Assembly: GCF_007750855.1 (NCBI RefSeq)
Contig: NZ_CP036291.1
Location: 5,864,905 to 5,928,904 of the forward strand
DNA: 64,000 bases
Origin: Pirellulimonas nuda
GTDB taxonomy: Bacteria; Planctomycetota; Planctomycetia; Pirellulales; Lacipirellulaceae
Direction of reading: 5' to 3'
Under the pieces are notes generated by a model. That model searched no databases. It worked only from the letters and a program-made list of their open reading frames with translations, and was not told where the DNA came from. Below, one piece after another: positions 1 through 64,000 of the stretch. A program made the position numbers and the translations under genes. Numbering within the stretch: the stretch's first letter is position 1; each line of letters begins with the position of its first letter.

Positions 1-131
<131 letters not shown>

Positions 132-590
132 GCGGGGAACCACTCGTACTAAGCCTCTCGCGGGGACGCAGAGGTCCAAAGACAGCATCCAACCGCGATC
201 CACCCGCGACGCGGCGTTCATTAGGCAATCAACGCCAACGATCCGTTCGAGCGTCGCTAGGGCTCTCTTTCCGTGCTCTGCGTCTCCGCGCCTCTGCGAG
301 AGACTCCGATCGCGGCCCCCGCACGGCCCGCACTTCTCGCGCAGCCGGCAAAGTCCGCGCATCCTGCCCCGGCGCCAGCACTTTTCTTGGCCGAGGCTGC
401 CGTTTGGCCGATCGCTCCCGGTTGGGCTGTCGATACCTCTTGATGGAATTAGGAAGCGTTCCTGTCCATCACCACGCTCCGAAGAGCGTCCGGCGCCAGA
501 AGCCCTACCAGGCGGCGCGGACCCGGCGTGGCGGACAGACGCCCGACGATTGGTTTCCCCTCCCCCCGTTCTTTCGTTAGGAGTTTTCAA
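132..590. other. intergenic region with inverted repeat, upstream of Cys-rich gene
   Basis: I see no convincing gene between serS and the Cys-rich protein. The stretch holds a dyad-symmetric repeat (listed separately) and the 5' leader of the next gene. TAGGAG at 578-583 is a plausible ribosome binding site for the ATG at 591. No confident promoter hexamers were identified. Confidence 0.6.
151..306. repeat. imperfect inverted repeat, GCAGAGGCGCGGAGACGCAGAG-type
   Basis: The left arm (about 151-183, CTCTCGCGGGGACGCAGAG) and the reverse complement of the right arm (about 264-305, CTCTCGCAGAGGCGCGGAGA then CGCAGAG) match apart from a six-base gap and a few substitutions. The arms are separated by about 80 bases without a gene. 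Similar dyad elements sit in other intergenic regions of this window, which suggests a dispersed non-coding repeat family rather than a terminator for serS. Confidence 0.55.
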
Positions 591-1106
591 ATGCACCGTT
601 TCCTTTTGACTGCGATCTGTTGTGGCGCCTTCGCGATCAGCGCCTCGAGCGCCTCGGCCGGCCTGTTCGGCGGATGCAACAAGGGCTGCAGCGATTGCTG
701 CGAGCCGACCTGTGGTTGCGAGCCCAGCTGCTGCGCCCCGGCGTGCGACTCGTGCTGCGATCCTTGCTGCGACCCGTGCTGCAAGAAGCCCAGCCTGTGC
801 GACCGGATCCGCGCCAAGTTCGCTTCCCGCAAGAGCAGCTGCTGCGATTGCTGCGAGCCCACCTGCTGCGCCCCGGCTTGCGAGCCGAGCTGCTGTGCCC
901 CCGCCTGTGAGCCCAGCTGCTGCGCCCCGGCGTGCGACTCCTGCTGCGATCCTTGCTGCGACCCGTGCTGCAAGAAGCCCAGCCTGTGCGAGCGCCTCAA
1001 GGGTATGTTCAAGTGCCGCAAGAGCAGCTGCTGCGATTGCTGCGACGTGTGCTGCGAGCCGACCTGCGGTTGTGCCGCTGCCCCCAGCTGTGGTTGCGGC
1101 CACTAA
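591..1106 (+). CDS. secreted cysteine-rich repeat protein
   Basis: A 171-residue protein with an N-terminal signal peptide (MHRFLLTAICCGAFAISASS, then an ASAG-type cleavage site) and an extremely Cys-rich mature part made of CCDPCC, CCEPTC and CCAPAC units. A block of two CCDPCC units followed by KKPSLC occurs twice. The start at 591 is chosen because it directly begins the signal peptide and has TAGGAG eight bases upstream; an upstream in-frame ATG at 528 would add a non-signal extension. The gene stands alone and is followed by a strong intrinsic terminator. I do not recognise a characterised family. Export plus dense cysteines suggests a disulfide-crosslinked envelope or matrix protein, or a metal-binding one; that is inference. 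Confidence 0.75.
   Translation: MHRFLLTAICCGAFAISASSASAGLFGGCNKGCSDCCEPTCGCEPSCCAPACDSCCDPCCDPCCKKPSLCDRIRAKFASRKSSCCDCCEPTCCAPACEPSCCAPACEPSCCAPACDSCCDPCCDPCCKKPSLCERLKGMFKCRKSSCCDCCDVCCEPTCGCAAAPSCGCGH
720..991 (+). repeat. 83-bp internal direct repeat in the Cys-rich gene
   Basis: Bases 720-802 recur at 909-991 with one visible mismatch (a G/C change at the Ser codon in GACTCGTGC versus GACTCCTGC). The near identity at DNA level, beyond what protein selection needs, points to a recent tandem-type duplication that lengthened the cysteine-rich region. Confidence 0.75.
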
Positions 1107-1174
1107 GCCCGTCCGCCACTCCTCATTCCAGGGGAGCCAGGCGGCCTGAGCTAGGCCACACCGATGAACGACGC

Positions 1175-1216
1175 CAACGGCCATCGTCCCACTGGGGCGG
1201 TGGCCGTTGTTTTTTT
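1175..1216 (+). terminator. intrinsic terminator after Cys-rich gene
   Basis: A 16-bp stem (left arm 1175-1190, right arm 1194-1209, with two positions that become G-U pairs in RNA) is followed at once by a run of seven T (1210-1216). It lies about 70 bases past the stop codon at 1106, in the right orientation to end that transcript. Confidence 0.8.
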
Positions 1217-1343
1217 GCGCTGTCTTGGGATGGCGCCGCGGGTTGGTTGCCCCGTTGGGCGGGGCGCGGAATAATCGGCGCGGGCGGCTGCGAACGTCAT
1301 CGTGCCTACGCTCACCGCCAACCCTTAACGCGGGCCCCGCGCC

Positions 1344-2918
1344 ATGCTCCGCTCTTCTGCTGTCATGTTCCTCGGCCTGGGCGCCTGCCTCGCGGCCGCC
1401 CAGAACAACCCCCTGCTGGGCCCCGGCGGATTGGGACCAGGCTTTGGACAGCAGGGAGGCGGCCCGGCCGGTCAGGTCGGCGGGTTGGGCGTCGGCGGGC
1501 CGGCCCAGGGGGGCGCCCAGAACGCCGACTTCGACTCGCTGATCGACCTGATCATCACCACCGTCGCCCCCGACACCTGGAACGAAGCCGGCGGCGGGCC
1601 GGGCGACATCCGCCCCTTCCCCATCGGCGGCGTCTGGGTCGACGCCGGCGGGGTCATGCGCCAGCGCAAGCCGCGCCCAAGCAAAGCGTCGCTGGGGCTC
1701 GCCAGGCAGGGCGCCCGCGCCGCGCCCCGCGGCACGCAAGACCCGCGGACCCCCTCCGGCCTGCGGTACGTCTCGCTCGGCCGCCTCGAGGCAGAGATCG
1801 CCCGCCGCACCGCCGCCGGCGAGCCGCTCGAAGAAGCCATGCTCACGCTCGCCGGGCTCGGGCGAGTCCGGTACGCGTTTGCGATCCCCGAAACCCACGA
1901 CATCGTGCTGGCCGGCCCCGCCGGCGACTGGCGCGTCGACCAGGCGGGGCGGATCGTCTCTACAGACTCCGGCGCCCCGGTGGTCCGGCTGGACGACCTG
2001 CTCACCCTGCTGCGCGCAGGCCGCAGCGCGCCGGGGGGCGCGTTCGGGTGCTCGATCAACCCGCGGGCAGAGAACCTGGCCGCCACGCAGGCGCTGCTGG
2101 GCCGCAGCGGCGCCAAGCCGCTGGCGCCGGGGCGTCGCGACGCGTGGCTTGAGGAGCTCCGCGGCGCCGTGGGCGAGCAAGACATCGAGGTCTTCGGCAT
2201 CGACCCCCACTCGCGCGTCGCCCGCGTGCTGGTCGAGGCAGACCACCACATGAAGCTGGTCGGCATGGGGCTGGCCGACGGCGTGCTGGGGGTCGAGAGC
2301 TACCTCGACACGATCGAGCTCGACGACAACGGCGCCCCGCCCCCGATGAGCGTGCTCCGCTGGTGGTTCACGCTCTGCTACACCGATATCGACGCCTCGG
2401 CCGAAGGGGACGCGTACGAGCTGGCCGGCCCCGGCGCGCGGGTGCTCAGCGAGAACGAGCTGCTCACCGCCCGCGGCGAGCGGATCCACACCGGCCAGTC
2501 CGACGAGCTGACCCAACGGTTCGCGCACAGCTTCTCGCAGCACTTCGCCCCGCTGTGCGCCAAGCACCCGGTGTACGGCGAGCTGCGCGCGGTGTTCGAC
2601 CTGGCGCTGGTCGCCGCGATGGTGTGGGACCCCGCTCAGGGGCTCGCCCCCCGCGCCCAATGGGACGGCGGGCTGCTGGTAGACGCACAGCGTCTGCCGC
2701 TGCCGCGCTACGCCGTGCCGCGCACCGTCGAGTCGGTCGTCAACCACCGCCAGATGGACCGCCGCACGTTTGTCGCCGGCGTCAGCGGCGGCGTGTGGGT
2801 CGACGCGGGGGGGCTGCTCAAGGAGCACGCCGCCGTCGGGGCCGGCTACACCGAGCTGTCTGCCCGCCGCCCCGCCGCGCCGGCCGCCGCTGCCCAGTGG
2901 TGGTGGGACGCGCCCTGA
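1344..2918 (+). CDS. secreted DUF1598-like planctomycete protein
   Basis: A 524-residue protein with an N-terminal signal peptide (LRSSAVMFLGLGACLAAAQ) followed by a Gly/Pro-rich stretch (LLGPGGLGPGFGQQGGG). The middle part contains RYVSLGRLEAEI and VRYAFAIPETHDIVLAGPAG, which I associate with DUF1598, a domain seen almost only in planctomycetes and of unknown function. The motif GGVWVDAGG occurs near the N terminus (about residue 95) and again near the C terminus (about residue 485). No catalytic motif is apparent. Two cysteines in the middle (SINPRAEN region and LCYTDI) are unremarkable. Probably an exported envelope protein. The family assignment is from memory of the motif. Confidence 0.65.
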   Translation: MLRSSAVMFLGLGACLAAAQNNPLLGPGGLGPGFGQQGGGPAGQVGGLGVGGPAQGGAQNADFDSLIDLIITTVAPDTWNEAGGGPGDIRPFPIGGVWVDAGGVMRQRKPRPSKASLGLARQGARAAPRGTQDPRTPSGLRYVSLGRLEAEIARRTAAGEPLEEAMLTLAGLGRVRYAFAIPETHDIVLAGPAGDWRVDQAGRIVSTDSGAPVVRLDDLLTLLRAGRSAPGGAFGCSINPRAENLAATQALLGRSGAKPLAPGRRDAWLEELRGAVGEQDIEVFGIDPHSRVARVLVEADHHMKLVGMGLADGVLGVESYLDTIELDDNGAPPPMSVLRWWFTLCYTDIDASAEGDAYELAGPGARVLSENELLTARGERIHTGQSDELTQRFAHSFSQHFAPLCAKHPVYGELRAVFDLALVAAMVWDPAQGLAPRAQWDGGLLVDAQRLPLPRYAVPRTVESVVNHRQMDRRTFVAGVSGGVWVDAGGLLKEHAAVGAGYTELSARRPAAPAAAAQWWWDAP

Positions 2919-3202
2919 GCAGGGCGCCACGGGGCCAGCCGCTGCGAGTGCCGTGTCGCGGCCCCGGAGCGGCGCGGCGTGGTCCGCCGGGAATTGTCCT
3001 TTTGTCCCCCCTGCCGGGCTTTTCATTTTCGGACAAAACCCCCACCCCACGGCCAGATCCCCTTGAATTTGCGCGGCGTCGCGTCTCGGCCCGCCGGCGG
3101 ACCCCCTCTGTCGAGGGGTCCGCGGCTCGTTCTTGCACCCAGCAGCGGACACATGACCCCCTCTAGCGGACACCTCCGGGACAAAATTAAGCGCCATCCG
3201 TT
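2919..3202. other. intergenic region with short repeats
   Basis: No gene seen. A small hairpin (2910-2916 pairing with 2921-2927) overlaps the stop codon of the DUF1598-like gene but lacks a T tail. AGCGGACAC occurs twice in direct orientation (3144-3152 and 3165-3173); repeated words of this kind are found at the ends of some insertion sequences, but no transposase is present here. TTTTGTCC near 3000 and GGACAAAA near 3035 form a second short inverted pair. Confidence 0.4.
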
Positions 3203-3505
3203 TCACGGCGCGGGGTCCCCCTCGGCGACCCGACGCAGCCACCGCCCGACCCGCGCCTCGGGCCCCGGCGTACGCGAGGCGCGCCAGTCGGCCAGGGTCG
3301 GCTTCCGGCTGGGGGCGCCCTGGCGTGCCTTGCCCAGCAGGTAGTCGAACAGCGGCGAGCGACGCCGCTCGCGCTGCACGGTCTTGCCGCTGCACCCCGT
3401 GCGCTTCGCCGCCTCCTCGATCTTCATGCCCCGGGCCACAAGCTCGATCAGCCGCTGCTGCTTCTCCGGGGTCAACGCGCGTGGGCGCCTCGAATCGTTG
3501 TGCAT
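3203..3505 (-). CDS. small helix-turn-helix protein
   Basis: A 100-residue basic protein starting MHNDSRRPRALTPEKQQ. Residues about 15-50 (RLIELVARGMKIEEAAKR, then TGCSGKTVQRERRR) fit a helix-turn-helix of the resolvase/transposase-like or Sigma70 region 4-like type, with the recognition helix at SGKTVQRERR. The ATG at 3505 is preferred over longer in-frame starts because CCAGGAACTGCG directly upstream supplies an AGGA ribosome binding site and the longer N terminus has no family-like sequence. It stands alone. It could be a DNA-binding regulator or the remnant of a transposase; the second is hinted at by the duplicated AGCGGACAC words just downstream. Confidence 0.55.
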   Translation of the reverse strand: MHNDSRRPRALTPEKQQRLIELVARGMKIEEAAKRTGCSGKTVQRERRRSPLFDYLLGKARQGAPSRKPTLADWRASRTPGPEARVGRWLRRVAEGDPAP

Positions 3506-3746
3506 CGCAGTTCCTGGTGGAGGGGGAGTCATCAAACCCCGCATTGTCCCGCGCCGGGTGGCTATTTTCGACAACCAATCGCCGCGGCCGAACAGGTTGC
3601 CCGGGGCACGGACAACACCTCCCCTGGCGTTCTGGGCGCGAACTTCCCACGGAGAGAACGGCCCCGCTGCGCCGCACCTCGGGGGCTTGGCGCCATCGCT
3701 ACCCATGCCGTCGTGCGGAAGCTCTGCTGGCTCGGCGGCCGTGGCG

Positions 3747-5783
3747 CTAGGGCTTTGGCGGCGCCGCGGGCTTGGTCGGCTCTTCCTCTTCGGTGAACGC
3801 TTTGCGCCACCCCTTCTTGCCGCCGACGACCGGGAGGGACAGCCGGGTGGCGTCGAGGTCGACCGTCAGCTCTGCGCCGGGCTTGGGCCAGAGGGTGAAG
3901 TCCTGGTCGCTCGAGAAGATCATCAGCCCGATCTGCTGGCCGGCGGGGACCACCTGATCGTCGGGCTGGAGGTCGAACTCCAGGTCGTAGAATCGGCCGG
4001 GTCGCAGCGGCTCACCCTCGGTGATCGACCGGTAGTTCTGCGGATCGGCCCAGCCGCGCGTGATGATGTTGTCGGTGATCTTGGCGTCGCTCTTGGTGTT
4101 CCAAGGGAGCGAGACGAGCCACACGGAGAGGTTGGCCGCGTCGCGGTCGCACGCCAGGCGGAGCTTGATCCGCGGCGTCCCCGAGATGTGGACGGGGCGT
4201 TTGAGCTCGGGCGCCGTGTAGATCAGCCGGTGCCGGGTCCACTCGGCTCGGGCCAGGGCCTCGCCGTTGAACGAGTAGTTGTCGACGAGCGTTTCTACGC
4301 CCTGCTTGCCGGGAGAGCCGAGCCGCAGCGAGCCGCGCTCGGGCGCCCCCTTCCCCAGACGCAGCACGATCGGCTTGGCCTCCGGGTGGGGGTAGGCGGG
4401 GTACCCGGTCGGCTTGTCGGGGTCGTCTGCCTCACGGACGATCCAGGCCGGGCAGTCTTGCTCAACGCCGTTCTCTACGCCGTGCAGGTAGCGGGTGAAC
4501 CAGCGGTTCATCTGCTTGAGCGGCGGCGCGCCGCCGTGGCCCCCTTGGTGGTAGTAAAGCTGGCACGGCAGGCCCTTGCTGCGGACCGCGTCGTAGATGC
4601 GGAAGCTGTGCTCCGGCACGACGTTCCAATCGTTGAAGCCGTGCGCCATTAGCAACGCGCACTTCATCGGCTCCAGCTTGTGCAGGTAGTCGCGGCCGCG
4701 CCAGAAGTCGTTGTAGTCGCCCGAAGCGCGGTCCATGTTGTTGCGGTACAACCGGTCGCGGATGGTGTTGTCGCAGCATTCGCGCAGCGCTTCGGGGCCG
4801 GAGTGGATGAACTCGTACAGGCAGTCGATGTCCTCGCCCATGTACCCCAAGGGGTGGCGGACCAGGCCGTTGGAGCGGTAGTAGTGGTAGTACGAGGTGT
4901 TGGGGGCGATGGGGATGATCGCCTCGAGCCCCTGGACGCCGGTGCTGGCCGCCGCGAGCGCGAGCGAGCCGTTAAACGAGGTCCCCGTCATGCCGACCTT
5001 GCCGTTGCACCAGCCGGCCGACACGCGATCGTACCCGTCGGGGGAGGTGAACCCGTCCGCCCGACCGCAGAGCCAGTCGATCACTGCTTTGGGCGCCAGC
5101 GACTCGTTCTCGCCGCCGATGGTGGGGCAGCCCTGCGAGAGGCCGGTCCCCGGCGACGACGAGTGCACCACGATGTAGCCCCGGGGGGTCCACTGCTTGG
5201 CGAGCGACTTGGAGATGATGGGCCGCATGCCCTTGCGCTCGACCGGGGGCGCCGTGGTGCGCTGCTTGGGCGCCTGGCCGAGCTCTTGATGGGGGTCCCA
5301 GAAGTAGCGGGTCCCCGACTCGCCGGTTCCGGCAAAGTAGGGGCTCGTCTCGTAGATCACCGGCAGCTTGAGCCCCTCGGTCTCGGTCTGCCGCGGCCGC
5401 GTGACGCTGACGTGCACCCGGTCAGGGCGGCCGTCTTGATCGGAGTCGAACTCTGTCTCTACCCACAGGTCATGGCGGAGCCAGTAGTCGGGGTCCTCAA
5501 ACTCCTTGACCACTTGCGCCTCGCCGTCCTTGAAGAAGGGGACGCCGGGCTTGGGCGCCGCTTCCTCTTCCGGCGGTTCCGCCTTCGACGCGAGGGACGC
5601 CGTTGGCTCGTTGGACGCTTTTGGTTTGTTGGACGCTTTTGGTTCGGTCGTCGCCCGCACCCGCCCGCTGGGCAGTTCGGCGCGCGTCGCCCCTGGCGGG
5701 GCCGCCCCGCTTGCGCCGGCGGCGGGCCCGTCTGCGAGCGCGAGGGCCGAGACCGTCAGGATCGAAAGATAAATGGAATTCAC
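3747..5783 (-). CDS. S15 family (Xaa-Pro dipeptidyl-peptidase-like) serine hydrolase, secreted
   Basis: A 678-residue alpha/beta-hydrolase of the CocE/PepX (S15) family, which cleaves Xaa-Pro dipeptides or acyl esters. The catalytic triad is readable: Ser269 in GTSFNGS, Asp385 in FNDWNV and His416 in HQGGHGG. The C-terminal third (LIYTAPELKRPVHISGTPRI onward) is the jelly-roll beta domain typical of the family. The GTG at 5783 is chosen because GAGGGGG lies just upstream and the N terminus then begins as a signal peptide (NSIYLSILTVSALALADGP). A low-complexity linker of KASNKPKASNEPTAS type follows. The mature enzyme should therefore be periplasmic or extracellular. Motifs around DGYDRVSAGWCNGKVGMTG favour the PepX side of the family over cocaine-esterase types, but substrate is not proven. 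Confidence 0.8.
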   Translation of the reverse strand: MNSIYLSILTVSALALADGPAAGASGAAPPGATRAELPSGRVRATTEPKASNKPKASNEPTASLASKAEPPEEEAAPKPGVPFFKDGEAQVVKEFEDPDYWLRHDLWVETEFDSDQDGRPDRVHVSVTRPRQTETEGLKLPVIYETSPYFAGTGESGTRYFWDPHQELGQAPKQRTTAPPVERKGMRPIISKSLAKQWTPRGYIVVHSSSPGTGLSQGCPTIGGENESLAPKAVIDWLCGRADGFTSPDGYDRVSAGWCNGKVGMTGTSFNGSLALAAASTGVQGLEAIIPIAPNTSYYHYYRSNGLVRHPLGYMGEDIDCLYEFIHSGPEALRECCDNTIRDRLYRNNMDRASGDYNDFWRGRDYLHKLEPMKCALLMAHGFNDWNVVPEHSFRIYDAVRSKGLPCQLYYHQGGHGGAPPLKQMNRWFTRYLHGVENGVEQDCPAWIVREADDPDKPTGYPAYPHPEAKPIVLRLGKGAPERGSLRLGSPGKQGVETLVDNYSFNGEALARAEWTRHRLIYTAPELKRPVHISGTPRIKLRLACDRDAANLSVWLVSLPWNTKSDAKITDNIITRGWADPQNYRSITEGEPLRPGRFYDLEFDLQPDDQVVPAGQQIGLMIFSSDQDFTLWPKPGAELTVDLDATRLSLPVVGGKKGWRKAFTEEEEPTKPAAPPKP

Positions 5784-6032
5784 CGAGCCCCCTCGTGCCG
5801 AGCGTGCAAACCCTGATCTACCCGCAAGTATGCGCATCGTACGCCCCGGGCGACAACAAGGCCGCCGCCGCGGACCTAGCGGGGCGTGGCCTAGGCGTCC
5901 GGCGCGAAGCGGCGGAATGGGGCCGTTCAATCGAAGCCCGACGGGGGGCGTGCGACGCGCCAAGCGTGGTCACGGCGCCCGGCCTTTTTTTTTGGGCGTG
6001 TCGGGGCGTCAATCGGAGCCCGACGCGCCGCG
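5784..6032. other. intergenic region with T9 run and short direct repeat
   Basis: No gene seen. TCAATCG(A/G)AGCCCGACG occurs twice (about 5928 and 6009). A run of nine T at 5985-5993 follows GC-rich sequence on the plus strand, but no plus-strand gene ends here, so it is not assigned as a terminator. Confidence 0.35.
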
Positions 6033-6545
6033 CTACGCCGGCGAGCGCACGCAGCGGCCCATGATCACCACATCGCGGCGGATGTCGTCTAGCTCGGTCA
6101 CCTGGGGCATGTAGCCCCAGCGGTCGAAGCCCATCTTCTCGTGCAGGCGGATGCTGCCGGCGTTCTTGGCGAAGATCAGCGAGATCAGGTTCTCGACCCC
6201 GATCCCGGGGCAGGCCGCGATCAACCGCTCCATCAGCACCGCCCCCAGCCCCTGCTGCTGGCGGTCGGGCGCCACGTACAGGCTCAGCTCGGCGGTGATG
6301 TGGTAGGCGTAGCGCGGCAAGAAGTCCGCCAGGCCGATCCAGCCGATCACCCGCTCCCCCTCTACCGCTACCCACAGCGGCCGGCGCTCGGGCGAGTGGG
6401 CGTAGAACCACTCACGCCGGCTCTCGACCGAAACCGGGTCGCGGTTGGCGTTGGCCGTGCGGCTGGCGATCGAGTGGTTGTAGATCTCTACAATCGCCGG
6501 CAGGTCGGCCTCGGCGGCGTCGCGGATGGTGAGGTTGGTCGCCAT
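6033..6545 (-). CDS. GNAT family N-acetyltransferase (phosphinothricin acetyltransferase-like)
   Basis: A 170-residue acetyltransferase that transfers acetyl from acetyl-CoA to an amine. The N terminus LTIRDAAEADLPAIVEIYNH and the segment around ADFLPRYAYHITAELSLYV match the PAT/YncA-like branch. The acetyl-CoA pyrophosphate loop reads RQQQGLGAVLM (Q/RxxGxG/A), and the C-terminal FAKNAGSIRLHEKMGFDRWG is the usual Asn-...-Tyr/Phe-x-GF motif. The ATG at 6545 fits the family length; an upstream in-frame start would add about 38 residues of non-conserved sequence read from repeat DNA. No strong ribosome binding site is visible. Substrate is unknown; the branch contains detoxifying enzymes for phosphinothricin and methionine derivatives. 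Confidence 0.8.
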   Translation of the reverse strand: MATNLTIRDAAEADLPAIVEIYNHSIASRTANANRDPVSVESRREWFYAHSPERRPLWVAVEGERVIGWIGLADFLPRYAYHITAELSLYVAPDRQQQGLGAVLMERLIAACPGIGVENLISLIFAKNAGSIRLHEKMGFDRWGYMPQVTELDDIRRDVVIMGRCVRSPA

Positions 6546-6546
6546 G

Positions 6547-6822
6547 GTAGAAAGATTAACCACAAAGAACACAAAGGACCACGAAGGACGGACGGACGAA
6601 AGGGAACCGCCAAGCACACCATGAGCGCCAAGACGGACGGAAGGATTGGACAGGATCAACTGGATGAACAGGATGGGGTCGCCAACACCTCATCGACGGG
6701 ACCGCTTCGACGCTCGGAGCCTCTTTCTTGTCCGGTTGATCCTGTCTCCTTTACCTTGGCGGTTCCCGTCCGTCCTGGCGTGCTTGGCGCTCGTGGCGTC
6801 TTGGCGGTTCTCGTCCGTCAGA
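6547..6822. repeat. long degenerate inverted repeat, AACCACAAAG/ACAGGATCAAC type
   Basis: The region between the GNAT and MBL genes is a long imperfect palindrome. GAACCGCCAAGCACACCATG then AGCGCCAAG on the left (from about 6604) recurs in reverse complement on the right (6733-6820) as GAACCGCCAAGACGCCACGA then GCGCCAAG, and ACAGGATCAAC (6650-6660) pairs with GTTGATCCTGT (6736-6746). The outer part begins AACCACAAAGAACACAAAGG, the same word family as the repeat near 50462. No coding potential is evident. It resembles dispersed non-autonomous intergenic elements. Confidence 0.6.
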
Positions 6823-7657
6823 GCCACAGGTTGAGCCGGCCGTCGAGCATGTCGGGGATGCGTTCTTCGACGATGCTCTTCACACGGTTGGGGTGGTAGC
6901 GGGTGCTGAAGTGGCAGGCGAGGATCAGCTCGTTCTTGAACCGCTCGCGGCGCTCCAGCACGTCGTCGAGGTGGATGTGGCCGAACTTGTGGATCTTCTC
7001 TTTGCGGTGCCCCTTGGCGACGAAGGTCATCTCCATGATCAGGATCTTGGCCTCGTACATCGCCGGGCAGGCGTCGAGCCCGGGGGGCGAGCTGTCTCCC
7101 AGGTACGCCACCAGCGGGATACGCGTCTCGTGGGTCACGTCCGTGCCGGCCTGGCGGAGGTCGCGGATCTCGTGGCCGGCCAGTTCCGCGTACTCCGGCC
7201 TGAGCTTCTTGCGGCGCTCCCACACCACGTAGCCCAGGGAGGGGACCGTGTGCGTAGTGGCGCTAACGGTCACCACCAGCTCGCGGGAGAGCTCGATCTC
7301 CTGGCCGGGCGCCACGGCGACCAGCTCGCAGGGGAGCCGGCCGCGGTCGAGCCGGGTGGTGTACTTCAGCAGCCCGCGGACCGGCTCGATGCAGACCTCG
7401 GGCAGGTAGATGGTGGGGGGCTCCATCTTCATCAGCCGGCGGCGCGAGACGTACACCGGCAGGGCCGCGATGTGGTCGAGGTGGCCGTGGGAGACGAACC
7501 AGTTCTCGGTCCCCATGAACGACCAGGGCTGGGCGCCGAGGTCGAAGCCGATCTTGAGCTCCGGGATCCGCCAGTAGCTCTGGACGGCGGCGCGCGAGTA
7601 CCCCTCGACCGTCAGGCCGGCGTGCTCGATCGACTTCACAGGGAGGTTGTTGACCAT
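6818..7657 (-). CDS. MBL-fold metallo-hydrolase (RNase Z-like)
   Basis: A 279-residue metallo-beta-lactamase-fold protein. The metal motif HxHxDH is present as SHGHLDH (His57, His59, Asp61, His62); further likely ligands are the His in TTHTVPS, the Asp in AYLGDSS and the His in GHIHLDD or ACHFSTRYH. The layout (early HxHxDH, a late HIH and no lactamase loops) resembles RNase Z and related phosphodiesterases, though the short length and divergent middle leave the substrate open. It may act as tRNA 3' processing enzyme or a cyclic phosphodiesterase. The ATG at 7657 has no clear ribosome binding site. The gene is divergent from the sulfatase at 7928. Confidence 0.75.
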   Translation of the reverse strand: MVNNLPVKSIEHAGLTVEGYSRAAVQSYWRIPELKIGFDLGAQPWSFMGTENWFVSHGHLDHIAALPVYVSRRRLMKMEPPTIYLPEVCIEPVRGLLKYTTRLDRGRLPCELVAVAPGQEIELSRELVVTVSATTHTVPSLGYVVWERRKKLRPEYAELAGHEIRDLRQAGTDVTHETRIPLVAYLGDSSPPGLDACPAMYEAKILIMEMTFVAKGHRKEKIHKFGHIHLDDVLERRERFKNELILACHFSTRYHPNRVKSIVEERIPDMLDGRLNLWL

Positions 7658-7927
7658 GCGGTAAGGGGGGGATTCTACCCGCTGGCGGCCGCTTTGCCCG
7701 GGGGGGCCGCACGCGGGCGGGCCGGGCGAACCGCTCCGCTGGTGACGACAATGTAAAACCTAAACAAGAATGCGCATTTGCATGGTGGTGCGCCCAGAGA
7801 TCTGGGTTACTTTGCACCCTGCGGGTCGCCACGGGCCGCATCGGCAGCAGTAACGCAACGCCTGTCGCAAACGCGCCGTCCGTGCTATCCGTGGTCAAAC
7901 TCCTCGCGACCCCAACCCAGGGACCTC

Positions 7928-9361
7928 ATGCGCACCGCACTCTTCCTAGCAGCACTCCTGCTCGCGCCCCCGGCATTGGCTGGGCCGCCGACGATCGTTG
8001 TCTTCTTCTCGGACGACCACAGCCGGCTCGACTCGTCGGTGTACGGCGCCCGCGACTTGCGGACCCCCAACATGCAGCGGCTGGCCGACGACGGGCTGAC
8101 GTTCAATCGGGCGTTTGTGGCGTCGCCGGCCTGCGCCCCGAGCCGGGCCGCCTTGCTCACCGGCCTGATGCCGGCGCGCAACGGCGCCGAGGAGAACCAT
8201 TCCTACTGCCGCGACGACATCCAGACGCTGCCGGCGTACCTGCACGAGTTGGGGTATGAGGTCGCCGCGTTCGGCAAGGTGTGCCACGGCGCCGACGTTG
8301 AGCGCCGCGGATTTAATCACACCGACAAGAGCCACGCCGCGGCGCGTGTGGCCAAGTACCTCGACCAGCGGACGTCGGAGAAGCCCCTCTGCCTGCTGGT
8401 CGGGACCCACTCGCCCCACGTCCCTTGGCCGGAAGGTTCGGGCTACCGGCCCGGCGAGGTGAACATTCCGCAGACGCACGTCGACACGCCGGCCACGCGG
8501 ATGATGCGCTGCCGGTACTACGAGGACGTGACCCGGGCGGATACCGAGCTGGGAGAGCTGCGCACGCTGGTGGACGAAAGGTTCGGCGAGAACGTGCTGT
8601 TTGCCTACACCAGCGACCACGGCGCCCAGTGGCCGTTTGGCAAGTGGAACCTATACGACGAGGGGACCCGCGTGCCGCTGATCGTCGCCTGGCCCGGCGT
8701 CGTAGCGCCGGGCACACGCACCGACGCGATGGTGAGCTGGATCGACCTGCTGCCGACGCTGGCGGAAGTAGCCGGCGGCACGCCCCCGGCCGAGGGGAAC
8801 CCGGTGGGCATCGACGGCCGGTCGTTCGGCGCCGTGCTGCGGGGCGAGGCCGATCACCTGCGCGACCGCGTCTTCACCACCCACAGCGGCGACGGGCGGA
8901 TGAACGTCTACCCCATCCGCAGCGTCCGCACCGACCGCTGGAAGCTGATCGAGAACCTCCACCCCGAGTTCGCCTACACCACGCACATCGACCTGGCGCA
9001 AGGCAAGGACGGCCTGCTCTACTGGCGCCCCTGGGTCGAGCGTGCCAAGACCGACCCCCACGCGGCCGACGCGGTGCGTCGGTACCACCAGCGGCCGCGC
9101 TGGGAGTTCTACGACCTGGATGCCGATCCGCTGGAGGAGCACAACCTAGCGGACCGCCCCGAGCACGCCGAGCGCATCGGGGGGCTCAAGTCGGAGCTGA
9201 AAGCGTGGATGACGGCCCAGGGGGACCGGGAGACGGTGTTCCGCGAGCCCCGGCTGCTAGCAAACCCGGCCGACTGGGCGCCGGCGCCGCTCGAGGCGCC
9301 CCCCGCTGGCGCCCAGAACAGGCCAGCAGCGGCTCGGAAGCGCCAGACCGCTGGCCGTTAG
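7928..9361 (+). CDS. secreted sulfatase (formylglycine-dependent)
   Basis: A 477-residue type I sulfatase with a signal peptide (MRTALFLAALLLAPPALAG). The N-terminal metal site reads FFSDDHSRLD, and the modification motif CxPSR is present as CAPSRAALLTG with Cys69 as the future formylglycine. The downstream Asp-His metal motif is YTSDHGAQWPFGKWNLYDEG and is typical. Sulfatases remove sulfate esters or sulfamates from glycans; planctomycetes carry many for algal and animal sulfated polysaccharides. The fold and the C terminus (LYDEGTRVPLIVAWPG, then YDLDADPLEEHNLAD) suggest the heparan N-sulfatase-like group. The ATG at 7928 is chosen because it begins the signal peptide. No neighbouring polysaccharide-degrading gene is seen, so the substrate cannot be inferred from context. 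Confidence 0.88.
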   Translation: MRTALFLAALLLAPPALAGPPTIVVFFSDDHSRLDSSVYGARDLRTPNMQRLADDGLTFNRAFVASPACAPSRAALLTGLMPARNGAEENHSYCRDDIQTLPAYLHELGYEVAAFGKVCHGADVERRGFNHTDKSHAAARVAKYLDQRTSEKPLCLLVGTHSPHVPWPEGSGYRPGEVNIPQTHVDTPATRMMRCRYYEDVTRADTELGELRTLVDERFGENVLFAYTSDHGAQWPFGKWNLYDEGTRVPLIVAWPGVVAPGTRTDAMVSWIDLLPTLAEVAGGTPPAEGNPVGIDGRSFGAVLRGEADHLRDRVFTTHSGDGRMNVYPIRSVRTDRWKLIENLHPEFAYTTHIDLAQGKDGLLYWRPWVERAKTDPHAADAVRRYHQRPRWEFYDLDADPLEEHNLADRPEHAERIGGLKSELKAWMTAQGDRETVFREPRLLANPADWAPAPLEAPPAGAQNRPAAARKRQTAGR

Positions 9362-9445
9362 TTTTGCGCTCCCTGGAGGGCAGGGCGCAACAAGCTGCCG
9401 GATCGCCGTAGACGCCGCGCGAGGCTGGCCGCTACCCTCCGCGCG

Positions 9446-10255
9446 ATGACCGGCCCGCGGCGAGCACCGATTGATCTCCCCCCGGCCATGCGTGTGGCCC
9501 TGCGCGGCGACGCGCGCGACGCGTCGTTCGGCCCGGCCCTGCTGTGCGTGGCCCAGAGCCGTGAGGCGGGCCGCATCCAGTTCGTCGACGACCCCGGCGC
9601 GGCCGAGCTTTGCCTCTGGTTCCGCGACCGCCCAGAACGCCACGCCGGCGATGGGCCACGAGAGTCGGCCGGGGCGGCAGAGACGGTCGCGGTGTTGGGC
9701 AGTTGGTGCGAGGGCGAGACACGCACCGGCCGGCCGACCGAGGGGGTCGAGCGGGTCTACTGGTACGACTTTCCTGCCTGGTGGCGTGCACGCGAGCCCC
9801 ACGCGGCCGGCACGATCCCGCTGGCCGCCAGACCGACCGCCGCGGTCCCCGCAGCGGGGCACGTTGAGGTGGCCGCCCCCGACCGGGCGTCGGCCGCCGC
9901 GGTAATCGACACTTTAGAAGACGCCGGCCGGGCCGCCGTGTGGCGCAGGCCGCACCAGGCGGCGGTGCTTGCTACCCGCCCCACGGCCGGGGTGTGGGTG
10001 GGCGGGCAGCTCGACGGCCGCGAGGCCGCCCTGCTGTGTGACTTCGCGTCCCGGTTCCGCGCGCGGGGCCTGCCGCTGGCGGTGCTGCTGGACTTCCCGC
10101 GTCTCGACTCGTGGCGTGCCGCCCACGACATGGGCGCCACCAGCACGCTCGGCAAGCCGTGGCAAGCCGAGGCGCTGTTGTTGGCCCTCGCGCCCACGGC
10201 CGTGCCGGCCAGGGCCGACAACGCCGCTATTGCGCCCAGACGCATCGCCGCCTAG
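9446..10255 (+). CDS. conserved-looking hypothetical protein with degenerate receiver-like C terminus
   Basis: A 269-residue protein not recognised as a characterised family. The C-terminal half contains VWVGGQLDGREAALLCDFAS and later LPLAVLLDFPRLDSWRAAHD followed by MGATSTLGKPW. This pattern of a beta strand, a helix and a late GxxxxLxKPW recalls a response-regulator receiver fold whose phosphorylated Asp region is not conserved; that is an inference from pattern only. No signal peptide or membrane segment is seen, so it is probably cytoplasmic. It converges on the SHD1 protein gene, with a strong hairpin between them. Confidence 0.55.
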   Translation: MTGPRRAPIDLPPAMRVALRGDARDASFGPALLCVAQSREAGRIQFVDDPGAAELCLWFRDRPERHAGDGPRESAGAAETVAVLGSWCEGETRTGRPTEGVERVYWYDFPAWWRAREPHAAGTIPLAARPTAAVPAAGHVEVAAPDRASAAAVIDTLEDAGRAAVWRRPHQAAVLATRPTAGVWVGGQLDGREAALLCDFASRFRARGLPLAVLLDFPRLDSWRAAHDMGATSTLGKPWQAEALLLALAPTAVPARADNAAIAPRRIAA

Positions 10256-10308
10256 GGGCATCGCCACCTGGTGCAGTGCCGCACTAGAAGGCGTAGCAAC
10301 CTAATCCA

Positions 10309-10356
10309 AACGGGTGGCGGGGGCTTCCGCTGCGCGGTGCGTCCCCGCCACCCGTT
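10309..10356. terminator. bidirectional hairpin between convergent genes
   Basis: A perfect 14-bp stem (AACGGGTGGCGGGG at 10309-10322 with its reverse complement at 10343-10356) encloses a 20-base loop. It lies between the stop of the gene ending at 10255 and the stop of the convergent gene ending at 10418. There is no long T run, but position and stem strength fit a shared transcription end. Confidence 0.6.
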
Positions 10357-10417
10357 GGTGGCTCCCCTGGTGCATTCCCGGTGCATTCCCGCCGCCCGGG
10401 TTTGCGCGTGGCCTGCC

Positions 10418-11737
10418 CTACCGCGACGCGGTACGGGTTAGCTGCTGCTGGGTGCGGGCCGAGGCCTGCCGGTTCACGAACTCAAGGTCGCTCGCGCACA
10501 GGCGGGTCATGGGCACCGTGGCGGTGCGGCCGTTGGCCTTGGCCAGACGGACGAACCCGTCGCCGACCGCCAGCAGGCGGCCTTCGCAGCTATAGACGCC
10601 CGAGTTGTCGCTCCACTGCCGCATCTCGGGGCTCTCGAACCCGCCCGGCTGCTCCAGGATGCTGAAGAAGTCGTCGAGGCCCGAATCGGTCCCTTCGTCG
10701 CCGGCCGGCTCGTCGGCGGGGCCGAACAGGTCTTCCTCGGCGGCGGGCTCGTCCTTCGGAGCGGGCTCATCGGCCGGGGCGCCGAACAGATCATCTCCCA
10801 TCGGCGCCTCTTCGACGGCCGGTTCTTCGGCGGGAGCGCCAAACAGGTCTTCTCCCATCGGCGCGTCTTCCGTGGCAGGCTCGTCGGCCGGGGCGCCGAA
10901 CAAGTCGTCTCCCATCGGCGGCTCTTCCGTGGCCGGCTCTTCAGCCGGGGCGCCGAACAGATCGTCACCCATCGGCGCCTCTACGGCGGCCGGCTCTTCG
11001 GCGGGAGCGCCAAACAGGTCGTCTTCCATCGGCGCGTCTTCAACGGCCGGCTCCTGCATCGGCGCGGGCTCTTCGGCCGGGGCGCCGAACAGGTCGTCTT
11101 CTACCGCCGGCGGCTCGGTTTCCATCGGCGCCGGCGGCTCCTCGGCGGGGGCGCCAAACAGGTCGGCGCCGGTGTCGGGCGCGGCGGGCTCTTCGGCGGG
11201 GGCGCCGAACAAGTCGTCGGCCGGCGCGGCGGGCTCAACAGGCGCCGGCGCAGGGGCCGGAGCGGGAGCGGGGTCTGGAGCGGGCGCCGGGGCGGGTTCG
11301 GGGAACAGCGGCTCGGGCGCCGGCAGGGGCGCGGGGTCGTCGCTGGGGGATTCGTCCATCGGCTCGTCGACGGGCGACGGCGCCGGCGGGAGGCTGGGCG
11401 CGGGCTCGAGCGCTTCTTCGGAGGACGGCTTGGCCGCCCGGGTCGGCTCGGCCGGCGTCGGCGCCATCGGGGCCGCGTCCATCGAGTGCGACTCGGTCAC
11501 CGTGGCGCCGCAACCGCAGTCGCTGAACGATTCGCTCACCACCACGGCGCCGCAGGGCGCCGGCTCGCAGCAAACCGGTTCACAGCAGGAGGTCTCGTAG
11601 ACCACCGTCTCGCAGCACACCGGCGCCGGGCAGCAGACCGGTTGGGGGCGTCCACAGAACTGGCCCGCCATGGCGGAATTGATACACAGGCTGAAAGACA
11701 GCGCGACGGCAAGCGCTTTGCTAAATACGCGTGGCAT
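10418..11737 (-). CDS. secreted protein with nine LFGAPAEEP repeats and C-terminal SHD1 domain
   Basis: A 439-residue exported protein. After a signal peptide (MPRVFSKALAVALSFSLCIN, then SAMAG) comes a Cys-rich segment (CCEPVCCEP), then a Pro/Ala-rich acidic region with nine copies of DLFGAPAEEP or DLFGAPADEP (the last shortened to DLFGPADEP). The C-terminal 65 residues (MRQWSDNSGVYSCEGRLLAV onward, ending TVPMTRLCASDLEFVNRQ) match SLA1 homology domain 1 (SHD1), common in planctomycete secreted proteins and presumed to mediate protein binding. The start at 11737 begins the signal peptide; the longer frame extends into untranslated DNA. Function is unknown; the layout suggests a wall- or surface-associated adaptor with a disordered spacer. 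Confidence 0.72.
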   Translation of the reverse strand: MPRVFSKALAVALSFSLCINSAMAGQFCGRPQPVCCPAPVCCETVVYETSCCEPVCCEPAPCGAVVVSESFSDCGCGATVTESHSMDAAPMAPTPAEPTRAAKPSSEEALEPAPSLPPAPSPVDEPMDESPSDDPAPLPAPEPLFPEPAPAPAPDPAPAPAPAPAPVEPAAPADDLFGAPAEEPAAPDTGADLFGAPAEEPPAPMETEPPAVEDDLFGAPAEEPAPMQEPAVEDAPMEDDLFGAPAEEPAAVEAPMGDDLFGAPAEEPATEEPPMGDDLFGAPADEPATEDAPMGEDLFGAPAEEPAVEEAPMGDDLFGAPADEPAPKDEPAAEEDLFGPADEPAGDEGTDSGLDDFFSILEQPGGFESPEMRQWSDNSGVYSCEGRLLAVGDGFVRLAKANGRTATVPMTRLCASDLEFVNRQASARTQQQLTRTASR

Positions 11738-11956
11738 GCGGGGGCTCCAATGAGAAACGGTTGGACGACCGCCGGCGCGATTTGCGGCCGGGGGGATTCG
11801 GACGGGCGGCGAGACTTCTCGACAAGCGGGCAAGTCCCGAGGCTTTATGCTACTTGCCCCCCTCCGGCGGAGCAACGATCGCCGCCGCAGAATCGCCCCC
11901 GTGGGGCGGCCGCATACCCGTCACAACCCCCCGGCCTCGCGGCCCCCCGTAGGGGC

Positions 11957-12745
11957 TCACAGCCCCCAGGGGGAGAGCTCCAGCCCGTACTTCGACCCCA
12001 GCGAGGCGGCCGCGGCGTCGTTCTTCAGCCGCACGTACTCGGCCTCCTTGCGGTGGTGCTCTTCGGCCCGGCTCCAGTCTTCGCGGCGGTAGAGGGCGGG
12101 GTCCTCGGGCGTGATGCCCGAAACCAGGGTGACCGCCCGCTCGTACAGGGCGACCCCGTGGTGGAACCATACGGCGACCCGCCGAGCGGTTTCCACGGCC
12201 TGGGGGTCGACCTCCTCGGAGTCGAGGGCCTCGATCGAACGCCGGCCGTAGTGGCACGCGCGGCGACGCAGCTCGAGCATCCGCGCGGCGTACTGGCCGC
12301 CGATCGCCGGCTCGACGCCGTTGTGGACCGCGGAGACCTCTTGGATGACCTCATGGACCCGGGCCCAGTACTCGGCGGTGCGTTGACGGCGCACCTCGAA
12401 CATGGGCTCCGCGGCGATGTCCATCGTCTCGGCGGCGCCGCCGCGGACCGCCTTGGCGAGCGAGTCGGCTTCTTCGCGGAGCTGGTCGATCTCGTCGCGC
12501 AACGACGCCTGCTTCTCTTCCAGCGGCGCTTGAGCATCGAGCACGTGTTGGGGAGTCGCGGGACGCCAGTCTTCGGGGATGTGCTCCAGCAGGCGGCCCT
12601 CGTCCAGCGCCGTGTAGGCGGCGTCCTGCAGGTCCATCCCTACGTACTGGCTGCCGATAACGATCCCCGCGGTCGCCGCCGCGATGCAACCCACGAACTG
12701 CAACGACGACACGCCGGGGCGCCCGGCGCGATTGAATGTAAACAT
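11957..12745 (-). CDS. hypothetical protein with one membrane segment and coiled coil
   Basis: A 262-residue protein starting MFTFNRAGRPGVSS, then a single hydrophobic segment (LQFVGCIAAATAGIVIGSQY) at about residues 15-38. Residues about 70-105 (LEEKQASLRDEIDQLREEAD) form a probable coiled coil. The rest is charged and helical. The ATG at 12745 is preferred because GGGGA lies nine bases upstream; another in-frame ATG 15 bases earlier has no such site. The topology predicts a membrane anchor with the large part outside the cytoplasm or in it, which cannot be decided here. No family is recognised; similar short proteins accompany cell-envelope genes in planctomycetes, but that is a loose impression. 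Confidence 0.6.
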   Translation of the reverse strand: MFTFNRAGRPGVSSLQFVGCIAAATAGIVIGSQYVGMDLQDAAYTALDEGRLLEHIPEDWRPATPQHVLDAQAPLEEKQASLRDEIDQLREEADSLAKAVRGGAAETMDIAAEPMFEVRRQRTAEYWARVHEVIQEVSAVHNGVEPAIGGQYAARMLELRRRACHYGRRSIEALDSEEVDPQAVETARRVAVWFHHGVALYERAVTLVSGITPEDPALYRREDWSRAEEHHRKEAEYVRLKNDAAAASLGSKYGLELSPWGL

Positions 12746-13028
12746 GCTTCGAGTCCCCATCGGCTGGCTGTTTCGGGCGACGCCCGCGGTGCGCGGCGCT
12801 TCGCCCAAGAAAAGCCTAGTTCACGGTTGCCGGAAAACCGCAACCGAAGCCAATGAGAAACCGCGGACAATCGCGCCGGTGGTAACGGATGGGAGGGCAC
12901 GCCCCGGCGCCCGCCAACAAACGCACGACCGCCCATAGAGCCGGGAGCGTCAGCGCCCGGAGGGACGAGTCGCGGATACCGTCGCATTGCGCCGCCCCAG
13001 CCCAACCCGACCCAACCCAAGCCGCCCC
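12746..13028. other. intergenic region, nothing recognised
   Basis: This separates the membrane/coiled-coil gene from typA, which is transcribed in the same direction. The sequence directly after the typA stop repeats the words CCCAACCCGA and CCCAACCCAA, a short pyrimidine-rich tandem. No gene or clear terminator is seen. Confidence 0.35.
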
Positions 13029-14906
13029 CTACACGGCGGCGGCAGACGCCTCGCGGCGGGCGACGCGTTTGCGGTCGGTCTCCTTGAGCATGATCTTCCG
13101 CAGGCGGATGGGGCCCGGGGTGACCTCTAGCAGCTCGTCGTCGCCGATGTACTCCAGGCTGGCCTCGAGCGACATCCGCCGCACGGGGCGGACCTGGGAG
13201 TTATCGTCCTTGCCCGACGCGCGCATGTTGGTGAGCTTCTTGCCGCGGACGACGTTCACGATTAGGTCGGAACTCTTGCAGTGCTCGCCCACGACCTGCC
13301 CCTCGTACACCTCGTCCCCCGGCTCGACAAAGAACGTGCCGCGGTCGTCCAGCCCGTCCAGGGCGTAGGCGGTGACCATGCCCGGCTCGTTGGCGATCAG
13401 CACGCCGTTGGAGCGTTGCGGCAGCGCCCCGCGGATCGGCTCGTAGCCCAGCACGGTGTGGTGGACGATGGCGTTGCCCATGGTGGCGGTGAGCATCCGG
13501 CTCCGCAGCCCGATGAGCGCCCGGGCCGGGATGGAGAACTCCAGGTGCACAAAGCCGCTGGTCCCCGACTTGTGCCCCATCTTCAGCAGTTGGGCCCGGC
13601 GGTCCCCCACCAGCGCCATCACCGCGTTCTGGTGCTCCTCGGGGACGTCCACCACCAGCAGCTCGATCGGCTCGAGCCGCTTGCCGTCTTCGTCTTCGTG
13701 GAACACCACCTGCGGCTTGCCGACGCACAGCTCGAACCCCTCGCGGCGGAGGTTCTCGATCAGGATGCCCAGGTGCATCAGGCCGCGGCCCGAGACGCGG
13801 AACTGCTCCATCGTTTCGCCCGGCTCTACCTTGAGGGCGACGTTCGAACGCAGCTCCTTCTGCAGCCGGTCGCCGATCTGCCGGCTGGTGAGGAACTTCC
13901 CTTCGCGTCCGACCAGCGGGCCGTCGTTCACGCGGAAGGTCATGTGCAGCGTCGGCTCGTCGATGTGGATCGGCGGGAGCGCCACGGGGGCTTCTAGGTC
14001 GGCCAGCGTGTCGCCGATGTTCACGGGGTCGAGCCCCACCACGGCGCACAGGTCGCCCGCCTCGACGTGGTCCGCCGGGACGCGGTCGAGCCCCTCGAAG
14101 GTGAACAACTGTGAGATCTGTTGGTCGCGTCCGACGCCGTGGCGGTCGATCACCCGCACCCGCTGGCGGTTCTTGAGCGTGCCGGCAAAGACGCGCCCGA
14201 TGGCGATCCGGCCCACGTACTCGGAGAAGTCGATCGTGGTCACCAGCATCTGCACCGGCGCGGCGGGGTCCACCTCCGGCGCGGGGACGTGCTCGATGAT
14301 CGTTTCTAGGATGGGGCGGATGTTGGTCCCGCGGTCCCCCACGGTGTGCGACGCCCAGCCCTGCTTGGCGGAGGCGAACACCACCGGGAAGTCGAGCGTC
14401 TTGTCGTCGGCGCCCAGGTCGATCAGCAGGTCGAACACCTCGGTCAGCACCTCGTCCGGCCGGGCGTCGGGGCGGTCGACCTTGTTCACCACCACGATCG
14501 GACGCAGCCCGAGCGCCAGCGCCTTTTGAAGCACAAACCGCGTCTGCGGCATCGGCCCCTCGTAGGCGTCTACCAGCAGCAGGCAGCCGTCGGCCATCAT
14601 CAGCACGCGTTCGACCTCGCCGCCGAAGTCGGCGTGGCCCGGGGTGTCGATCAGGTTCACCCGGTACTCCAGGCCCCCCGTCTCGAACCGCACCGCGCAG
14701 TTCTTGCTGAAGATGGTGATGCCGCGTTCCCGCTCCAGGTCGTTCGAGTCGAACACCAGGCCGTGCTGCCCGCCGGCCAGCTTATCGAGCTGCTCGGTGC
14801 GGTACTTGCCGATCTGGTAGAGGATGCAGTCGACCATGGTGGTCTTGCCGTGGTCGACGTGCGCAATGATCGCGACGTTGCGGGTCTGGAGCGATTCCGC
14901 GGGCAT
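13029..14906 (-). CDS. typA: GTP-binding ribosome-associated protein TypA/BipA
   Basis: A 625-residue translational GTPase close to the usual TypA length (about 605-620). The G1 motif is [11 protein letters not shown] near residue 15, G2/G3 are [12 protein letters not shown] and [14 protein letters not shown], and G4 is [15 protein letters not shown]. Later domains include the TypA-typical [20 protein letters not shown] and [18 protein letters not shown]. The protein acts on the ribosome in large-subunit assembly and stress adaptation. The ATG at 14906 is chosen from the family N terminus ([20 protein letters not shown]); longer in-frame extensions are Pro/Arg-rich and not family-like. No strong ribosome binding site is seen. 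It is divergent from the PAS-GAF-REC gene. Confidence 0.93.
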
Positions 14907-15358
14907 AGGAGGGGACGCGTCCTGGGGCAGACGCGGGTTCGAGGCTACGGCGAAGGGGGGCGGACGGGGCGGGCGATAAGGCGGAAAAACCGCCGGGGCG
15001 GGCCCCGTTAGTGTATCGCCCCGGCTGCTTGCGGTCACTCCCATCTGGCGGCCGCCCCGCCCGGCGTACGGGGGCTTCCGGACGCCCCGATCGTGCCTAC
15101 TCCACCGCCTGAAGGGGCCGCCAAAGCGCCCGAAACAGGGCGCCCGCAAGGTCGCACAAGAGTTGGACGATGTGCCGATCCGAAGATAAATACGGGCTTT
15201 GGCAACACTTGGCTGTTGTTGTGGCGCGCAAGCAAACCTATACTTCGTAGAGATTGGGCACGCTGAATGCTGGCTAGCGCCGGCGCGTCGCCCCCTTAGG
15301 TGCGGAAGCACGGGATGGCCCCCAGAAATCCTTCACGGGGCCGCTCCCGGACGGAGCG
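14907..15358. other. divergent promoter region between typA and sensor gene
   Basis: This 452-base stretch has no convincing gene. Its right part holds a good sigma70-type promoter for the plus-strand sensor gene (listed separately). The typA side shows no confident hexamers. Confidence 0.5.
15216..15244 (+). promoter_or_regulatory. sigma70-type promoter TTGTTG-N17-TATACT
   Basis: The -35 hexamer TTGTTG (15216-15221) and the -10 hexamer TATACT (15239-15244) are separated by exactly 17 bases, on the plus strand. Transcription would start near 15251, giving a leader of about 108 bases before the TTG start of the PAS-GAF-REC gene. AT-rich hexamers are unusual in this GC-rich window, which makes chance less likely. 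Confidence 0.6.
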
Positions 15359-17164
15359 TTGAACGCGTTGTCCGAGCCAACAGCCACGCAAGAAGCAGAA
15401 CCGGCAGCGTCTCCCCCCGCCGCCCCCCCTCCCCCCTCTGGGCGCAAGGTCCTCTGCCTCAGCGGTCCCAACGACGGCGACGCCGACCTCGTGCGACGCC
15501 TGGGCGAAGGGGTCGAGGTAGTCACCGTCTCCTCCCCCGTACGCGCCCTGGCCTGCCTGGCGCGCGGCGAGTTCACCGGCATCTACGCAGACGCCGCCCA
15601 CTTCGCCCAGGCCGCCGACGCCGGGCGGCTGGTCCAGAACGAACAAATCCTGCAGGCCATGCCGGACGGCGTCGTGCTGCTCTCCGCGGACAACACCGTG
15701 CTGTGGGGCAACGGGCGCCTGAAGCAGTGGAGCAACGTCGATCAGGTCATCGGCCGCAACTTCTATCAGATCTTGGACAACCCAGAGATCCTCGGCCCCG
15801 AGTTCTGTCCGTTCAGCACCGCGCTTGCCAACCGCCAGGCCAGCGCCTCGACGCTTCGCTGCGAAGACGGCCGGCACTTCCGCGTTCACGCCGCGCCGGT
15901 GTTTGAGGGAGACCAGCCCCCGCAGCACCTGGTGGTGACCATCCGCGACGTCACCCAAGAGGTGCAGCAGCAGCAGAAGCTGGCCGCGATCCACCAGGCC
16001 GGCATCGAGCTGGCCGACCTCACCACCGACGAGGTCGCCGCGCTAACCGTCGACGAGCGGATCGAGCTGCTCAAGAGCAACATCCTCCACTTTACCAAAG
16101 ACGTGCTGCACTACGACGTGATCGAAGTGCGGATGCTCGAACAAAGCACCGGCGAGCTGATGCCGCTGCTGGCCGTGGGGATCAAGCCCGAGGCCGAACG
16201 ACGCAAGCTGTACGCCGAGGCGGAGGGGAACGGCGTCACTGGCTTCGTGGCCGCCACGGGCCAGAGCTACATCTGCGGAGACACCAGCGGCGACCCCATC
16301 TACATCGAGGGCGCCCAGGACGCACGCAGCTCGCTCACCGTGCCGCTGCTGCTGCACGACCAGGTGTTCGGCACCTTCAACGTCGAGAGCCCCGACCCCG
16401 GCGCCTTCGGCGAGGGGGACCTGCAGTTCCTCGAGCTGTTCTGCCGCGACCTGGCGGTCGCCATCAACACGCTCGACCTGCTCGCCGCGGAGAAGGCGAC
16501 CACCGCCGCGGCCAGCGTCGAGGCCATCCACAGCGCCGTGGCGGTGCCGGTAGACGAGATCCTGAACGACGCGGTCGGCGTGATGGAACGCTACATCGGC
16601 CACGAGCCAGACGTGGTTGAGCGGCTGCACCGCGTGCTGCGCAACGCCCGCGACATCAAGCAGGTGATCCAGAAGATCGGCCAGACTATGGCGCCGGTAG
16701 AGGCCCGCCCGCAGTGCGTGCGGATCGAGCCCCGCCCCGCGCTGGTCGGAAAGCACATCTTGGTGGTCGACGCGGACGACACGGTCCGCGGCGCCGCCCA
16801 CTCGCTGCTCGAGCGGTACCACTGCAACGTAGAGACCGCCCACGACGGCAAAGAGGCCATCGCGATGTTCCGCAGCTTCAGCCAGCCGGGCGCCCAGGGG
16901 GGGCAGTACGACGCGGTCATCGCAGACATCCGCATGCCGGACATGAACGGCTACGAGCTCATGCTAGAGCTGCAGAAGTTCACCCCGCACGTGCCGCTGA
17001 TCCTGATGACCGGCTTCGGCTACGACCCGGGGCACTCGATCGTCAAGGCGCGCCAGGCCGGGCTCAAAGAAGTCCTCTACAAGCCGTTCCGCCTCGATCA
17101 GTTGCTGGAAACCGTCGAACGGCAGATCGACGAGAGCCAAGCCGAGCCGGGCCAGAACGCTTAA
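15359..17164 (+). CDS. PAS-GAF-receiver signalling protein without kinase domain
   Basis: A 601-residue protein. Residues about 28-95 resemble a partial receiver fold; 96-205 form a PAS domain (MPDGVVLLSADNTVLWGNGR onward); 220-375 a GAF domain (SLTVPLLLHDQVFGTFNVES); 460-595 a canonical receiver (ILVVDADDTVRGAAHSLLE) with phospho-acceptor Asp523 in VIADIRMPDMNG, Thr in LMTGFG and Lys in YKPF. No histidine kinase or DNA-binding output is present, so it probably links a redox or ligand signal to a partner kinase. The start is TTG at 15359: GGAG is five bases upstream and no in-frame ATG fits. Thirteen bases separate it from the metallophosphoesterase gene, suggesting an operon. Confidence 0.78.
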   Translation: MNALSEPTATQEAEPAASPPAAPPPPSGRKVLCLSGPNDGDADLVRRLGEGVEVVTVSSPVRALACLARGEFTGIYADAAHFAQAADAGRLVQNEQILQAMPDGVVLLSADNTVLWGNGRLKQWSNVDQVIGRNFYQILDNPEILGPEFCPFSTALANRQASASTLRCEDGRHFRVHAAPVFEGDQPPQHLVVTIRDVTQEVQQQQKLAAIHQAGIELADLTTDEVAALTVDERIELLKSNILHFTKDVLHYDVIEVRMLEQSTGELMPLLAVGIKPEAERRKLYAEAEGNGVTGFVAATGQSYICGDTSGDPIYIEGAQDARSSLTVPLLLHDQVFGTFNVESPDPGAFGEGDLQFLELFCRDLAVAINTLDLLAAEKATTAAASVEAIHSAVAVPVDEILNDAVGVMERYIGHEPDVVERLHRVLRNARDIKQVIQKIGQTMAPVEARPQCVRIEPRPALVGKHILVVDADDTVRGAAHSLLERYHCNVETAHDGKEAIAMFRSFSQPGAQGGQYDAVIADIRMPDMNGYELMLELQKFTPHVPLILMTGFGYDPGHSIVKARQAGLKEVLYKPFRLDQLLETVERQIDESQAEPGQNA

Positions 17165-17176
17165 GCGGCTCCCGTT

Positions 17177-18337
17177 ATGCCGGACTCGCTCGTGGCGATC
17201 GCTCTCCCCGTTGCGCTGCTGGTCGCGCTCGCCGGGCACGCAACCCTGTGCGGCGCCTTCATCAACCGGCTGCACGGCTGGGGCTGGCGGCGGCACGCGG
17301 TCGACGCGTTGACCTTCGCCGCGTTCCTGTACTTTCTCGCGTTCCCTGCTTGGCTGGCCTACGCGTGGCTAGACGGCTCGCTGCGCGCGCAGGCCTCTGG
17401 CGCCGGCCCCTTGGCGTTGTACGGCTGGGCCTGCATCGCCGTGGCGGTCGTGGCGCTGGCGACCCGCCTCGCCTGGCGGCTCGACCCGCAGCGCAGCGTA
17501 CCCGCCGGCCGCACGACCGAAACGCTCGACCTCCGAGCCCAGCTCGGCCCCGGCGTGGTCCGCGCCGGCGTGCCGCGGACGCTCGCCTCGCTGCCCGGCA
17601 ACGGGCTGCTGCAAGTCGCTGTCGAGAAAAACACCCTCCCCTGCCCCAGGCTGCCGGAACCGCTCGATGGCTTGAAGATCGCCATGCTCTCCGACCTGCA
17701 CATGTCGGGCCGCCTGGGTGTGGAGTACTTCCGGGCCGTCGTCGACCGCGTCAACGCCTGGTCGCCCGACCTGGTAGCGCTGTGCGGCGACCTGGTCGAA
17801 CGCCCCCAGTGCATGCCGTGGATCGATAGCACGATCGCCCGGCTCGAAGCCACGCACGGCGTCTACGGCATCCTGGGCAACCACGACGAGAAGGTAGACG
17901 TAGCGGAACTTCGCCAGCGGCTCGCCACGGCCGGCGTCAGGGACGTGAGCAGCCAAACCCAGACGCTAATGATCGACGGCGCCGGGCTGCTGATCGCCGG
18001 CAACGAGGCCCCGTGGTTCGCCGGCCCCGGCGATGTCCCCGCGATCGATCCCGAAACGTTCCGCCTGGCCCTGCTTCACACCCCCGACCAGTGGCCCTGG
18101 GCCATCGCAGAACAGTTCGACCTGGCGCTTGCCGGCCACACCCACGGCGGGCAGGTCTGCCTCCCCTGGATGGGCGCCATCGCGTGCCCCAGCCGCCACG
18201 GCACGCGCTACGCCTCCGGTCTGTTCCGGCGTGGGCCGACGACACTGTACGTGGGACGCGGCACGGGCTCGCTGGCGCCGCTGCGGTACTTCTGCCCGCC
18301 GGAAGTGACGCTGCTGACGCTCACCTGCAGCGGCTGA
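17177..18337 (+). CDS. membrane-anchored metallophosphoesterase (YkuE-like)
   Basis: A 386-residue protein. Three hydrophobic segments lie in the first 110 residues (VAIALPVALLVALAGHATLC; ALTFAAFLYFLAFPAWLAYA; PLALYGWACIAVAVVALATR), followed by a calcineurin-like phosphoesterase domain. All metal-binding motifs are visible: MLSDLHMSG, CGDLVE, GNHDE and GHTHGGQ. The family hydrolyses phosphomonoesters or diesters with two metals; YkuE-like members act at the membrane surface and some relatives (LpxG) cut UDP-diacylglucosamine in lipid A synthesis. That activity is not provable here. The ATG at 17177 follows the preceding stop by 12 bases, so it is probably co-transcribed with the PAS-GAF-REC gene. 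Confidence 0.8.
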   Translation: MPDSLVAIALPVALLVALAGHATLCGAFINRLHGWGWRRHAVDALTFAAFLYFLAFPAWLAYAWLDGSLRAQASGAGPLALYGWACIAVAVVALATRLAWRLDPQRSVPAGRTTETLDLRAQLGPGVVRAGVPRTLASLPGNGLLQVAVEKNTLPCPRLPEPLDGLKIAMLSDLHMSGRLGVEYFRAVVDRVNAWSPDLVALCGDLVERPQCMPWIDSTIARLEATHGVYGILGNHDEKVDVAELRQRLATAGVRDVSSQTQTLMIDGAGLLIAGNEAPWFAGPGDVPAIDPETFRLALLHTPDQWPWAIAEQFDLALAGHTHGGQVCLPWMGAIACPSRHGTRYASGLFRRGPTTLYVGRGTGSLAPLRYFCPPEVTLLTLTCSG

Positions 18338-18429
18338 GTGATCTGGACGCGGCGCGCGCGGCGACCGCTGCGGGCCTTGCTCAGTTTTTTCTGCGCTTTT
18401 CGCGGTTCAGATCGGCCCGGGGTTGCTCT

Positions 18430-18459
18430 AACTTGGTGAGCCCCAACTTGGTGAGCCCC
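18430..18459. repeat. tandem 15-bp repeat upstream of sigma-factor fusion gene
   Basis: AACTTGGTGAGCCCC occurs twice with no spacer (18430-18444 and 18445-18459), starting 49 bases before the ATG at 18479. The location in the leader of an ECF sigma gene makes it a candidate binding or autoregulatory site; the AACTT core recalls ECF -35 elements but no partner -10 is certain. Confidence 0.6.
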
Positions 18460-18478
18460 AGCACCACGCCGAACCGCC

Positions 18479-20413
18479 ATGCGTTCTGTCGCCCAACCCG
18501 CCCGAACGCGAGCCTCCGCCGGCGCCTCGACCGCCAACGCCTCAACCGCCGGCGGGTGGACCGACCTGGCGACCGACGGCGAGCTGCTGGGCGTTTACTG
18601 CCGCACCGGCGACCAGCTAGCATTCAGCCGCTTGGTGGACCGGCACGGCACGATGGTGGCCGCCGTCTGCCGGCGGGTGCTGCGCAATGAGCACGACGCA
18701 GACGACGCCCTCCAAGCCACGTTCCTGCTGTTGGCGCGCCACGGCCGCAGCGTGCGCGGGGGCGAGTCGTTGGCGGGCTGGCTCTACAGGGTCGCCTTCC
18801 GCACCGCCATCGCCGCCCGCAAGCGGCGCCTGCGGCGACGCGAAGAACCGCTGCCGGCAGTCGAGGCGCTCCCCGCGGAAGAGGCCTTCCCCGACCTCAC
18901 CGGGCGGCACGCGGTGGGTGTGCTGATGCAGGAGTTGGCCCTGCTGCCAGAGCAGTACCGCACGCCGCTGGTGATGCGGCACCTGGAGGGGCAGTCGCGC
19001 CGCGCGATCGCCGAGCGGACCGACGCCACCATCGCCGCGGTGCAGGGCCGGCTGGCCCGCGGCGCCAAGCTGCTGCGTCAGAAGATGCTCAGGCGCGGCG
19101 TCTCGTTCGCCGCGGCGGTCACAACCCTCGCGGCCGCCAGCGGGCGGGCCGCTGCGTCCCCCGACGCCCTACGTCTAACCCTCAAGTACGCCGTCGGCGA
19201 CCCGGGCGCCGTGTCGCCGACGGCCGCTTCTCTCTACCACGAAGGAGTACGAACGATGCTAATCGCCACGCTCGCCAAGCCGCTGGCCGTCGCCGCGGCC
19301 GCCTCGCTGCTCGCCCTCGCGGCGGTCGCGCCGGCCGCCTGGGGAGACGGTCCCGCAGGACAGACCGAGGGGCTGAGCTTGTCGACCGCGGTCGAACTGG
19401 GGGGCGACGACCCGAGCGGCGCCGATGTGGTGCTCGCCGGCAACGACGGCGCTGTTGCGGCAGAAGGCGAATCGCTCGGCCTGGCCGCCGATGACCGGTT
19501 GACGGTGCAAGTCACCGCCAAGCAAGGGCCGCAATGGCGTGCAGACGACGCGAACTCCAAGCAGCGCCTCAGCGAGCACGAAGGGAACCTGATCGAGGCG
19601 ATCGAGCGGGTCGACGAATCGATGGCGGAGCTGGAGGAGAGCCTCGGCTTCACCAGCGGGCGGCTGGCGGACAAGCGGAAGCAACTCCTCAGCGCGCTCG
19701 AGTCGGTGCGGGTGATGCAGATCGACGCCCTGGCGTCCGACGCGTACGTGGGAGCGATCCTTGCTTCGACCGGCCCCAAGCCGAGCGGGCCTAGCAGAGG
19801 CAAACCGGTGCAAGCGCCGATTGCGGCGCTTCAGCCTGCCAGCCCGACGCCGGCGCGACACGCATACCAACGCCCCCCCGCCATCGAACACGACCTATGG
19901 CCCCAGGCGACTAGCACGAGCTGGGCAGGCTCGCCCCAAAACCAGCCAAGCAGGCCGGCCTACTTCCCGCACGCGCCTCAGCAGCTCGGTCCGCTGGGCG
20001 ACCCCAACGGCGGCTACACCGAGCGCAACAAGGCGTACGGCTACTCGGTGCAGCAGCTACAGGAACGGCTTAACCTGGTGCTGGACCCGTCGCCAATGCT
20101 GAAAGTCGACGGCGACCTAGGCCCGGCCAGCACGGCCGCGGTGAAACGATTCCAGCAGCAGGCGGGCCTCCCCTCGACCGGCGTTGCCGATCAAGCGACC
20201 CGCACTGCCCTCGGCCTGTTCGGCGGGCCAGCGCCAGCCAACTGGGGGTTCAACGCACCGGTGAACCAACAGGCGCCTCAGTACTCGGCGCCGGGCGGGT
20301 TTCAGCAGGGCGCCGCGCCGCCGGGAGCGTACGCTCCTGCAGACCTTGTCCCCACGCCCGCGTCGGCGACCTGGCAAGAGCAAGCATTCCCAGCGCCATC
20401 GCCATCGCGCTAA
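18479..20413 (+). CDS. ECF sigma factor fused to membrane segment and peptidoglycan-binding domain
   Basis: A 644-residue fusion. Residues about 35-115 are sigma region 2 (AFSRLVDRHGTMVAAVCRRV, DADDALQATFLLLARH, WLYRVAFRTAIAARKRRLRR); 155-215 are sigma region 4 (LLPEQYRTPLVMRHLEGQSR then RAIAERTDATIAAVQGRLAR). A hydrophobic segment follows at 262-290 (PLAVAAAASLLALAAVAPAA), then about 230 residues of variable sequence and a PG_binding_1 motif at about 520-585 (VQQLQERLNLVL, DGDLGPASTAAVKRFQQQAG). The design suggests a sigma factor tethered to the membrane with a wall-sensing outer domain, perhaps released by proteolysis. Planctomycetes are known for ECF sigma factors with long extra-cytoplasmic tails. 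An internal ATG at 19256 has GAAGGAG eight bases upstream and could start a separate secreted product. Confidence 0.8.
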   Translation: MRSVAQPARTRASAGASTANASTAGGWTDLATDGELLGVYCRTGDQLAFSRLVDRHGTMVAAVCRRVLRNEHDADDALQATFLLLARHGRSVRGGESLAGWLYRVAFRTAIAARKRRLRRREEPLPAVEALPAEEAFPDLTGRHAVGVLMQELALLPEQYRTPLVMRHLEGQSRRAIAERTDATIAAVQGRLARGAKLLRQKMLRRGVSFAAAVTTLAAASGRAAASPDALRLTLKYAVGDPGAVSPTAASLYHEGVRTMLIATLAKPLAVAAAASLLALAAVAPAAWGDGPAGQTEGLSLSTAVELGGDDPSGADVVLAGNDGAVAAEGESLGLAADDRLTVQVTAKQGPQWRADDANSKQRLSEHEGNLIEAIERVDESMAELEESLGFTSGRLADKRKQLLSALESVRVMQIDALASDAYVGAILASTGPKPSGPSRGKPVQAPIAALQPASPTPARHAYQRPPAIEHDLWPQATSTSWAGSPQNQPSRPAYFPHAPQQLGPLGDPNGGYTERNKAYGYSVQQLQERLNLVLDPSPMLKVDGDLGPASTAAVKRFQQQAGLPSTGVADQATRTALGLFGGPAPANWGFNAPVNQQAPQYSAPGGFQQGAAPPGAYAPADLVPTPASATWQEQAFPAPSPSR

Positions 20414-20468
20414 CCTTCGGATCCCAACCGCAGATAAACCGCCCTGGCCGAAGCGCCTGAGCGCCCGC

Positions 20469-22466
20469 TCAGAACTGATAAATCGCACACCCCACCTGCA
20501 CCCCCGCCCCCACGGCGATCATCAGCCCCAGGTCGCCCGGGGCCGCCCTGCCGGAGTCGACCGCGGTGCGGTACGACTGCGGGACGCTTGAGGTCGCCAG
20601 GTTCACCGTGGCGTCGCAGCAGACCGTCCGGTCGAGCGGAAAGCCCAGCTCCTTGGCGACGCGCGCCGGGAATCCGGCGTCGACCTGCGGCGGCAACAGC
20701 ACGCCGATGTCGTCGAGCGCTAGCTGCTGCGACTCCAGCAGCCGCCCCACCGCGACGCCGATCGCCCGCACGTACGCGTCGTGCAGCTTCTCGCCCCGGC
20801 GGCCGATGATGTGGGGCCGCTCGCCGACGCCCCAGCTCACCTGCACCCCTTCTTCGTCGATGGCGGAGAGGTCGTCGTAGAACTCGAACGCCAAGAAGCC
20901 GTCGCCCGCCTCGCTCTCGGCGAGCAGCGCGGCCGAGGCCATCTCTTCGAGCCCCAGCACGGTGTCGGCGCCCAGGATGCGGCCGTTCTCTACCTCCGAG
21001 GCCAGCACCATCGCGGCGGTCAGCTTGCCGGCGGTCGCCAGCTCGCCGGCCAGGAAGCACGCCTTGAGGAAACCGACGGGGCCGTTCATCACGTCGAAGG
21101 CCAGCGTCTTCTTGGCGTGGCCGGCGGGGCGGTCGTCGTTCATCCGCAGCCGGCCCGCCACCAGCGCGGCGATGGCGGGCTCCATCACAAAGTCGGTGCG
21201 GTAGGTCGAGGTTGAGAGCAGCAGCTCAACGTCGTCCAGGCCCACCGGGCCGGCGGCCAGGCACTGCTCGGCCGCGGCGGCGAGCATGCCCACGGTGTCG
21301 ATCTCCTCGGGCGACCCCGGGCGGTGCACCGCCACCGAAGCAAGCCTGAGCGTGGCGCCGATGGTGCCGGCGGGCTTGTGCTCCTCGGCGGTTGAACGCG
21401 TCTGCCCGGCAGCGCTGTGCAGCCGGTCGGGGAGGTCGTCCAGCGTATAGAGCGCGGTGCCGGTGGTTTGGCCGGAGCCCGAGATGCAGAACACCACCCG
21501 GTTGCGCGAGCCGACTTGTTTCCGCTCGGTGGCGTCGAACATCGCCAGGAAGTGGCTGTTGCTGGAGGTGTTGCCGCGCTCGGGCAGGTTGTTCACGCAG
21601 CGGGCCCACAGGTCGTGCCCGTAGAGCCGGTCGATCTCTTTCATCCCCTCCTGCATCGTGAGCTGCGAGGTCTGGTGCGGCACGACGCAGTCGATCGAGT
21701 CGAGCGTCCAGCCGTGGCGGTCCAGCACCAGCTTGGCGTGTCGGGCCGCGTGGGGCACGACCGCCTCGGTCACCTTGATGGCGTCGGTGAGCATCACGGG
21801 CCGGCCGGCGGCCTCGCTGGAGGGCTTCGCCACGCAGTGCGGGGCGTACTTGCCCAGGGTGTAGAGGTCGAGCGCGTGCAGGCCGACCTCCGGCGAGGGA
21901 GACCGGCCCAGCGCCACCGCCACCCCCGCGTCGCCGAGCGTGAGCGAGGCGATCTGCGGGTCCATGAAGTCGGTGATCTCTTGCTGGGCGGAGTCGATCA
22001 GGTAGCTGATGTACTCGCCGCTCACCACCAGCGCGTGGCGGGCCGCGCCGGTGCGGATCATCGCGTCTGCCAGGTACACCCCGGTCCACATGCCGGCGCA
22101 GGCGTTCGAGACGTCGATCGCCAGCGCGCGGCCGAGCCCCAGCCGCTGCTTCAGCTTGATGCTGGTGGCGGGCTCGTACGAGATGGTCTTCTCGCTGTCG
22201 CAGCGCGAGATGTTGGTGCAGACCACCAGGTCGACCTGTTCGGGCGCCAACGCGCCGCGGGTCAGGCAGTCGCGCGCCGCGGCCTCGGCCAGGTCGATGG
22301 AGTAGAGCCCGTCGCCGGCCAGGCGCCGCTCGCGGATGCCGGTGAGCCGCTCCAGGGGCAGCCGCACCGAGTTCACGCAACCCGCCACGATGTCGCGCGT
22401 AGCGACGCGTCGCTCCGGGAGGGCGACGCCGATGCTCTCGAAGATGCTCTGCGTAACGACGGACAT
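20469..22466 (-). CDS. fused tandem ketoacyl-ACP synthase III-like protein, second half catalytically degenerate
   Basis: A 665-residue protein of two KAS III (FabH-like) units. The first (1-330) has the full triad: Cys123 in DVSNACAGMW, His264 in VVPHQTSQ and Asn299 in ERGNTSSNS. The second (about 365-665) aligns by pattern but has Pro463 (VMNGPVGF), Pro593 (LLPPQVD) and Ala624 (VNLATSS) at these sites, so it cannot do the same chemistry. Start ATG 22466 follows the NRPS stop by 47 bases, making it the last gene of the operon. KAS III enzymes condense acyl groups with ACP-bound or other nucleophiles. An active/inactive pair recalls the PqsC/PqsB heterodimer. Here it may release or further condense the NRPS-bound chain; this is inference. 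Confidence 0.8.
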   Translation of the reverse strand: MSVVTQSIFESIGVALPERRVATRDIVAGCVNSVRLPLERLTGIRERRLAGDGLYSIDLAEAAARDCLTRGALAPEQVDLVVCTNISRCDSEKTISYEPATSIKLKQRLGLGRALAIDVSNACAGMWTGVYLADAMIRTGAARHALVVSGEYISYLIDSAQQEITDFMDPQIASLTLGDAGVAVALGRSPSPEVGLHALDLYTLGKYAPHCVAKPSSEAAGRPVMLTDAIKVTEAVVPHAARHAKLVLDRHGWTLDSIDCVVPHQTSQLTMQEGMKEIDRLYGHDLWARCVNNLPERGNTSSNSHFLAMFDATERKQVGSRNRVVFCISGSGQTTGTALYTLDDLPDRLHSAAGQTRSTAEEHKPAGTIGATLRLASVAVHRPGSPEEIDTVGMLAAAAEQCLAAGPVGLDDVELLLSTSTYRTDFVMEPAIAALVAGRLRMNDDRPAGHAKKTLAFDVMNGPVGFLKACFLAGELATAGKLTAAMVLASEVENGRILGADTVLGLEEMASAALLAESEAGDGFLAFEFYDDLSAIDEEGVQVSWGVGERPHIIGRRGEKLHDAYVRAIGVAVGRLLESQQLALDDIGVLLPPQVDAGFPARVAKELGFPLDRTVCCDATVNLATSSVPQSYRTAVDSGRAAPGDLGLMIAVGAGVQVGCAIYQF

Positions 22467-22513
22467 AGCGGGCGCTGGGGCGGGACGGATCGGGGATTGG
22501 GCCGGCGGACCAG

Positions 22514-25500
22514 CTACACGTCGCTGGTGCGGGCGGCCGGCGTCTGGGCGACAGCATACCCCGAAAGGTCCGTCTTGGTCCCCCCGGCCCGGGCTTCGGG
22601 CGGGGCCTCTGCGTGGGGCGTGCGGCCCGGCGCCAGCCGCTGGGCGAGCTGTGCGATGGTGGGAAACTCGAACAACAACGCGGGGGAAAGCCCCGCTTGG
22701 GGCAGCGTGAGCCCCTTTTCTTCCGCCAGCGCGACGATCCGCAGGCTCTTGAGCGACGCGCCCCCCAGCTCGAAGAAGTCGTCGTGGACCCCCACCTTCT
22801 CGAGCCCCAGCACCTCGGCCCACGCCTCGGCCAGCACCCGTTCGGTGGGGCAGCGCGGCGCCACGTAGTCGGGCCGCTTGGCTGCGGCCGTCCGCAGCCG
22901 CAGCGGCAGCCGGTCGACGCACACCTTGCCGGTCGACCCGGTCGGCAGCTCGTCGAGCCATTCCACTTGGCGTGGGACCATGTAGCCGGGGAGACGGGCC
23001 CGCAACGCCGTGAGTGTACCTGACTCGTCCGTCGCGGCGCCTTCGGCCGTCACGCAGTAGGCCACCAGCACCGGGTCGCCCGCGTCGTCTGTCGCCACGC
23101 GCATCGCGGCCCGGCGGATGGCGGGTAGCGCTTCGAGCGCCCGCTCGACCTCGCCCAGCTCTACCCGGTAGCCGTGCAGCTTCACCTGGCGGTCGAGGCG
23201 GCCGAGGAACTCGATCTGACCGAGGTGGTTCCAGCGGGCCAGGTCGCCGGTGCGGTACGCGCGGGCGGACGGGTCGATGGGGTCGGCGACGAACCGGCGA
23301 TCGGTGAGCGACTTGTCTCCCAGGTAGCCCGCGGCGAGCGCCGGCCCCGCGATCCACAGCTCGCCCGCCACGCCGATGGGCGCCAGCCTGCCGTGCGCGT
23401 CGACGACGTAGGCGCTGCGCCCCGGCAGGGGCCGCCCGATGGGCGCCCGGCCGCGCGCGGGGTCGAACTCGGCCAGGTCGCTCGTGGTGGCGGTCACCAC
23501 GATCTCGGTCGGACCGTAGGCGTTCAGCACCCGCACGCCGCGGCCGGTCCACTTGGCGGCCAGCGCCGCCGGGAAGGCGTCGCCCCCCACGATCACCAGC
23601 CGCAGCGAGGCAGGCAGCGGCGTGGGCGCCGCGTCGCTGCACTCGCGGAAGTACGCCGGGGGGACGTTGGCCACGCTCACGCCGCGCTCATCCAACCGGC
23701 GCCAAAACTCCGCGGCCGACCACAGCTCGGGGCCGCGCATCTCCAGCGCAGCGCCCTTGGTGAGCGCGGTCCATACCTGCTCCAACGACGGGTCGAACGT
23801 GGCGCCGCTGAACTGCAGCACCACGTCGCTCTCGGCCGTGCCGAACTGGGCGGCCGCGCTTGCGACGTGCTGCGCAAAGGCGCCGTGCGACACACGCACC
23901 CCCTTGGGCCGGCCCGTCGAGCCGGAGGTGTAGATCACGTAGGCGTCGTCCCCGTCCGAATCACCCCGGGGGGCGCCGTCGCGGGCGACGCTGCACGCGT
24001 GGTCCATGGCGAACCACATCGGGTCCCCCGAGACGCCAAGCCGCCCCGCGACCTCGGCGTGGGTCAGCACGAGCGCCGCGTCGCAGTCGTCCAGGATGGT
24101 AAGCAGGCGGTCGAGGGGGCCCCCCTCGTCCAGCGGCACGTAGGTCGCCCCCAGCTTCCACAGCGCAAGCTGCGCGATCACCGTGTCCGGCCCACGCCGC
24201 AAGCAGCAACCGACGCACCGGCCGCGTAGCCCCGCACGCTGCAACCGGCGGGCGAGGCGCCCCGCCCGGGCGTTCAGCTCGGCGTAAGTCAGCGACTGGT
24301 CGTCGCAGCGGATCGCGGTCTTGCGGGGGGTGCGTCGCGCGGCCCGCTCAAAGGCCTCGATAACCGGCGCGGCGTCTGAGTCGACCGGGGCGCCCCGCGA
24401 CCAATCCAGCAGTTGCTCTTGCTCCGGCGTCGACAGCAAGGAAATCGCCGCCATCGGCGCGGCCGAACGCTCCAGCAGCAATCCGAGCAGCGTCTCGAAG
24501 TGCGCCGCGAATTGCGCGGCGCTAGCGTCGTCCATGAGCTGAGGGTCGTACTTCAGCAGCCCGCGGTAGCCGTCGCTCTGTTCGTACAGCTCCATCACCA
24601 GGTCGAACTGCCCCTCCTGCTGATCGAGCGGGAAGGCGCGCACCCGCAGCCCCCCCCAGTCGATCGGCGCCGAGTCTTCGTTGAGCGCGTCGGCCACCTG
24701 GCTGAAGCGGTGGGGCTTCTGCAGGCCGAAGGCGACACGGCACAAGGGGAGCGCCCCCGGCTCGCGCGGCGGGTTGAGCCGTTCGACCATCAACGCGAAC
24801 GGGAAGTCTTGCGAGCGGAGCGCCTCGAGCGTCCGCTCCCGCGTCTGGCGGAGCAGGTCGTCGAACGACCAGTCTTCTTTCAGCTCCGCGCGGATCGGCA
24901 GCGTGTTCACAAAGTAGCCCAGCACCTGGGCAAACTGGCTCTTGGTGCGGCCCGACGTGGTGGCGCCCACGACAAAGTCTTTCTGCCCCGACTGCCGGTG
25001 CAGGGCCGCTTGGAACGCCGCCAGCAGCGTCATGAACGGCGTGGCGCCGTGCGCCTTGGCGACGCCGCGCACCCGGTCCGCTACTTCTCCTGCGACGTGG
25101 AAGTGGAGCGTGGCGCCGCGGCCGGTACGCGCGGCCGGGCGGGGGCGGTCCCACCGAGGCTCGCCGGGGGTGGCGCCTTCGAGCCGGGCCCGCCAGGCGT
25201 CCCACTGCCGCTTCCCTTCGTCCGAATCGGGCAACGCGTGCTGCCACTCGGCGAACTGCGCGAAGGTGGCCTGCGGCGTCGGCAGCGCCAGCGTCTGGCC
25301 CGCGGCCAGCGCCGCGTACAGCTCGCCGAGCTCCTCGTGCAAGATCCACAAGCTCCACGCGTCGAACACGATGTGGTGCATCGCCAGCAGCAGCACGTGG
25401 CGGTCCGGCGCAATGCTCAGAAGCCGCAGCCGCGCGAGCGGGCCTTGCCGCAGGTCGAACGGCTCGGCATAGGCTTCTCGCACGCGCGCCTCGAGCGCCG

Positions 25501-25965
25501 GGCCGTCGGCGTCTGGGCAGCAGTGACGCGAGGCGTCGATGACCGGATCGGCGTGCACCACGCAGCGCAGGCCGTCTCGCTCCGACGCAAACGTGGTGCG
25601 GAGCGCCTCGTGCCTGGCGACCAGCATCCGCCAGGCGGCGTGCAGGGCGTCGAAGTCCACCTCCGACTCAACCCACGCCGCGGACGCCACGTTGTACGCG
25701 GGGCTGTCGGGCGCCCCTTGGTGCACCATCCACAACGCCTGCTGCCCGTAGGAAGCGGGGTGGGTTTTCTCGATGGGCTGCGACGCCGCGTCCTCGCTGA
25801 GCAGCGCCACCAGCGCCGGCTTGTGCCGCTTGAGCTCGCGCATCACCGCGGGGCCGGCCGCCCCCTCGGGCGCCCGGAAGCGGAGCAGCTCTCCCTCGAC
25901 CCACAGCCGCCAGCCCTGGGCGGTGAGGTCGTCGTACAGCGTTTGGGCCGCGGATGCAGGGTTGT

Positions 25966-25969
<4 letters not shown>
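22514..25969 (-). CDS. non-ribosomal peptide synthetase, TubC dock-C-A-PCP
   Basis: A 1151-residue single module. The N-terminal 60 residues (LYDDLTAQGWRLWVEGELLR) match a TubC-type docking domain. The condensation domain (about 65-500) has the active-site motif as MHHIVFDAWSL, with the last Gly of HHxxxDG replaced by Ala. The adenylation domain (about 510-1010) shows VIYTSGSTGRPKG (A3), NAYGPTE (A5) and YRTGDLARW (A7). The carrier (1040-1115) has the phosphopantetheine Ser in LGGASLKSL. There is no thioesterase or reductase. The ATG at 25969 overlaps the upstream PKS stop in ATGA, so translation is coupled. By eye the specificity pocket begins Asp-Pro-Glu; I cannot name the amino acid with confidence. 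Confidence 0.88.
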
Positions 25970-29835
<3,866 letters not shown>

Positions 29836-29860
29836 ACGATCCTTATGACTTTTTGCGGCC

Positions 29861-38362
<8,502 letters not shown>

Positions 38363-38702
38363 CACGTTGTCGTTGTGGGAAGGGGCGCCAGCCGGCGCCG
38401 ACGGCCGGGCGGTTCTACCCTCCTCCTACGATCGTGCCTCCTAGCAACATGCCGGCTGCGACAGTTCAGTTACGCCCTATTGAGCAAGCTGTTACGTGAA
38501 ACGCTAGCGTTGCGGGCCGCTTGGCGACCCACCGCAAGCCACCCTGATTACCCAGGCCTAATTTCTTAACAACTCAGCCCGCCCAACGCAAGCTAAAGGG
38601 CGGCAACATGTTCCGACGAATCCAGCCCCTTCCAATCCGGCGCCACAAGCAGTCATTGCTGGCGCCTTCTGTGTACATCGAACGAACACGGCCCGCCGCA
38701 CG
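38363..38702. other. divergent regulatory region between PKS operon and epimerase gene
   Basis: This 340-base region must hold the promoters of both directions. Its centre is AT-richer than the surroundings (around 38455-38575). On the minus strand TTGTTA (38566-38571) is followed after 16 bases by TAATCA, a weak candidate promoter for the operon. No operator palindrome was identified with confidence, and no gene is seen. Confidence 0.4.
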
Positions 38703-39722
38703 ATGACTTCCGCTCGCATCCTTGTAACCGGCGCGGCCGGCTTCATTGGAAAACGTCTGTGCGACCACCTGCGCACTGCCGGCAACCCTGTGCGCGCGGC
38801 AACCCGCACCGAGGCGTCGGCGCAGCGGCTCAGGGACGACGGGTGGGACGCCCGGTGCGTCGAGATGAGAGACCCATCGGCCTTGGCCGCGGCGCTCGAA
38901 GGGGTTGATCAAGTTTACCACTTGGCGTCGGTGGTTTCTGCCCGTTCGTTTGCGGCGGCCCGCCAGGTCAATGTCGAGGGCTCGCGGCTGCTGGCCCTCG
39001 AGGCCGCCAAGCGGGAGTCTCCCCCGCGGTTGCTGTACGTCTCCTCCCTGGCGGCCAGCGGGCCGGTGGAGGGGGGACGCGCGCGGACCGAGGCCGACCC
39101 GGGCCGGCCCGTTTCCTACTACGGCCGCACCAAGCTCGAAGCCGAGCAGGCCCTGCGAGGCCTGGCCGACCGGCTCCCGGTGGTGGCGGTCCGTCCCCCG
39201 GGGGTTTTTGGGCCGGGCGACCTGAACCTGCTGCAGATGTTCCGCTCGGTGCGGGCCGGCCTGAACTTTGTTGCGGTGTCGCAGCGGTACCGCTACTCGT
39301 TTGTCTACGTCGAGGACCTGGCCGAAGGCATGCGTCGGGCGATGGAAGCCGGAGACCGGCTGACGCACGACCACCCTTCCGATGGGCTCTATTTCCTGGC
39401 CGATCCGCAGCCGATGACCTTCGGCCAGCTCGGCGACGCGGTCGCCGCGGCGCTTGGGCGCCGGCCCCCGCGCTGCGTGACCATCCCCGCGGCGGGCTGC
39501 TGGGGGGTCGCCACGGCGCCCGAGCTGTGGGGCCGGCTCACCGGCGCCAAGACCTACCTGAACTACGACAAGATCCGCGAAGCGGTCGCCGGCGAGTGGT
39601 TCTGCGACCCCGCACGCGCCGACCGGGAGCTCGACTGGCGCCCAGAAAAAGGCCTCGCAGACCGGCTGATCGACACGCACAACTGGTATGTCCGTCAGAA
39701 ACTGCTGCCGGCCAACAGATAG
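38703..39722 (+). CDS. NAD-dependent epimerase/dehydratase family protein (extended SDR)
   Basis: A 339-residue extended short-chain dehydrogenase. The dinucleotide site is ILVTGAAGFIGKRL (GxxGxxG), and the catalytic YxxxK is YYGRTKLEAE with the Ser in YVSSLAASG. Later PPGVFGPGDLN fits the family. Members epimerise or reduce sugars, sterols or acyl-derived ketones with NAD(P). It is divergent from the PKS operon with a shared 340-base promoter region, so it may reduce or modify the cluster product; equally it may be an unrelated sugar or sterol enzyme. The ATG at 38703 begins directly with the Rossmann strand. No signal peptide; cytoplasmic. Confidence 0.8.
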   Translation: MTSARILVTGAAGFIGKRLCDHLRTAGNPVRAATRTEASAQRLRDDGWDARCVEMRDPSALAAALEGVDQVYHLASVVSARSFAAARQVNVEGSRLLALEAAKRESPPRLLYVSSLAASGPVEGGRARTEADPGRPVSYYGRTKLEAEQALRGLADRLPVVAVRPPGVFGPGDLNLLQMFRSVRAGLNFVAVSQRYRYSFVYVEDLAEGMRRAMEAGDRLTHDHPSDGLYFLADPQPMTFGQLGDAVAAALGRRPPRCVTIPAAGCWGVATAPELWGRLTGAKTYLNYDKIREAVAGEWFCDPARADRELDWRPEKGLADRLIDTHNWYVRQKLLPANR

Positions 39723-39830
39723 GGCCGCAATGGTTTCGCGGCAGCCACGCCCGCTGAGTACAATGCGTACTGACCCGGCCCCGGCGACGGGCCGGCTCGC
39801 GATCGACTCACCGAGCGGGTTTGCACCGAT

Positions 39831-41168
39831 ATGAAGACTCTCCATCAAGCCGCACGCGGCGCCGTGGCCTCCCTGGCCTGCCTGGGCGCAGCCCTGCTGT
39901 CCGCCGCATGGGCCCAGGCAACCCCCCTCACGCCCGAATCGCAGCTCCGCCCCGCCGGCCTAGAGCGGGCCTGGTTCACCCAGACCAACCTCGACGCGGC
40001 CCGGAACAAGCTGCAAGGGGTGACCCTCTCTGGAGACATGCTGGTCTCGCTCTCCACGGCGGGGTTTGTCGAGGCCTTCGACGCCGAGACGGGCGAGAGG
40101 CTGTGGGCCACCCGCGTCGGCAACCCAGACTACGGCAGCCTCGGCCCCGCGGTGGGCCAGGACGTGATCGCCCTGATCAACGGCTCGACGCTGCACGTGC
40201 TCGACCGCAAAGACGGTCGCCCCATCATCTCCCGCCCGGTCGGGGGCGCGCCGGCCGGCGCGCCGGCCATCGGCAAGGGCTTCGTCTTCGTCCCTCTGCT
40301 GAGCGGCCGGGTCGAGGGCTACCCGATCGAAGACCAGGGCGAGCCCCTGTGGTACTACAGCTCTTCGGGCCGCGTTTATCAACCGATCGTCGCGGGGACC
40401 GACCATATCTACTGGGCCAGCAGCCGCGGCTACATGTTCGCCGCGGGGATCGCCGCTACCGGCGTCGCCTACCGGTTTGAGAGCGTGGCCGACTTTGTCG
40501 CCCCCCCCGCCGCGGGCGACGGCATGGTGTACGCCGCCACCGGGGCGGGCTACATGTACGCGATCGACGAGCAGTCCGGCAAAGAGAAGTGGCGGTACTC
40601 GACCGGCTTCCCGATCCTGCGATCGCCGGTGGCCATCGCAGACGAGGTGTTCATCGTGACCGAAGAGCCGGCCCTGCACCGCGTCGACGCAAGCGGCGAC
40701 GCCAAGTGGGTCACCCCCGGGGTCGCCCAGTTCATCGCCCAGAGCGAGTCGCGTGTGTACGGCCTCGACCGCTTCGGGGGCTACCTGGTGCTCGACGGCG
40801 AGACCGGCGTCGTGCTGTACCGGGCCCCCTCGCGCGGCAGTTTCCACCCGGTGCTCAACACCGAGAGCGACCGGCTGTTTGTCTACTCCGACGACGGGCT
40901 GATCCAAGCCTTCCACGAGCTGGGCGCCGACGAGCCCTACCTGCACGCCCCCAAGCCCGCCACCGCCGAAGTGGCCGACGAGAACGCCGACCCCGCCAAA
41001 CCCGCGGCAGCCGCCCCGGCAGAAACGCCCGTCAAGCCCGCCGAAGCCGGGCCCGCCCCGGCCGAAGCCCCCGCGGCTATCCCCGACCCGTTCGGCGGCG
41101 AAGACCCGTTCGGCGGCGACGCGGGCGACCCGTTCGGGGGAGACGACCCGTTCGGGACGACGCCGTAG
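39831..41168 (+). CDS. secreted PQQ-like beta-propeller repeat protein
   Basis: A 445-residue protein with a signal peptide (residues 1-30: AVASLACLGAALLSAAWAQA). The main part is an outer-membrane-assembly BamB-like or PQQ-repeat propeller with blades such as VEAFDAETGERLWATRVG and MYAIDEQSGKEKWRYSTG. Most of these repeats bind no PQQ and act in protein-protein contacts. The C terminus is low complexity: a Pro/Ala/Glu-rich stretch and four copies of a short DPFGG-like motif (GGEDPFGGDAGDPFGGDDPF). A TACAAT hexamer at 39759-39764 may be a -10 element. The function is unknown; similar proteins are frequent in planctomycete envelopes. Confidence 0.78.
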   Translation: MKTLHQAARGAVASLACLGAALLSAAWAQATPLTPESQLRPAGLERAWFTQTNLDAARNKLQGVTLSGDMLVSLSTAGFVEAFDAETGERLWATRVGNPDYGSLGPAVGQDVIALINGSTLHVLDRKDGRPIISRPVGGAPAGAPAIGKGFVFVPLLSGRVEGYPIEDQGEPLWYYSSSGRVYQPIVAGTDHIYWASSRGYMFAAGIAATGVAYRFESVADFVAPPAAGDGMVYAATGAGYMYAIDEQSGKEKWRYSTGFPILRSPVAIADEVFIVTEEPALHRVDASGDAKWVTPGVAQFIAQSESRVYGLDRFGGYLVLDGETGVVLYRAPSRGSFHPVLNTESDRLFVYSDDGLIQAFHELGADEPYLHAPKPATAEVADENADPAKPAAAAPAETPVKPAEAGPAPAEAPAAIPDPFGGEDPFGGDAGDPFGGDDPFGTTP

Positions 41169-41241
41169 GGGTCGCGGCGAGTAGGCCGGACGAGCGTGCC
41201 GTAGGCAAGCCGGGCGTCTCGCCCGCTACAACCAGAAAGCC

Positions 41242-41613
41242 ATGGCGCGAAAGCCCATCCTCGTCGTGCTGGTGATCGTCGCGGTCTGCGTCGCAGCGTT
41301 GATTGCGTGGCGTGCGTCAAGCCCGGTTTGGCAGATGTCCGCACGCAACTCGCCGAACGGCGTGGTCGTTGAGGTCTACAAGTCCGGCGCCGCGCAGCCA
41401 ACGTATGCCACGGTGCTCACCGGAAAAACCATCGGCGCCGATGTCGATCGGGCGACTCGCCAGAACCTGCCGGCGGCGCTGGCGACGACCGTTTTCTACG
41501 ACGACACGATGCGGCCGGGGCGCTGGACCGTGGCAATCAGCGGCACGACGCTCGACATTATGGAGCATGCGTTGATCATCAACGGCGCCACACAATTGAC
41601 GCCGCTGGAGTAG
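41242..41613 (+). CDS. small membrane-anchored hypothetical protein
   Basis: A 123-residue protein with an N-terminal membrane anchor (ILVVLVIVAVCVAALIAWRA, residues 6-25) and a short soluble part rich in beta-type sequence (VVVEVYKSGAAQPTYATVLT; RWTVAISGTTLDIMEHALII). AGAAAG upstream of the ATG at 41242 is a weak ribosome binding site. No family is recognised. The reading frame is compact, fits local codon use and fills an otherwise empty gap, which supports it being a gene. Confidence 0.5.
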   Translation: MARKPILVVLVIVAVCVAALIAWRASSPVWQMSARNSPNGVVVEVYKSGAAQPTYATVLTGKTIGADVDRATRQNLPAALATTVFYDDTMRPGRWTVAISGTTLDIMEHALIINGATQLTPLE

Positions 41614-41788
41614 ACCCAACCACGCGGCCAGCAGTGAGCCCCTGAGACGAGCCTACCAGCTCGAACACCCTAGAATCGGCGCGGTAGGTCAACGTCATTC
41701 GGAGAGTCGCGTTGGTTGCCGCCACTCACGGCTGGCAAGCCAGCAGAGGCGCCCAGCGTTGCACGCCGAGGCAGCTCCGAACCTGTGC

Positions 41789-42229
41789 CTATCCTGCCGA
41801 GGTGATGTCCACCGACGGCAGTTTCGGGGATACTCGAAACTGCGTCGGCCGATGACGCTGACGCAGTTTCCGAGATTCCGAAACTGCACCCGATGTTTCG
41901 GTCGCTCGTAGTTCTCGAACGTACTCATCATCGCGCAAAAGCCCACCGTCTTCACCGTAATGCTTCTTCAACTCGGCGCCGCAAAAATCACAGAATCGAG
42001 TGCACCAATGTCCCGCGAGTTTGAAGTTCGAGATGCCCTCGGCCTTGATGGCCTCAGAAGCCCGGCGATTTGCACCAATTACGTCTGAGTAGTCTTTGCG
42101 GTGGCAAAGATTGAACCCGCGGAGGAATACGACTTGGCGAAGGTCTGTGTCGTACCCAGCAACGACGTACTCGCCGTAGATATTCCGATCGCGAAAGCGG
42201 TTCTCGGTAACGTGACAACACCAAGACAT
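41789..42229 (-). CDS. hypothetical protein with Cys-rich motif, in a low-GC islet
   Basis: A 146-residue protein, not recognised. A CTRFCDFCGAELKK segment near residue 76 looks like a treble-clef or zinc-ribbon half. The upstream TTAGGGC provides AGGG eleven bases before the ATG at 42229. Base composition is visibly lower in GC than the neighbours. The last 25 residues are encoded by DNA that also carries two hairpins and one arm of an inverted repeat, so the true C terminus may have been extended by a repeat. It could be a recently acquired small gene. Confidence is moderate because no family match supports it. Confidence 0.45.
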   Translation of the reverse strand: MSWCCHVTENRFRDRNIYGEYVVAGYDTDLRQVVFLRGFNLCHRKDYSDVIGANRRASEAIKAEGISNFKLAGHWCTRFCDFCGAELKKHYGEDGGLLRDDEYVRELRATETSGAVSESRKLRQRHRPTQFRVSPKLPSVDITSAG

Positions 42230-42338
42230 GATTGCGCCCTAACGACAAAGCTCAGCGACCTCCGCCGGAAACGCCCGGTCGACTACAAGAGTCGCGGGGA
42301 AATTATACCGCGCAATCCGGAGCGGTGGACATCACCTC
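41799..42338. repeat. 16-bp inverted repeat flanking the low-GC gene
   Basis: GAGGTGATGTCCACCG at 41799-41814 is the exact reverse complement of 42323-42338. A third, diverged copy in the direct orientation, AGTGATGTCCGCCGACG, lies at 42605-42621. Weak similarity extends some 40 bases outward from the exact arms. The arms bracket the 146-aa gene, as mobile cassettes sometimes do. Confidence 0.6.
41818..41887. repeat. two adjacent hairpins with the same GCAGTTTC stem
   Basis: The first (41818-41843) pairs GCAGTTTCG with CGAAACTGC, and the flanking CCGAC/GTCGG extends it further. The second (41863-41887) pairs GCAGTTTC with GAAACTGC. Both share the stem sequence but differ in the loop. They lie at the 3' end of the 146-aa minus-strand gene and could act as its transcript end or be repeat units. 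Confidence 0.6.
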
Positions 42339-42644
42339 AGCGAGATACGGACCGCTTCTACGAAGCGTCGGCGTGAAACACCGAAGCACTTTCGGAGGAT
42401 GCCAACAGCGCAGCGGTGCAGCTCTCCTCCATCGGGTTGCCGACTGGCCGACGGACCGAGGGAGCATCGGCCAGCACGACTAAGGTCGATGCCGAACTGC
42501 GGGCGGTGTCAGCCGGGTCGGGACACCGTTGCGAGTTGGCGCCGGGCAGCACGCGCGTCGACTGGTCCATCTCCGGCAGCTTGGACGGAGCCGATTCTGA
42601 GCCAAGTGATGTCCGCCGACGCAAGTTACGGAGCGTTCGCTTAG
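42230..42644. other. repeat-rich intergenic region without recognised gene
   Basis: No supported gene. It holds the right arm of the 16-bp inverted repeat, a diverged third copy of that repeat (42605), and CGCAGCGGTGCAGCTC followed by TCTCC (42409-42430), which recurs with one change at 48743-48764 on the other side of the surface-protein gene and the insertion sequence. Confidence 0.5.
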
Positions 42645-45600
42645 TCACACAGAGGGTGTCCGCCCGCGCCTCAACAGGGGCGTCAGCGATAGGGCCACGC
42701 CGAAAAGGGCCAGCATCACGCCGGCGGGCTCCGGGACGCTGGCGGACGCCGTCGCGGCCCCGCCTGCTAGGTGGTCGCGCCACACCGAGAAGTCGGCCGC
42801 GTCGACGATGCCGTCGAGGTTCCCGTCGGCGCCGTCTCCTGGCGAGGCGACCGGGGCGCCGAAGCTAGACCTCCAGATTAGGTAGTCGGCTGCGTCCACC
42901 ACGCCGTTGCGATCGTAGTCGCCCGGGACGAAGGCCAACGCGATCGTAAGCGTGGCCGTGGGGGCGACGTAGTCCTGCGAGTACGTGTCTGTCCCAAGAG
43001 CTAGTGTGAACGGTAAACCGTCCGCCAGCAGGCCGCTCAAGACCCCGCCGCGGCTGGCGATCGTCAGGGGCTCTGCGCCGGACATCGTCTGAGACAGGTC
43101 CACCCCATCTAGCACAAACGACCGGCCCACGAGGTTCAGCGTGCCGCCGTCGACGACCCGCACGTTGGCGCCCAACGTTCCGCCGGACATCTCCACCACG
43201 CCGTCGCGGAATACGTATAAGTTCTCGCCGATGCTGCCGCCAGAGATGTTGATCTGACCGCCGGAGTGGGCGTGGAGGTCGTCTCCCACGGCGCCTCCAG
43301 AGATGTTCGCCACGGCGCCATCGAAAACGTCGAAGGAGCTTCCCACGCTGCCTCCGGAGATGTTCACCGTGGCGCCACGGAAGGCGTCAAAGCCCTCGCC
43401 GACCGCGCCGCCGGTGATGGTCACTTGCGCGTCGATTGCTTCGAGGTTGTCGCCGACGGCGCCCCCCGCCTGGACGGCGAGTTGGCTGAGCCGGCCCGCG
43501 TTGAAGTTCTGACCCAGGACCTCGCCTCCCGTCACGGTACGGCTCTCGCCGGCGATCAGCCCGTTCCTCGGCTTGTTAAGCGTGGACGTCGTTGGGCCAA
43601 AGTGGCTCCGCGACAGAGTGAGCGAATTGGGCCGAATCGTGTCGCCGTCGATCGGCGCTAGGACGAACGGCGTGCCGTCTTCGAGCGTGCCGCTGAGCAC
43701 TTCATTCTGAGAGAGGTTCTGTGCGATGGTCGCTCCGACGGTCGCAAGAGCAGCGATGGGTTCGCCGTTCAAGCGGAAATCGGATCCATGGATCGCCAGC
43801 GAAGCAGAGAACGAGCTGGTGGTGACCCCGTCGCCCGTCGAGCCGCCGGATACCACCACGGCGCCGTCGTTGTCTAGGCTGAGGCTACCAAGGATATTGC
43901 CGCCGTTGACGTGGACGACCGAGTCTCCGCGGGCGGAGAGGGCCGCGACCGAGCCGGCGTTGATCTCCACTAGTCCCTCGCTCTGGACGCTTATCAAACG
44001 GTCGATCGTTCCCCCGTCGACCTGCAGTTCTCCAGATACAGACACCGACGTTCGAAGCGTTGGGTCGCCCCCAATGACGCCGCCTTTCACCACGTAGCGA
44101 CCGCCGGAGCTCACAGTTAAGCCTTGCACGATACCCCCGGTGCTTTGTCCCGAGGCGTCGCCAGCGATGCGGAGCTCGAAATCGATCTCGCCCCCCGATA
44201 CGGAAACAAACCCGCCGGCAAGCATCTGAAGGTCGCGCGTATGACCACCAGCCACAGTGACCAACCCTGCGGAACTGAACCCTGCGCCGATCTCGCCCTC
44301 CGAGATCAAGATGCTGCTCCCGGCGAAACCCTGCAGGCCGACGCCCACCACGCCCCCCCCCACTGAGACGGAGGAGCCCGGCAGCGCGTCGAAGTCGTGC
44401 CCCACCGCCCCCCCCGCGACGATCACCGCCCCGGCCGCCTCGAGGTTGTCGCCGACGGCGCCCCGGGGCTCGACCCACACGAGGCTGTTGTAGCCTGCGT
44501 TGAAGTCGTTCACGGGCGCTGCGCCGGAGGCGTCGAACCGCACGAGTTGGCCCGTGCGGACGCCAAGCGGCAACGCCCCGGACGACGCGGTAAAGACCGT
44601 TTGGGTGACCGGCGCCACCTCCGCGGCGTGGAGCGAGAACCCGCCGGCCGCGAGCACGTCGCCGTCTTCCTTCGAGAATGCGAACGGCGTGCCATCGGCC
44701 AGCGTGCCGGAGAGCACGTCCGTGGGGCCGAGCGAGGGGACCACCACGTCTCCGACGGTCGTTAGCCCCGCTAGTGGCGCCCCGTTGATGCGGAAGTCGC
44801 CCCCGTGCAGCATTACGGTCCCGCCGCTGTCGATCATGAAGAACTGGCCAAATCCGCCACCGGTAACCTTCGCCTCTGCCCCCGTGTGTACGCGGAGGGT
44901 GCGACCGAGCTTGCCGCCAGAAATTTCGATCGAGGCGTCCGTGGCGATATCAACGCCGACGCTGAAGCTGCCGCCGGAGACCGACACTTGGCTGCCCGGC
45001 AGCACCCGCAACGCGTTGCCGTAGACCTCGCCGAACGATCCGCCAGAAATCTGTACGTCGCTGCCGGCTAGCGCAGTAAATGCTACGCCAAACCGGCCTC
45101 CTTCGACGCGCACCGAGCTCCCCGAATGGGCCTGAAATATGCCGCCTACTGCGCCGTCGGTGACAGTAACATGGGACGCGGCAAAGGCGTCGAAATCGGA
45201 CGCGATTGCGCCGCCGGCTACTTCAACCACCGCGCCGACGGCCTCGAAATTCTTACCGATCGATCCACCCGGGAGCACACGCACGGTGCTGCCGGGCCCT
45301 GCGCCAAAGGAGCTAGGCACAACGGCGCCGGCCCCAACTAGCAGCGTCTGGCCACTTCGAACCCCCGCCGGAACGGCGTCGAAGGGGGCGTTGATCGTTG
45401 CGGGACCGGCTGGCAGCGCCGCTGCTCGTCGCAGGATGATGGTTTTGTTGTCCAGCGAATCGCCATCGGTAGGAGAGAACGCGAACGGGGTCCCGTCTGC
45501 GAAGAAACCAGAAAAGAGAGAGCCGAATGGCACTTCGAACGTCGCCTGCTCCGCCACGACCGCAGGGCCCGCGACAGCCACGCCATCTAGGTAGAACTCG

Positions 45601-47084
45601 CTACCCTCCAAGAGGGTGTTGCTGCTGTTGGAAAAGAGTGTCCCGTCGGCGAACAACCCGCCCGAAATCGACACGTTGCTCCCGCTGCCCGCGGTAAAGC
45701 CCTCAAGCAGTCCACCCGAGATGCTCACGGTTGATCCAGAAGCGGCGGCGAAGCGGGTTTGCACCGTCCCCCCAGAGATCGACACATTGGATCCACTCGA
45801 CGCGACGAACTTCTGGCCGACCAGCCCGCCCGAGATATGCACTTGGCTTCCGGCCCGGGCCGCGAAGTCCTCACCGATGGTCCCGCCAGACATCGTAAAG
45901 ACGCTATCGCTCAACGCGCTGGCGTCATCGCGTATCGTGCCCCCAGAAAAGTTCAGCGTACCGTGGGTTGTTAGTCCCTCATTGACCCACCCACCCGAGA
46001 TATTGACGACGCTTCCCGCCTGGCCGTCGAATGTCTTGCCGACAGCGCCCCCCGAGATGTTGACGACGCTCCCGCCCCCGGCGCGAAACCGATCACCGAC
46101 GCTGCCGTCGCGGATGTTCACGGTCGACCCGACGGTGGCGTAGAACTCGACTCCTACCGTCCCCCCCTCGATCGCCACGTTGCTGCCCGTGTGAGCGTAA
46201 GCGAAGTTGCCGAGCGTCCCCCCCGCGCTGGCGATCGGGCTCCCCAACAGGGTCACCTCTGCGCCGTAGAACCGGGCGTTGTTCCCCACGGCGCCGCCGG
46301 GTTCGATGATCAACTCGCTCCCCGCGGTCGCCTGGAAGTTGGCGGGCAGGGCGGCGCCCGAGTCGACCCGCAGGGTCTGCAGGTCGCCGATCGTGGTCGG
46401 CACGGGGTCGAGCGAAGCCACGATCAGCGACCGCGGGTTGGCGGGGGAGGCGATCGCGTGCACGCTCAGCGTCCCGGCGGCGATGTCGCCATTGGTCGAT
46501 CGGATGAACAGCGGCGACCCATCCGCGAACGCGCCGGTCAGGATGTACTGGGTCGGCAGGTCGATCTGCAGGCTGGCCCCGGCGGCCTCGAGCCCCGCGA
46601 TCGGCTGGCCGTTGATCCGCAGATCGGCGGCAGAGATCGACACGGAGCTGCCCGCGGGCGCGCTGATGCCGGCCACCGTCACCCCGCCGGTCATGGTCAT
46701 GCTGACGCCGGGCCGCAGGCGCACGAAGCGGATGAACCCGTCCGACAGGTTGAACGTGCTCCCCTGGTCGAATTGCGGCTGACCGAGAACGCCGCCGAGC
46801 AGGTTGATTTCTTGGTTCTGTACCTTTCCCAGGTGATCGCCGAACCCCGGGATCGACAGGTTCGCTCCTTCGAAGATGTTCACCTGGGTGTCCGATCCCA
46901 GGACCGCCGGGAGCGGGTCGGACGGCAGGTTGATCACCGTCGTAAACTGACCCCACGCGTCGCTCGCTATCAGCGCGGCAGCAGTTAGCACGCCCCAGAG
47001 GGAAAATCGACTCCGACTGGAAGTGGAGAAACAGAAGGCAGGCATGCGTGTGGCTCGCGGCCGAGGCGTGGGGTATGGCGTCAT
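42645..47084 (-). CDS. giant modular surface protein, ISGG repeats, dockerin and PEP-CTERM sorting signal
   Basis: A 1479-residue exported protein. A signal segment (about 28-46: FSLWGVLTAAALIASDAWGQ) is followed by at least five super-modules, each closing with an ADGTPF...DGD element (for example SGTLADGTPFAFSKEDGD), between which run more than fifteen short VNISGG or VSISGG units, typical of parallel beta-helix or autotransporter-like passengers. Near the C terminus two calcium loops (DYDRNGVVDAADYLIWRSSF and DGNLDGIVDAADFSVW) form a dockerin type I domain. The final VPEPAGVMLALFGVAL segment with RRGR is a PEP-CTERM signal for exosortase processing. So it should be a surface or exopolysaccharide-associated protein. 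The ATG at 47084 has no clear ribosome site; an in-frame ATG at 47045 is an alternative start. Confidence 0.8.
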   Translation of the reverse strand: MTPYPTPRPRATRMPAFCFSTSSRSRFSLWGVLTAAALIASDAWGQFTTVINLPSDPLPAVLGSDTQVNIFEGANLSIPGFGDHLGKVQNQEINLLGGVLGQPQFDQGSTFNLSDGFIRFVRLRPGVSMTMTGGVTVAGISAPAGSSVSISAADLRINGQPIAGLEAAGASLQIDLPTQYILTGAFADGSPLFIRSTNGDIAAGTLSVHAIASPANPRSLIVASLDPVPTTIGDLQTLRVDSGAALPANFQATAGSELIIEPGGAVGNNARFYGAEVTLLGSPIASAGGTLGNFAYAHTGSNVAIEGGTVGVEFYATVGSTVNIRDGSVGDRFRAGGGSVVNISGGAVGKTFDGQAGSVVNISGGWVNEGLTTHGTLNFSGGTIRDDASALSDSVFTMSGGTIGEDFAARAGSQVHISGGLVGQKFVASSGSNVSISGGTVQTRFAAASGSTVSISGGLLEGFTAGSGSNVSISGGLFADGTLFSNSSNTLLEGSEFYLDGVAVAGPAVVAEQATFEVPFGSLFSGFFADGTPFAFSPTDGDSLDNKTIILRRAAALPAGPATINAPFDAVPAGVRSGQTLLVGAGAVVPSSFGAGPGSTVRVLPGGSIGKNFEAVGAVVEVAGGAIASDFDAFAASHVTVTDGAVGGIFQAHSGSSVRVEGGRFGVAFTALAGSDVQISGGSFGEVYGNALRVLPGSQVSVSGGSFSVGVDIATDASIEISGGKLGRTLRVHTGAEAKVTGGGFGQFFMIDSGGTVMLHGGDFRINGAPLAGLTTVGDVVVPSLGPTDVLSGTLADGTPFAFSKEDGDVLAAGGFSLHAAEVAPVTQTVFTASSGALPLGVRTGQLVRFDASGAAPVNDFNAGYNSLVWVEPRGAVGDNLEAAGAVIVAGGAVGHDFDALPGSSVSVGGGVVGVGLQGFAGSSILISEGEIGAGFSSAGLVTVAGGHTRDLQMLAGGFVSVSGGEIDFELRIAGDASGQSTGGIVQGLTVSSGGRYVVKGGVIGGDPTLRTSVSVSGELQVDGGTIDRLISVQSEGLVEINAGSVAALSARGDSVVHVNGGNILGSLSLDNDGAVVVSGGSTGDGVTTSSFSASLAIHGSDFRLNGEPIAALATVGATIAQNLSQNEVLSGTLEDGTPFVLAPIDGDTIRPNSLTLSRSHFGPTTSTLNKPRNGLIAGESRTVTGGEVLGQNFNAGRLSQLAVQAGGAVGDNLEAIDAQVTITGGAVGEGFDAFRGATVNISGGSVGSSFDVFDGAVANISGGAVGDDLHAHSGGQINISGGSIGENLYVFRDGVVEMSGGTLGANVRVVDGGTLNLVGRSFVLDGVDLSQTMSGAEPLTIASRGGVLSGLLADGLPFTLALGTDTYSQDYVAPTATLTIALAFVPGDYDRNGVVDAADYLIWRSSFGAPVASPGDGADGNLDGIVDAADFSVWRDHLAGGAATASASVPEPAGVMLALFGVALSLTPLLRRGRTPSV

Positions 47085-47107
47085 TTACGGCGGGACGACC
47101 CACCTAG

Positions 47108-48654
47108 TACTACAGCGCTACGTTGATCTTGTTTGCGTTTGGGCGATCGGCCATGTTGTTGGTGTCGCAGGGGGGCGACCTGGCGCAGGGCCGCTAGCAT
47201 GGACGCCGATGAGATCCGCCGTTTGAAGCCGGAATTGACGAGTTACTTGCACGAATTCGACGCCTGTTTCTCGCGTCGAGATACTCGTGCGCACTTGCCA
47301 ACCTACGTCGAAGGCCAACTCTCCGAACTGCCCGCGAAGAGTTGCGAGCCGATGGCGCTGGCCGCCGGAGTGGCGCCGCGGACGCTGCAAGAGTTCCTGG
47401 CCCAGCACCGCTGGGACGAAGACGCCGTGCGCCGGCGACTCCAAGAGATCGTCCTCCGAGATCATGCGGGGCCGCACTCGATCGGCCTGATCGACGAAAC
47501 GAGCGACGTCAAGAAGGGGGACAAGACGCCCGGCGTGCAGCGGCAGTACTGCGGCTGCGTCGGCAAGCAGGAGAACGGCATCGTCACGGTCCACTTGGGC
47601 TACGCGACCGGCGACTTCCACGCGCTGGTCGACGGCGAGCTGTTCTTGCCGGAGAGTTGGTCGGAGGACCGCCAGCGGTGTCGGGCCGCCGGCATTCCCG
47701 AGGACATGGTCTACCGCTCCAAGTGGAAGATCGCCCTGGAGCTTTGCGATCGGGCCGCGGCCCACGGCGTGATGTTCGACTGGCTGACGTTCGACGAAGG
47801 CTACGGCGGAAAGCCGCTGTTTTTGCAGGGCTTGGACGGTCGAAAGCAACGCTTCGTCGCCGAGGTCCCGACGACGTTCTCGTGTTGGACCGACCGGCCG
47901 CGCGTGACGGAGCGACCCTTTCGCCGCGGCGGTCGCGGCCGGCCCCGCAAGGTCCCGCGGTTGGTCGCCGCAGCGAGCGCCCCGCAGAGCGTGCAAGACC
48001 TCGCCGAGAACTGGCCCGAGCTGCGTGATCAAGCGTGGACCCGGTACTACGTGAAGGACGGCGAGAAGGGGCCGCTCGTGTGGGAGGCGAAGCACGCCCG
48101 CATCGTCATGAAGAACGACGACGGGTTGCCGGGGATCGAACTCCACCTGCTCGTCGCCCGCAACGCATTGAACCACGATGAGGTGAAGTATTTCATCAGC
48201 AACGCCCCGTCCGACACGACCATCGAGACGTTGTTGCTGGTCGCGTTCTCGCGGTGGCGCGTCGAACGGTGCTTCCGCGACCAGAAGCAGGAGATCGGAC
48301 TCGATCAGTGGGAGGGCCGCTGTTACCTCGGTCTCAAACGCCACTTGATCCTGTCGTGCGTCAGCTACTTGTTCCTGGCCCGCTGTCGTGAACGGCTGCG
48401 GGGGAAAAAATCCGGAGGTCACGGTCTGCCAAGTCCACGCCGCCGTCGGCGCGCTGCTGCCGAGTTGGCAGCGTAACGGCCGGGCCTCGCCGACGCTCAT
48501 CGAGCACACCGCCAACGTCATCCAGCACTGGCAACAACGCAACGCCGCCGCGCGGGCCTCCCACCGGAAGCGAACCCTGAAAAAACTGCGGAGAAACGGC
48601 ATCATTCTCAAAGGCCTGATACGCTGCAGATGGACGTGACCTAGCGCTGTAGTG
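47108..48654. mobile_element. IS701-like insertion sequence with CTAG target duplication
   Basis: A 1547-bp element. The left end (47108-47121, TACTACAGCGCTAC) and the reverse complement of the right end (48641-48654, CACTACAGCGCTAG) form imperfect terminal inverted repeats. A 4-bp duplication CTAG lies directly outside (47104-47107 and 48655-48658); 4-bp YTAR duplications are typical for the IS701 family. The element sits 20 bases upstream of the surface-protein start and probably cut it from its native promoter region. Confidence 0.8.
47199..48639 (+). pseudogene. IS701-family DDE transposase, frameshifted at an A6 run
   Basis: The main frame from the ATG at 47199 reads a DDE transposase: first acidic site in GLIDETSDVKKGDKTPGVQ followed by RQYCG, second in WLTFDEGYGGKP, and the late Glu in VERCFRDQKQEIGLD. 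After RCRERLRGKK the frame runs into an arginine-rich end at 48474, while the frame one base further on continues NPEVTVCQVHAAVGALLPSW through to 48639, matching the length expected of a full transposase. The shift is at GGGGGAAAAAAT (48400-48411). One base fewer would restore a continuous protein of about 480 residues. Either a disabling mutation or transcript slippage at A6 explains it; a plain -1 ribosomal shift would not give the right frame. Confidence 0.75.
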
Positions 48655-48660
48655 CTAGGT

Positions 48661-48929
48661 TAACCGAGGAAACGCGAGTGCGATATGAACCTGTGCGACA
48701 ACGCTCCGCGTAGATTGCTGCACCGGCAGCCATCCTCGAGCCCGCAGCGGTGCAGCTCACCTCCGGCTAGTTCAGAATCGCCAAAGCAGCACAGGCTTCC
48801 TCGTTCGCCTCACTCCAAGACAGTCGCTTCCGATTCTCGTCCACTCGTCAGCAGGACGTGCTGCCGGTCTCTTTGCCGCCTACTCCACCACGGACCTAGT
48901 CCGCCAACTCGAGCCGGGCCCCGCCGGAC
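48661..48929. other. intergenic region to the right of the insertion sequence
   Basis: No gene seen between the insertion sequence and the sulfatase stop. This was presumably the upstream region of the surface-protein gene before the insertion. It holds the second copy of CGCAGCGGTGCAGCTC (48743-48764). Confidence 0.5.
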
Positions 48930-50366
48930 CTACCGCCCCTCGGGCCCCACCGTCGCCGCCTCGGCGTCGGCCGCCGCGCCGAACGTGTAGGCCGGCGAGT
49001 CGCTGCGGGCCCCGTCCATCTCCCGCGTCAGCCGCGCGACGATCTCGGGGTGATCGGCCGCTACGTTGTTGCGTTCGCCCAGGTCGTCGTCCAGGTTGTA
49101 CAGCTCTACCGGCCGTGGCTTCTTGGAGTTCATCCCTAGCTGCACCGCTTTCCAGGGGCCGACGCGGACCGACCGCTTGCCCCCTTGCTCGTAGAACTCG
49201 AAGTACAGGTAGGGGTGCTGTTGCTGCTGGCCCTTGCCGGTGAGGCTGGGGACCAGCGAGACGCCGTCTGTCTCTTTCGGCGCGTCGGCGCCGGCGACGT
49301 CGGCAAAGGTCGCCATCCAGTCTTGGAAGCCGCTGATCGTGTCCGACTCGCTGCCGGGTTCGATCTTGGCCGGCCAGACGGCCATCATCGGCACGCGGAC
49401 GCCCCCCTCGTACAGGTCGCGCTTGATGCCGCGTAGCGGGCCGGACGAGTGGAAGAACTCGGGGTCGAAGCCCCCCTCGGCGTGCGGGCCGTTGTCGCTG
49501 GTGAACACCACCAAGGTGTTGTCCGCCACGCCCAGCGTTTCGAGCTGCTCCAGCAGCCCGCCGATGGCGCTGTCCATCCGGGTGATCGCGGCCGCGGCGC
49601 CCTTCTGCGGCTGGGGCCAGTCGCGGTTCTTGTACGGGCCGTAGTCGGGGACCTGCATCCCTTCGTCGCCCGCTTCGTTGTTGGCGTGCGGCACAGCGAG
49701 CGAAAGGTACAAGAAGAACGGCTTGCTGTGGTTCTGGTTGATCCACTCGCGGGCTTCTTCGATCATCAGGTCGCCGGCGTAGTCTTCGCGCTTCGTGGCG
49801 TTCCCCGCGCCGCTGGGACGCGCGCCGGGCACGAAGTTGTTCAGGTACACCTTCTCGCCGTTGCGGAACAAGAACTCCGGGTACTGGTTGTGGGCGTGCC
49901 AGTGGCCCAGGTAGCCGAACGAGTAGTCGAAGCCCTGCTTGTTGGGAAAGCCGCTGGTGTGCTGGTCTCCCAGGCCCCACTTGCCGACGATGGCGGTGGC
50001 GTAGCCCCGGCCCTTGAGCACCTCGGCGATGGTGAGCGTGGCGTCTTCGAGCGGCTGCTCGCTGGTGTCGCTCACCGAGCGGTTGCCGCGCACCTCGGCG
50101 TGGCCCAGGTGCTTGCCGGTCATCAGCACGCAGCGCGACGGGGCGCAGACGGTCGAGCCGGCGTAGTGCTGGCTGAACCTCACGCCGTCGGCCGCCATGC
50201 GGTCGAGGTGGGGCGTGGCGATTCGCTGTTGGCCGTAGCAGCCGAGGTCGCCGTACCCCAGGTCGTCCGCCATGATGAACACGATATTCGGCGGCTGCTC
50301 GGCAGACGACGCGGCCGCCATCAACAACAAGCAGCAGCAGACCAAGGGGGTATAGATGCGGGGCAT
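48930..50366 (-). CDS. secreted arylsulfatase
   Basis: A 478-residue type I sulfatase with a signal peptide (LVCCCLLLMAAASSAEQPP). The first metal site is FIMADDLGYGDLGCYG and the modification motif CxPSR is CAPSRCVLMTG with Cys74 as the formylglycine precursor. Later motifs FTSDNGPHAEGGFDPEFFHS and GVRVPMMAVWPAKIEPG are typical of the arylsulfatase A/N-acetylgalactosamine-6-sulfatase group. The mature enzyme acts in the periplasm or outside the cell on sulfated glycans. The ATG at 50366 begins the signal peptide and has GGAAG eight bases upstream. It differs clearly from the sulfatase at 7928, so the two are not recent duplicates. Confidence 0.88.
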   Translation of the reverse strand: MPRIYTPLVCCCLLLMAAASSAEQPPNIVFIMADDLGYGDLGCYGQQRIATPHLDRMAADGVRFSQHYAGSTVCAPSRCVLMTGKHLGHAEVRGNRSVSDTSEQPLEDATLTIAEVLKGRGYATAIVGKWGLGDQHTSGFPNKQGFDYSFGYLGHWHAHNQYPEFLFRNGEKVYLNNFVPGARPSGAGNATKREDYAGDLMIEEAREWINQNHSKPFFLYLSLAVPHANNEAGDEGMQVPDYGPYKNRDWPQPQKGAAAAITRMDSAIGGLLEQLETLGVADNTLVVFTSDNGPHAEGGFDPEFFHSSGPLRGIKRDLYEGGVRVPMMAVWPAKIEPGSESDTISGFQDWMATFADVAGADAPKETDGVSLVPSLTGKGQQQQHPYLYFEFYEQGGKRSVRVGPWKAVQLGMNSKKPRPVELYNLDDDLGERNNVAADHPEIVARLTREMDGARSDSPAYTFGAAADAEAATVGPEGR

Positions 50367-50461
50367 GGCAGTACTTCCAGAGGGCGTGAAGAGGGTTCGC
50401 CCCGTAGTATCGCACCTAGAAACTTCGCCGTCAAATACAAGAATTGCGCAGCGGCAGCCTC

Positions 50462-50580
50462 TTAACCACAAAGGTCACGAAGAGACGCAAAGAGACAAGA
50501 CGACGTGGATCGCAGAGTGGAACGGAACTCAAAACGTCTTCCGGCCGCCCTTCGTGCTTCTTCGTGCCCTTGGTGGTTCA
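50462..50580. repeat. inverted repeat, TTAACCACAAAGG-CACGAAG type
   Basis: TTAACCACAAAGGTCACGAA then GAGACGCAAAG (50462-50492) faces a reverse complement that reads TGAACCACCAAGGGCACGAA then GAAGCACGAAGG (50549-50580). The arms are about 80 percent alike and separated by about 56 bases. The same wording begins the repeat at 6547, which shows a dispersed family within this window. Confidence 0.6.
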
Positions 50581-50587
50581 CCGTCCG

Positions 50588-51052
50588 TCACGGGTGCAGC
50601 AAGAAGGTCGCCTCGATCTCGACCGCCATCCCGGCCGGCAGCGAAGGCGTGCCGAACGCGCTGCGGGCGGCCACGCCGGCGTCGGCGCCGAACACCTCGC
50701 GCATTAGCTCGCTGAAGCCGTTGATCACGGCCGGGTGCTGGGTGAACTCGGGGGTGGCGCACACCAGGCCGAGGGTCTTCACCAGCCGCTGCACCTTGTC
50801 GAGCGTGCCGAGCTGCGCACGCAGCGAGGCCAGCATCGCCAGCCCGGTGAGCCGGGCCGCGGCGTAGCCCGCCTCGACATCGAGCGAGTCGCCCAGGCGG
50901 CCGGTGGTCAGCTTGCCGTCGGCTTGCAGCGGCCCGTGCCCCGAGGTGTGGGCTAGGCTCCCCACCACAATCACCGGCTTGTAGAGCCCCATCACCGCGG
51001 GGGGGGAGGGGAGCGTGATCCCTAGTTCGACGAGTCGTTGTTCTGCGCTCAT
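50588..51052 (-). CDS. RidA/YjgF family protein
   Basis: A 154-residue protein of the RidA (YER057c/UK114) superfamily, whose best known members hydrolyse reactive enamines and imines formed by PLP enzymes. Motifs include VGSLAHTSGHGPLQADGKL near residue 30 and the C-terminal SLPAGMAVEIEATFLL, matching the family's LPxGxxVEIExxA end. The arginine that binds the substrate carboxylate in canonical RidA is not obvious at the end, so this may belong to a related subgroup with another substrate. The length (154) is slightly above the usual 125-130 because of an N-terminal extension. Cytoplasmic. Confidence 0.78.
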   Translation of the reverse strand: MSAEQRLVELGITLPSPPAVMGLYKPVIVVGSLAHTSGHGPLQADGKLTTGRLGDSLDVEAGYAAARLTGLAMLASLRAQLGTLDKVQRLVKTLGLVCATPEFTQHPAVINGFSELMREVFGADAGVAARSAFGTPSLPAGMAVEIEATFLLHP

Positions 51053-51079
51053 GGGTAGCTACGGGTTGGTGAGTTCACG

Positions 51080-51131
51080 GATTGAAAATTGCAACTTGCA
51101 TTTTGGAATCATCAATTTGCAATTTGCAATC
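51080..51131. repeat. AT-rich inverted repeat of GCAAATTGCA type
   Basis: GATTGAAAATTGCA (51080-51093) faces TGCAATTTGCAATC (51118-51131), differing at one position. The stretch is strikingly AT-rich in this GC-rich window and lies between the RidA-like gene and hisI. It could be a terminator-like or dispersed repeat element. Confidence 0.5.
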
Positions 51132-51152
51132 TGTATTGCCAAGCGCTCGCTG

Positions 51153-51551
51153 CTACTTACCGTAGACCTCACTCGGGTCAAACACCCGCTGCTCCACCAC
51201 GCGCAGCCCCGCGGGGGTCGCCTCTCGAAAGAAGCAGCTTGGGTACCCCTGGTGGCAGGCGGCGCCCCCTTCTTGATCGACCTGCAGCAGGATGGCGTCT
51301 TGGTCGCAGTCTAGCAGCACCCGGCGTACCCGCTGGCGGTTGCCGGAGGTCTCCCCCTTGCGCCACAACGCACCCCGGCTGCGGCTGTAGTACACGGCCC
51401 AGCCGGTGCTGAGGGTCAGGTCGTACGCCTCGCGGTTCATGTAGGCGATCATCAGCACCCGGCCGGTCTGGGCGTCCTGGGCGATCGCCGGCAGCAGGCT
51501 GTCGGCGTCGGCAAATGCGGGGGCGTCGTTGGGCAGGGGCGGCGTGTCCAT
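51153..51551 (-). CDS. hisI: phosphoribosyl-AMP cyclohydrolase
   Basis: A 132-residue HisI enzyme that opens the adenine ring of phosphoribosyl-AMP in the third step of histidine synthesis. Motifs are [40 protein letters not shown] and the zinc/magnesium region [20 protein letters not shown] followed by HQGYPSCFF. The first three Cys/Asp ligands are in place. Length is normal for the stand-alone cyclohydrolase (no HisE part). The ATG at 51551 is taken from the family length; a longer frame adds a Pro/Arg-rich tail that would read through repeat DNA. No other his gene lies in the window, as is usual where his genes are scattered. Confidence 0.9.
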
Positions 51552-52029
51552 GAGGTTCTGCTTGCTACCCAGAAGGCTATCGAGGCGAGCCGGGCGTCCC
51601 CGCCCCCGGCGTGGCGGCAAGGGCGCTGATCACCGGCGGGTCTTCCCAGCAGCGCCGGGGGCGGGGACGCCCCGGCTCGCGACCGGCGAGGGGCGCTGCC
51701 CGCGTGTCACGACTGACTATAGCCGGCCGCCAGCGGCGCATCCATCGCCCCCGGCGAGCCCCTTGCAAGAGTCACAACACCCCTTTTTGGCGCGACCCGG
51801 CGCCTTGCGCCCCTACGCCGCGTCCCACCGGCGCGACCGGCGCCTTGCGACCGGCGCCGCCGGCCCAGCCGGCGCCAGGCTCCCAAACCCCCGTTGCTAG
51901 CGTCGGGCACAGCCGGGCTGCTAGCAGCGTCGATTGAACGAGCAAGAGGCGGTTCCCCCCGCGCCGTGCAGGCCCGCCAGCGCAGACCGCCCAACCCAGC
52001 CGCCCCGGCGCCAACTCGGAGGATTCCAG
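51552..52029. other. GC-rich intergenic region with hairpin
   Basis: No supported gene in 478 bases. It contains the long inverted repeat at 51585-51680 and many short repeats of GGCGCCGG words (for example CCGGCGCC near 51820-51880). The last bases supply the ribosome binding site GGAGGA (52018-52023) for the glycosyltransferase gene. Confidence 0.5.
51585..51680. repeat. 27-bp inverted repeat
   Basis: GCGAGCCGGGCGTCCCCGCC then CCCGGCG (51585-51611) pairs with the reverse complement at 51653-51680 with a single-base bulge. The loop is about 41 bases. It follows the start side of hisI, so it is not a hisI terminator; it is more likely a dispersed palindromic element. Confidence 0.65.
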
Positions 52030-52629
52030 GTGGATACGAAGCTCTCGATCGTCCTGCCCGTCTACAACGCCGAACGAAGCCTCCGCCAACAAGTCGAAAG
52101 CGTCCTGGAGCAAGCCGGCGAGCTCACGCCGCGGTTCGAGGTGTTGATCGTCGACGACGGTTCCACCGACGACACGTTCGACATCGCCAACGAGCTCTCG
52201 GCCCAGTACGTCCAGGTAGCCGTGGTGCGTCAGCCGCAGCGTCACGGCCTGGGCGCCGTGATCCGCCGGGTCCGCCGCCGGCTGGCGGGCCGGTGGGTGG
52301 TGCTGCACGACGGGGTCTCGCCGCTCGAGGCGGGGCAGATCCGCCGGTTGTGGGAAGAACGCTTCGGCGCCGAGCAGGTCCCCGCGGATCAGAACGCCGC
52401 CGCCGAGCTGCGTCGCGCGGTAGCGACCCACGCGGCCGTGGCCGCGGCCCACTCCCGTCTGGCGGGCTTCCAGTGGATGAGTGGCGACGAAGCGACGGAC
52501 GAAGCGGCCGGCCTAACCCGCGCCGACTCCAGCTCCCCACGCGAGCGGCGCCGCAGCGTCGGCCAGATCCCTACGCTCCCCAGGCCGCGGCTGATGAGCT
52601 CGCTGAGCGATTTTGCGATCGGGGAGTAA
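52030..52629 (+). CDS. short glycosyltransferase family 2 protein
   Basis: A 199-residue protein beginning VDTKLSIVLPVYNAERSLRQ, which is the start of the GT-A Rossmann fold of family 2 glycosyltransferases; the nucleotide-sugar motif VLIVDDGSTDDTFDIA and a following HGLGAVIRRVRRRLAGRWVV are visible. The second half that normally binds acceptor and the DxD/metal region after it is missing or diverged; the C-terminal 90 residues are Ala/Arg-rich. So it may be a truncated or specialised enzyme rather than a complete transferase. The GTG at 52030 is preferred because GGAGGA is seven bases upstream and it starts the family sequence; an in-frame ATG at 51934 has neither. Confidence 0.65.
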   Translation: MDTKLSIVLPVYNAERSLRQQVESVLEQAGELTPRFEVLIVDDGSTDDTFDIANELSAQYVQVAVVRQPQRHGLGAVIRRVRRRLAGRWVVLHDGVSPLEAGQIRRLWEERFGAEQVPADQNAAAELRRAVATHAAVAAAHSRLAGFQWMSGDEATDEAAGLTRADSSSPRERRRSVGQIPTLPRPRLMSSLSDFAIGE

Positions 52630-52724
52630 CGCCCGGGCTGGTGGCGGAGGTGGTATGATGTCGGAAGTGCGCGTAGTCGCACATATGCCGGCGTCACTCC
52701 TTCTCCAGCCGATAGCAACTGATC

Positions 52725-53585
52725 ATGAAGAAGACATCGCTTTCCTCGCCGCTCGCCATTGCAGCGACGGCCATGATGATTGGGACGGTCGCGACCTCCC
52801 AGCCGCTTTCGCCACCCAAGCCGGCAAAAGCGCAACGGATTGAGGCGCCGGTGCTGAAGATCTTCAGCGCAAACGACGGAGATCACAAGTTCGTTGCCTA
52901 CTTGGTCTCCTGGAAGGGCGCCGAAGTGATTGTGAGCGATCCCTTGGCCAAGAGCGAATATAAGCCGGGGGACACGATCACGTTCTTGGCGAGCCGAACA
53001 GATTCGCCGCGTTACGCGGCCTTGAGCTTCACATTGTTCCCCGGACGTGCCAGGGGGAATGCGGACTCGGGCGACGGGGCGATGCCTAAAGAAGAACAAG
53101 ACCGACAGATGAGGATCGTCAGCGGGGACCTAGACGCGGCGAAGACGGAGACCGAGCGGTTTTACGCGTTGGGTCGCGCGGCCAGGAATGCGCTCGACGC
53201 GGGCAAGATAGACGAAGCGAAGGCGCTGTCGTTGGAGTTGGAGGCGCTCGCGGCAAAGCACAAGGACGACTGGAACTACGGCAACGCCGTCCAGGACTCG
53301 AACCAGGTGTTCGGACGGATCGCGCTTTCCGCAGGGGATGTCGAAGAAGCGAAACGACGGCTGCTCGCCTCGGCCGACAGCAAGGGCTCGCCGCAGATGA
53401 ACTCGTTCGGGCCCAACATGCAGCTCGCCAAAGAGCTGCTAGAGAAGGGCGAGAAGGACGTGGTGATGGAGTATTTTGACCGCTGCGGCGATTTCTGGGA
53501 GATGGGGACGGACTCCCTCGATCAATGGCGAGACTCCGTGAGCCGTGGAACGACGCCTAACTTTGGCGCCAACCTGAAGTATTGA
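52725..53585 (+). CDS. secreted hypothetical protein with TPR-like helical region
   Basis: A 286-residue protein with a signal peptide (MKKTSLSSPLAIAATAMMIG, then TVATSQ). Residues about 45-110 form a beta-rich part (VAYLVSWKGAEVIVSD). The C-terminal half (ERFYALGRAARNALDAGKID, later GRIALSAGDVEEAKRRLLAS and KELLEKGEKDVVMEYFDRCG) has the helix pattern of tetratricopeptide-like repeats. A TATGAT hexamer at 52654-52659 could be its -10 element. GC content is lower than in neighbours. No family is recognised; possible role in assembling or binding an envelope partner is inference. Confidence 0.6.
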   Translation: MKKTSLSSPLAIAATAMMIGTVATSQPLSPPKPAKAQRIEAPVLKIFSANDGDHKFVAYLVSWKGAEVIVSDPLAKSEYKPGDTITFLASRTDSPRYAALSFTLFPGRARGNADSGDGAMPKEEQDRQMRIVSGDLDAAKTETERFYALGRAARNALDAGKIDEAKALSLELEALAAKHKDDWNYGNAVQDSNQVFGRIALSAGDVEEAKRRLLASADSKGSPQMNSFGPNMQLAKELLEKGEKDVVMEYFDRCGDFWEMGTDSLDQWRDSVSRGTTPNFGANLKY

Positions 53586-53619
53586 AGGCTTTCGCCACGG
53601 AGAGGTCTTCGTGGATGGT

Positions 53620-54642
53620 TCATTCTGCGGCCAGCGCATCGCGCCGCGCCAGCCCCGCCGCGCCGATGAAGCCCGCGTCGCCCGCTAGCTTGGCGAACTC
53701 GATCGTGACCGCTTCGCGGAGGTGTTCGATCATCCGGCCGCGGGCCTCGGCGCGGACCGCGGCGAGGAACCTCTCGCCCAGCGGGTGGCCGGCGCCGCCG
53801 AAGGTCATGGCGCCGCCGATCACCACCCCCTCGGGGTCGAGCGTGTGGACCAGCGTCACGATACCGATCGCCAGCAGCCGGGCCGTCTCCATGACGACGC
53901 TCAGGGAGAGCTCGTCTCCCTCCTCGGCGTTCTGGGCCACCAGCAGCGGCGTCAGCTCTTCGCCGGCCGCCACGCGGTCGCGGAGCGTGCTGGGGGGCGC
54001 CGGCTTGGCGAGCAGCTCCTGGGTGCGGCGGACCACGCCGTACGAGCCGCAATAGCCCTCCAGCGTGCCGCGGATGCCCAGGGAGTTGAGCGGGGCGTCT
54101 GGAGCGCAGTCGATGATGATGTGCCCCACCTCACCGCCGCAGCTATGGGCGCCCGCCACCAGCACGTCGTCCAGGATCACGCCCCCGCCAACGCCGGTCC
54201 CCAGCGTCACCATCACCATGGTGCCGAACCGCCGGCCGGCGCCGCTCCAGAACTCGCCGTACGCCGCGGCGTTGGCGTCGTTGGCGTAGGTGACCGGCAG
54301 CTTGCAGGCCTCGGAAACGATCTTGCGGATGGGCGTGTGCCGCCACGCGGGGATGTTGCCGGGCGTGAGCAGGATGCCGTTGGGGACGTCCATCGGCCCG
54401 GGGGTCGCGAGCCCTAGGCGACGGACATCGCCGCGATCGACGCCGGCCTCCGTGAGCAGCGTCTCGATCACGTGAGCGATCCGCCCCGCGGCGTCTTCGA
54501 CGCCCCGTTCTTGCTCGGTCGCGATCGACTTGTAACCCAGCGTTATCCCGCGATTGGTGACCAACCCGATCTTAATACCGGTGCCGCCCACGTCGACGCC
54601 AATGAAGAGTGGGAGGTCGCTCTGCGAGGCGGATGGCGCCAT
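53620..54642 (-). CDS. ROK family sugar kinase (glucokinase-like) lacking the zinc cysteines
   Basis: A 340-residue ROK protein. The ATP site GVDVGGTGIKIGLV, the sugar-binding TPGPMDVPNGILLTPGNIPA and the catalytic NDANAAAYGEFWSGAG are all in place, as are GTGVGGGVI and the zinc-ligand His in GEVGHIII. The CxCGxxGC zinc motif is absent: the matching positions read PLNSLGIRGTLEGY, so all three Cys ligands are replaced. The enzyme probably phosphorylates glucose or a related sugar; the lost zinc site may alter stability or specificity. There is no HTH, so it is a kinase and not a NagC-type regulator. Converges on the TPR-like gene. Confidence 0.85.
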   Translation of the reverse strand: MAPSASQSDLPLFIGVDVGGTGIKIGLVTNRGITLGYKSIATEQERGVEDAAGRIAHVIETLLTEAGVDRGDVRRLGLATPGPMDVPNGILLTPGNIPAWRHTPIRKIVSEACKLPVTYANDANAAAYGEFWSGAGRRFGTMVMVTLGTGVGGGVILDDVLVAGAHSCGGEVGHIIIDCAPDAPLNSLGIRGTLEGYCGSYGVVRRTQELLAKPAPPSTLRDRVAAGEELTPLLVAQNAEEGDELSLSVVMETARLLAIGIVTLVHTLDPEGVVIGGAMTFGGAGHPLGERFLAAVRAEARGRMIEHLREAVTIEFAKLAGDAGFIGAAGLARRDALAAE

Positions 54643-54728
54643 GGGAAGCCGTGTCGGTGGAGTGGGGTTAAGACGGGCCGATCAATCTACCGGCCAACAC
54701 CTTTACAGGAGAAGCGTCGCGTTAAAGC

Positions 54729-55973
54729 TTATTCGGGCAACCTGCCACGCTCGACCTCGGGCAGCTCGCCGGTGAGGGCTTCGAGGAACGCGACCAAATC
54801 TTCTTTCTCTTGCGCGCTCAGGCCGATCGCCAGCACCTTGTCGCTGAGGTAGGCATTGGGCTCGCCCCCCTTGTCGTACCACTGAACAACCTCCATCAGC
54901 GTGGCCTGTGAGCCGTCGTGCATGTAGGGGGCGGTCTGGGCGATGTTCCGCAGCGTGGGGGTTTTGAAGGCGCCGCGGTCGGCGTCGTCGCCCGTGATGG
55001 CGAACCGGCCCCAGTCGCGTCGGTCGTCAGGAACGTCGGCGCCCATGCCGACCCCCAGATTGTGGTACAGCTCGTCGGTAAGATTGGCGCCCACGTGGCA
55101 CTGGGCGCACCCCACCCGCTGGCTGAAGAAGAGCTCGGCGCCGCGTTTGGCGCCCGCGGACATCGGTTGCGCCGCGGCCAGGCGTTTGAGCTTCTGGTGC
55201 TGGTCGAAGAGCGCCGGGTCGTCCTCCTCTAGTGTGTCTGCGTAGGCGAGGTCTTCGGCGTAGGCCTTCTCGAAACGCGCGAGCTGCTGCTGGTAGTCCC
55301 ATGGGGAGGCGCCGGTGACGATCGTCCGCTCGAAGCAGGCGATCGCCCGGCCGATGTTCTCGATCGTGACGCCTTCTGGGAACACCGCCTCGAACTGGAG
55401 GCGGTAGACCTCGACGCCGGCTAGGCATTCAGCGCAGGCGTCGTGGGTGTGCCCCATCTCGATCGGGTTGGCGATCGGCCCGATCGCTTGCTCCTCCAGC
55501 GAACCGGCGCGCCCGTCCCAGAACTGCTTGCCCGACACGATGCGGTTGAGCACCGTGGGCGAGTTGCGCGTTCCCTCTTGCGCCCCGACGCCGATGCCGA
55601 ACCGGGTGTCGGCGGCGTAGCCGTGGTCGGGGTCGTGGCAGCTTGCGCAGCTAACGGCGCCGTCGCCCGAGAGCCGGCCGTCGAAGTAGAGCTGCCGGCC
55701 CAGCTCGATCTTGGCCCGGGTTAGCGGGTTCTCGGCGAGGCCGGCGGTCTGCATCGCCCCGGCGGCGAGGCCCAACGGCAGCTTGGGCCTGAGGGGGTTG
55801 TGGTTCTCGGGGTCGGCGAGCCACGCCCGCACCTCGTCGGCCCTCAGCGGGCCGTCGCCCGGAACGCCCGAGAGCAGGTCCGCCACGCCGAGCTCGACGG
55901 CCTCCGAGCCCACCGTTAGCGCCGGCGCAGCCAACGCCGCCAGCAGCGTCACACGAAGAACAAGTCCAGCCAT
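54729..55973 (-). CDS. MauG/CcpA-type dihaem cytochrome c peroxidase
   Basis: A 414-residue periplasmic protein with a signal peptide (MAGLVLRVTLLAALAAPALT). Two haem c binding motifs are present: CASCH (about residue 110) and CAQCH (about 290), with the high-potential-haem ligand Met in a region such as TAPYMHDGSQATL. The family reduces hydrogen peroxide or performs protein oxidations. DGRLSGDGAVSCASCHDPDH and NSPTVLNR are typical. The start is the ATG at 55973, directly at the signal peptide. The final tail is short. There is no obvious partner gene; tpx, another peroxidase, follows upstream but is separated by about 110 bases and is in the same direction. Confidence 0.87.
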   Translation of the reverse strand: MAGLVLRVTLLAALAAPALTVGSEAVELGVADLLSGVPGDGPLRADEVRAWLADPENHNPLRPKLPLGLAAGAMQTAGLAENPLTRAKIELGRQLYFDGRLSGDGAVSCASCHDPDHGYAADTRFGIGVGAQEGTRNSPTVLNRIVSGKQFWDGRAGSLEEQAIGPIANPIEMGHTHDACAECLAGVEVYRLQFEAVFPEGVTIENIGRAIACFERTIVTGASPWDYQQQLARFEKAYAEDLAYADTLEEDDPALFDQHQKLKRLAAAQPMSAGAKRGAELFFSQRVGCAQCHVGANLTDELYHNLGVGMGADVPDDRRDWGRFAITGDDADRGAFKTPTLRNIAQTAPYMHDGSQATLMEVVQWYDKGGEPNAYLSDKVLAIGLSAQEKEDLVAFLEALTGELPEVERGRLPE

Positions 55974-56043
55974 ATCTAAGTCCAAGCAGTCGCTACCCGA
56001 TGGAAATGCCCACGCCCTCCCACCTCCACCGGCTCGAAAAACA

Positions 56044-56066
56044 GCCGACGGGCTACGCCCGTCGCA
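56044..56066. repeat. REP-like palindrome, GCCGACGGGCTACGCCCGTCG
   Basis: GACGGGC (56047-56053) and GCCCGTC (56057-56063) form a compact stem with a 3-base loop. A related longer palindrome occurs at 56820-56855 on the other side of tpx. Short CGACGGG...CCCGTCG palindromes are common as dispersed intergenic elements. It may also help end the tpx transcript. Confidence 0.5.
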
Positions 56067-56086
56067 GAGCGCCCCAACCCGCAGGA

Positions 56087-56599
56087 CTAACCCTTCAGCG
56101 CCGCTAGCGCCGCGTCGTAATCGGGTTCGCTGGTGACTTCGCTCACGTACTCTGCATGCTTTACTTTACCCTCGCCGTCCAGCACGAACACCGCGCGGCA
56201 CAGGATCAGCAGCTCCTCGATCAAGGTCCCCCACTGGTTGCCGAAGGCCCGATCGCGGTAGTCGCTGCCGACCCGCATGTTGGTGATCCCTTCGGCGCCG
56301 CAGAAGCGGCCCTGGGCGAACGGCAGGTCGAGGCTCACCGTGACAGCGTTCACCGAGTCGCCCATCCCGGCCAGCTTCTCGTTGAACTTCTTGGTCTGGA
56401 TGGCGCAGACGCCCGTGTCGAGCGAAGGGACCACGCTCAGCAGCGTCGGCTTCCCCTTGAGCTCGTCCAGCGTGAGCGTCTTGAAGCCGTCCTTCACGTA
56501 GCTGAGGGAGATCGCCGGGGCGGCCTGGCCCACGGCGACGGCCTCGCCGGCCAGCGTGACGGGGTTGCCCTTGAACGTAACGGCGCCTGAACGTGACAT
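56087..56599 (-). CDS. tpx: thiol peroxidase (atypical 2-Cys peroxiredoxin)
   Basis: A 170-residue Tpx, which reduces lipid and hydrogen peroxides with thioredoxin. The peroxidatic Cys65 lies in SLDTGVCAIQTKKFN (family SxDTPVC, here Gly in place of Pro) and the resolving Cys100 in GRFCGAEGI; both are where the family has them. AVTVSLDLPFAQGRFCGAEG and SEVTSEPDYDAALAALK complete the match. The ATG at 56599 is chosen because AAGGAAG lies nine bases upstream and the N terminus fits family length. Cytoplasmic or periplasmic in different species; no signal peptide is seen here. Confidence 0.92.
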   Translation of the reverse strand: MSRSGAVTFKGNPVTLAGEAVAVGQAAPAISLSYVKDGFKTLTLDELKGKPTLLSVVPSLDTGVCAIQTKKFNEKLAGMGDSVNAVTVSLDLPFAQGRFCGAEGITNMRVGSDYRDRAFGNQWGTLIEELLILCRAVFVLDGEGKVKHAEYVSEVTSEPDYDAALAALKG

Positions 56600-56935
56600 G
56601 GCGGTCTTCCTTCGAATGAGGGGTCGGTGATCGATCGGGTAGCAAACCGCTAGTATCGGCGATGGCGCGTCGGCATCAAGGTGCGTCAAAAAGGGCAGCC
56701 CACCGGCCGCCGGTAGAAAGCCGCCGAAAACCCCGCGAATTTAATCCGTTCTCGTGAAAATCCTGCCCCCCGCCCCTGGGCAATAGCGCCGTATCCCCCC
56801 CACAAAAGCCTCGAACCAGCCAATAGCCGACGGGCTCCGCCCCGTCGGCTATTGGGGTGGGGGAGGAGGCGGGGCGGGGGCGACGCTCCTCGTTGCTGCA
56901 GTACGGCACAAACCGCCTTCGCCGCGTGTCGTCCC
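56600..56935. other. intergenic region with palindrome
   Basis: No gene seen. The region holds the perfect hairpin at 56820-56855 and the leader of tpx. The upstream gene on the same strand (DUF1570 protein) ends at 56936. Confidence 0.5.
56820..56855. terminator. perfect 15-bp hairpin, REP-like
   Basis: CCAATAGCCGACGGG (56820-56834) pairs perfectly with 56841-56855 around a 6-base loop. It lies about 80 bases after the stop of the DUF1570 protein (56936, minus strand), where it could end that transcript, but has no T run in that direction. The inner GCCGACGGG core links it to the palindrome at 56044, so it may equally be a dispersed repeat. Confidence 0.55.
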
Positions 56936-58069
56936 CTACAGCCGCTGCATCAGCTCGGCGAGCTCGCGGGACAGCGGCGCCAGGTCGCCGAAGTGGTCGG
57001 TGAAGTCGCTGATGCGTTGATCCTCGGGCGCCGAACGCAGCGGTTTGCGCTCGCTCATCATCCGCACGTACTCGACGTACTGCTTCGGCTGACGCTGGAT
57101 CAGGTAGTAGTTCAGCGCCCAAGCGTCCGAGTAGGCGTCGTTCGCGGTCCGCGTCTCGCGCAGCGGCTTGTCGCTGGCGACGATCGCCGCGATCCGGGCC
57201 GGCGACCAGGTCCGCAGGTTCTGGCGGAAGATCGCCAGCCGGCGTTGGTTCACCTTGCCGATGCCCCGCCAGCCCCGCCCGGCGGACAGGTCTGGCGTCT
57301 CGAAGTACACAGCCATCCCCTCCAGCAGCCACAGCGGGATGTCGGCGTAACGCTGCTGCAGGCCGCAGTTGAATGCGATCTGGTGGGTGGCTTCGTGGAT
57401 GATCGTGGCCACCAACGGCTCCGCGGCGGGCGAAGCAAGCAGGCGCGAGATGTCTCGCCGAGAGACGCGCGCGCCGGTGTTGCGGCGGAACTGGTCCGCG
57501 CCCGTGAGGTCGTACATCCGCACGCGGTTGGTCGCCAGGCTGTAGTGGCCGACGACCGCGCCGGTCGCAGAGCCGAGCTCGTCTCGGCTCTCCTGGGCGT
57601 ACTGGTCGGCGTTGGAGTAGACGATGACCGCGAGCGGGAACTCTGGCTCGTGCAGCTCGAACCCGGCCCGCTGCCAGTAGGCGGTGAACGCCTTGTGCAG
57701 CCGTTCGAGCAGAGAGCTGGTCCATTGGGCGTACTCGCGCGACGTGTTGTAACAAACCACGTAGTGCGCCGTTTGATAGACCTGGAACCCCTCGGGGAGT
57801 TCGGCCAACATTGCTTCGGCAAACGCGTCGGCGCCGAGCGGGGCGAACGGGGCGTCGTCGGACTCGACGCCGCGTACTTCCTCCCCCGTGACCACGGTCA
57901 GGGCGCCGTCGGACGACTCCACCAGCCGCCCGCCGGTAGCGTCCGCGGCCAGCACCCGCCCCTCAACGGTTTGTTCCCCCGCTTCGGTGGCGAACGTCAC
58001 GCGGTCGATCGCGGTCGCGCCGTCGGCGACCAGCAGCAGGACAACAAAGATTGGGAGCCGGCGTCTCAT
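56936..58069 (-). CDS. secreted DUF1570-like zinc metallopeptidase-like protein
   Basis: A 377-residue protein with a signal peptide (LPIFVVLLLVADGATAIDR). The zinc motif HExxH is HEATH (His225, Glu226, His229) in LVATIIHEATHQIAFN, with the further Glu probably in WLLEGMAVYFETPD some 25 residues on, a gluzincin-like arrangement. I associate this sequence with DUF1570, a domain mainly found in planctomycete secreted proteins. The ATG at 58069 starts the signal peptide; longer frames do not. Peptidase activity is inferred from the motif and not known for the family. Confidence 0.72.
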   Translation of the reverse strand: MRRRLPIFVVLLLVADGATAIDRVTFATEAGEQTVEGRVLAADATGGRLVESSDGALTVVTGEEVRGVESDDAPFAPLGADAFAEAMLAELPEGFQVYQTAHYVVCYNTSREYAQWTSSLLERLHKAFTAYWQRAGFELHEPEFPLAVIVYSNADQYAQESRDELGSATGAVVGHYSLATNRVRMYDLTGADQFRRNTGARVSRRDISRLLASPAAEPLVATIIHEATHQIAFNCGLQQRYADIPLWLLEGMAVYFETPDLSAGRGWRGIGKVNQRRLAIFRQNLRTWSPARIAAIVASDKPLRETRTANDAYSDAWALNYYLIQRQPKQYVEYVRMMSERKPLRSAPEDQRISDFTDHFGDLAPLSRELAELMQRL

Positions 58070-58252
58070 CCCGTCTATCTTAGTCGATCGAGACGCGAAT
58101 GACCGCGCCAGAGTATCCGCGCCAATCGCTAGGACCGGACCCAGCAGTTCCGCGGTCGGCTCGCGGTGGGCGCCGCCGCCCGTCGTGGCGCCGGGCTCTG
58201 CCGTAGGGTTCATTACCTCGCTCCCTTTTTACCCAGAACCGTCTGTACTGCT

Positions 58253-58573
58253 ATGCGGAAACCTTGCCCAAATCGCCGTGCCGGCTTCTCGCTGATGGAG
58301 CTCTTGCTGGTGGTGGTGATCCTGGGGATCATCGCCGCGATCGTGGTCCCCCGCGTGTCGGTCTCGATGGCGACCGCCGAGCAGAAGGTACGCGCCCACC
58401 AGATGACGACGATGAACGCCGCGATCGAGCGGTACCAGGTCGAAACCGGTAGCTGGCCCGCCGCCCTCACCGATCTGACGCCGGCCTACCTGCCCGACGG
58501 CGTGCCGGTCCCCCCGGGCGGGGGCGCCTACTCCCTCGACGGCACGACTTACCGCTCCGTCTACACGCCGTAG
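58253..58573 (+). CDS. type II secretion/type IV pseudopilin-like protein
   Basis: A 106-residue class III signal peptide protein. The prepilin cleavage motif RRAGFSLMELLLVVVILGII has Gly before the cut, Phe as the mature first residue and the expected Glu at position 5 (F-S-L-M-E). The hydrophobic helix follows. The rest (MTTMNAAIERYQVETGSWPA) fits GspG-like major pseudopilins, but the C terminus is short and no gsp genes are in the window. It probably assembles into a periplasmic pseudopilus that drives protein export or DNA uptake. The ATG at 58253 gives the expected short leader MRKPCPNRRAG. Confidence 0.78.
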   Translation: MRKPCPNRRAGFSLMELLLVVVILGIIAAIVVPRVSVSMATAEQKVRAHQMTTMNAAIERYQVETGSWPAALTDLTPAYLPDGVPVPPGGGAYSLDGTTYRSVYTP

Positions 58574-58719
58574 TCCGGCGTTCGGGAGCGTCCGCTCGTC
58601 TGACGCGCCAGGGCCGGAGACGGCCAGGCTCGCTCGGCCATCGAGAATTGTGTGCGGCGGGCCGCTAGAGTCGGTACACTGCCAAGCGGTACCCAACCGC
58701 GCTCTCTAGGGCCCTCGCC

Positions 58720-59457
58720 ATGGCGTCCCCCGACGACCACCTCAGCCAGATCGACACGCTCTGGTCGGTAGTCCAGCAAGCGCACGGCGGCGACCGCGAC
58801 CGGATCGAGAGCGCCCAGAAGCTGCTGCTCGACCGCTACGGCGGCGCCGTGCACCGCTACGCGCTCGCGGCGCTCCGCAACGAAGAGCAGGCCGACGAGG
58901 TGTTCCAGGAGTTCGCCCTGCGCTTTGTGCGCGGCGACTTCGGCCGCGCCGACCCGGCCCGTGGCAGGTTCCGCAGCTTTGTGAAGACGACCGTGTTTCA
59001 CCTAATTATTGACCAGCAACGCCGCAAGCAACGCGACAAACGGCAGGGTCAGTTCCTGACCGCCACGCCCGAGCCCGCGGCCGCGACCGAAGAAGACCGC
59101 GACGCGCTGTTCGACCAGAGCTGGCGCGACGACCTGTTGGCCCGCGCCTGGCAGAAGCTCGAAGCGCTCGAGGAGCAATCGGGCAAGCCCTACCACACGG
59201 CGCTGCGGACCCGCGTCGAATACCCCGACCTCCGCTCTCCAGAGCTGGCGGAGCGGCTGGCCGAGACGCTCGGCAAGCCGATGACCTCGGGCGCCGCGCG
59301 GGTGCTGCTGCACCGCGCGCGCGAGGCGTTTGCCGAGGGGTTGCTGACCGAGGTGCGCGACACCCTGCGCGACGACTCGCCCGAGGGGCTGGAAGACGAG
59401 CTGATCGCGCTGGGGCTGTACGAGTACTGTCGGCCGATCCTCGAGAAGCAGGGTTAG
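58720..59457 (+). CDS. ECF sigma factor paired with Ser/Thr kinase (ECFSTK type)
   Basis: A 245-residue sigma70-like protein. Region 2 is readable as RYGGAVHRYALAALRNEEQA and DEVFQEFALRFVRGDFGRAD, followed by RGRFRSFVKTTVFHLIIDQQ. A variable linker (GQFLTATPEPAAATEEDRDA) precedes region 4 (LAERLAETLGKPMTSGAARV then LLHRAREAF). It directs RNA polymerase to stress or envelope promoters. Planctomycetes have a known ECF group encoded beside Hanks-type kinases, in place of an anti-sigma factor; the kinase gene lies 24 bases downstream, so the pair is probably co-transcribed and the sigma factor may be controlled by phosphorylation. The direction of control is inference. Confidence 0.82.
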   Translation: MASPDDHLSQIDTLWSVVQQAHGGDRDRIESAQKLLLDRYGGAVHRYALAALRNEEQADEVFQEFALRFVRGDFGRADPARGRFRSFVKTTVFHLIIDQQRRKQRDKRQGQFLTATPEPAAATEEDRDALFDQSWRDDLLARAWQKLEALEEQSGKPYHTALRTRVEYPDLRSPELAERLAETLGKPMTSGAARVLLHRAREAFAEGLLTEVRDTLRDDSPEGLEDELIALGLYEYCRPILEKQG

Positions 59458-59481
59458 CCCCGGCTACCGCGAGCCTCCGCG

Positions 59482-61428
59482 ATGGGATCTAGTCACCCGC
59501 CCGACAAGCCGCCGGCAACCACGCCGGAGCAGGTCTCCGCGACCGAACGGGCCCGCGTCGCCGACACCGAGCCGAGCGACCCCCCCGAGGCGATCAGCGA
59601 CTCGCTGGAGCGCGGCCCCACCGCCCGGGCGCCGTCTTACCGCGCCCCGGCGGCTGGGCCGATCTTTGGCGAGGCGGCGGCGCTTCCGGAAGTGGGCCAG
59701 CGGATCGACGACTTCGAGCTGACGCGGCTGCTGGGGCAGGGCGCTTTCGGCACGGTCTTCCTGGCGCGGCAGCAGTCGCTCGACCGCGACGTGGCGCTCA
59801 AGGTCGCCGCGAACCGCGGCAGCGAGGGGCGCACCATGGCGCGGCTGGAGCACCCGCACATCGTGCAGGTCTTCTCCGAGTCGGTCGTCGGAGGGCTGCG
59901 GCTGTTGTGCATGCAGCTTGTGTCGGGGGCGCCGCTCGACGCGGTGATCGCGTCGCTGCACAAAGCGCCCGACGAGGGCGCCGCCCAGACCGGCTGGACC
60001 GGCGCCGACTACCTGGCCGCGGTAGACCAGCACGCCAGCCTGCGGGGCGTGCTAGACGCCCAGGCGCTGCGCGACCGCGAGCGGCTGGCCGAATCGGACC
60101 GGGTGCAGGCCGCCGCGTGGGTCGCCGCGCGGCTGGCCGAGGCGCTGGCGTTCGCCCACGGGCAGGGGGTGCTGCACCGCGACATCAAGCCGGCCAACAT
60201 CTTGGTCGATCGCTACGGCAGGCCGCTGCTGGCGGACTTCAACATCTCGGGCCGGAGCGACGACGCCGGCGGCCCGCTGGGGGGGACGATCGCCTACATG
60301 GCGCCCGAGCACCTGCGGGCGTTCGACCCCGGGTCGCCCGTCAAGGCAGACGCGGTCGACCAACGGAGCGACCTCTACTCGCTGGCGATGGCCGCCTACG
60401 AGCTGCTGTACGGCCGGCCCCCCCTCTCGGCGGCGCGGGGGGACGACAACCGCAACGCCTACGTCCGTCGGCTGGCGAGCCTGCGGACCGACGACGCCCC
60501 GCCGATCGAGCCCGGCCCCAACGACGCCGAGAAGACGCTGTGCCGCACCATCGCCCGGGGTCTGGCGGCCGAGCCCGGCGACCGCTACCAAACGGGCGAC
60601 GCCATGGCGGCCGCGCTAGACGGCTGCCGCGCGCTGGCGGCCGCGCAGCAGGCGCTGCCGCGCGGCAGTTGGTTGACCCGCGCGGCCGAGCGGCGCCCCT
60701 TTGTGTGGCTGGTGCTCGCCGCGCTGACGCCGCAACTCGTCGGCAGCTTGGTGAACATCGCCTACAACTCGAACTCGATCGTCGGTAGCCTCAACGACCC
60801 GCAGCAGGCGTTGTTCGTGCGGCTCGCGTTTGCCTACAACCTGCTGGCCTACCCGGTATTGCTGGGGGTGAGCGCGCTGGTGCTCTCGCGGGTCTACCTT
60901 CCGTGGCGGAAGCTGGAGTCGGCAGAGCCCGCGGACGACCGGGCCATCGCCCTGGCGCGGGCCCGTGCGTTGCGGCTGCCGCTGTGGATGCTGGCCATCG
61001 CCGCCGCGGGTTGGCTGCCGGGAGGGGTGATCTTCCCGCTGGCGATCAACCACTTCCAGCCGCCGCTCGAACCCGGCGTGTTCTTCCACTTCACCGTGTC
61101 GTTCACGCTGTCGGGGCTGGTGGCGGTCGCCTATTCGTTCTGCGGGCTGCAGTACCTGGTGCTCCGCGTGCTGTACCCACGCTTCTGGAGCGACGCGACC
61201 GGCTTCCACGCCAAGGCCCGCCAGGAGCTGCGGGGCGCCGGCTGGCGGGTGGCGCTCGTGCAGTGGCTCGCCGGGTCGGTCCCGCTGGCGGCCGCGCTGT
61301 TCGTCTTCGACACCACCCTGGGCAAGGCCCTGGTGCTGCTGGGGATCGCGGGCGTGCAGTTCGCAGCGCGTGCGGCGCGGCTGCTCAACGAGACGCTGGC
61401 CGTGCTGCTCGGGAAGTCCGAAGGCTGA
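59482..61428 (+). CDS. membrane Ser/Thr protein kinase (Hanks type)
   Basis: A 648-residue kinase. The Gly-rich loop LLGQGAFGTVFLA, the ATP Lys107 in DVALKVA, and HRDIKPANIL with catalytic Asp234 are canonical. The metal-binding DFG motif reads DFN (Asp252 kept, Gly replaced by Asn), and YMAPEHLRA is the APE motif. After the kinase domain (about 78-385) about five hydrophobic segments follow (residues about 410-640: FVWLVLAALTPQLVGSLVNI; LAFAYNLLAYPVLLGVSALV; LWMLAIAAAGWLPGGVIFPL; VSFTLSGLVAVAYSFCGLQY; LVLLGIAGVQFAARAARL). The topology suggests a cytoplasmic kinase tied to a membrane sensor. Downstream of the ECF sigma gene, with which it probably forms an ECFSTK unit. Confidence 0.85.
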   Translation: MGSSHPPDKPPATTPEQVSATERARVADTEPSDPPEAISDSLERGPTARAPSYRAPAAGPIFGEAAALPEVGQRIDDFELTRLLGQGAFGTVFLARQQSLDRDVALKVAANRGSEGRTMARLEHPHIVQVFSESVVGGLRLLCMQLVSGAPLDAVIASLHKAPDEGAAQTGWTGADYLAAVDQHASLRGVLDAQALRDRERLAESDRVQAAAWVAARLAEALAFAHGQGVLHRDIKPANILVDRYGRPLLADFNISGRSDDAGGPLGGTIAYMAPEHLRAFDPGSPVKADAVDQRSDLYSLAMAAYELLYGRPPLSAARGDDNRNAYVRRLASLRTDDAPPIEPGPNDAEKTLCRTIARGLAAEPGDRYQTGDAMAAALDGCRALAAAQQALPRGSWLTRAAERRPFVWLVLAALTPQLVGSLVNIAYNSNSIVGSLNDPQQALFVRLAFAYNLLAYPVLLGVSALVLSRVYLPWRKLESAEPADDRAIALARARALRLPLWMLAIAAAGWLPGGVIFPLAINHFQPPLEPGVFFHFTVSFTLSGLVAVAYSFCGLQYLVLRVLYPRFWSDATGFHAKARQELRGAGWRVALVQWLAGSVPLAAALFVFDTTLGKALVLLGIAGVQFAARAARLLNETLAVLLGKSEG

Positions 61429-61450
61429 CCGAGCACGGCGACCACAGCCC

Positions 61451-63673
61451 CTAGCGGGGCGCCTTCGCGAGCGGCACGGCGGCGTTCTTGGCCGCGGCGG
61501 CGTTGCTCTGGCTCTTGATCCCCTTGAGCAGCTCGTTGTACTTGGCGGCCTCGTCGGTCTCGCCCAGCTTCTTGTGCATCGTGGCGAGGTTGCCGTAGGG
61601 CACCGCCAGCGCCGCGGCGTCCAGCACCCCCGCACCGACCGACTCGTTCATCAGCTCGGCGCCCCGTTCGGTGAGGCGAAGGGCCTCGTCCTTCTGGTCC
61701 TGCTCCCAGTAGGAGACGGCCATGCTCACCAGCGACTCGCCGTAGCGGCGTGGGACGAACAGTTCCGACTCGGGCTGCAGCTCCTCGAGCAGCGGCTGGG
61801 CCCGGTCGTACCACCCGACCGCTTCTTCATGGTTCTGCAGGTGCACCGCCTGCAGGGCGCCCAGGTGGAAGTAGAGCTCGCCCACCAGCAGGCCGGCCGC
61901 GGGGCTGTTGGCCCGCACCTCGCCGCCGGAGCCCAGCTTCTCCAGCGCCAGCTCGCCGTAGCGGAGCGCGTTCTTGGGCTCGCGACGCGTGTGTTCGATC
62001 TGCAGGGCGCGGAAGTAGACCTCGCCCAGCTGCCACTCGATCGAGGCACGCAGCAGCGCGTCCTGCGAGTCGGCCAGCATCAGCGTGGCCGTTTCTTCGG
62101 CCTCCTTGATCCAGGGGCTCGGGTCCTTGGCCGGACGCAGGTAGGTGAGCGCCGACAGGGCGCTCGACGCGACCCGCAGCCGCACCTCGAGCCCGGCCTC
62201 GCCGTCCTCGATCATCTTCTCGGCAAGCCCGGAGGCGCGGCCGATCCACTGGCCGACCACCTCTTCCTTATCGTTGTACTTGCGGCGGGCGATTTCTTCG
62301 GCCGTCGCCAGGTGGGCCTCCAGCAGCAGTTGCTGCGCGGCCAGACGCTCGCGGCGGTCGTCGCTGCCGATCAGTTCGTCGGCGATCTTGATCGCTTGGT
62401 CGTGGAAGCCGATCGCCTTCTCGGCGATGGGCGCTTCGCCCAGGGCCGCCAGGCGTCCCATCAGCTCAAGCGATTGGGCCCGCACGATCCGGGGCGCCTG
62501 CTGGGAGTCGAGCACCTTGCGCGACTCGAGCACCGCCTGGTCGTAGCGGCCGAGCTGCGCCAAGCACTCGCACCAGCGGAGCCGGAACGCGTCGCTGTCC
62601 GGCTTCAGGGCCATCGCCTTGAGCGCGGCCTCTTCTGCCTCGACCAGTTGGCCCACCTCGATCCGCTGCTGGGCCAGCATCCACCAGGCGTAGGAGTTGT
62701 TCTTGTCGATAGAGACGGCCCGCTCGAGGTCGGCCAGCCGCTTCTGGTACTCGCCCGCGGGCCGCTTCTCCGCCCGCAACGCGAACGCCTCGGCGTCCTC
62801 GGGCTGGATCGCGAGGTGCGTGACAAACTGGGGCGCTCCGTCGGCGCCGGCGGGCGCCAACAGCAGCAGCAGGCCCTTCTCGGGGTAGGCGACTCCGAGC
62901 GCCTCGCCGGTGGTTTCGTCCTCAACGCTCACCGGCTCGATGTGGTCGACACGGATCCGCTGCGCGAGCCGGTCGGGGTTCTCTTGCTTGGCGAGCTCCA
63001 CCTTCACCAGCTTCACCACGCCGTTGTGCAGCAGCACGTCGACGCCGGCGAACGGCGGCAACGAGTAGTGACGCACCTCGCCGCCGGCGATGGCGGAGAC
63101 GCGTTCCGCGTCGCCCCACTGCGAGGCGAGCTGCTCGGCCGTGGTCTTACCGGGGGTGACCCCCTGGAAGGTCGCTGTCTCGGTGGCCGCGGCCGCGGCG
63201 CGGTAGGCGCCGGCCAGGTCGCCGGGCGCTGCGCCCTCGGCGCTCGCCACCCGCACGGCGGGGCCGACCGGTTCGGAGGGCTCGGCGGCGGCGGGCTTGG
63301 CGGGCGAACCGTCCGACACCCGCTGGGCGTCGCCGGCCGGCTCGGAAGGCTTCTTGGCCGCGGCGGCTTTCGTGCTCGCCGGCGGCGTGCCGGCCTTCTT
63401 AGGCGCCGCCTGCTTGGCGGTAGATTGCTGGCCGATCGGCTCTTCAGCCGGCTGTTCGGCCGGCTCGGGAGACTGTTCGGAGAGCTGCGGGATGGGCGAC
63501 AGCGCGGAGTCGCCGGAGACCGGCGCGGCGTTCTCCCCTTCGGCGACCTCGCTCAACGCCTTCCGGGTGGCGACCAGCACCGAGTCTTCCGCGAAAGACC
63601 CCATGGGCGCCGCGAGTGTGATGCAGCCACACAGCGTCAAGTTCCAGAACAACTCTGATTTCGCGCCAAACAT
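61451..63673 (-). CDS. secreted TPR-repeat protein
   Basis: A 740-residue protein with a signal peptide (LFWNLTLCGCITLAAPMGSF) followed by a long Pro/Ala/Lys-rich, probably disordered region (residues 45-170, PAEQPAEEPIGQQS and KAAAAKKPSEPAGD). A short beta-rich domain (about 190-290: VTPGKTTAEQLASQWGDAER, VDVLLHNGVVKLVKVELAKQ) precedes tetratricopeptide repeats from about residue 330 (DLERAVSIDKNNSYAWWMLA; EAEEAALKAMALKPDSDAFR) to 720. TPR arrays mediate protein contacts. The ATG at 63673 has GAGGGGGATCGGG upstream and starts the signal peptide. The gene converges with the kinase gene, 22 bases away. Role unknown; probably an envelope scaffold. Confidence 0.78.
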   Translation of the reverse strand: MFGAKSELFWNLTLCGCITLAAPMGSFAEDSVLVATRKALSEVAEGENAAPVSGDSALSPIPQLSEQSPEPAEQPAEEPIGQQSTAKQAAPKKAGTPPASTKAAAAKKPSEPAGDAQRVSDGSPAKPAAAEPSEPVGPAVRVASAEGAAPGDLAGAYRAAAAATETATFQGVTPGKTTAEQLASQWGDAERVSAIAGGEVRHYSLPPFAGVDVLLHNGVVKLVKVELAKQENPDRLAQRIRVDHIEPVSVEDETTGEALGVAYPEKGLLLLLAPAGADGAPQFVTHLAIQPEDAEAFALRAEKRPAGEYQKRLADLERAVSIDKNNSYAWWMLAQQRIEVGQLVEAEEAALKAMALKPDSDAFRLRWCECLAQLGRYDQAVLESRKVLDSQQAPRIVRAQSLELMGRLAALGEAPIAEKAIGFHDQAIKIADELIGSDDRRERLAAQQLLLEAHLATAEEIARRKYNDKEEVVGQWIGRASGLAEKMIEDGEAGLEVRLRVASSALSALTYLRPAKDPSPWIKEAEETATLMLADSQDALLRASIEWQLGEVYFRALQIEHTRREPKNALRYGELALEKLGSGGEVRANSPAAGLLVGELYFHLGALQAVHLQNHEEAVGWYDRAQPLLEELQPESELFVPRRYGESLVSMAVSYWEQDQKDEALRLTERGAELMNESVGAGVLDAAALAVPYGNLATMHKKLGETDEAAKYNELLKGIKSQSNAAAAKNAAVPLAKAPR

Positions 63674-64000
63674 GTCCCGATCCCCCTCAAGATTTTTCCA
63701 TTTCGCCCACGGCGGCCGGGAGGCGTCAATCGCGCACATCCCGCCGGGCCCGGGGCTACCACGGCCTGTAGTGAGGGGTATCGGCAACCAACCGGCAGAA
63801 GAATCAGCACAACCGGCAAAATCGGCGCACCGGGCGAGCCGTCGGCGTCAGCCGCCGGAGGCCTGGCGGTAGAGCAAACCCTGGAAAACCCGCGCCCCGA
63901 AGCAGCACTTTGGGCGCACAACTCTGGGGGTGAGGACGCTGGCGCAAAGGCTCCGGCGGCTGACACCGACGGCTCGCCTGCTGGGCCATTAGGATCAGCT
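63674..64000. other. intergenic region at window end with inverted repeat
   Basis: No gene seen in the last 327 bases. It holds the leader of the TPR-protein gene and a long inverted repeat (63834-63978). Confidence 0.5.
63834..63978. repeat. 30-bp inverted repeat with 84-base loop
   Basis: GCGAGCCGTCGGCGTCAGCC then GCCGGAGGCC (63834-63863) pairs with the reverse complement at 63948-63978 with about three mismatches. The core reads GCCGTCGGCGTCAGCCGCCGG, in line with other planctomycete intergenic palindromes. It may be a REP-type element. Confidence 0.6.

What the first reader, a model, noticed from the sequence alone, without database searches (positions are those of the whole stretch)
20469..38362. 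Compact FAAL-PKS-NRPS operon ending in tandem KAS III, with no thioesterase
Four co-directional genes with gaps of 25 bases, an ATGA overlap and 47 bases encode FAAL loading, two PKS modules, one NRPS module and a KAS III pair. Offloading is unsolved: no thioesterase, reductase or cyclisation domain is present. The predicted product is an N-acyl amino acid or lipo-peptide-type small molecule with one C-methylated, fully reduced extension. I do not recall a described planctomycete cluster with this exact layout, but I cannot search.
Basis: partly seen in the sequence, partly recalled or inferred. Interest (0 to 1): 0.75.

Follow-up and report, generated by a model that had tools for sequence, protein, structure and literature searches.

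The report
Assembly line ending in chain-fusing enzyme pair
A planctomycete gene cluster builds a fatty acid-amino acid chain and, instead of cutting it free with water, probably releases it by welding it to a second fatty chain with a fused two-part enzyme, which points to an unrecognised class of bacterial lipids.

Summary
In detail: four co-directional genes with gaps of 25 nt, an ATGA overlap and 47 nt encode FAAL-PKS, PKS, NRPS and a 665-aa double KAS III protein, and no thioesterase. "Offloading unsolved" is probably wrong. Gene 4 belongs to a widespread family of fused KAS III halves. The N half keeps Cys-His-Asn in 52/52 aligned members; the C half has Cys and His in 0/52 but an invariant Glu. 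This is the residue logic of the lipstatin enzyme LstA/LstB (triad in LstA, essential Glu in LstB), and the tree joins each half to split LstA-type and LstB-type proteins. In 55 of the 80 best named loci the pair is fused behind a carrier protein, mostly of an NRPS. I propose that it releases the carrier-bound chain by non-decarboxylative Claisen condensation with a second acyl chain. A fifth gene, an HpnA/OleD-like reductase divergent from the FAAL gene, sits at the same place in the five close relatives. New variant of a known kind; the chemistry is inferred, not shown.

The parts
38703..39722 (+). fifth cluster gene: extended SDR (HpnA/OleD-like), proposed beta-keto reductase
   Evidence: NCBIfam HpnA 108.8 and OleD 89.2 bits, both below cut-off; 43-48% identical homolog, best hit of its genome, divergent from the FAAL gene in 5 of 5 other window-type clusters
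38363..38702 (.). 340-nt divergent region between SDR and FAAL genes
   Evidence: no sigma-70-like site in 20300-38800
29861..38362 (-). gene 1: FAAL-ACP-KS-(no AT)-DH-cMT-ER-KR(Tyr to His)-ACP, 2833 aa
36593..38302 (-). FAAL domain
35027..36271 (-). KS of module 1
34857..35799 (-). stretch (KS C-terminal part and linker) 92.2% identical in DNA to 28280-29222 of module 2
30578..31138 (-). KR domain with His at the catalytic Tyr position
25966..29835 (-). gene 2: KS-AT-DH-ACP, 1289 aa; AT with GHSLG and HAFH
   Evidence: motifs read from the sequence
22514..25969 (-). gene 3: TubC docking domain-C-A-PCP, A-domain code DPENIGAVTK, no TE
20469..22466 (-). gene 4: fused LstA-LstB-type KAS III pair, 665 aa
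21417..22466 (-). N half (LstA-like), Cys123-His264-Asn299
20472..21353 (-). C half (LstB-like), no catalytic Cys or His, Glu429-Pro430
21180..21182 (-). codon of Glu429, proposed base (aligned with OleA E117)

Best explanation
The cluster is a FAAL-PKS-NRPS assembly line whose release device is gene 4, a covalently fused LstA-LstB-type condensing pair. A fatty acid is activated by the FAAL, extended on the two PKS modules and amidated to one amino acid on the NRPS PCP. The chain passes from the PCP to Cys123 of the N half. Glu429 of the C half deprotonates a second acyl thioester (acyl-CoA or acyl-ACP), and a non-decarboxylative Claisen condensation joins the two chains and frees the PCP. The beta-keto product is reduced by the divergent SDR, or loses CO2 to a ketone that the SDR reduces. 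Shown here: gene order, domain content, family membership, residue conservation, recurrent fusion to carrier proteins, conserved SDR linkage. Inferred from LstAB and OleA: the condensation chemistry, the role of Glu429, the action of the SDR. Unknown: the amino acid, the second acyl chain, which chain sits on Cys, the fate of the keto acid.
For: Cys/His/Asn in 52/52 N halves; Cys and His in 0/52 C halves, Asn in 2/52. Glu98-Pro99 and Glu429-Pro430 in 52/52, aligned with X. campestris OleA E117; 5/5 OleAs have the Glu, 0/9 FabHs. LstAB (PMC12141560 section 5): triad in LstA, E60 of LstB essential, non-decarboxylative condensation. Ten split LstA/LstB-type pairs: triad in 10/10 LstA-type; Glu in 10/10 LstB-type, at residue 57-59 in nine and 73 in one longer frame; the LstA-type Glu is missing in 1 of 10. 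Tree: C half + LstB-type 99, N half + LstA-type 94. 55 of 80 loci fused behind a carrier protein, two of these without C or A found (L101 checked by Pfam, L104 by seeds only). OleC-like and OleD-like genes (about 630 and 416 bits, below cut-offs) beside the pair in L043 and L107, whose held DNA has no other OleA-like gene, and beside split pairs in L128, L145, L147. SDR linkage in 6 of 6 window-type clusters. Model pLDDT 92, pTM 0.94.
Against: No chemistry was tested. Only one LstAB enzyme is described in what I read, and its own sequences were not in hand. Cys-His-Asn also serves decarboxylative FabH chemistry. By HMM score the N half is no nearer OleA (93-108 bits) than FabH (79-123 bits), and the tree groups OleA with FabH. 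The SDR scores below every curated cut-off and is nearer HpnA than OleD. No OleC was seen in the cluster; an OleC-like gene (529 bits, below cut-off) lies elsewhere in the genome. In 14 of 80 loci the pair is its own gene with FAAL/KS/PCP genes elsewhere in the locus, in 5 no such gene was found, 1 is cut.
Confidence: 0.6

Rival explanations
1. Decarboxylative, FabH-like release: the pair takes the chain from the PCP and adds malonyl-ACP, giving a beta-ketoacyl-ACP that is hydrolysed, decarboxylated to a methyl ketone, cyclised to a tetramic acid, or elongated by the fatty acid synthase.
For: Full Cys-His-Asn triad in 52/52 N halves, the FabH triad described in PMC4807248; FabH chains are the best sequence matches in the PDB.
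Against: FabHs have M, I, V, T or L, not Glu, at position 98/429 (9/9); the tree joins the halves to LstA/LstB-type proteins, not FabH; the SDR and Ole-type neighbours fit a non-decarboxylative route.
Confidence: 0.2
2. Acyl transfer (CerJ/ChlB3-like): the N half passes the chain to an O or N nucleophile.
For: KAS III proteins can be acyltransferases; ChlB3 and CerJ are examples (PMC9573744 passages).
Against: Those use Cys-His-Asp; here Asn299 is kept in 52/52, and the invariant Glu and the OleC/OleD-like neighbours are unexplained.
Confidence: 0.06
3. PqsBC-like condensation of the chain with a small beta-keto acid.
For: Same plan of one active and one dead half (PMC4807248 passages); PqsBC chains are among the structural matches at Z about 39.
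Against: PqsC lacks the Asn (Val299); here Asn is invariant. No Glu role appears in the passages read.
Confidence: 0.05
4. The pair makes or loads a starter unit and has no role in release; an unlinked thioesterase or spontaneous hydrolysis frees an N-acyl amino acid.
For: Thioesterase-family hits exist elsewhere in the genome (two over cut-off, at C1:303913 and C1:6319058); in 14 of 80 loci the pair is not directly downstream of a carrier-protein gene.
Against: The FAAL already loads the starter; the pair is C-terminal to a carrier protein in 55 of 80 loci; both TE hits lie inside long frames (1843 and 2045 aa) far from the cluster.
Confidence: 0.09

Closest known systems
LstA/LstB, KAS-III heterodimer of lipstatin biosynthesis (PMC12141560 section 5)
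   Same: Triad in one partner, essential Glu in the other; split LstA/LstB-type proteins group with the N and C halves; OleC- and OleD-like genes beside 3 of 10 split pairs
   Different: Here the partners are one chain, usually fused to or directly behind an NRPS or FAAL carrier protein; substrate presumably carrier-bound, not CoA-bound
OleA (X. campestris)
   Same: Glu117 equivalent in both halves, NAC and LTxG motifs, N half superposes on OleA at Z about 40
   Different: OleA is a separate clade and a homodimer (recalled); the window genome has its own OleA-family gene at C1:5301843
PqsBC
   Same: Active/dead KAS III pair with pseudo-2-fold symmetry (PMC4807248 passages)
   Different: PqsC lacks Asn; separate polypeptides; other substrates
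FabH
   Same: Fold and triad
   Different: No Glu at 98/429 (0/9); homodimer; decarboxylative

Membership tests
LstA/LstB-type KAS III heterodimer | Cys-His-Asn triad in one partner | tested here: met
   C123, H264, N299 in 52/52
LstA/LstB-type KAS III heterodimer | Partner without triad that keeps an essential Glu | tested here: met
   Cys and His in 0/52, Glu429 in 52/52; split LstB-type rows Glu in 10/10. That it is essential is known only for LstB E60
LstA/LstB-type KAS III heterodimer | Sequence clade shared with LstA/LstB | tested here: inconclusive
   Clade with split LstA/LstB-type proteins, SH-aLRT 99 and 94; but the named LstA and LstB were not in hand: the split pairs come from unnamed actinobacterial genomes, one (L145) with LstA-type, LstB-type, OleC-like, OleD-like and NRPS A genes in a row
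LstA/LstB-type KAS III heterodimer | Non-decarboxylative condensation of two acyl thioesters | not testable with these tools
   needs enzyme assay
LstA/LstB-type KAS III heterodimer | Two separate polypeptides | tested here: not met
   one 665-aa chain; so described as a fused variant of the type, not filed as LstAB
OleA (NF006720) | Curated NCBIfam score | tested here: not met
   167 bits against a cut-off of 285
FabH | Curated NCBIfam score (PRK09352, TIGR00747) | tested here: not met
   203 against 249 and 173 against 292 bits
CerJ/ChlB3-type acyltransferase | Cys-His-Asp triad | tested here: not met
   Asn299 in 52/52; triad of ChlB3 and CerJ from PMC9573744 passages
PqsBC | Asn of the triad replaced in the active partner | tested here: not met
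   Asn299 invariant; PqsC Val299
SDR as OleD (NF042422) | Curated NCBIfam score | tested here: not met
   89 bits against 580; HpnA 109 against 368

The most novel reading that the evidence does not exclude
LstAB-type pairs have become the standard release domain of a large, uncharacterised class of FAAL/PKS/NRPS assembly lines that make two-chain N-acyl-alpha-amino ketones or alcohols. Where the A domain loads serine (mycobacterial and Ktedonobacterial members by code) the product has the skeleton of 3-keto-dihydroceramide, reduced where an SDR is next door: a route to ceramide-like lipids that needs no serine palmitoyltransferase. The window cluster is a C-methylated member with another amino acid.
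Probability: 0.25. Interest if true: 0.9.

Novelty: new variant of a known kind. Interest (0 to 1): 0.72.

Why it matters
It turns a cluster without an exit into one with a testable exit. Chain release by C-C joining to a second acyl chain would be an unusual way to leave an NRPS. Record titles place the fused pair in planctomycetes, mycobacteria and Nocardia, Bacteroidota, Chloroflexi, Acidobacteriota, Gemmatimonadetes and others, so one in vitro experiment would bear on a whole class of orphan clusters, and the predicted products are two-chain amino lipids.

Tried and rejected
Thioesterase release: the two PF00975 hits over cut-off lie inside long frames far away; other thioesterase families were not searched. 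AT supply: only two PF00698 hits in the genome, module 2's and one in a 305-aa FabD-like frame, so module 1 must be served by one of these; not resolved. Viral contigs: no relative. The A-domain code DPENIGAVTK could not be assigned: the held text of the 2024 A-domain review has none of the codes I looked for, and the PDB relatives did not decide it. The Ser and Gly readings of other loci's codes are recalled; among the PDB matches of a mycobacterial A domain are Txo1, Txo2 and EntF, which load serine (recalled), but linear gramicidin synthase scores higher. Structure look-up: no chain among the 50 listed covers both halves (highest TM by query 0.45); the C half was not folded alone, so this is no proof of absence.

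Corrected on re-check: my notebook entries 3 and 7 are wrong in two details. The Rhodopirellula-type clusters are not AT-less in both modules: an AT follows the module 1 KS (90-102 bits) and only module 2 lacks it. The LstB-type Glu is at residue 57-59 in nine frames and 73 in L146, not 53-59. Entry 8 gives the SDR-to-pair distance too widely; it is 15.7-17.6 kb in the five relatives.

Literature: ten full-text searches of the open-licence PMC set. KASIII + NRPS + FAAL gave 0 papers; KASIII/FabH/KSIII domain phrases gave 1, a prediction tool. I saw listings and abstract starts only, except PMC12141560 (section 5 whole, other passages) and passages of PMC4807248, PMC7064751, PMC9573744, PMC12304814 and PMC11253843. 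The lst operon paper (PMC4249243) and the OleA E117 paper are not held; the LstAB paper (JACS 2019) I did not look up. The review says that the transition between heterodimers and natural fusion chimeras is noteworthy and cites the LstAB paper there, so the fusion of the pair alone may already be in print.

The trees used 23 of those 52. The 80 loci are the best of 386 stretches that encode a relative; the others were not seen, so I do not know how many are pairs. Eight of the 80 are the same contigs as unnamed loci. Domain labels come from single-sequence seeds, checked by Pfam for some proteins only.

Full report
OBSERVATION. Pfam gives G1 FAAL-ACP-KS-DH-cMT-ER-KR-ACP, G2 KS-AT-DH-ACP, G3 TubC docking-C-A-PCP, G4 a double KAS III protein, and no thioesterase, terminal reductase or cyclisation family. 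Motifs read from the sequence: KS TACSSS, HGTGT and NIGH in both modules; DH HxxxGxxxxP in both; AT GHSLG with HAFH (malonyl type, recalled); carrier-protein serines present; C domain HHxxxD.

CORRECTIONS. G1 has no AT: no PF00698 match, and the DNA of modules 1 and 2 aligns on both sides of the place, with 946 bp at 92.2% identity in the KS C-terminal part and linker, while about 900 bp are missing from G1. This indicates recent duplication or gene conversion. The genome has only two PF00698 hits, module 2's and one in a 305-aa FabD-like frame. G164 has no AT in either module; the four Rhodopirellula-type clusters have one after the module 1 KS and none in module 2. So no cluster of this type shows more than one AT for two modules. 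The G1 KR has His where solved KRs such as MAS and EryAI have Tyr; this holds in 6 of 6 window-type clusters against Tyr in 55 other KRs of the set. Module 2 has a DH but no KR. 'Fully reduced' is therefore unsafe.

GENE 4 FAMILY. In 196 genomes of the order (own genome included), full-length homologs occur in 9, with two copies in G067: the window, G164 at 51% identity with the same layout, and seven genomes at about 40%. Of the eight copies in these seven, six are fused to an A-PCP or C-A-PCP module, G194's is cut by the contig edge and G067:C112 is not visibly fused. A scan of 84,980 species genomes gave 386 stretches encoding a relative; the best 80 are all near full length. Their titles name Pirellulaceae and other planctomycetes, Mycobacterium, Mycolicibacter and Nocardia, Bacteroidota, Ktedonobacteria, Acidobacteriota, Gemmatimonadetes, Lentisphaeria and others. 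Of the 80: 53 are fused behind a carrier protein with C and/or A upstream, 2 behind a FAAL and carrier with no C or A found, 5 are the next gene less than 60 nt after an A-PCP gene (L035-L039), 14 are own genes with FAAL, KS or PCP genes elsewhere in the held DNA, 5 have none found, 1 is cut by the contig edge. Pfam confirms L050 as FAAL-ACP-C-A-PCP-pair in one protein and L101 as FAAL-ACP-pair. The common element in most loci is a carrier protein followed by the pair, whatever the chain on it.

RESIDUES. In 52 aligned members (A2) the N half has Cys123, His264 and Asn299 in 52/52. The C half has Cys in 0/52 (A 23, S 13, G 12, P 2, E 2), His in 0/52 (P 46, S 4, Q 2), and Asp for Asn in 47/52 (Asn in 2). 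Both halves carry an invariant Glu-Pro: E98-P99 and E429-P430. Both Glu align with the Glu of 'LEP' in the genome's own OleA-family protein, which is residue 117 of the X. campestris OleA chains. FabHs have another residue there: 9 of 9; none of the 11 single KAS III stretches has Glu. The title of the OleA E117 study, seen only in a reference list, calls Glu117 key to condensing two acyl-CoAs. The N half also shares Asn121 (NAC) with OleA; FabH has Ala in 9/9.

LSTA/LSTB. A 2025 review (PMC12141560, section 5 read whole) describes LstAB of lipstatin biosynthesis: a KAS-III heterodimer, LstA with triad C128/H271/N305, LstB with E60 whose mutation abolishes activity, condensing two acyl-CoAs to an alpha-branched beta-keto acid; the cited title calls it non-decarboxylative. 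With a C-half alignment I looked through 246 actinobacterial genomes: 11 have a match at 1e-25, three of them with the fused form. Ten loci hold adjacent LstA-type and LstB-type genes. Their LstA-type proteins have the triad in 10/10; their LstB-type proteins have no Cys or His at the catalytic places but the Glu in 10/10, at residue 57-59 in nine frames and 73 in the longer frame of L146, close to the reported E60. The Glu of the LstA-type partner is absent in 1 of 10 (Ala, L129), as expected if only LstB's Glu is needed. L145 has LstA-type, LstB-type, OleC-like, OleD-like and NRPS A genes in a row, the make-up of a lipstatin-type operon (operon content recalled). In the tree each of the six groups is one side of a branch; C half + LstB-type 99, N half + LstA-type 94, fused N 97, fused C 92. 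HMM scores agree: N-half HMM 266-303 bits on LstA-type, 79-123 on FabH, 93-108 on OleA; C-half HMM 122-182 on LstB-type and at most 97 on the fused N halves, LstA-type, FabH and OleA. The simplest reading is one fusion of an LstA/LstB-type pair, later attached to many assembly lines. The model of gene 4 is confident as a whole (pLDDT 92.0, pTM 0.94); the N half superposes on PqsD, FabH, OleA and PqsBC chains at Z about 38-41, which cannot tell them apart.

FIFTH GENE. The SDR at 38703-39722 starts 340 nt from the FAAL gene on the other strand. Its family scores (HpnA 109, OleD 89 bits) are below cut-off. In G164 and the genomes of L036-L039 the best homolog (43-48% identity, 215-315 bits) lies divergently beside the FAAL gene of the same cluster: 5 of 5. 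In 15 of the 80 loci an SDR of one BLAST cluster is the next frame after the pair, mostly in Mycobacteriaceae. OleC-like and OleD-like genes lie beside the pair in two Bacteroidota loci, L043 and L107, in whose held DNA only the pair itself matches OleA. OleD is named 2-alkyl-3-oxoalkanoate reductase in NCBIfam, so an SDR of this kind fits a beta-keto product; the distance of the window SDR from OleD leaves this open.

MECHANISM. See Best explanation. Shown: genes, domains, conservation, linkage, clades. Inferred: chain transfer to Cys123, Glu429 as base, C-C release, reduction. If the acylaminoacyl chain is the electrophile, the product after CO2 loss is R-CO-NH-CHR'-CO-CH2-R''. With serine this is the 3-keto-dihydroceramide skeleton. 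A-domain codes: DPWH[FI]SLIDK in 27 loci, those printed all Mycobacteriaceae, and DVWH[IV]SL[IV]DK in Ktedonobacteria and Nocardia (serine-like, recalled); a planctomycete group DILQLGMIWK (glycine-like, recalled); window type DPENIGA[VI]TK in 6 of 6 clusters (unassigned); other mycobacterial loci have other codes. One glycine-type locus (L055) has an SDR with 146 bits to 3-ketodihydrosphingosine reductase (cut-off 400; other SDR subfamilies score higher). A fatty acid desaturase (cluster of 3 loci), a hydroxylase (1 locus) and a sulfotransferase (cluster of 3 loci) near the pair would fit a membrane lipid, but these are few. This part is speculation.

LIMITS. No assay, no coordinates, no MIBiG or antiSMASH, no subscription papers. 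The open-licence searches found no description of such an NRPS-pair fusion, which does not show that none exists.

Noticed in passing
window 34857-35799 and 28280-29222: The two PKS modules share 946 bp at 92% DNA identity although the rest diverged: recent duplication or gene conversion; about 900 bp, the AT, are missing from module 1.
   Followed up: partly
L025, L036-L039, L148-L151: AT placement differs between sister clusters: module 2 in the window, module 1 in the Rhodopirellula type, none in G164, never two; modules seem to share one AT or use a trans AT.
   Followed up: partly
window 30578-31138; L025, L036-L039: KR with catalytic Tyr replaced by His in all six window-type clusters, Tyr in 55 other KRs: inactive or altered KR.
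   Followed up: partly
L029 16063-16518, L030, L031, L032, L033, L050, L052: Conserved 143-154 aa hydrophobic protein (probably membrane) directly after the glycine-type fused pair, with a PPTase next to it in most; L029's copy has no Pfam or NCBIfam match.
   Followed up: partly
L140-L144, L146: Split LstA/LstB-type pairs in actinobacteria without OleC- or OleD-like genes in the 14 kb held: another unknown use of the pair.
   Followed up: no
L043 4118-7657, L107 5613-9134: OleB-like, OleC-like and OleD-like genes beside the fused pair, with a P450 gene and (L043) a PPTase; no other OleA-like gene in the held DNA: the pair may stand in for OleA.
   Followed up: partly
L040, L042, L044, L045, L047, L056, L100, L103: Bacteroidota clusters with the fused pair, P450 and PPTase divergent from FAAL, luciferase-like monooxygenase and ACP-KS-AT-DH-KR-carrier genes: conserved orphan cluster.
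   Followed up: no
window 42645-47084 (-): 1479-aa protein of repeated 'GSxVxISGGxV'-like strands with a C-terminal PEP-type tail, judged from the translation only.
   Followed up: no
window 18479-20413 (+): ECF-sigma-like N-terminus joined to a long region with a peptidoglycan-binding-like part, judged from the translation only.
   Followed up: no
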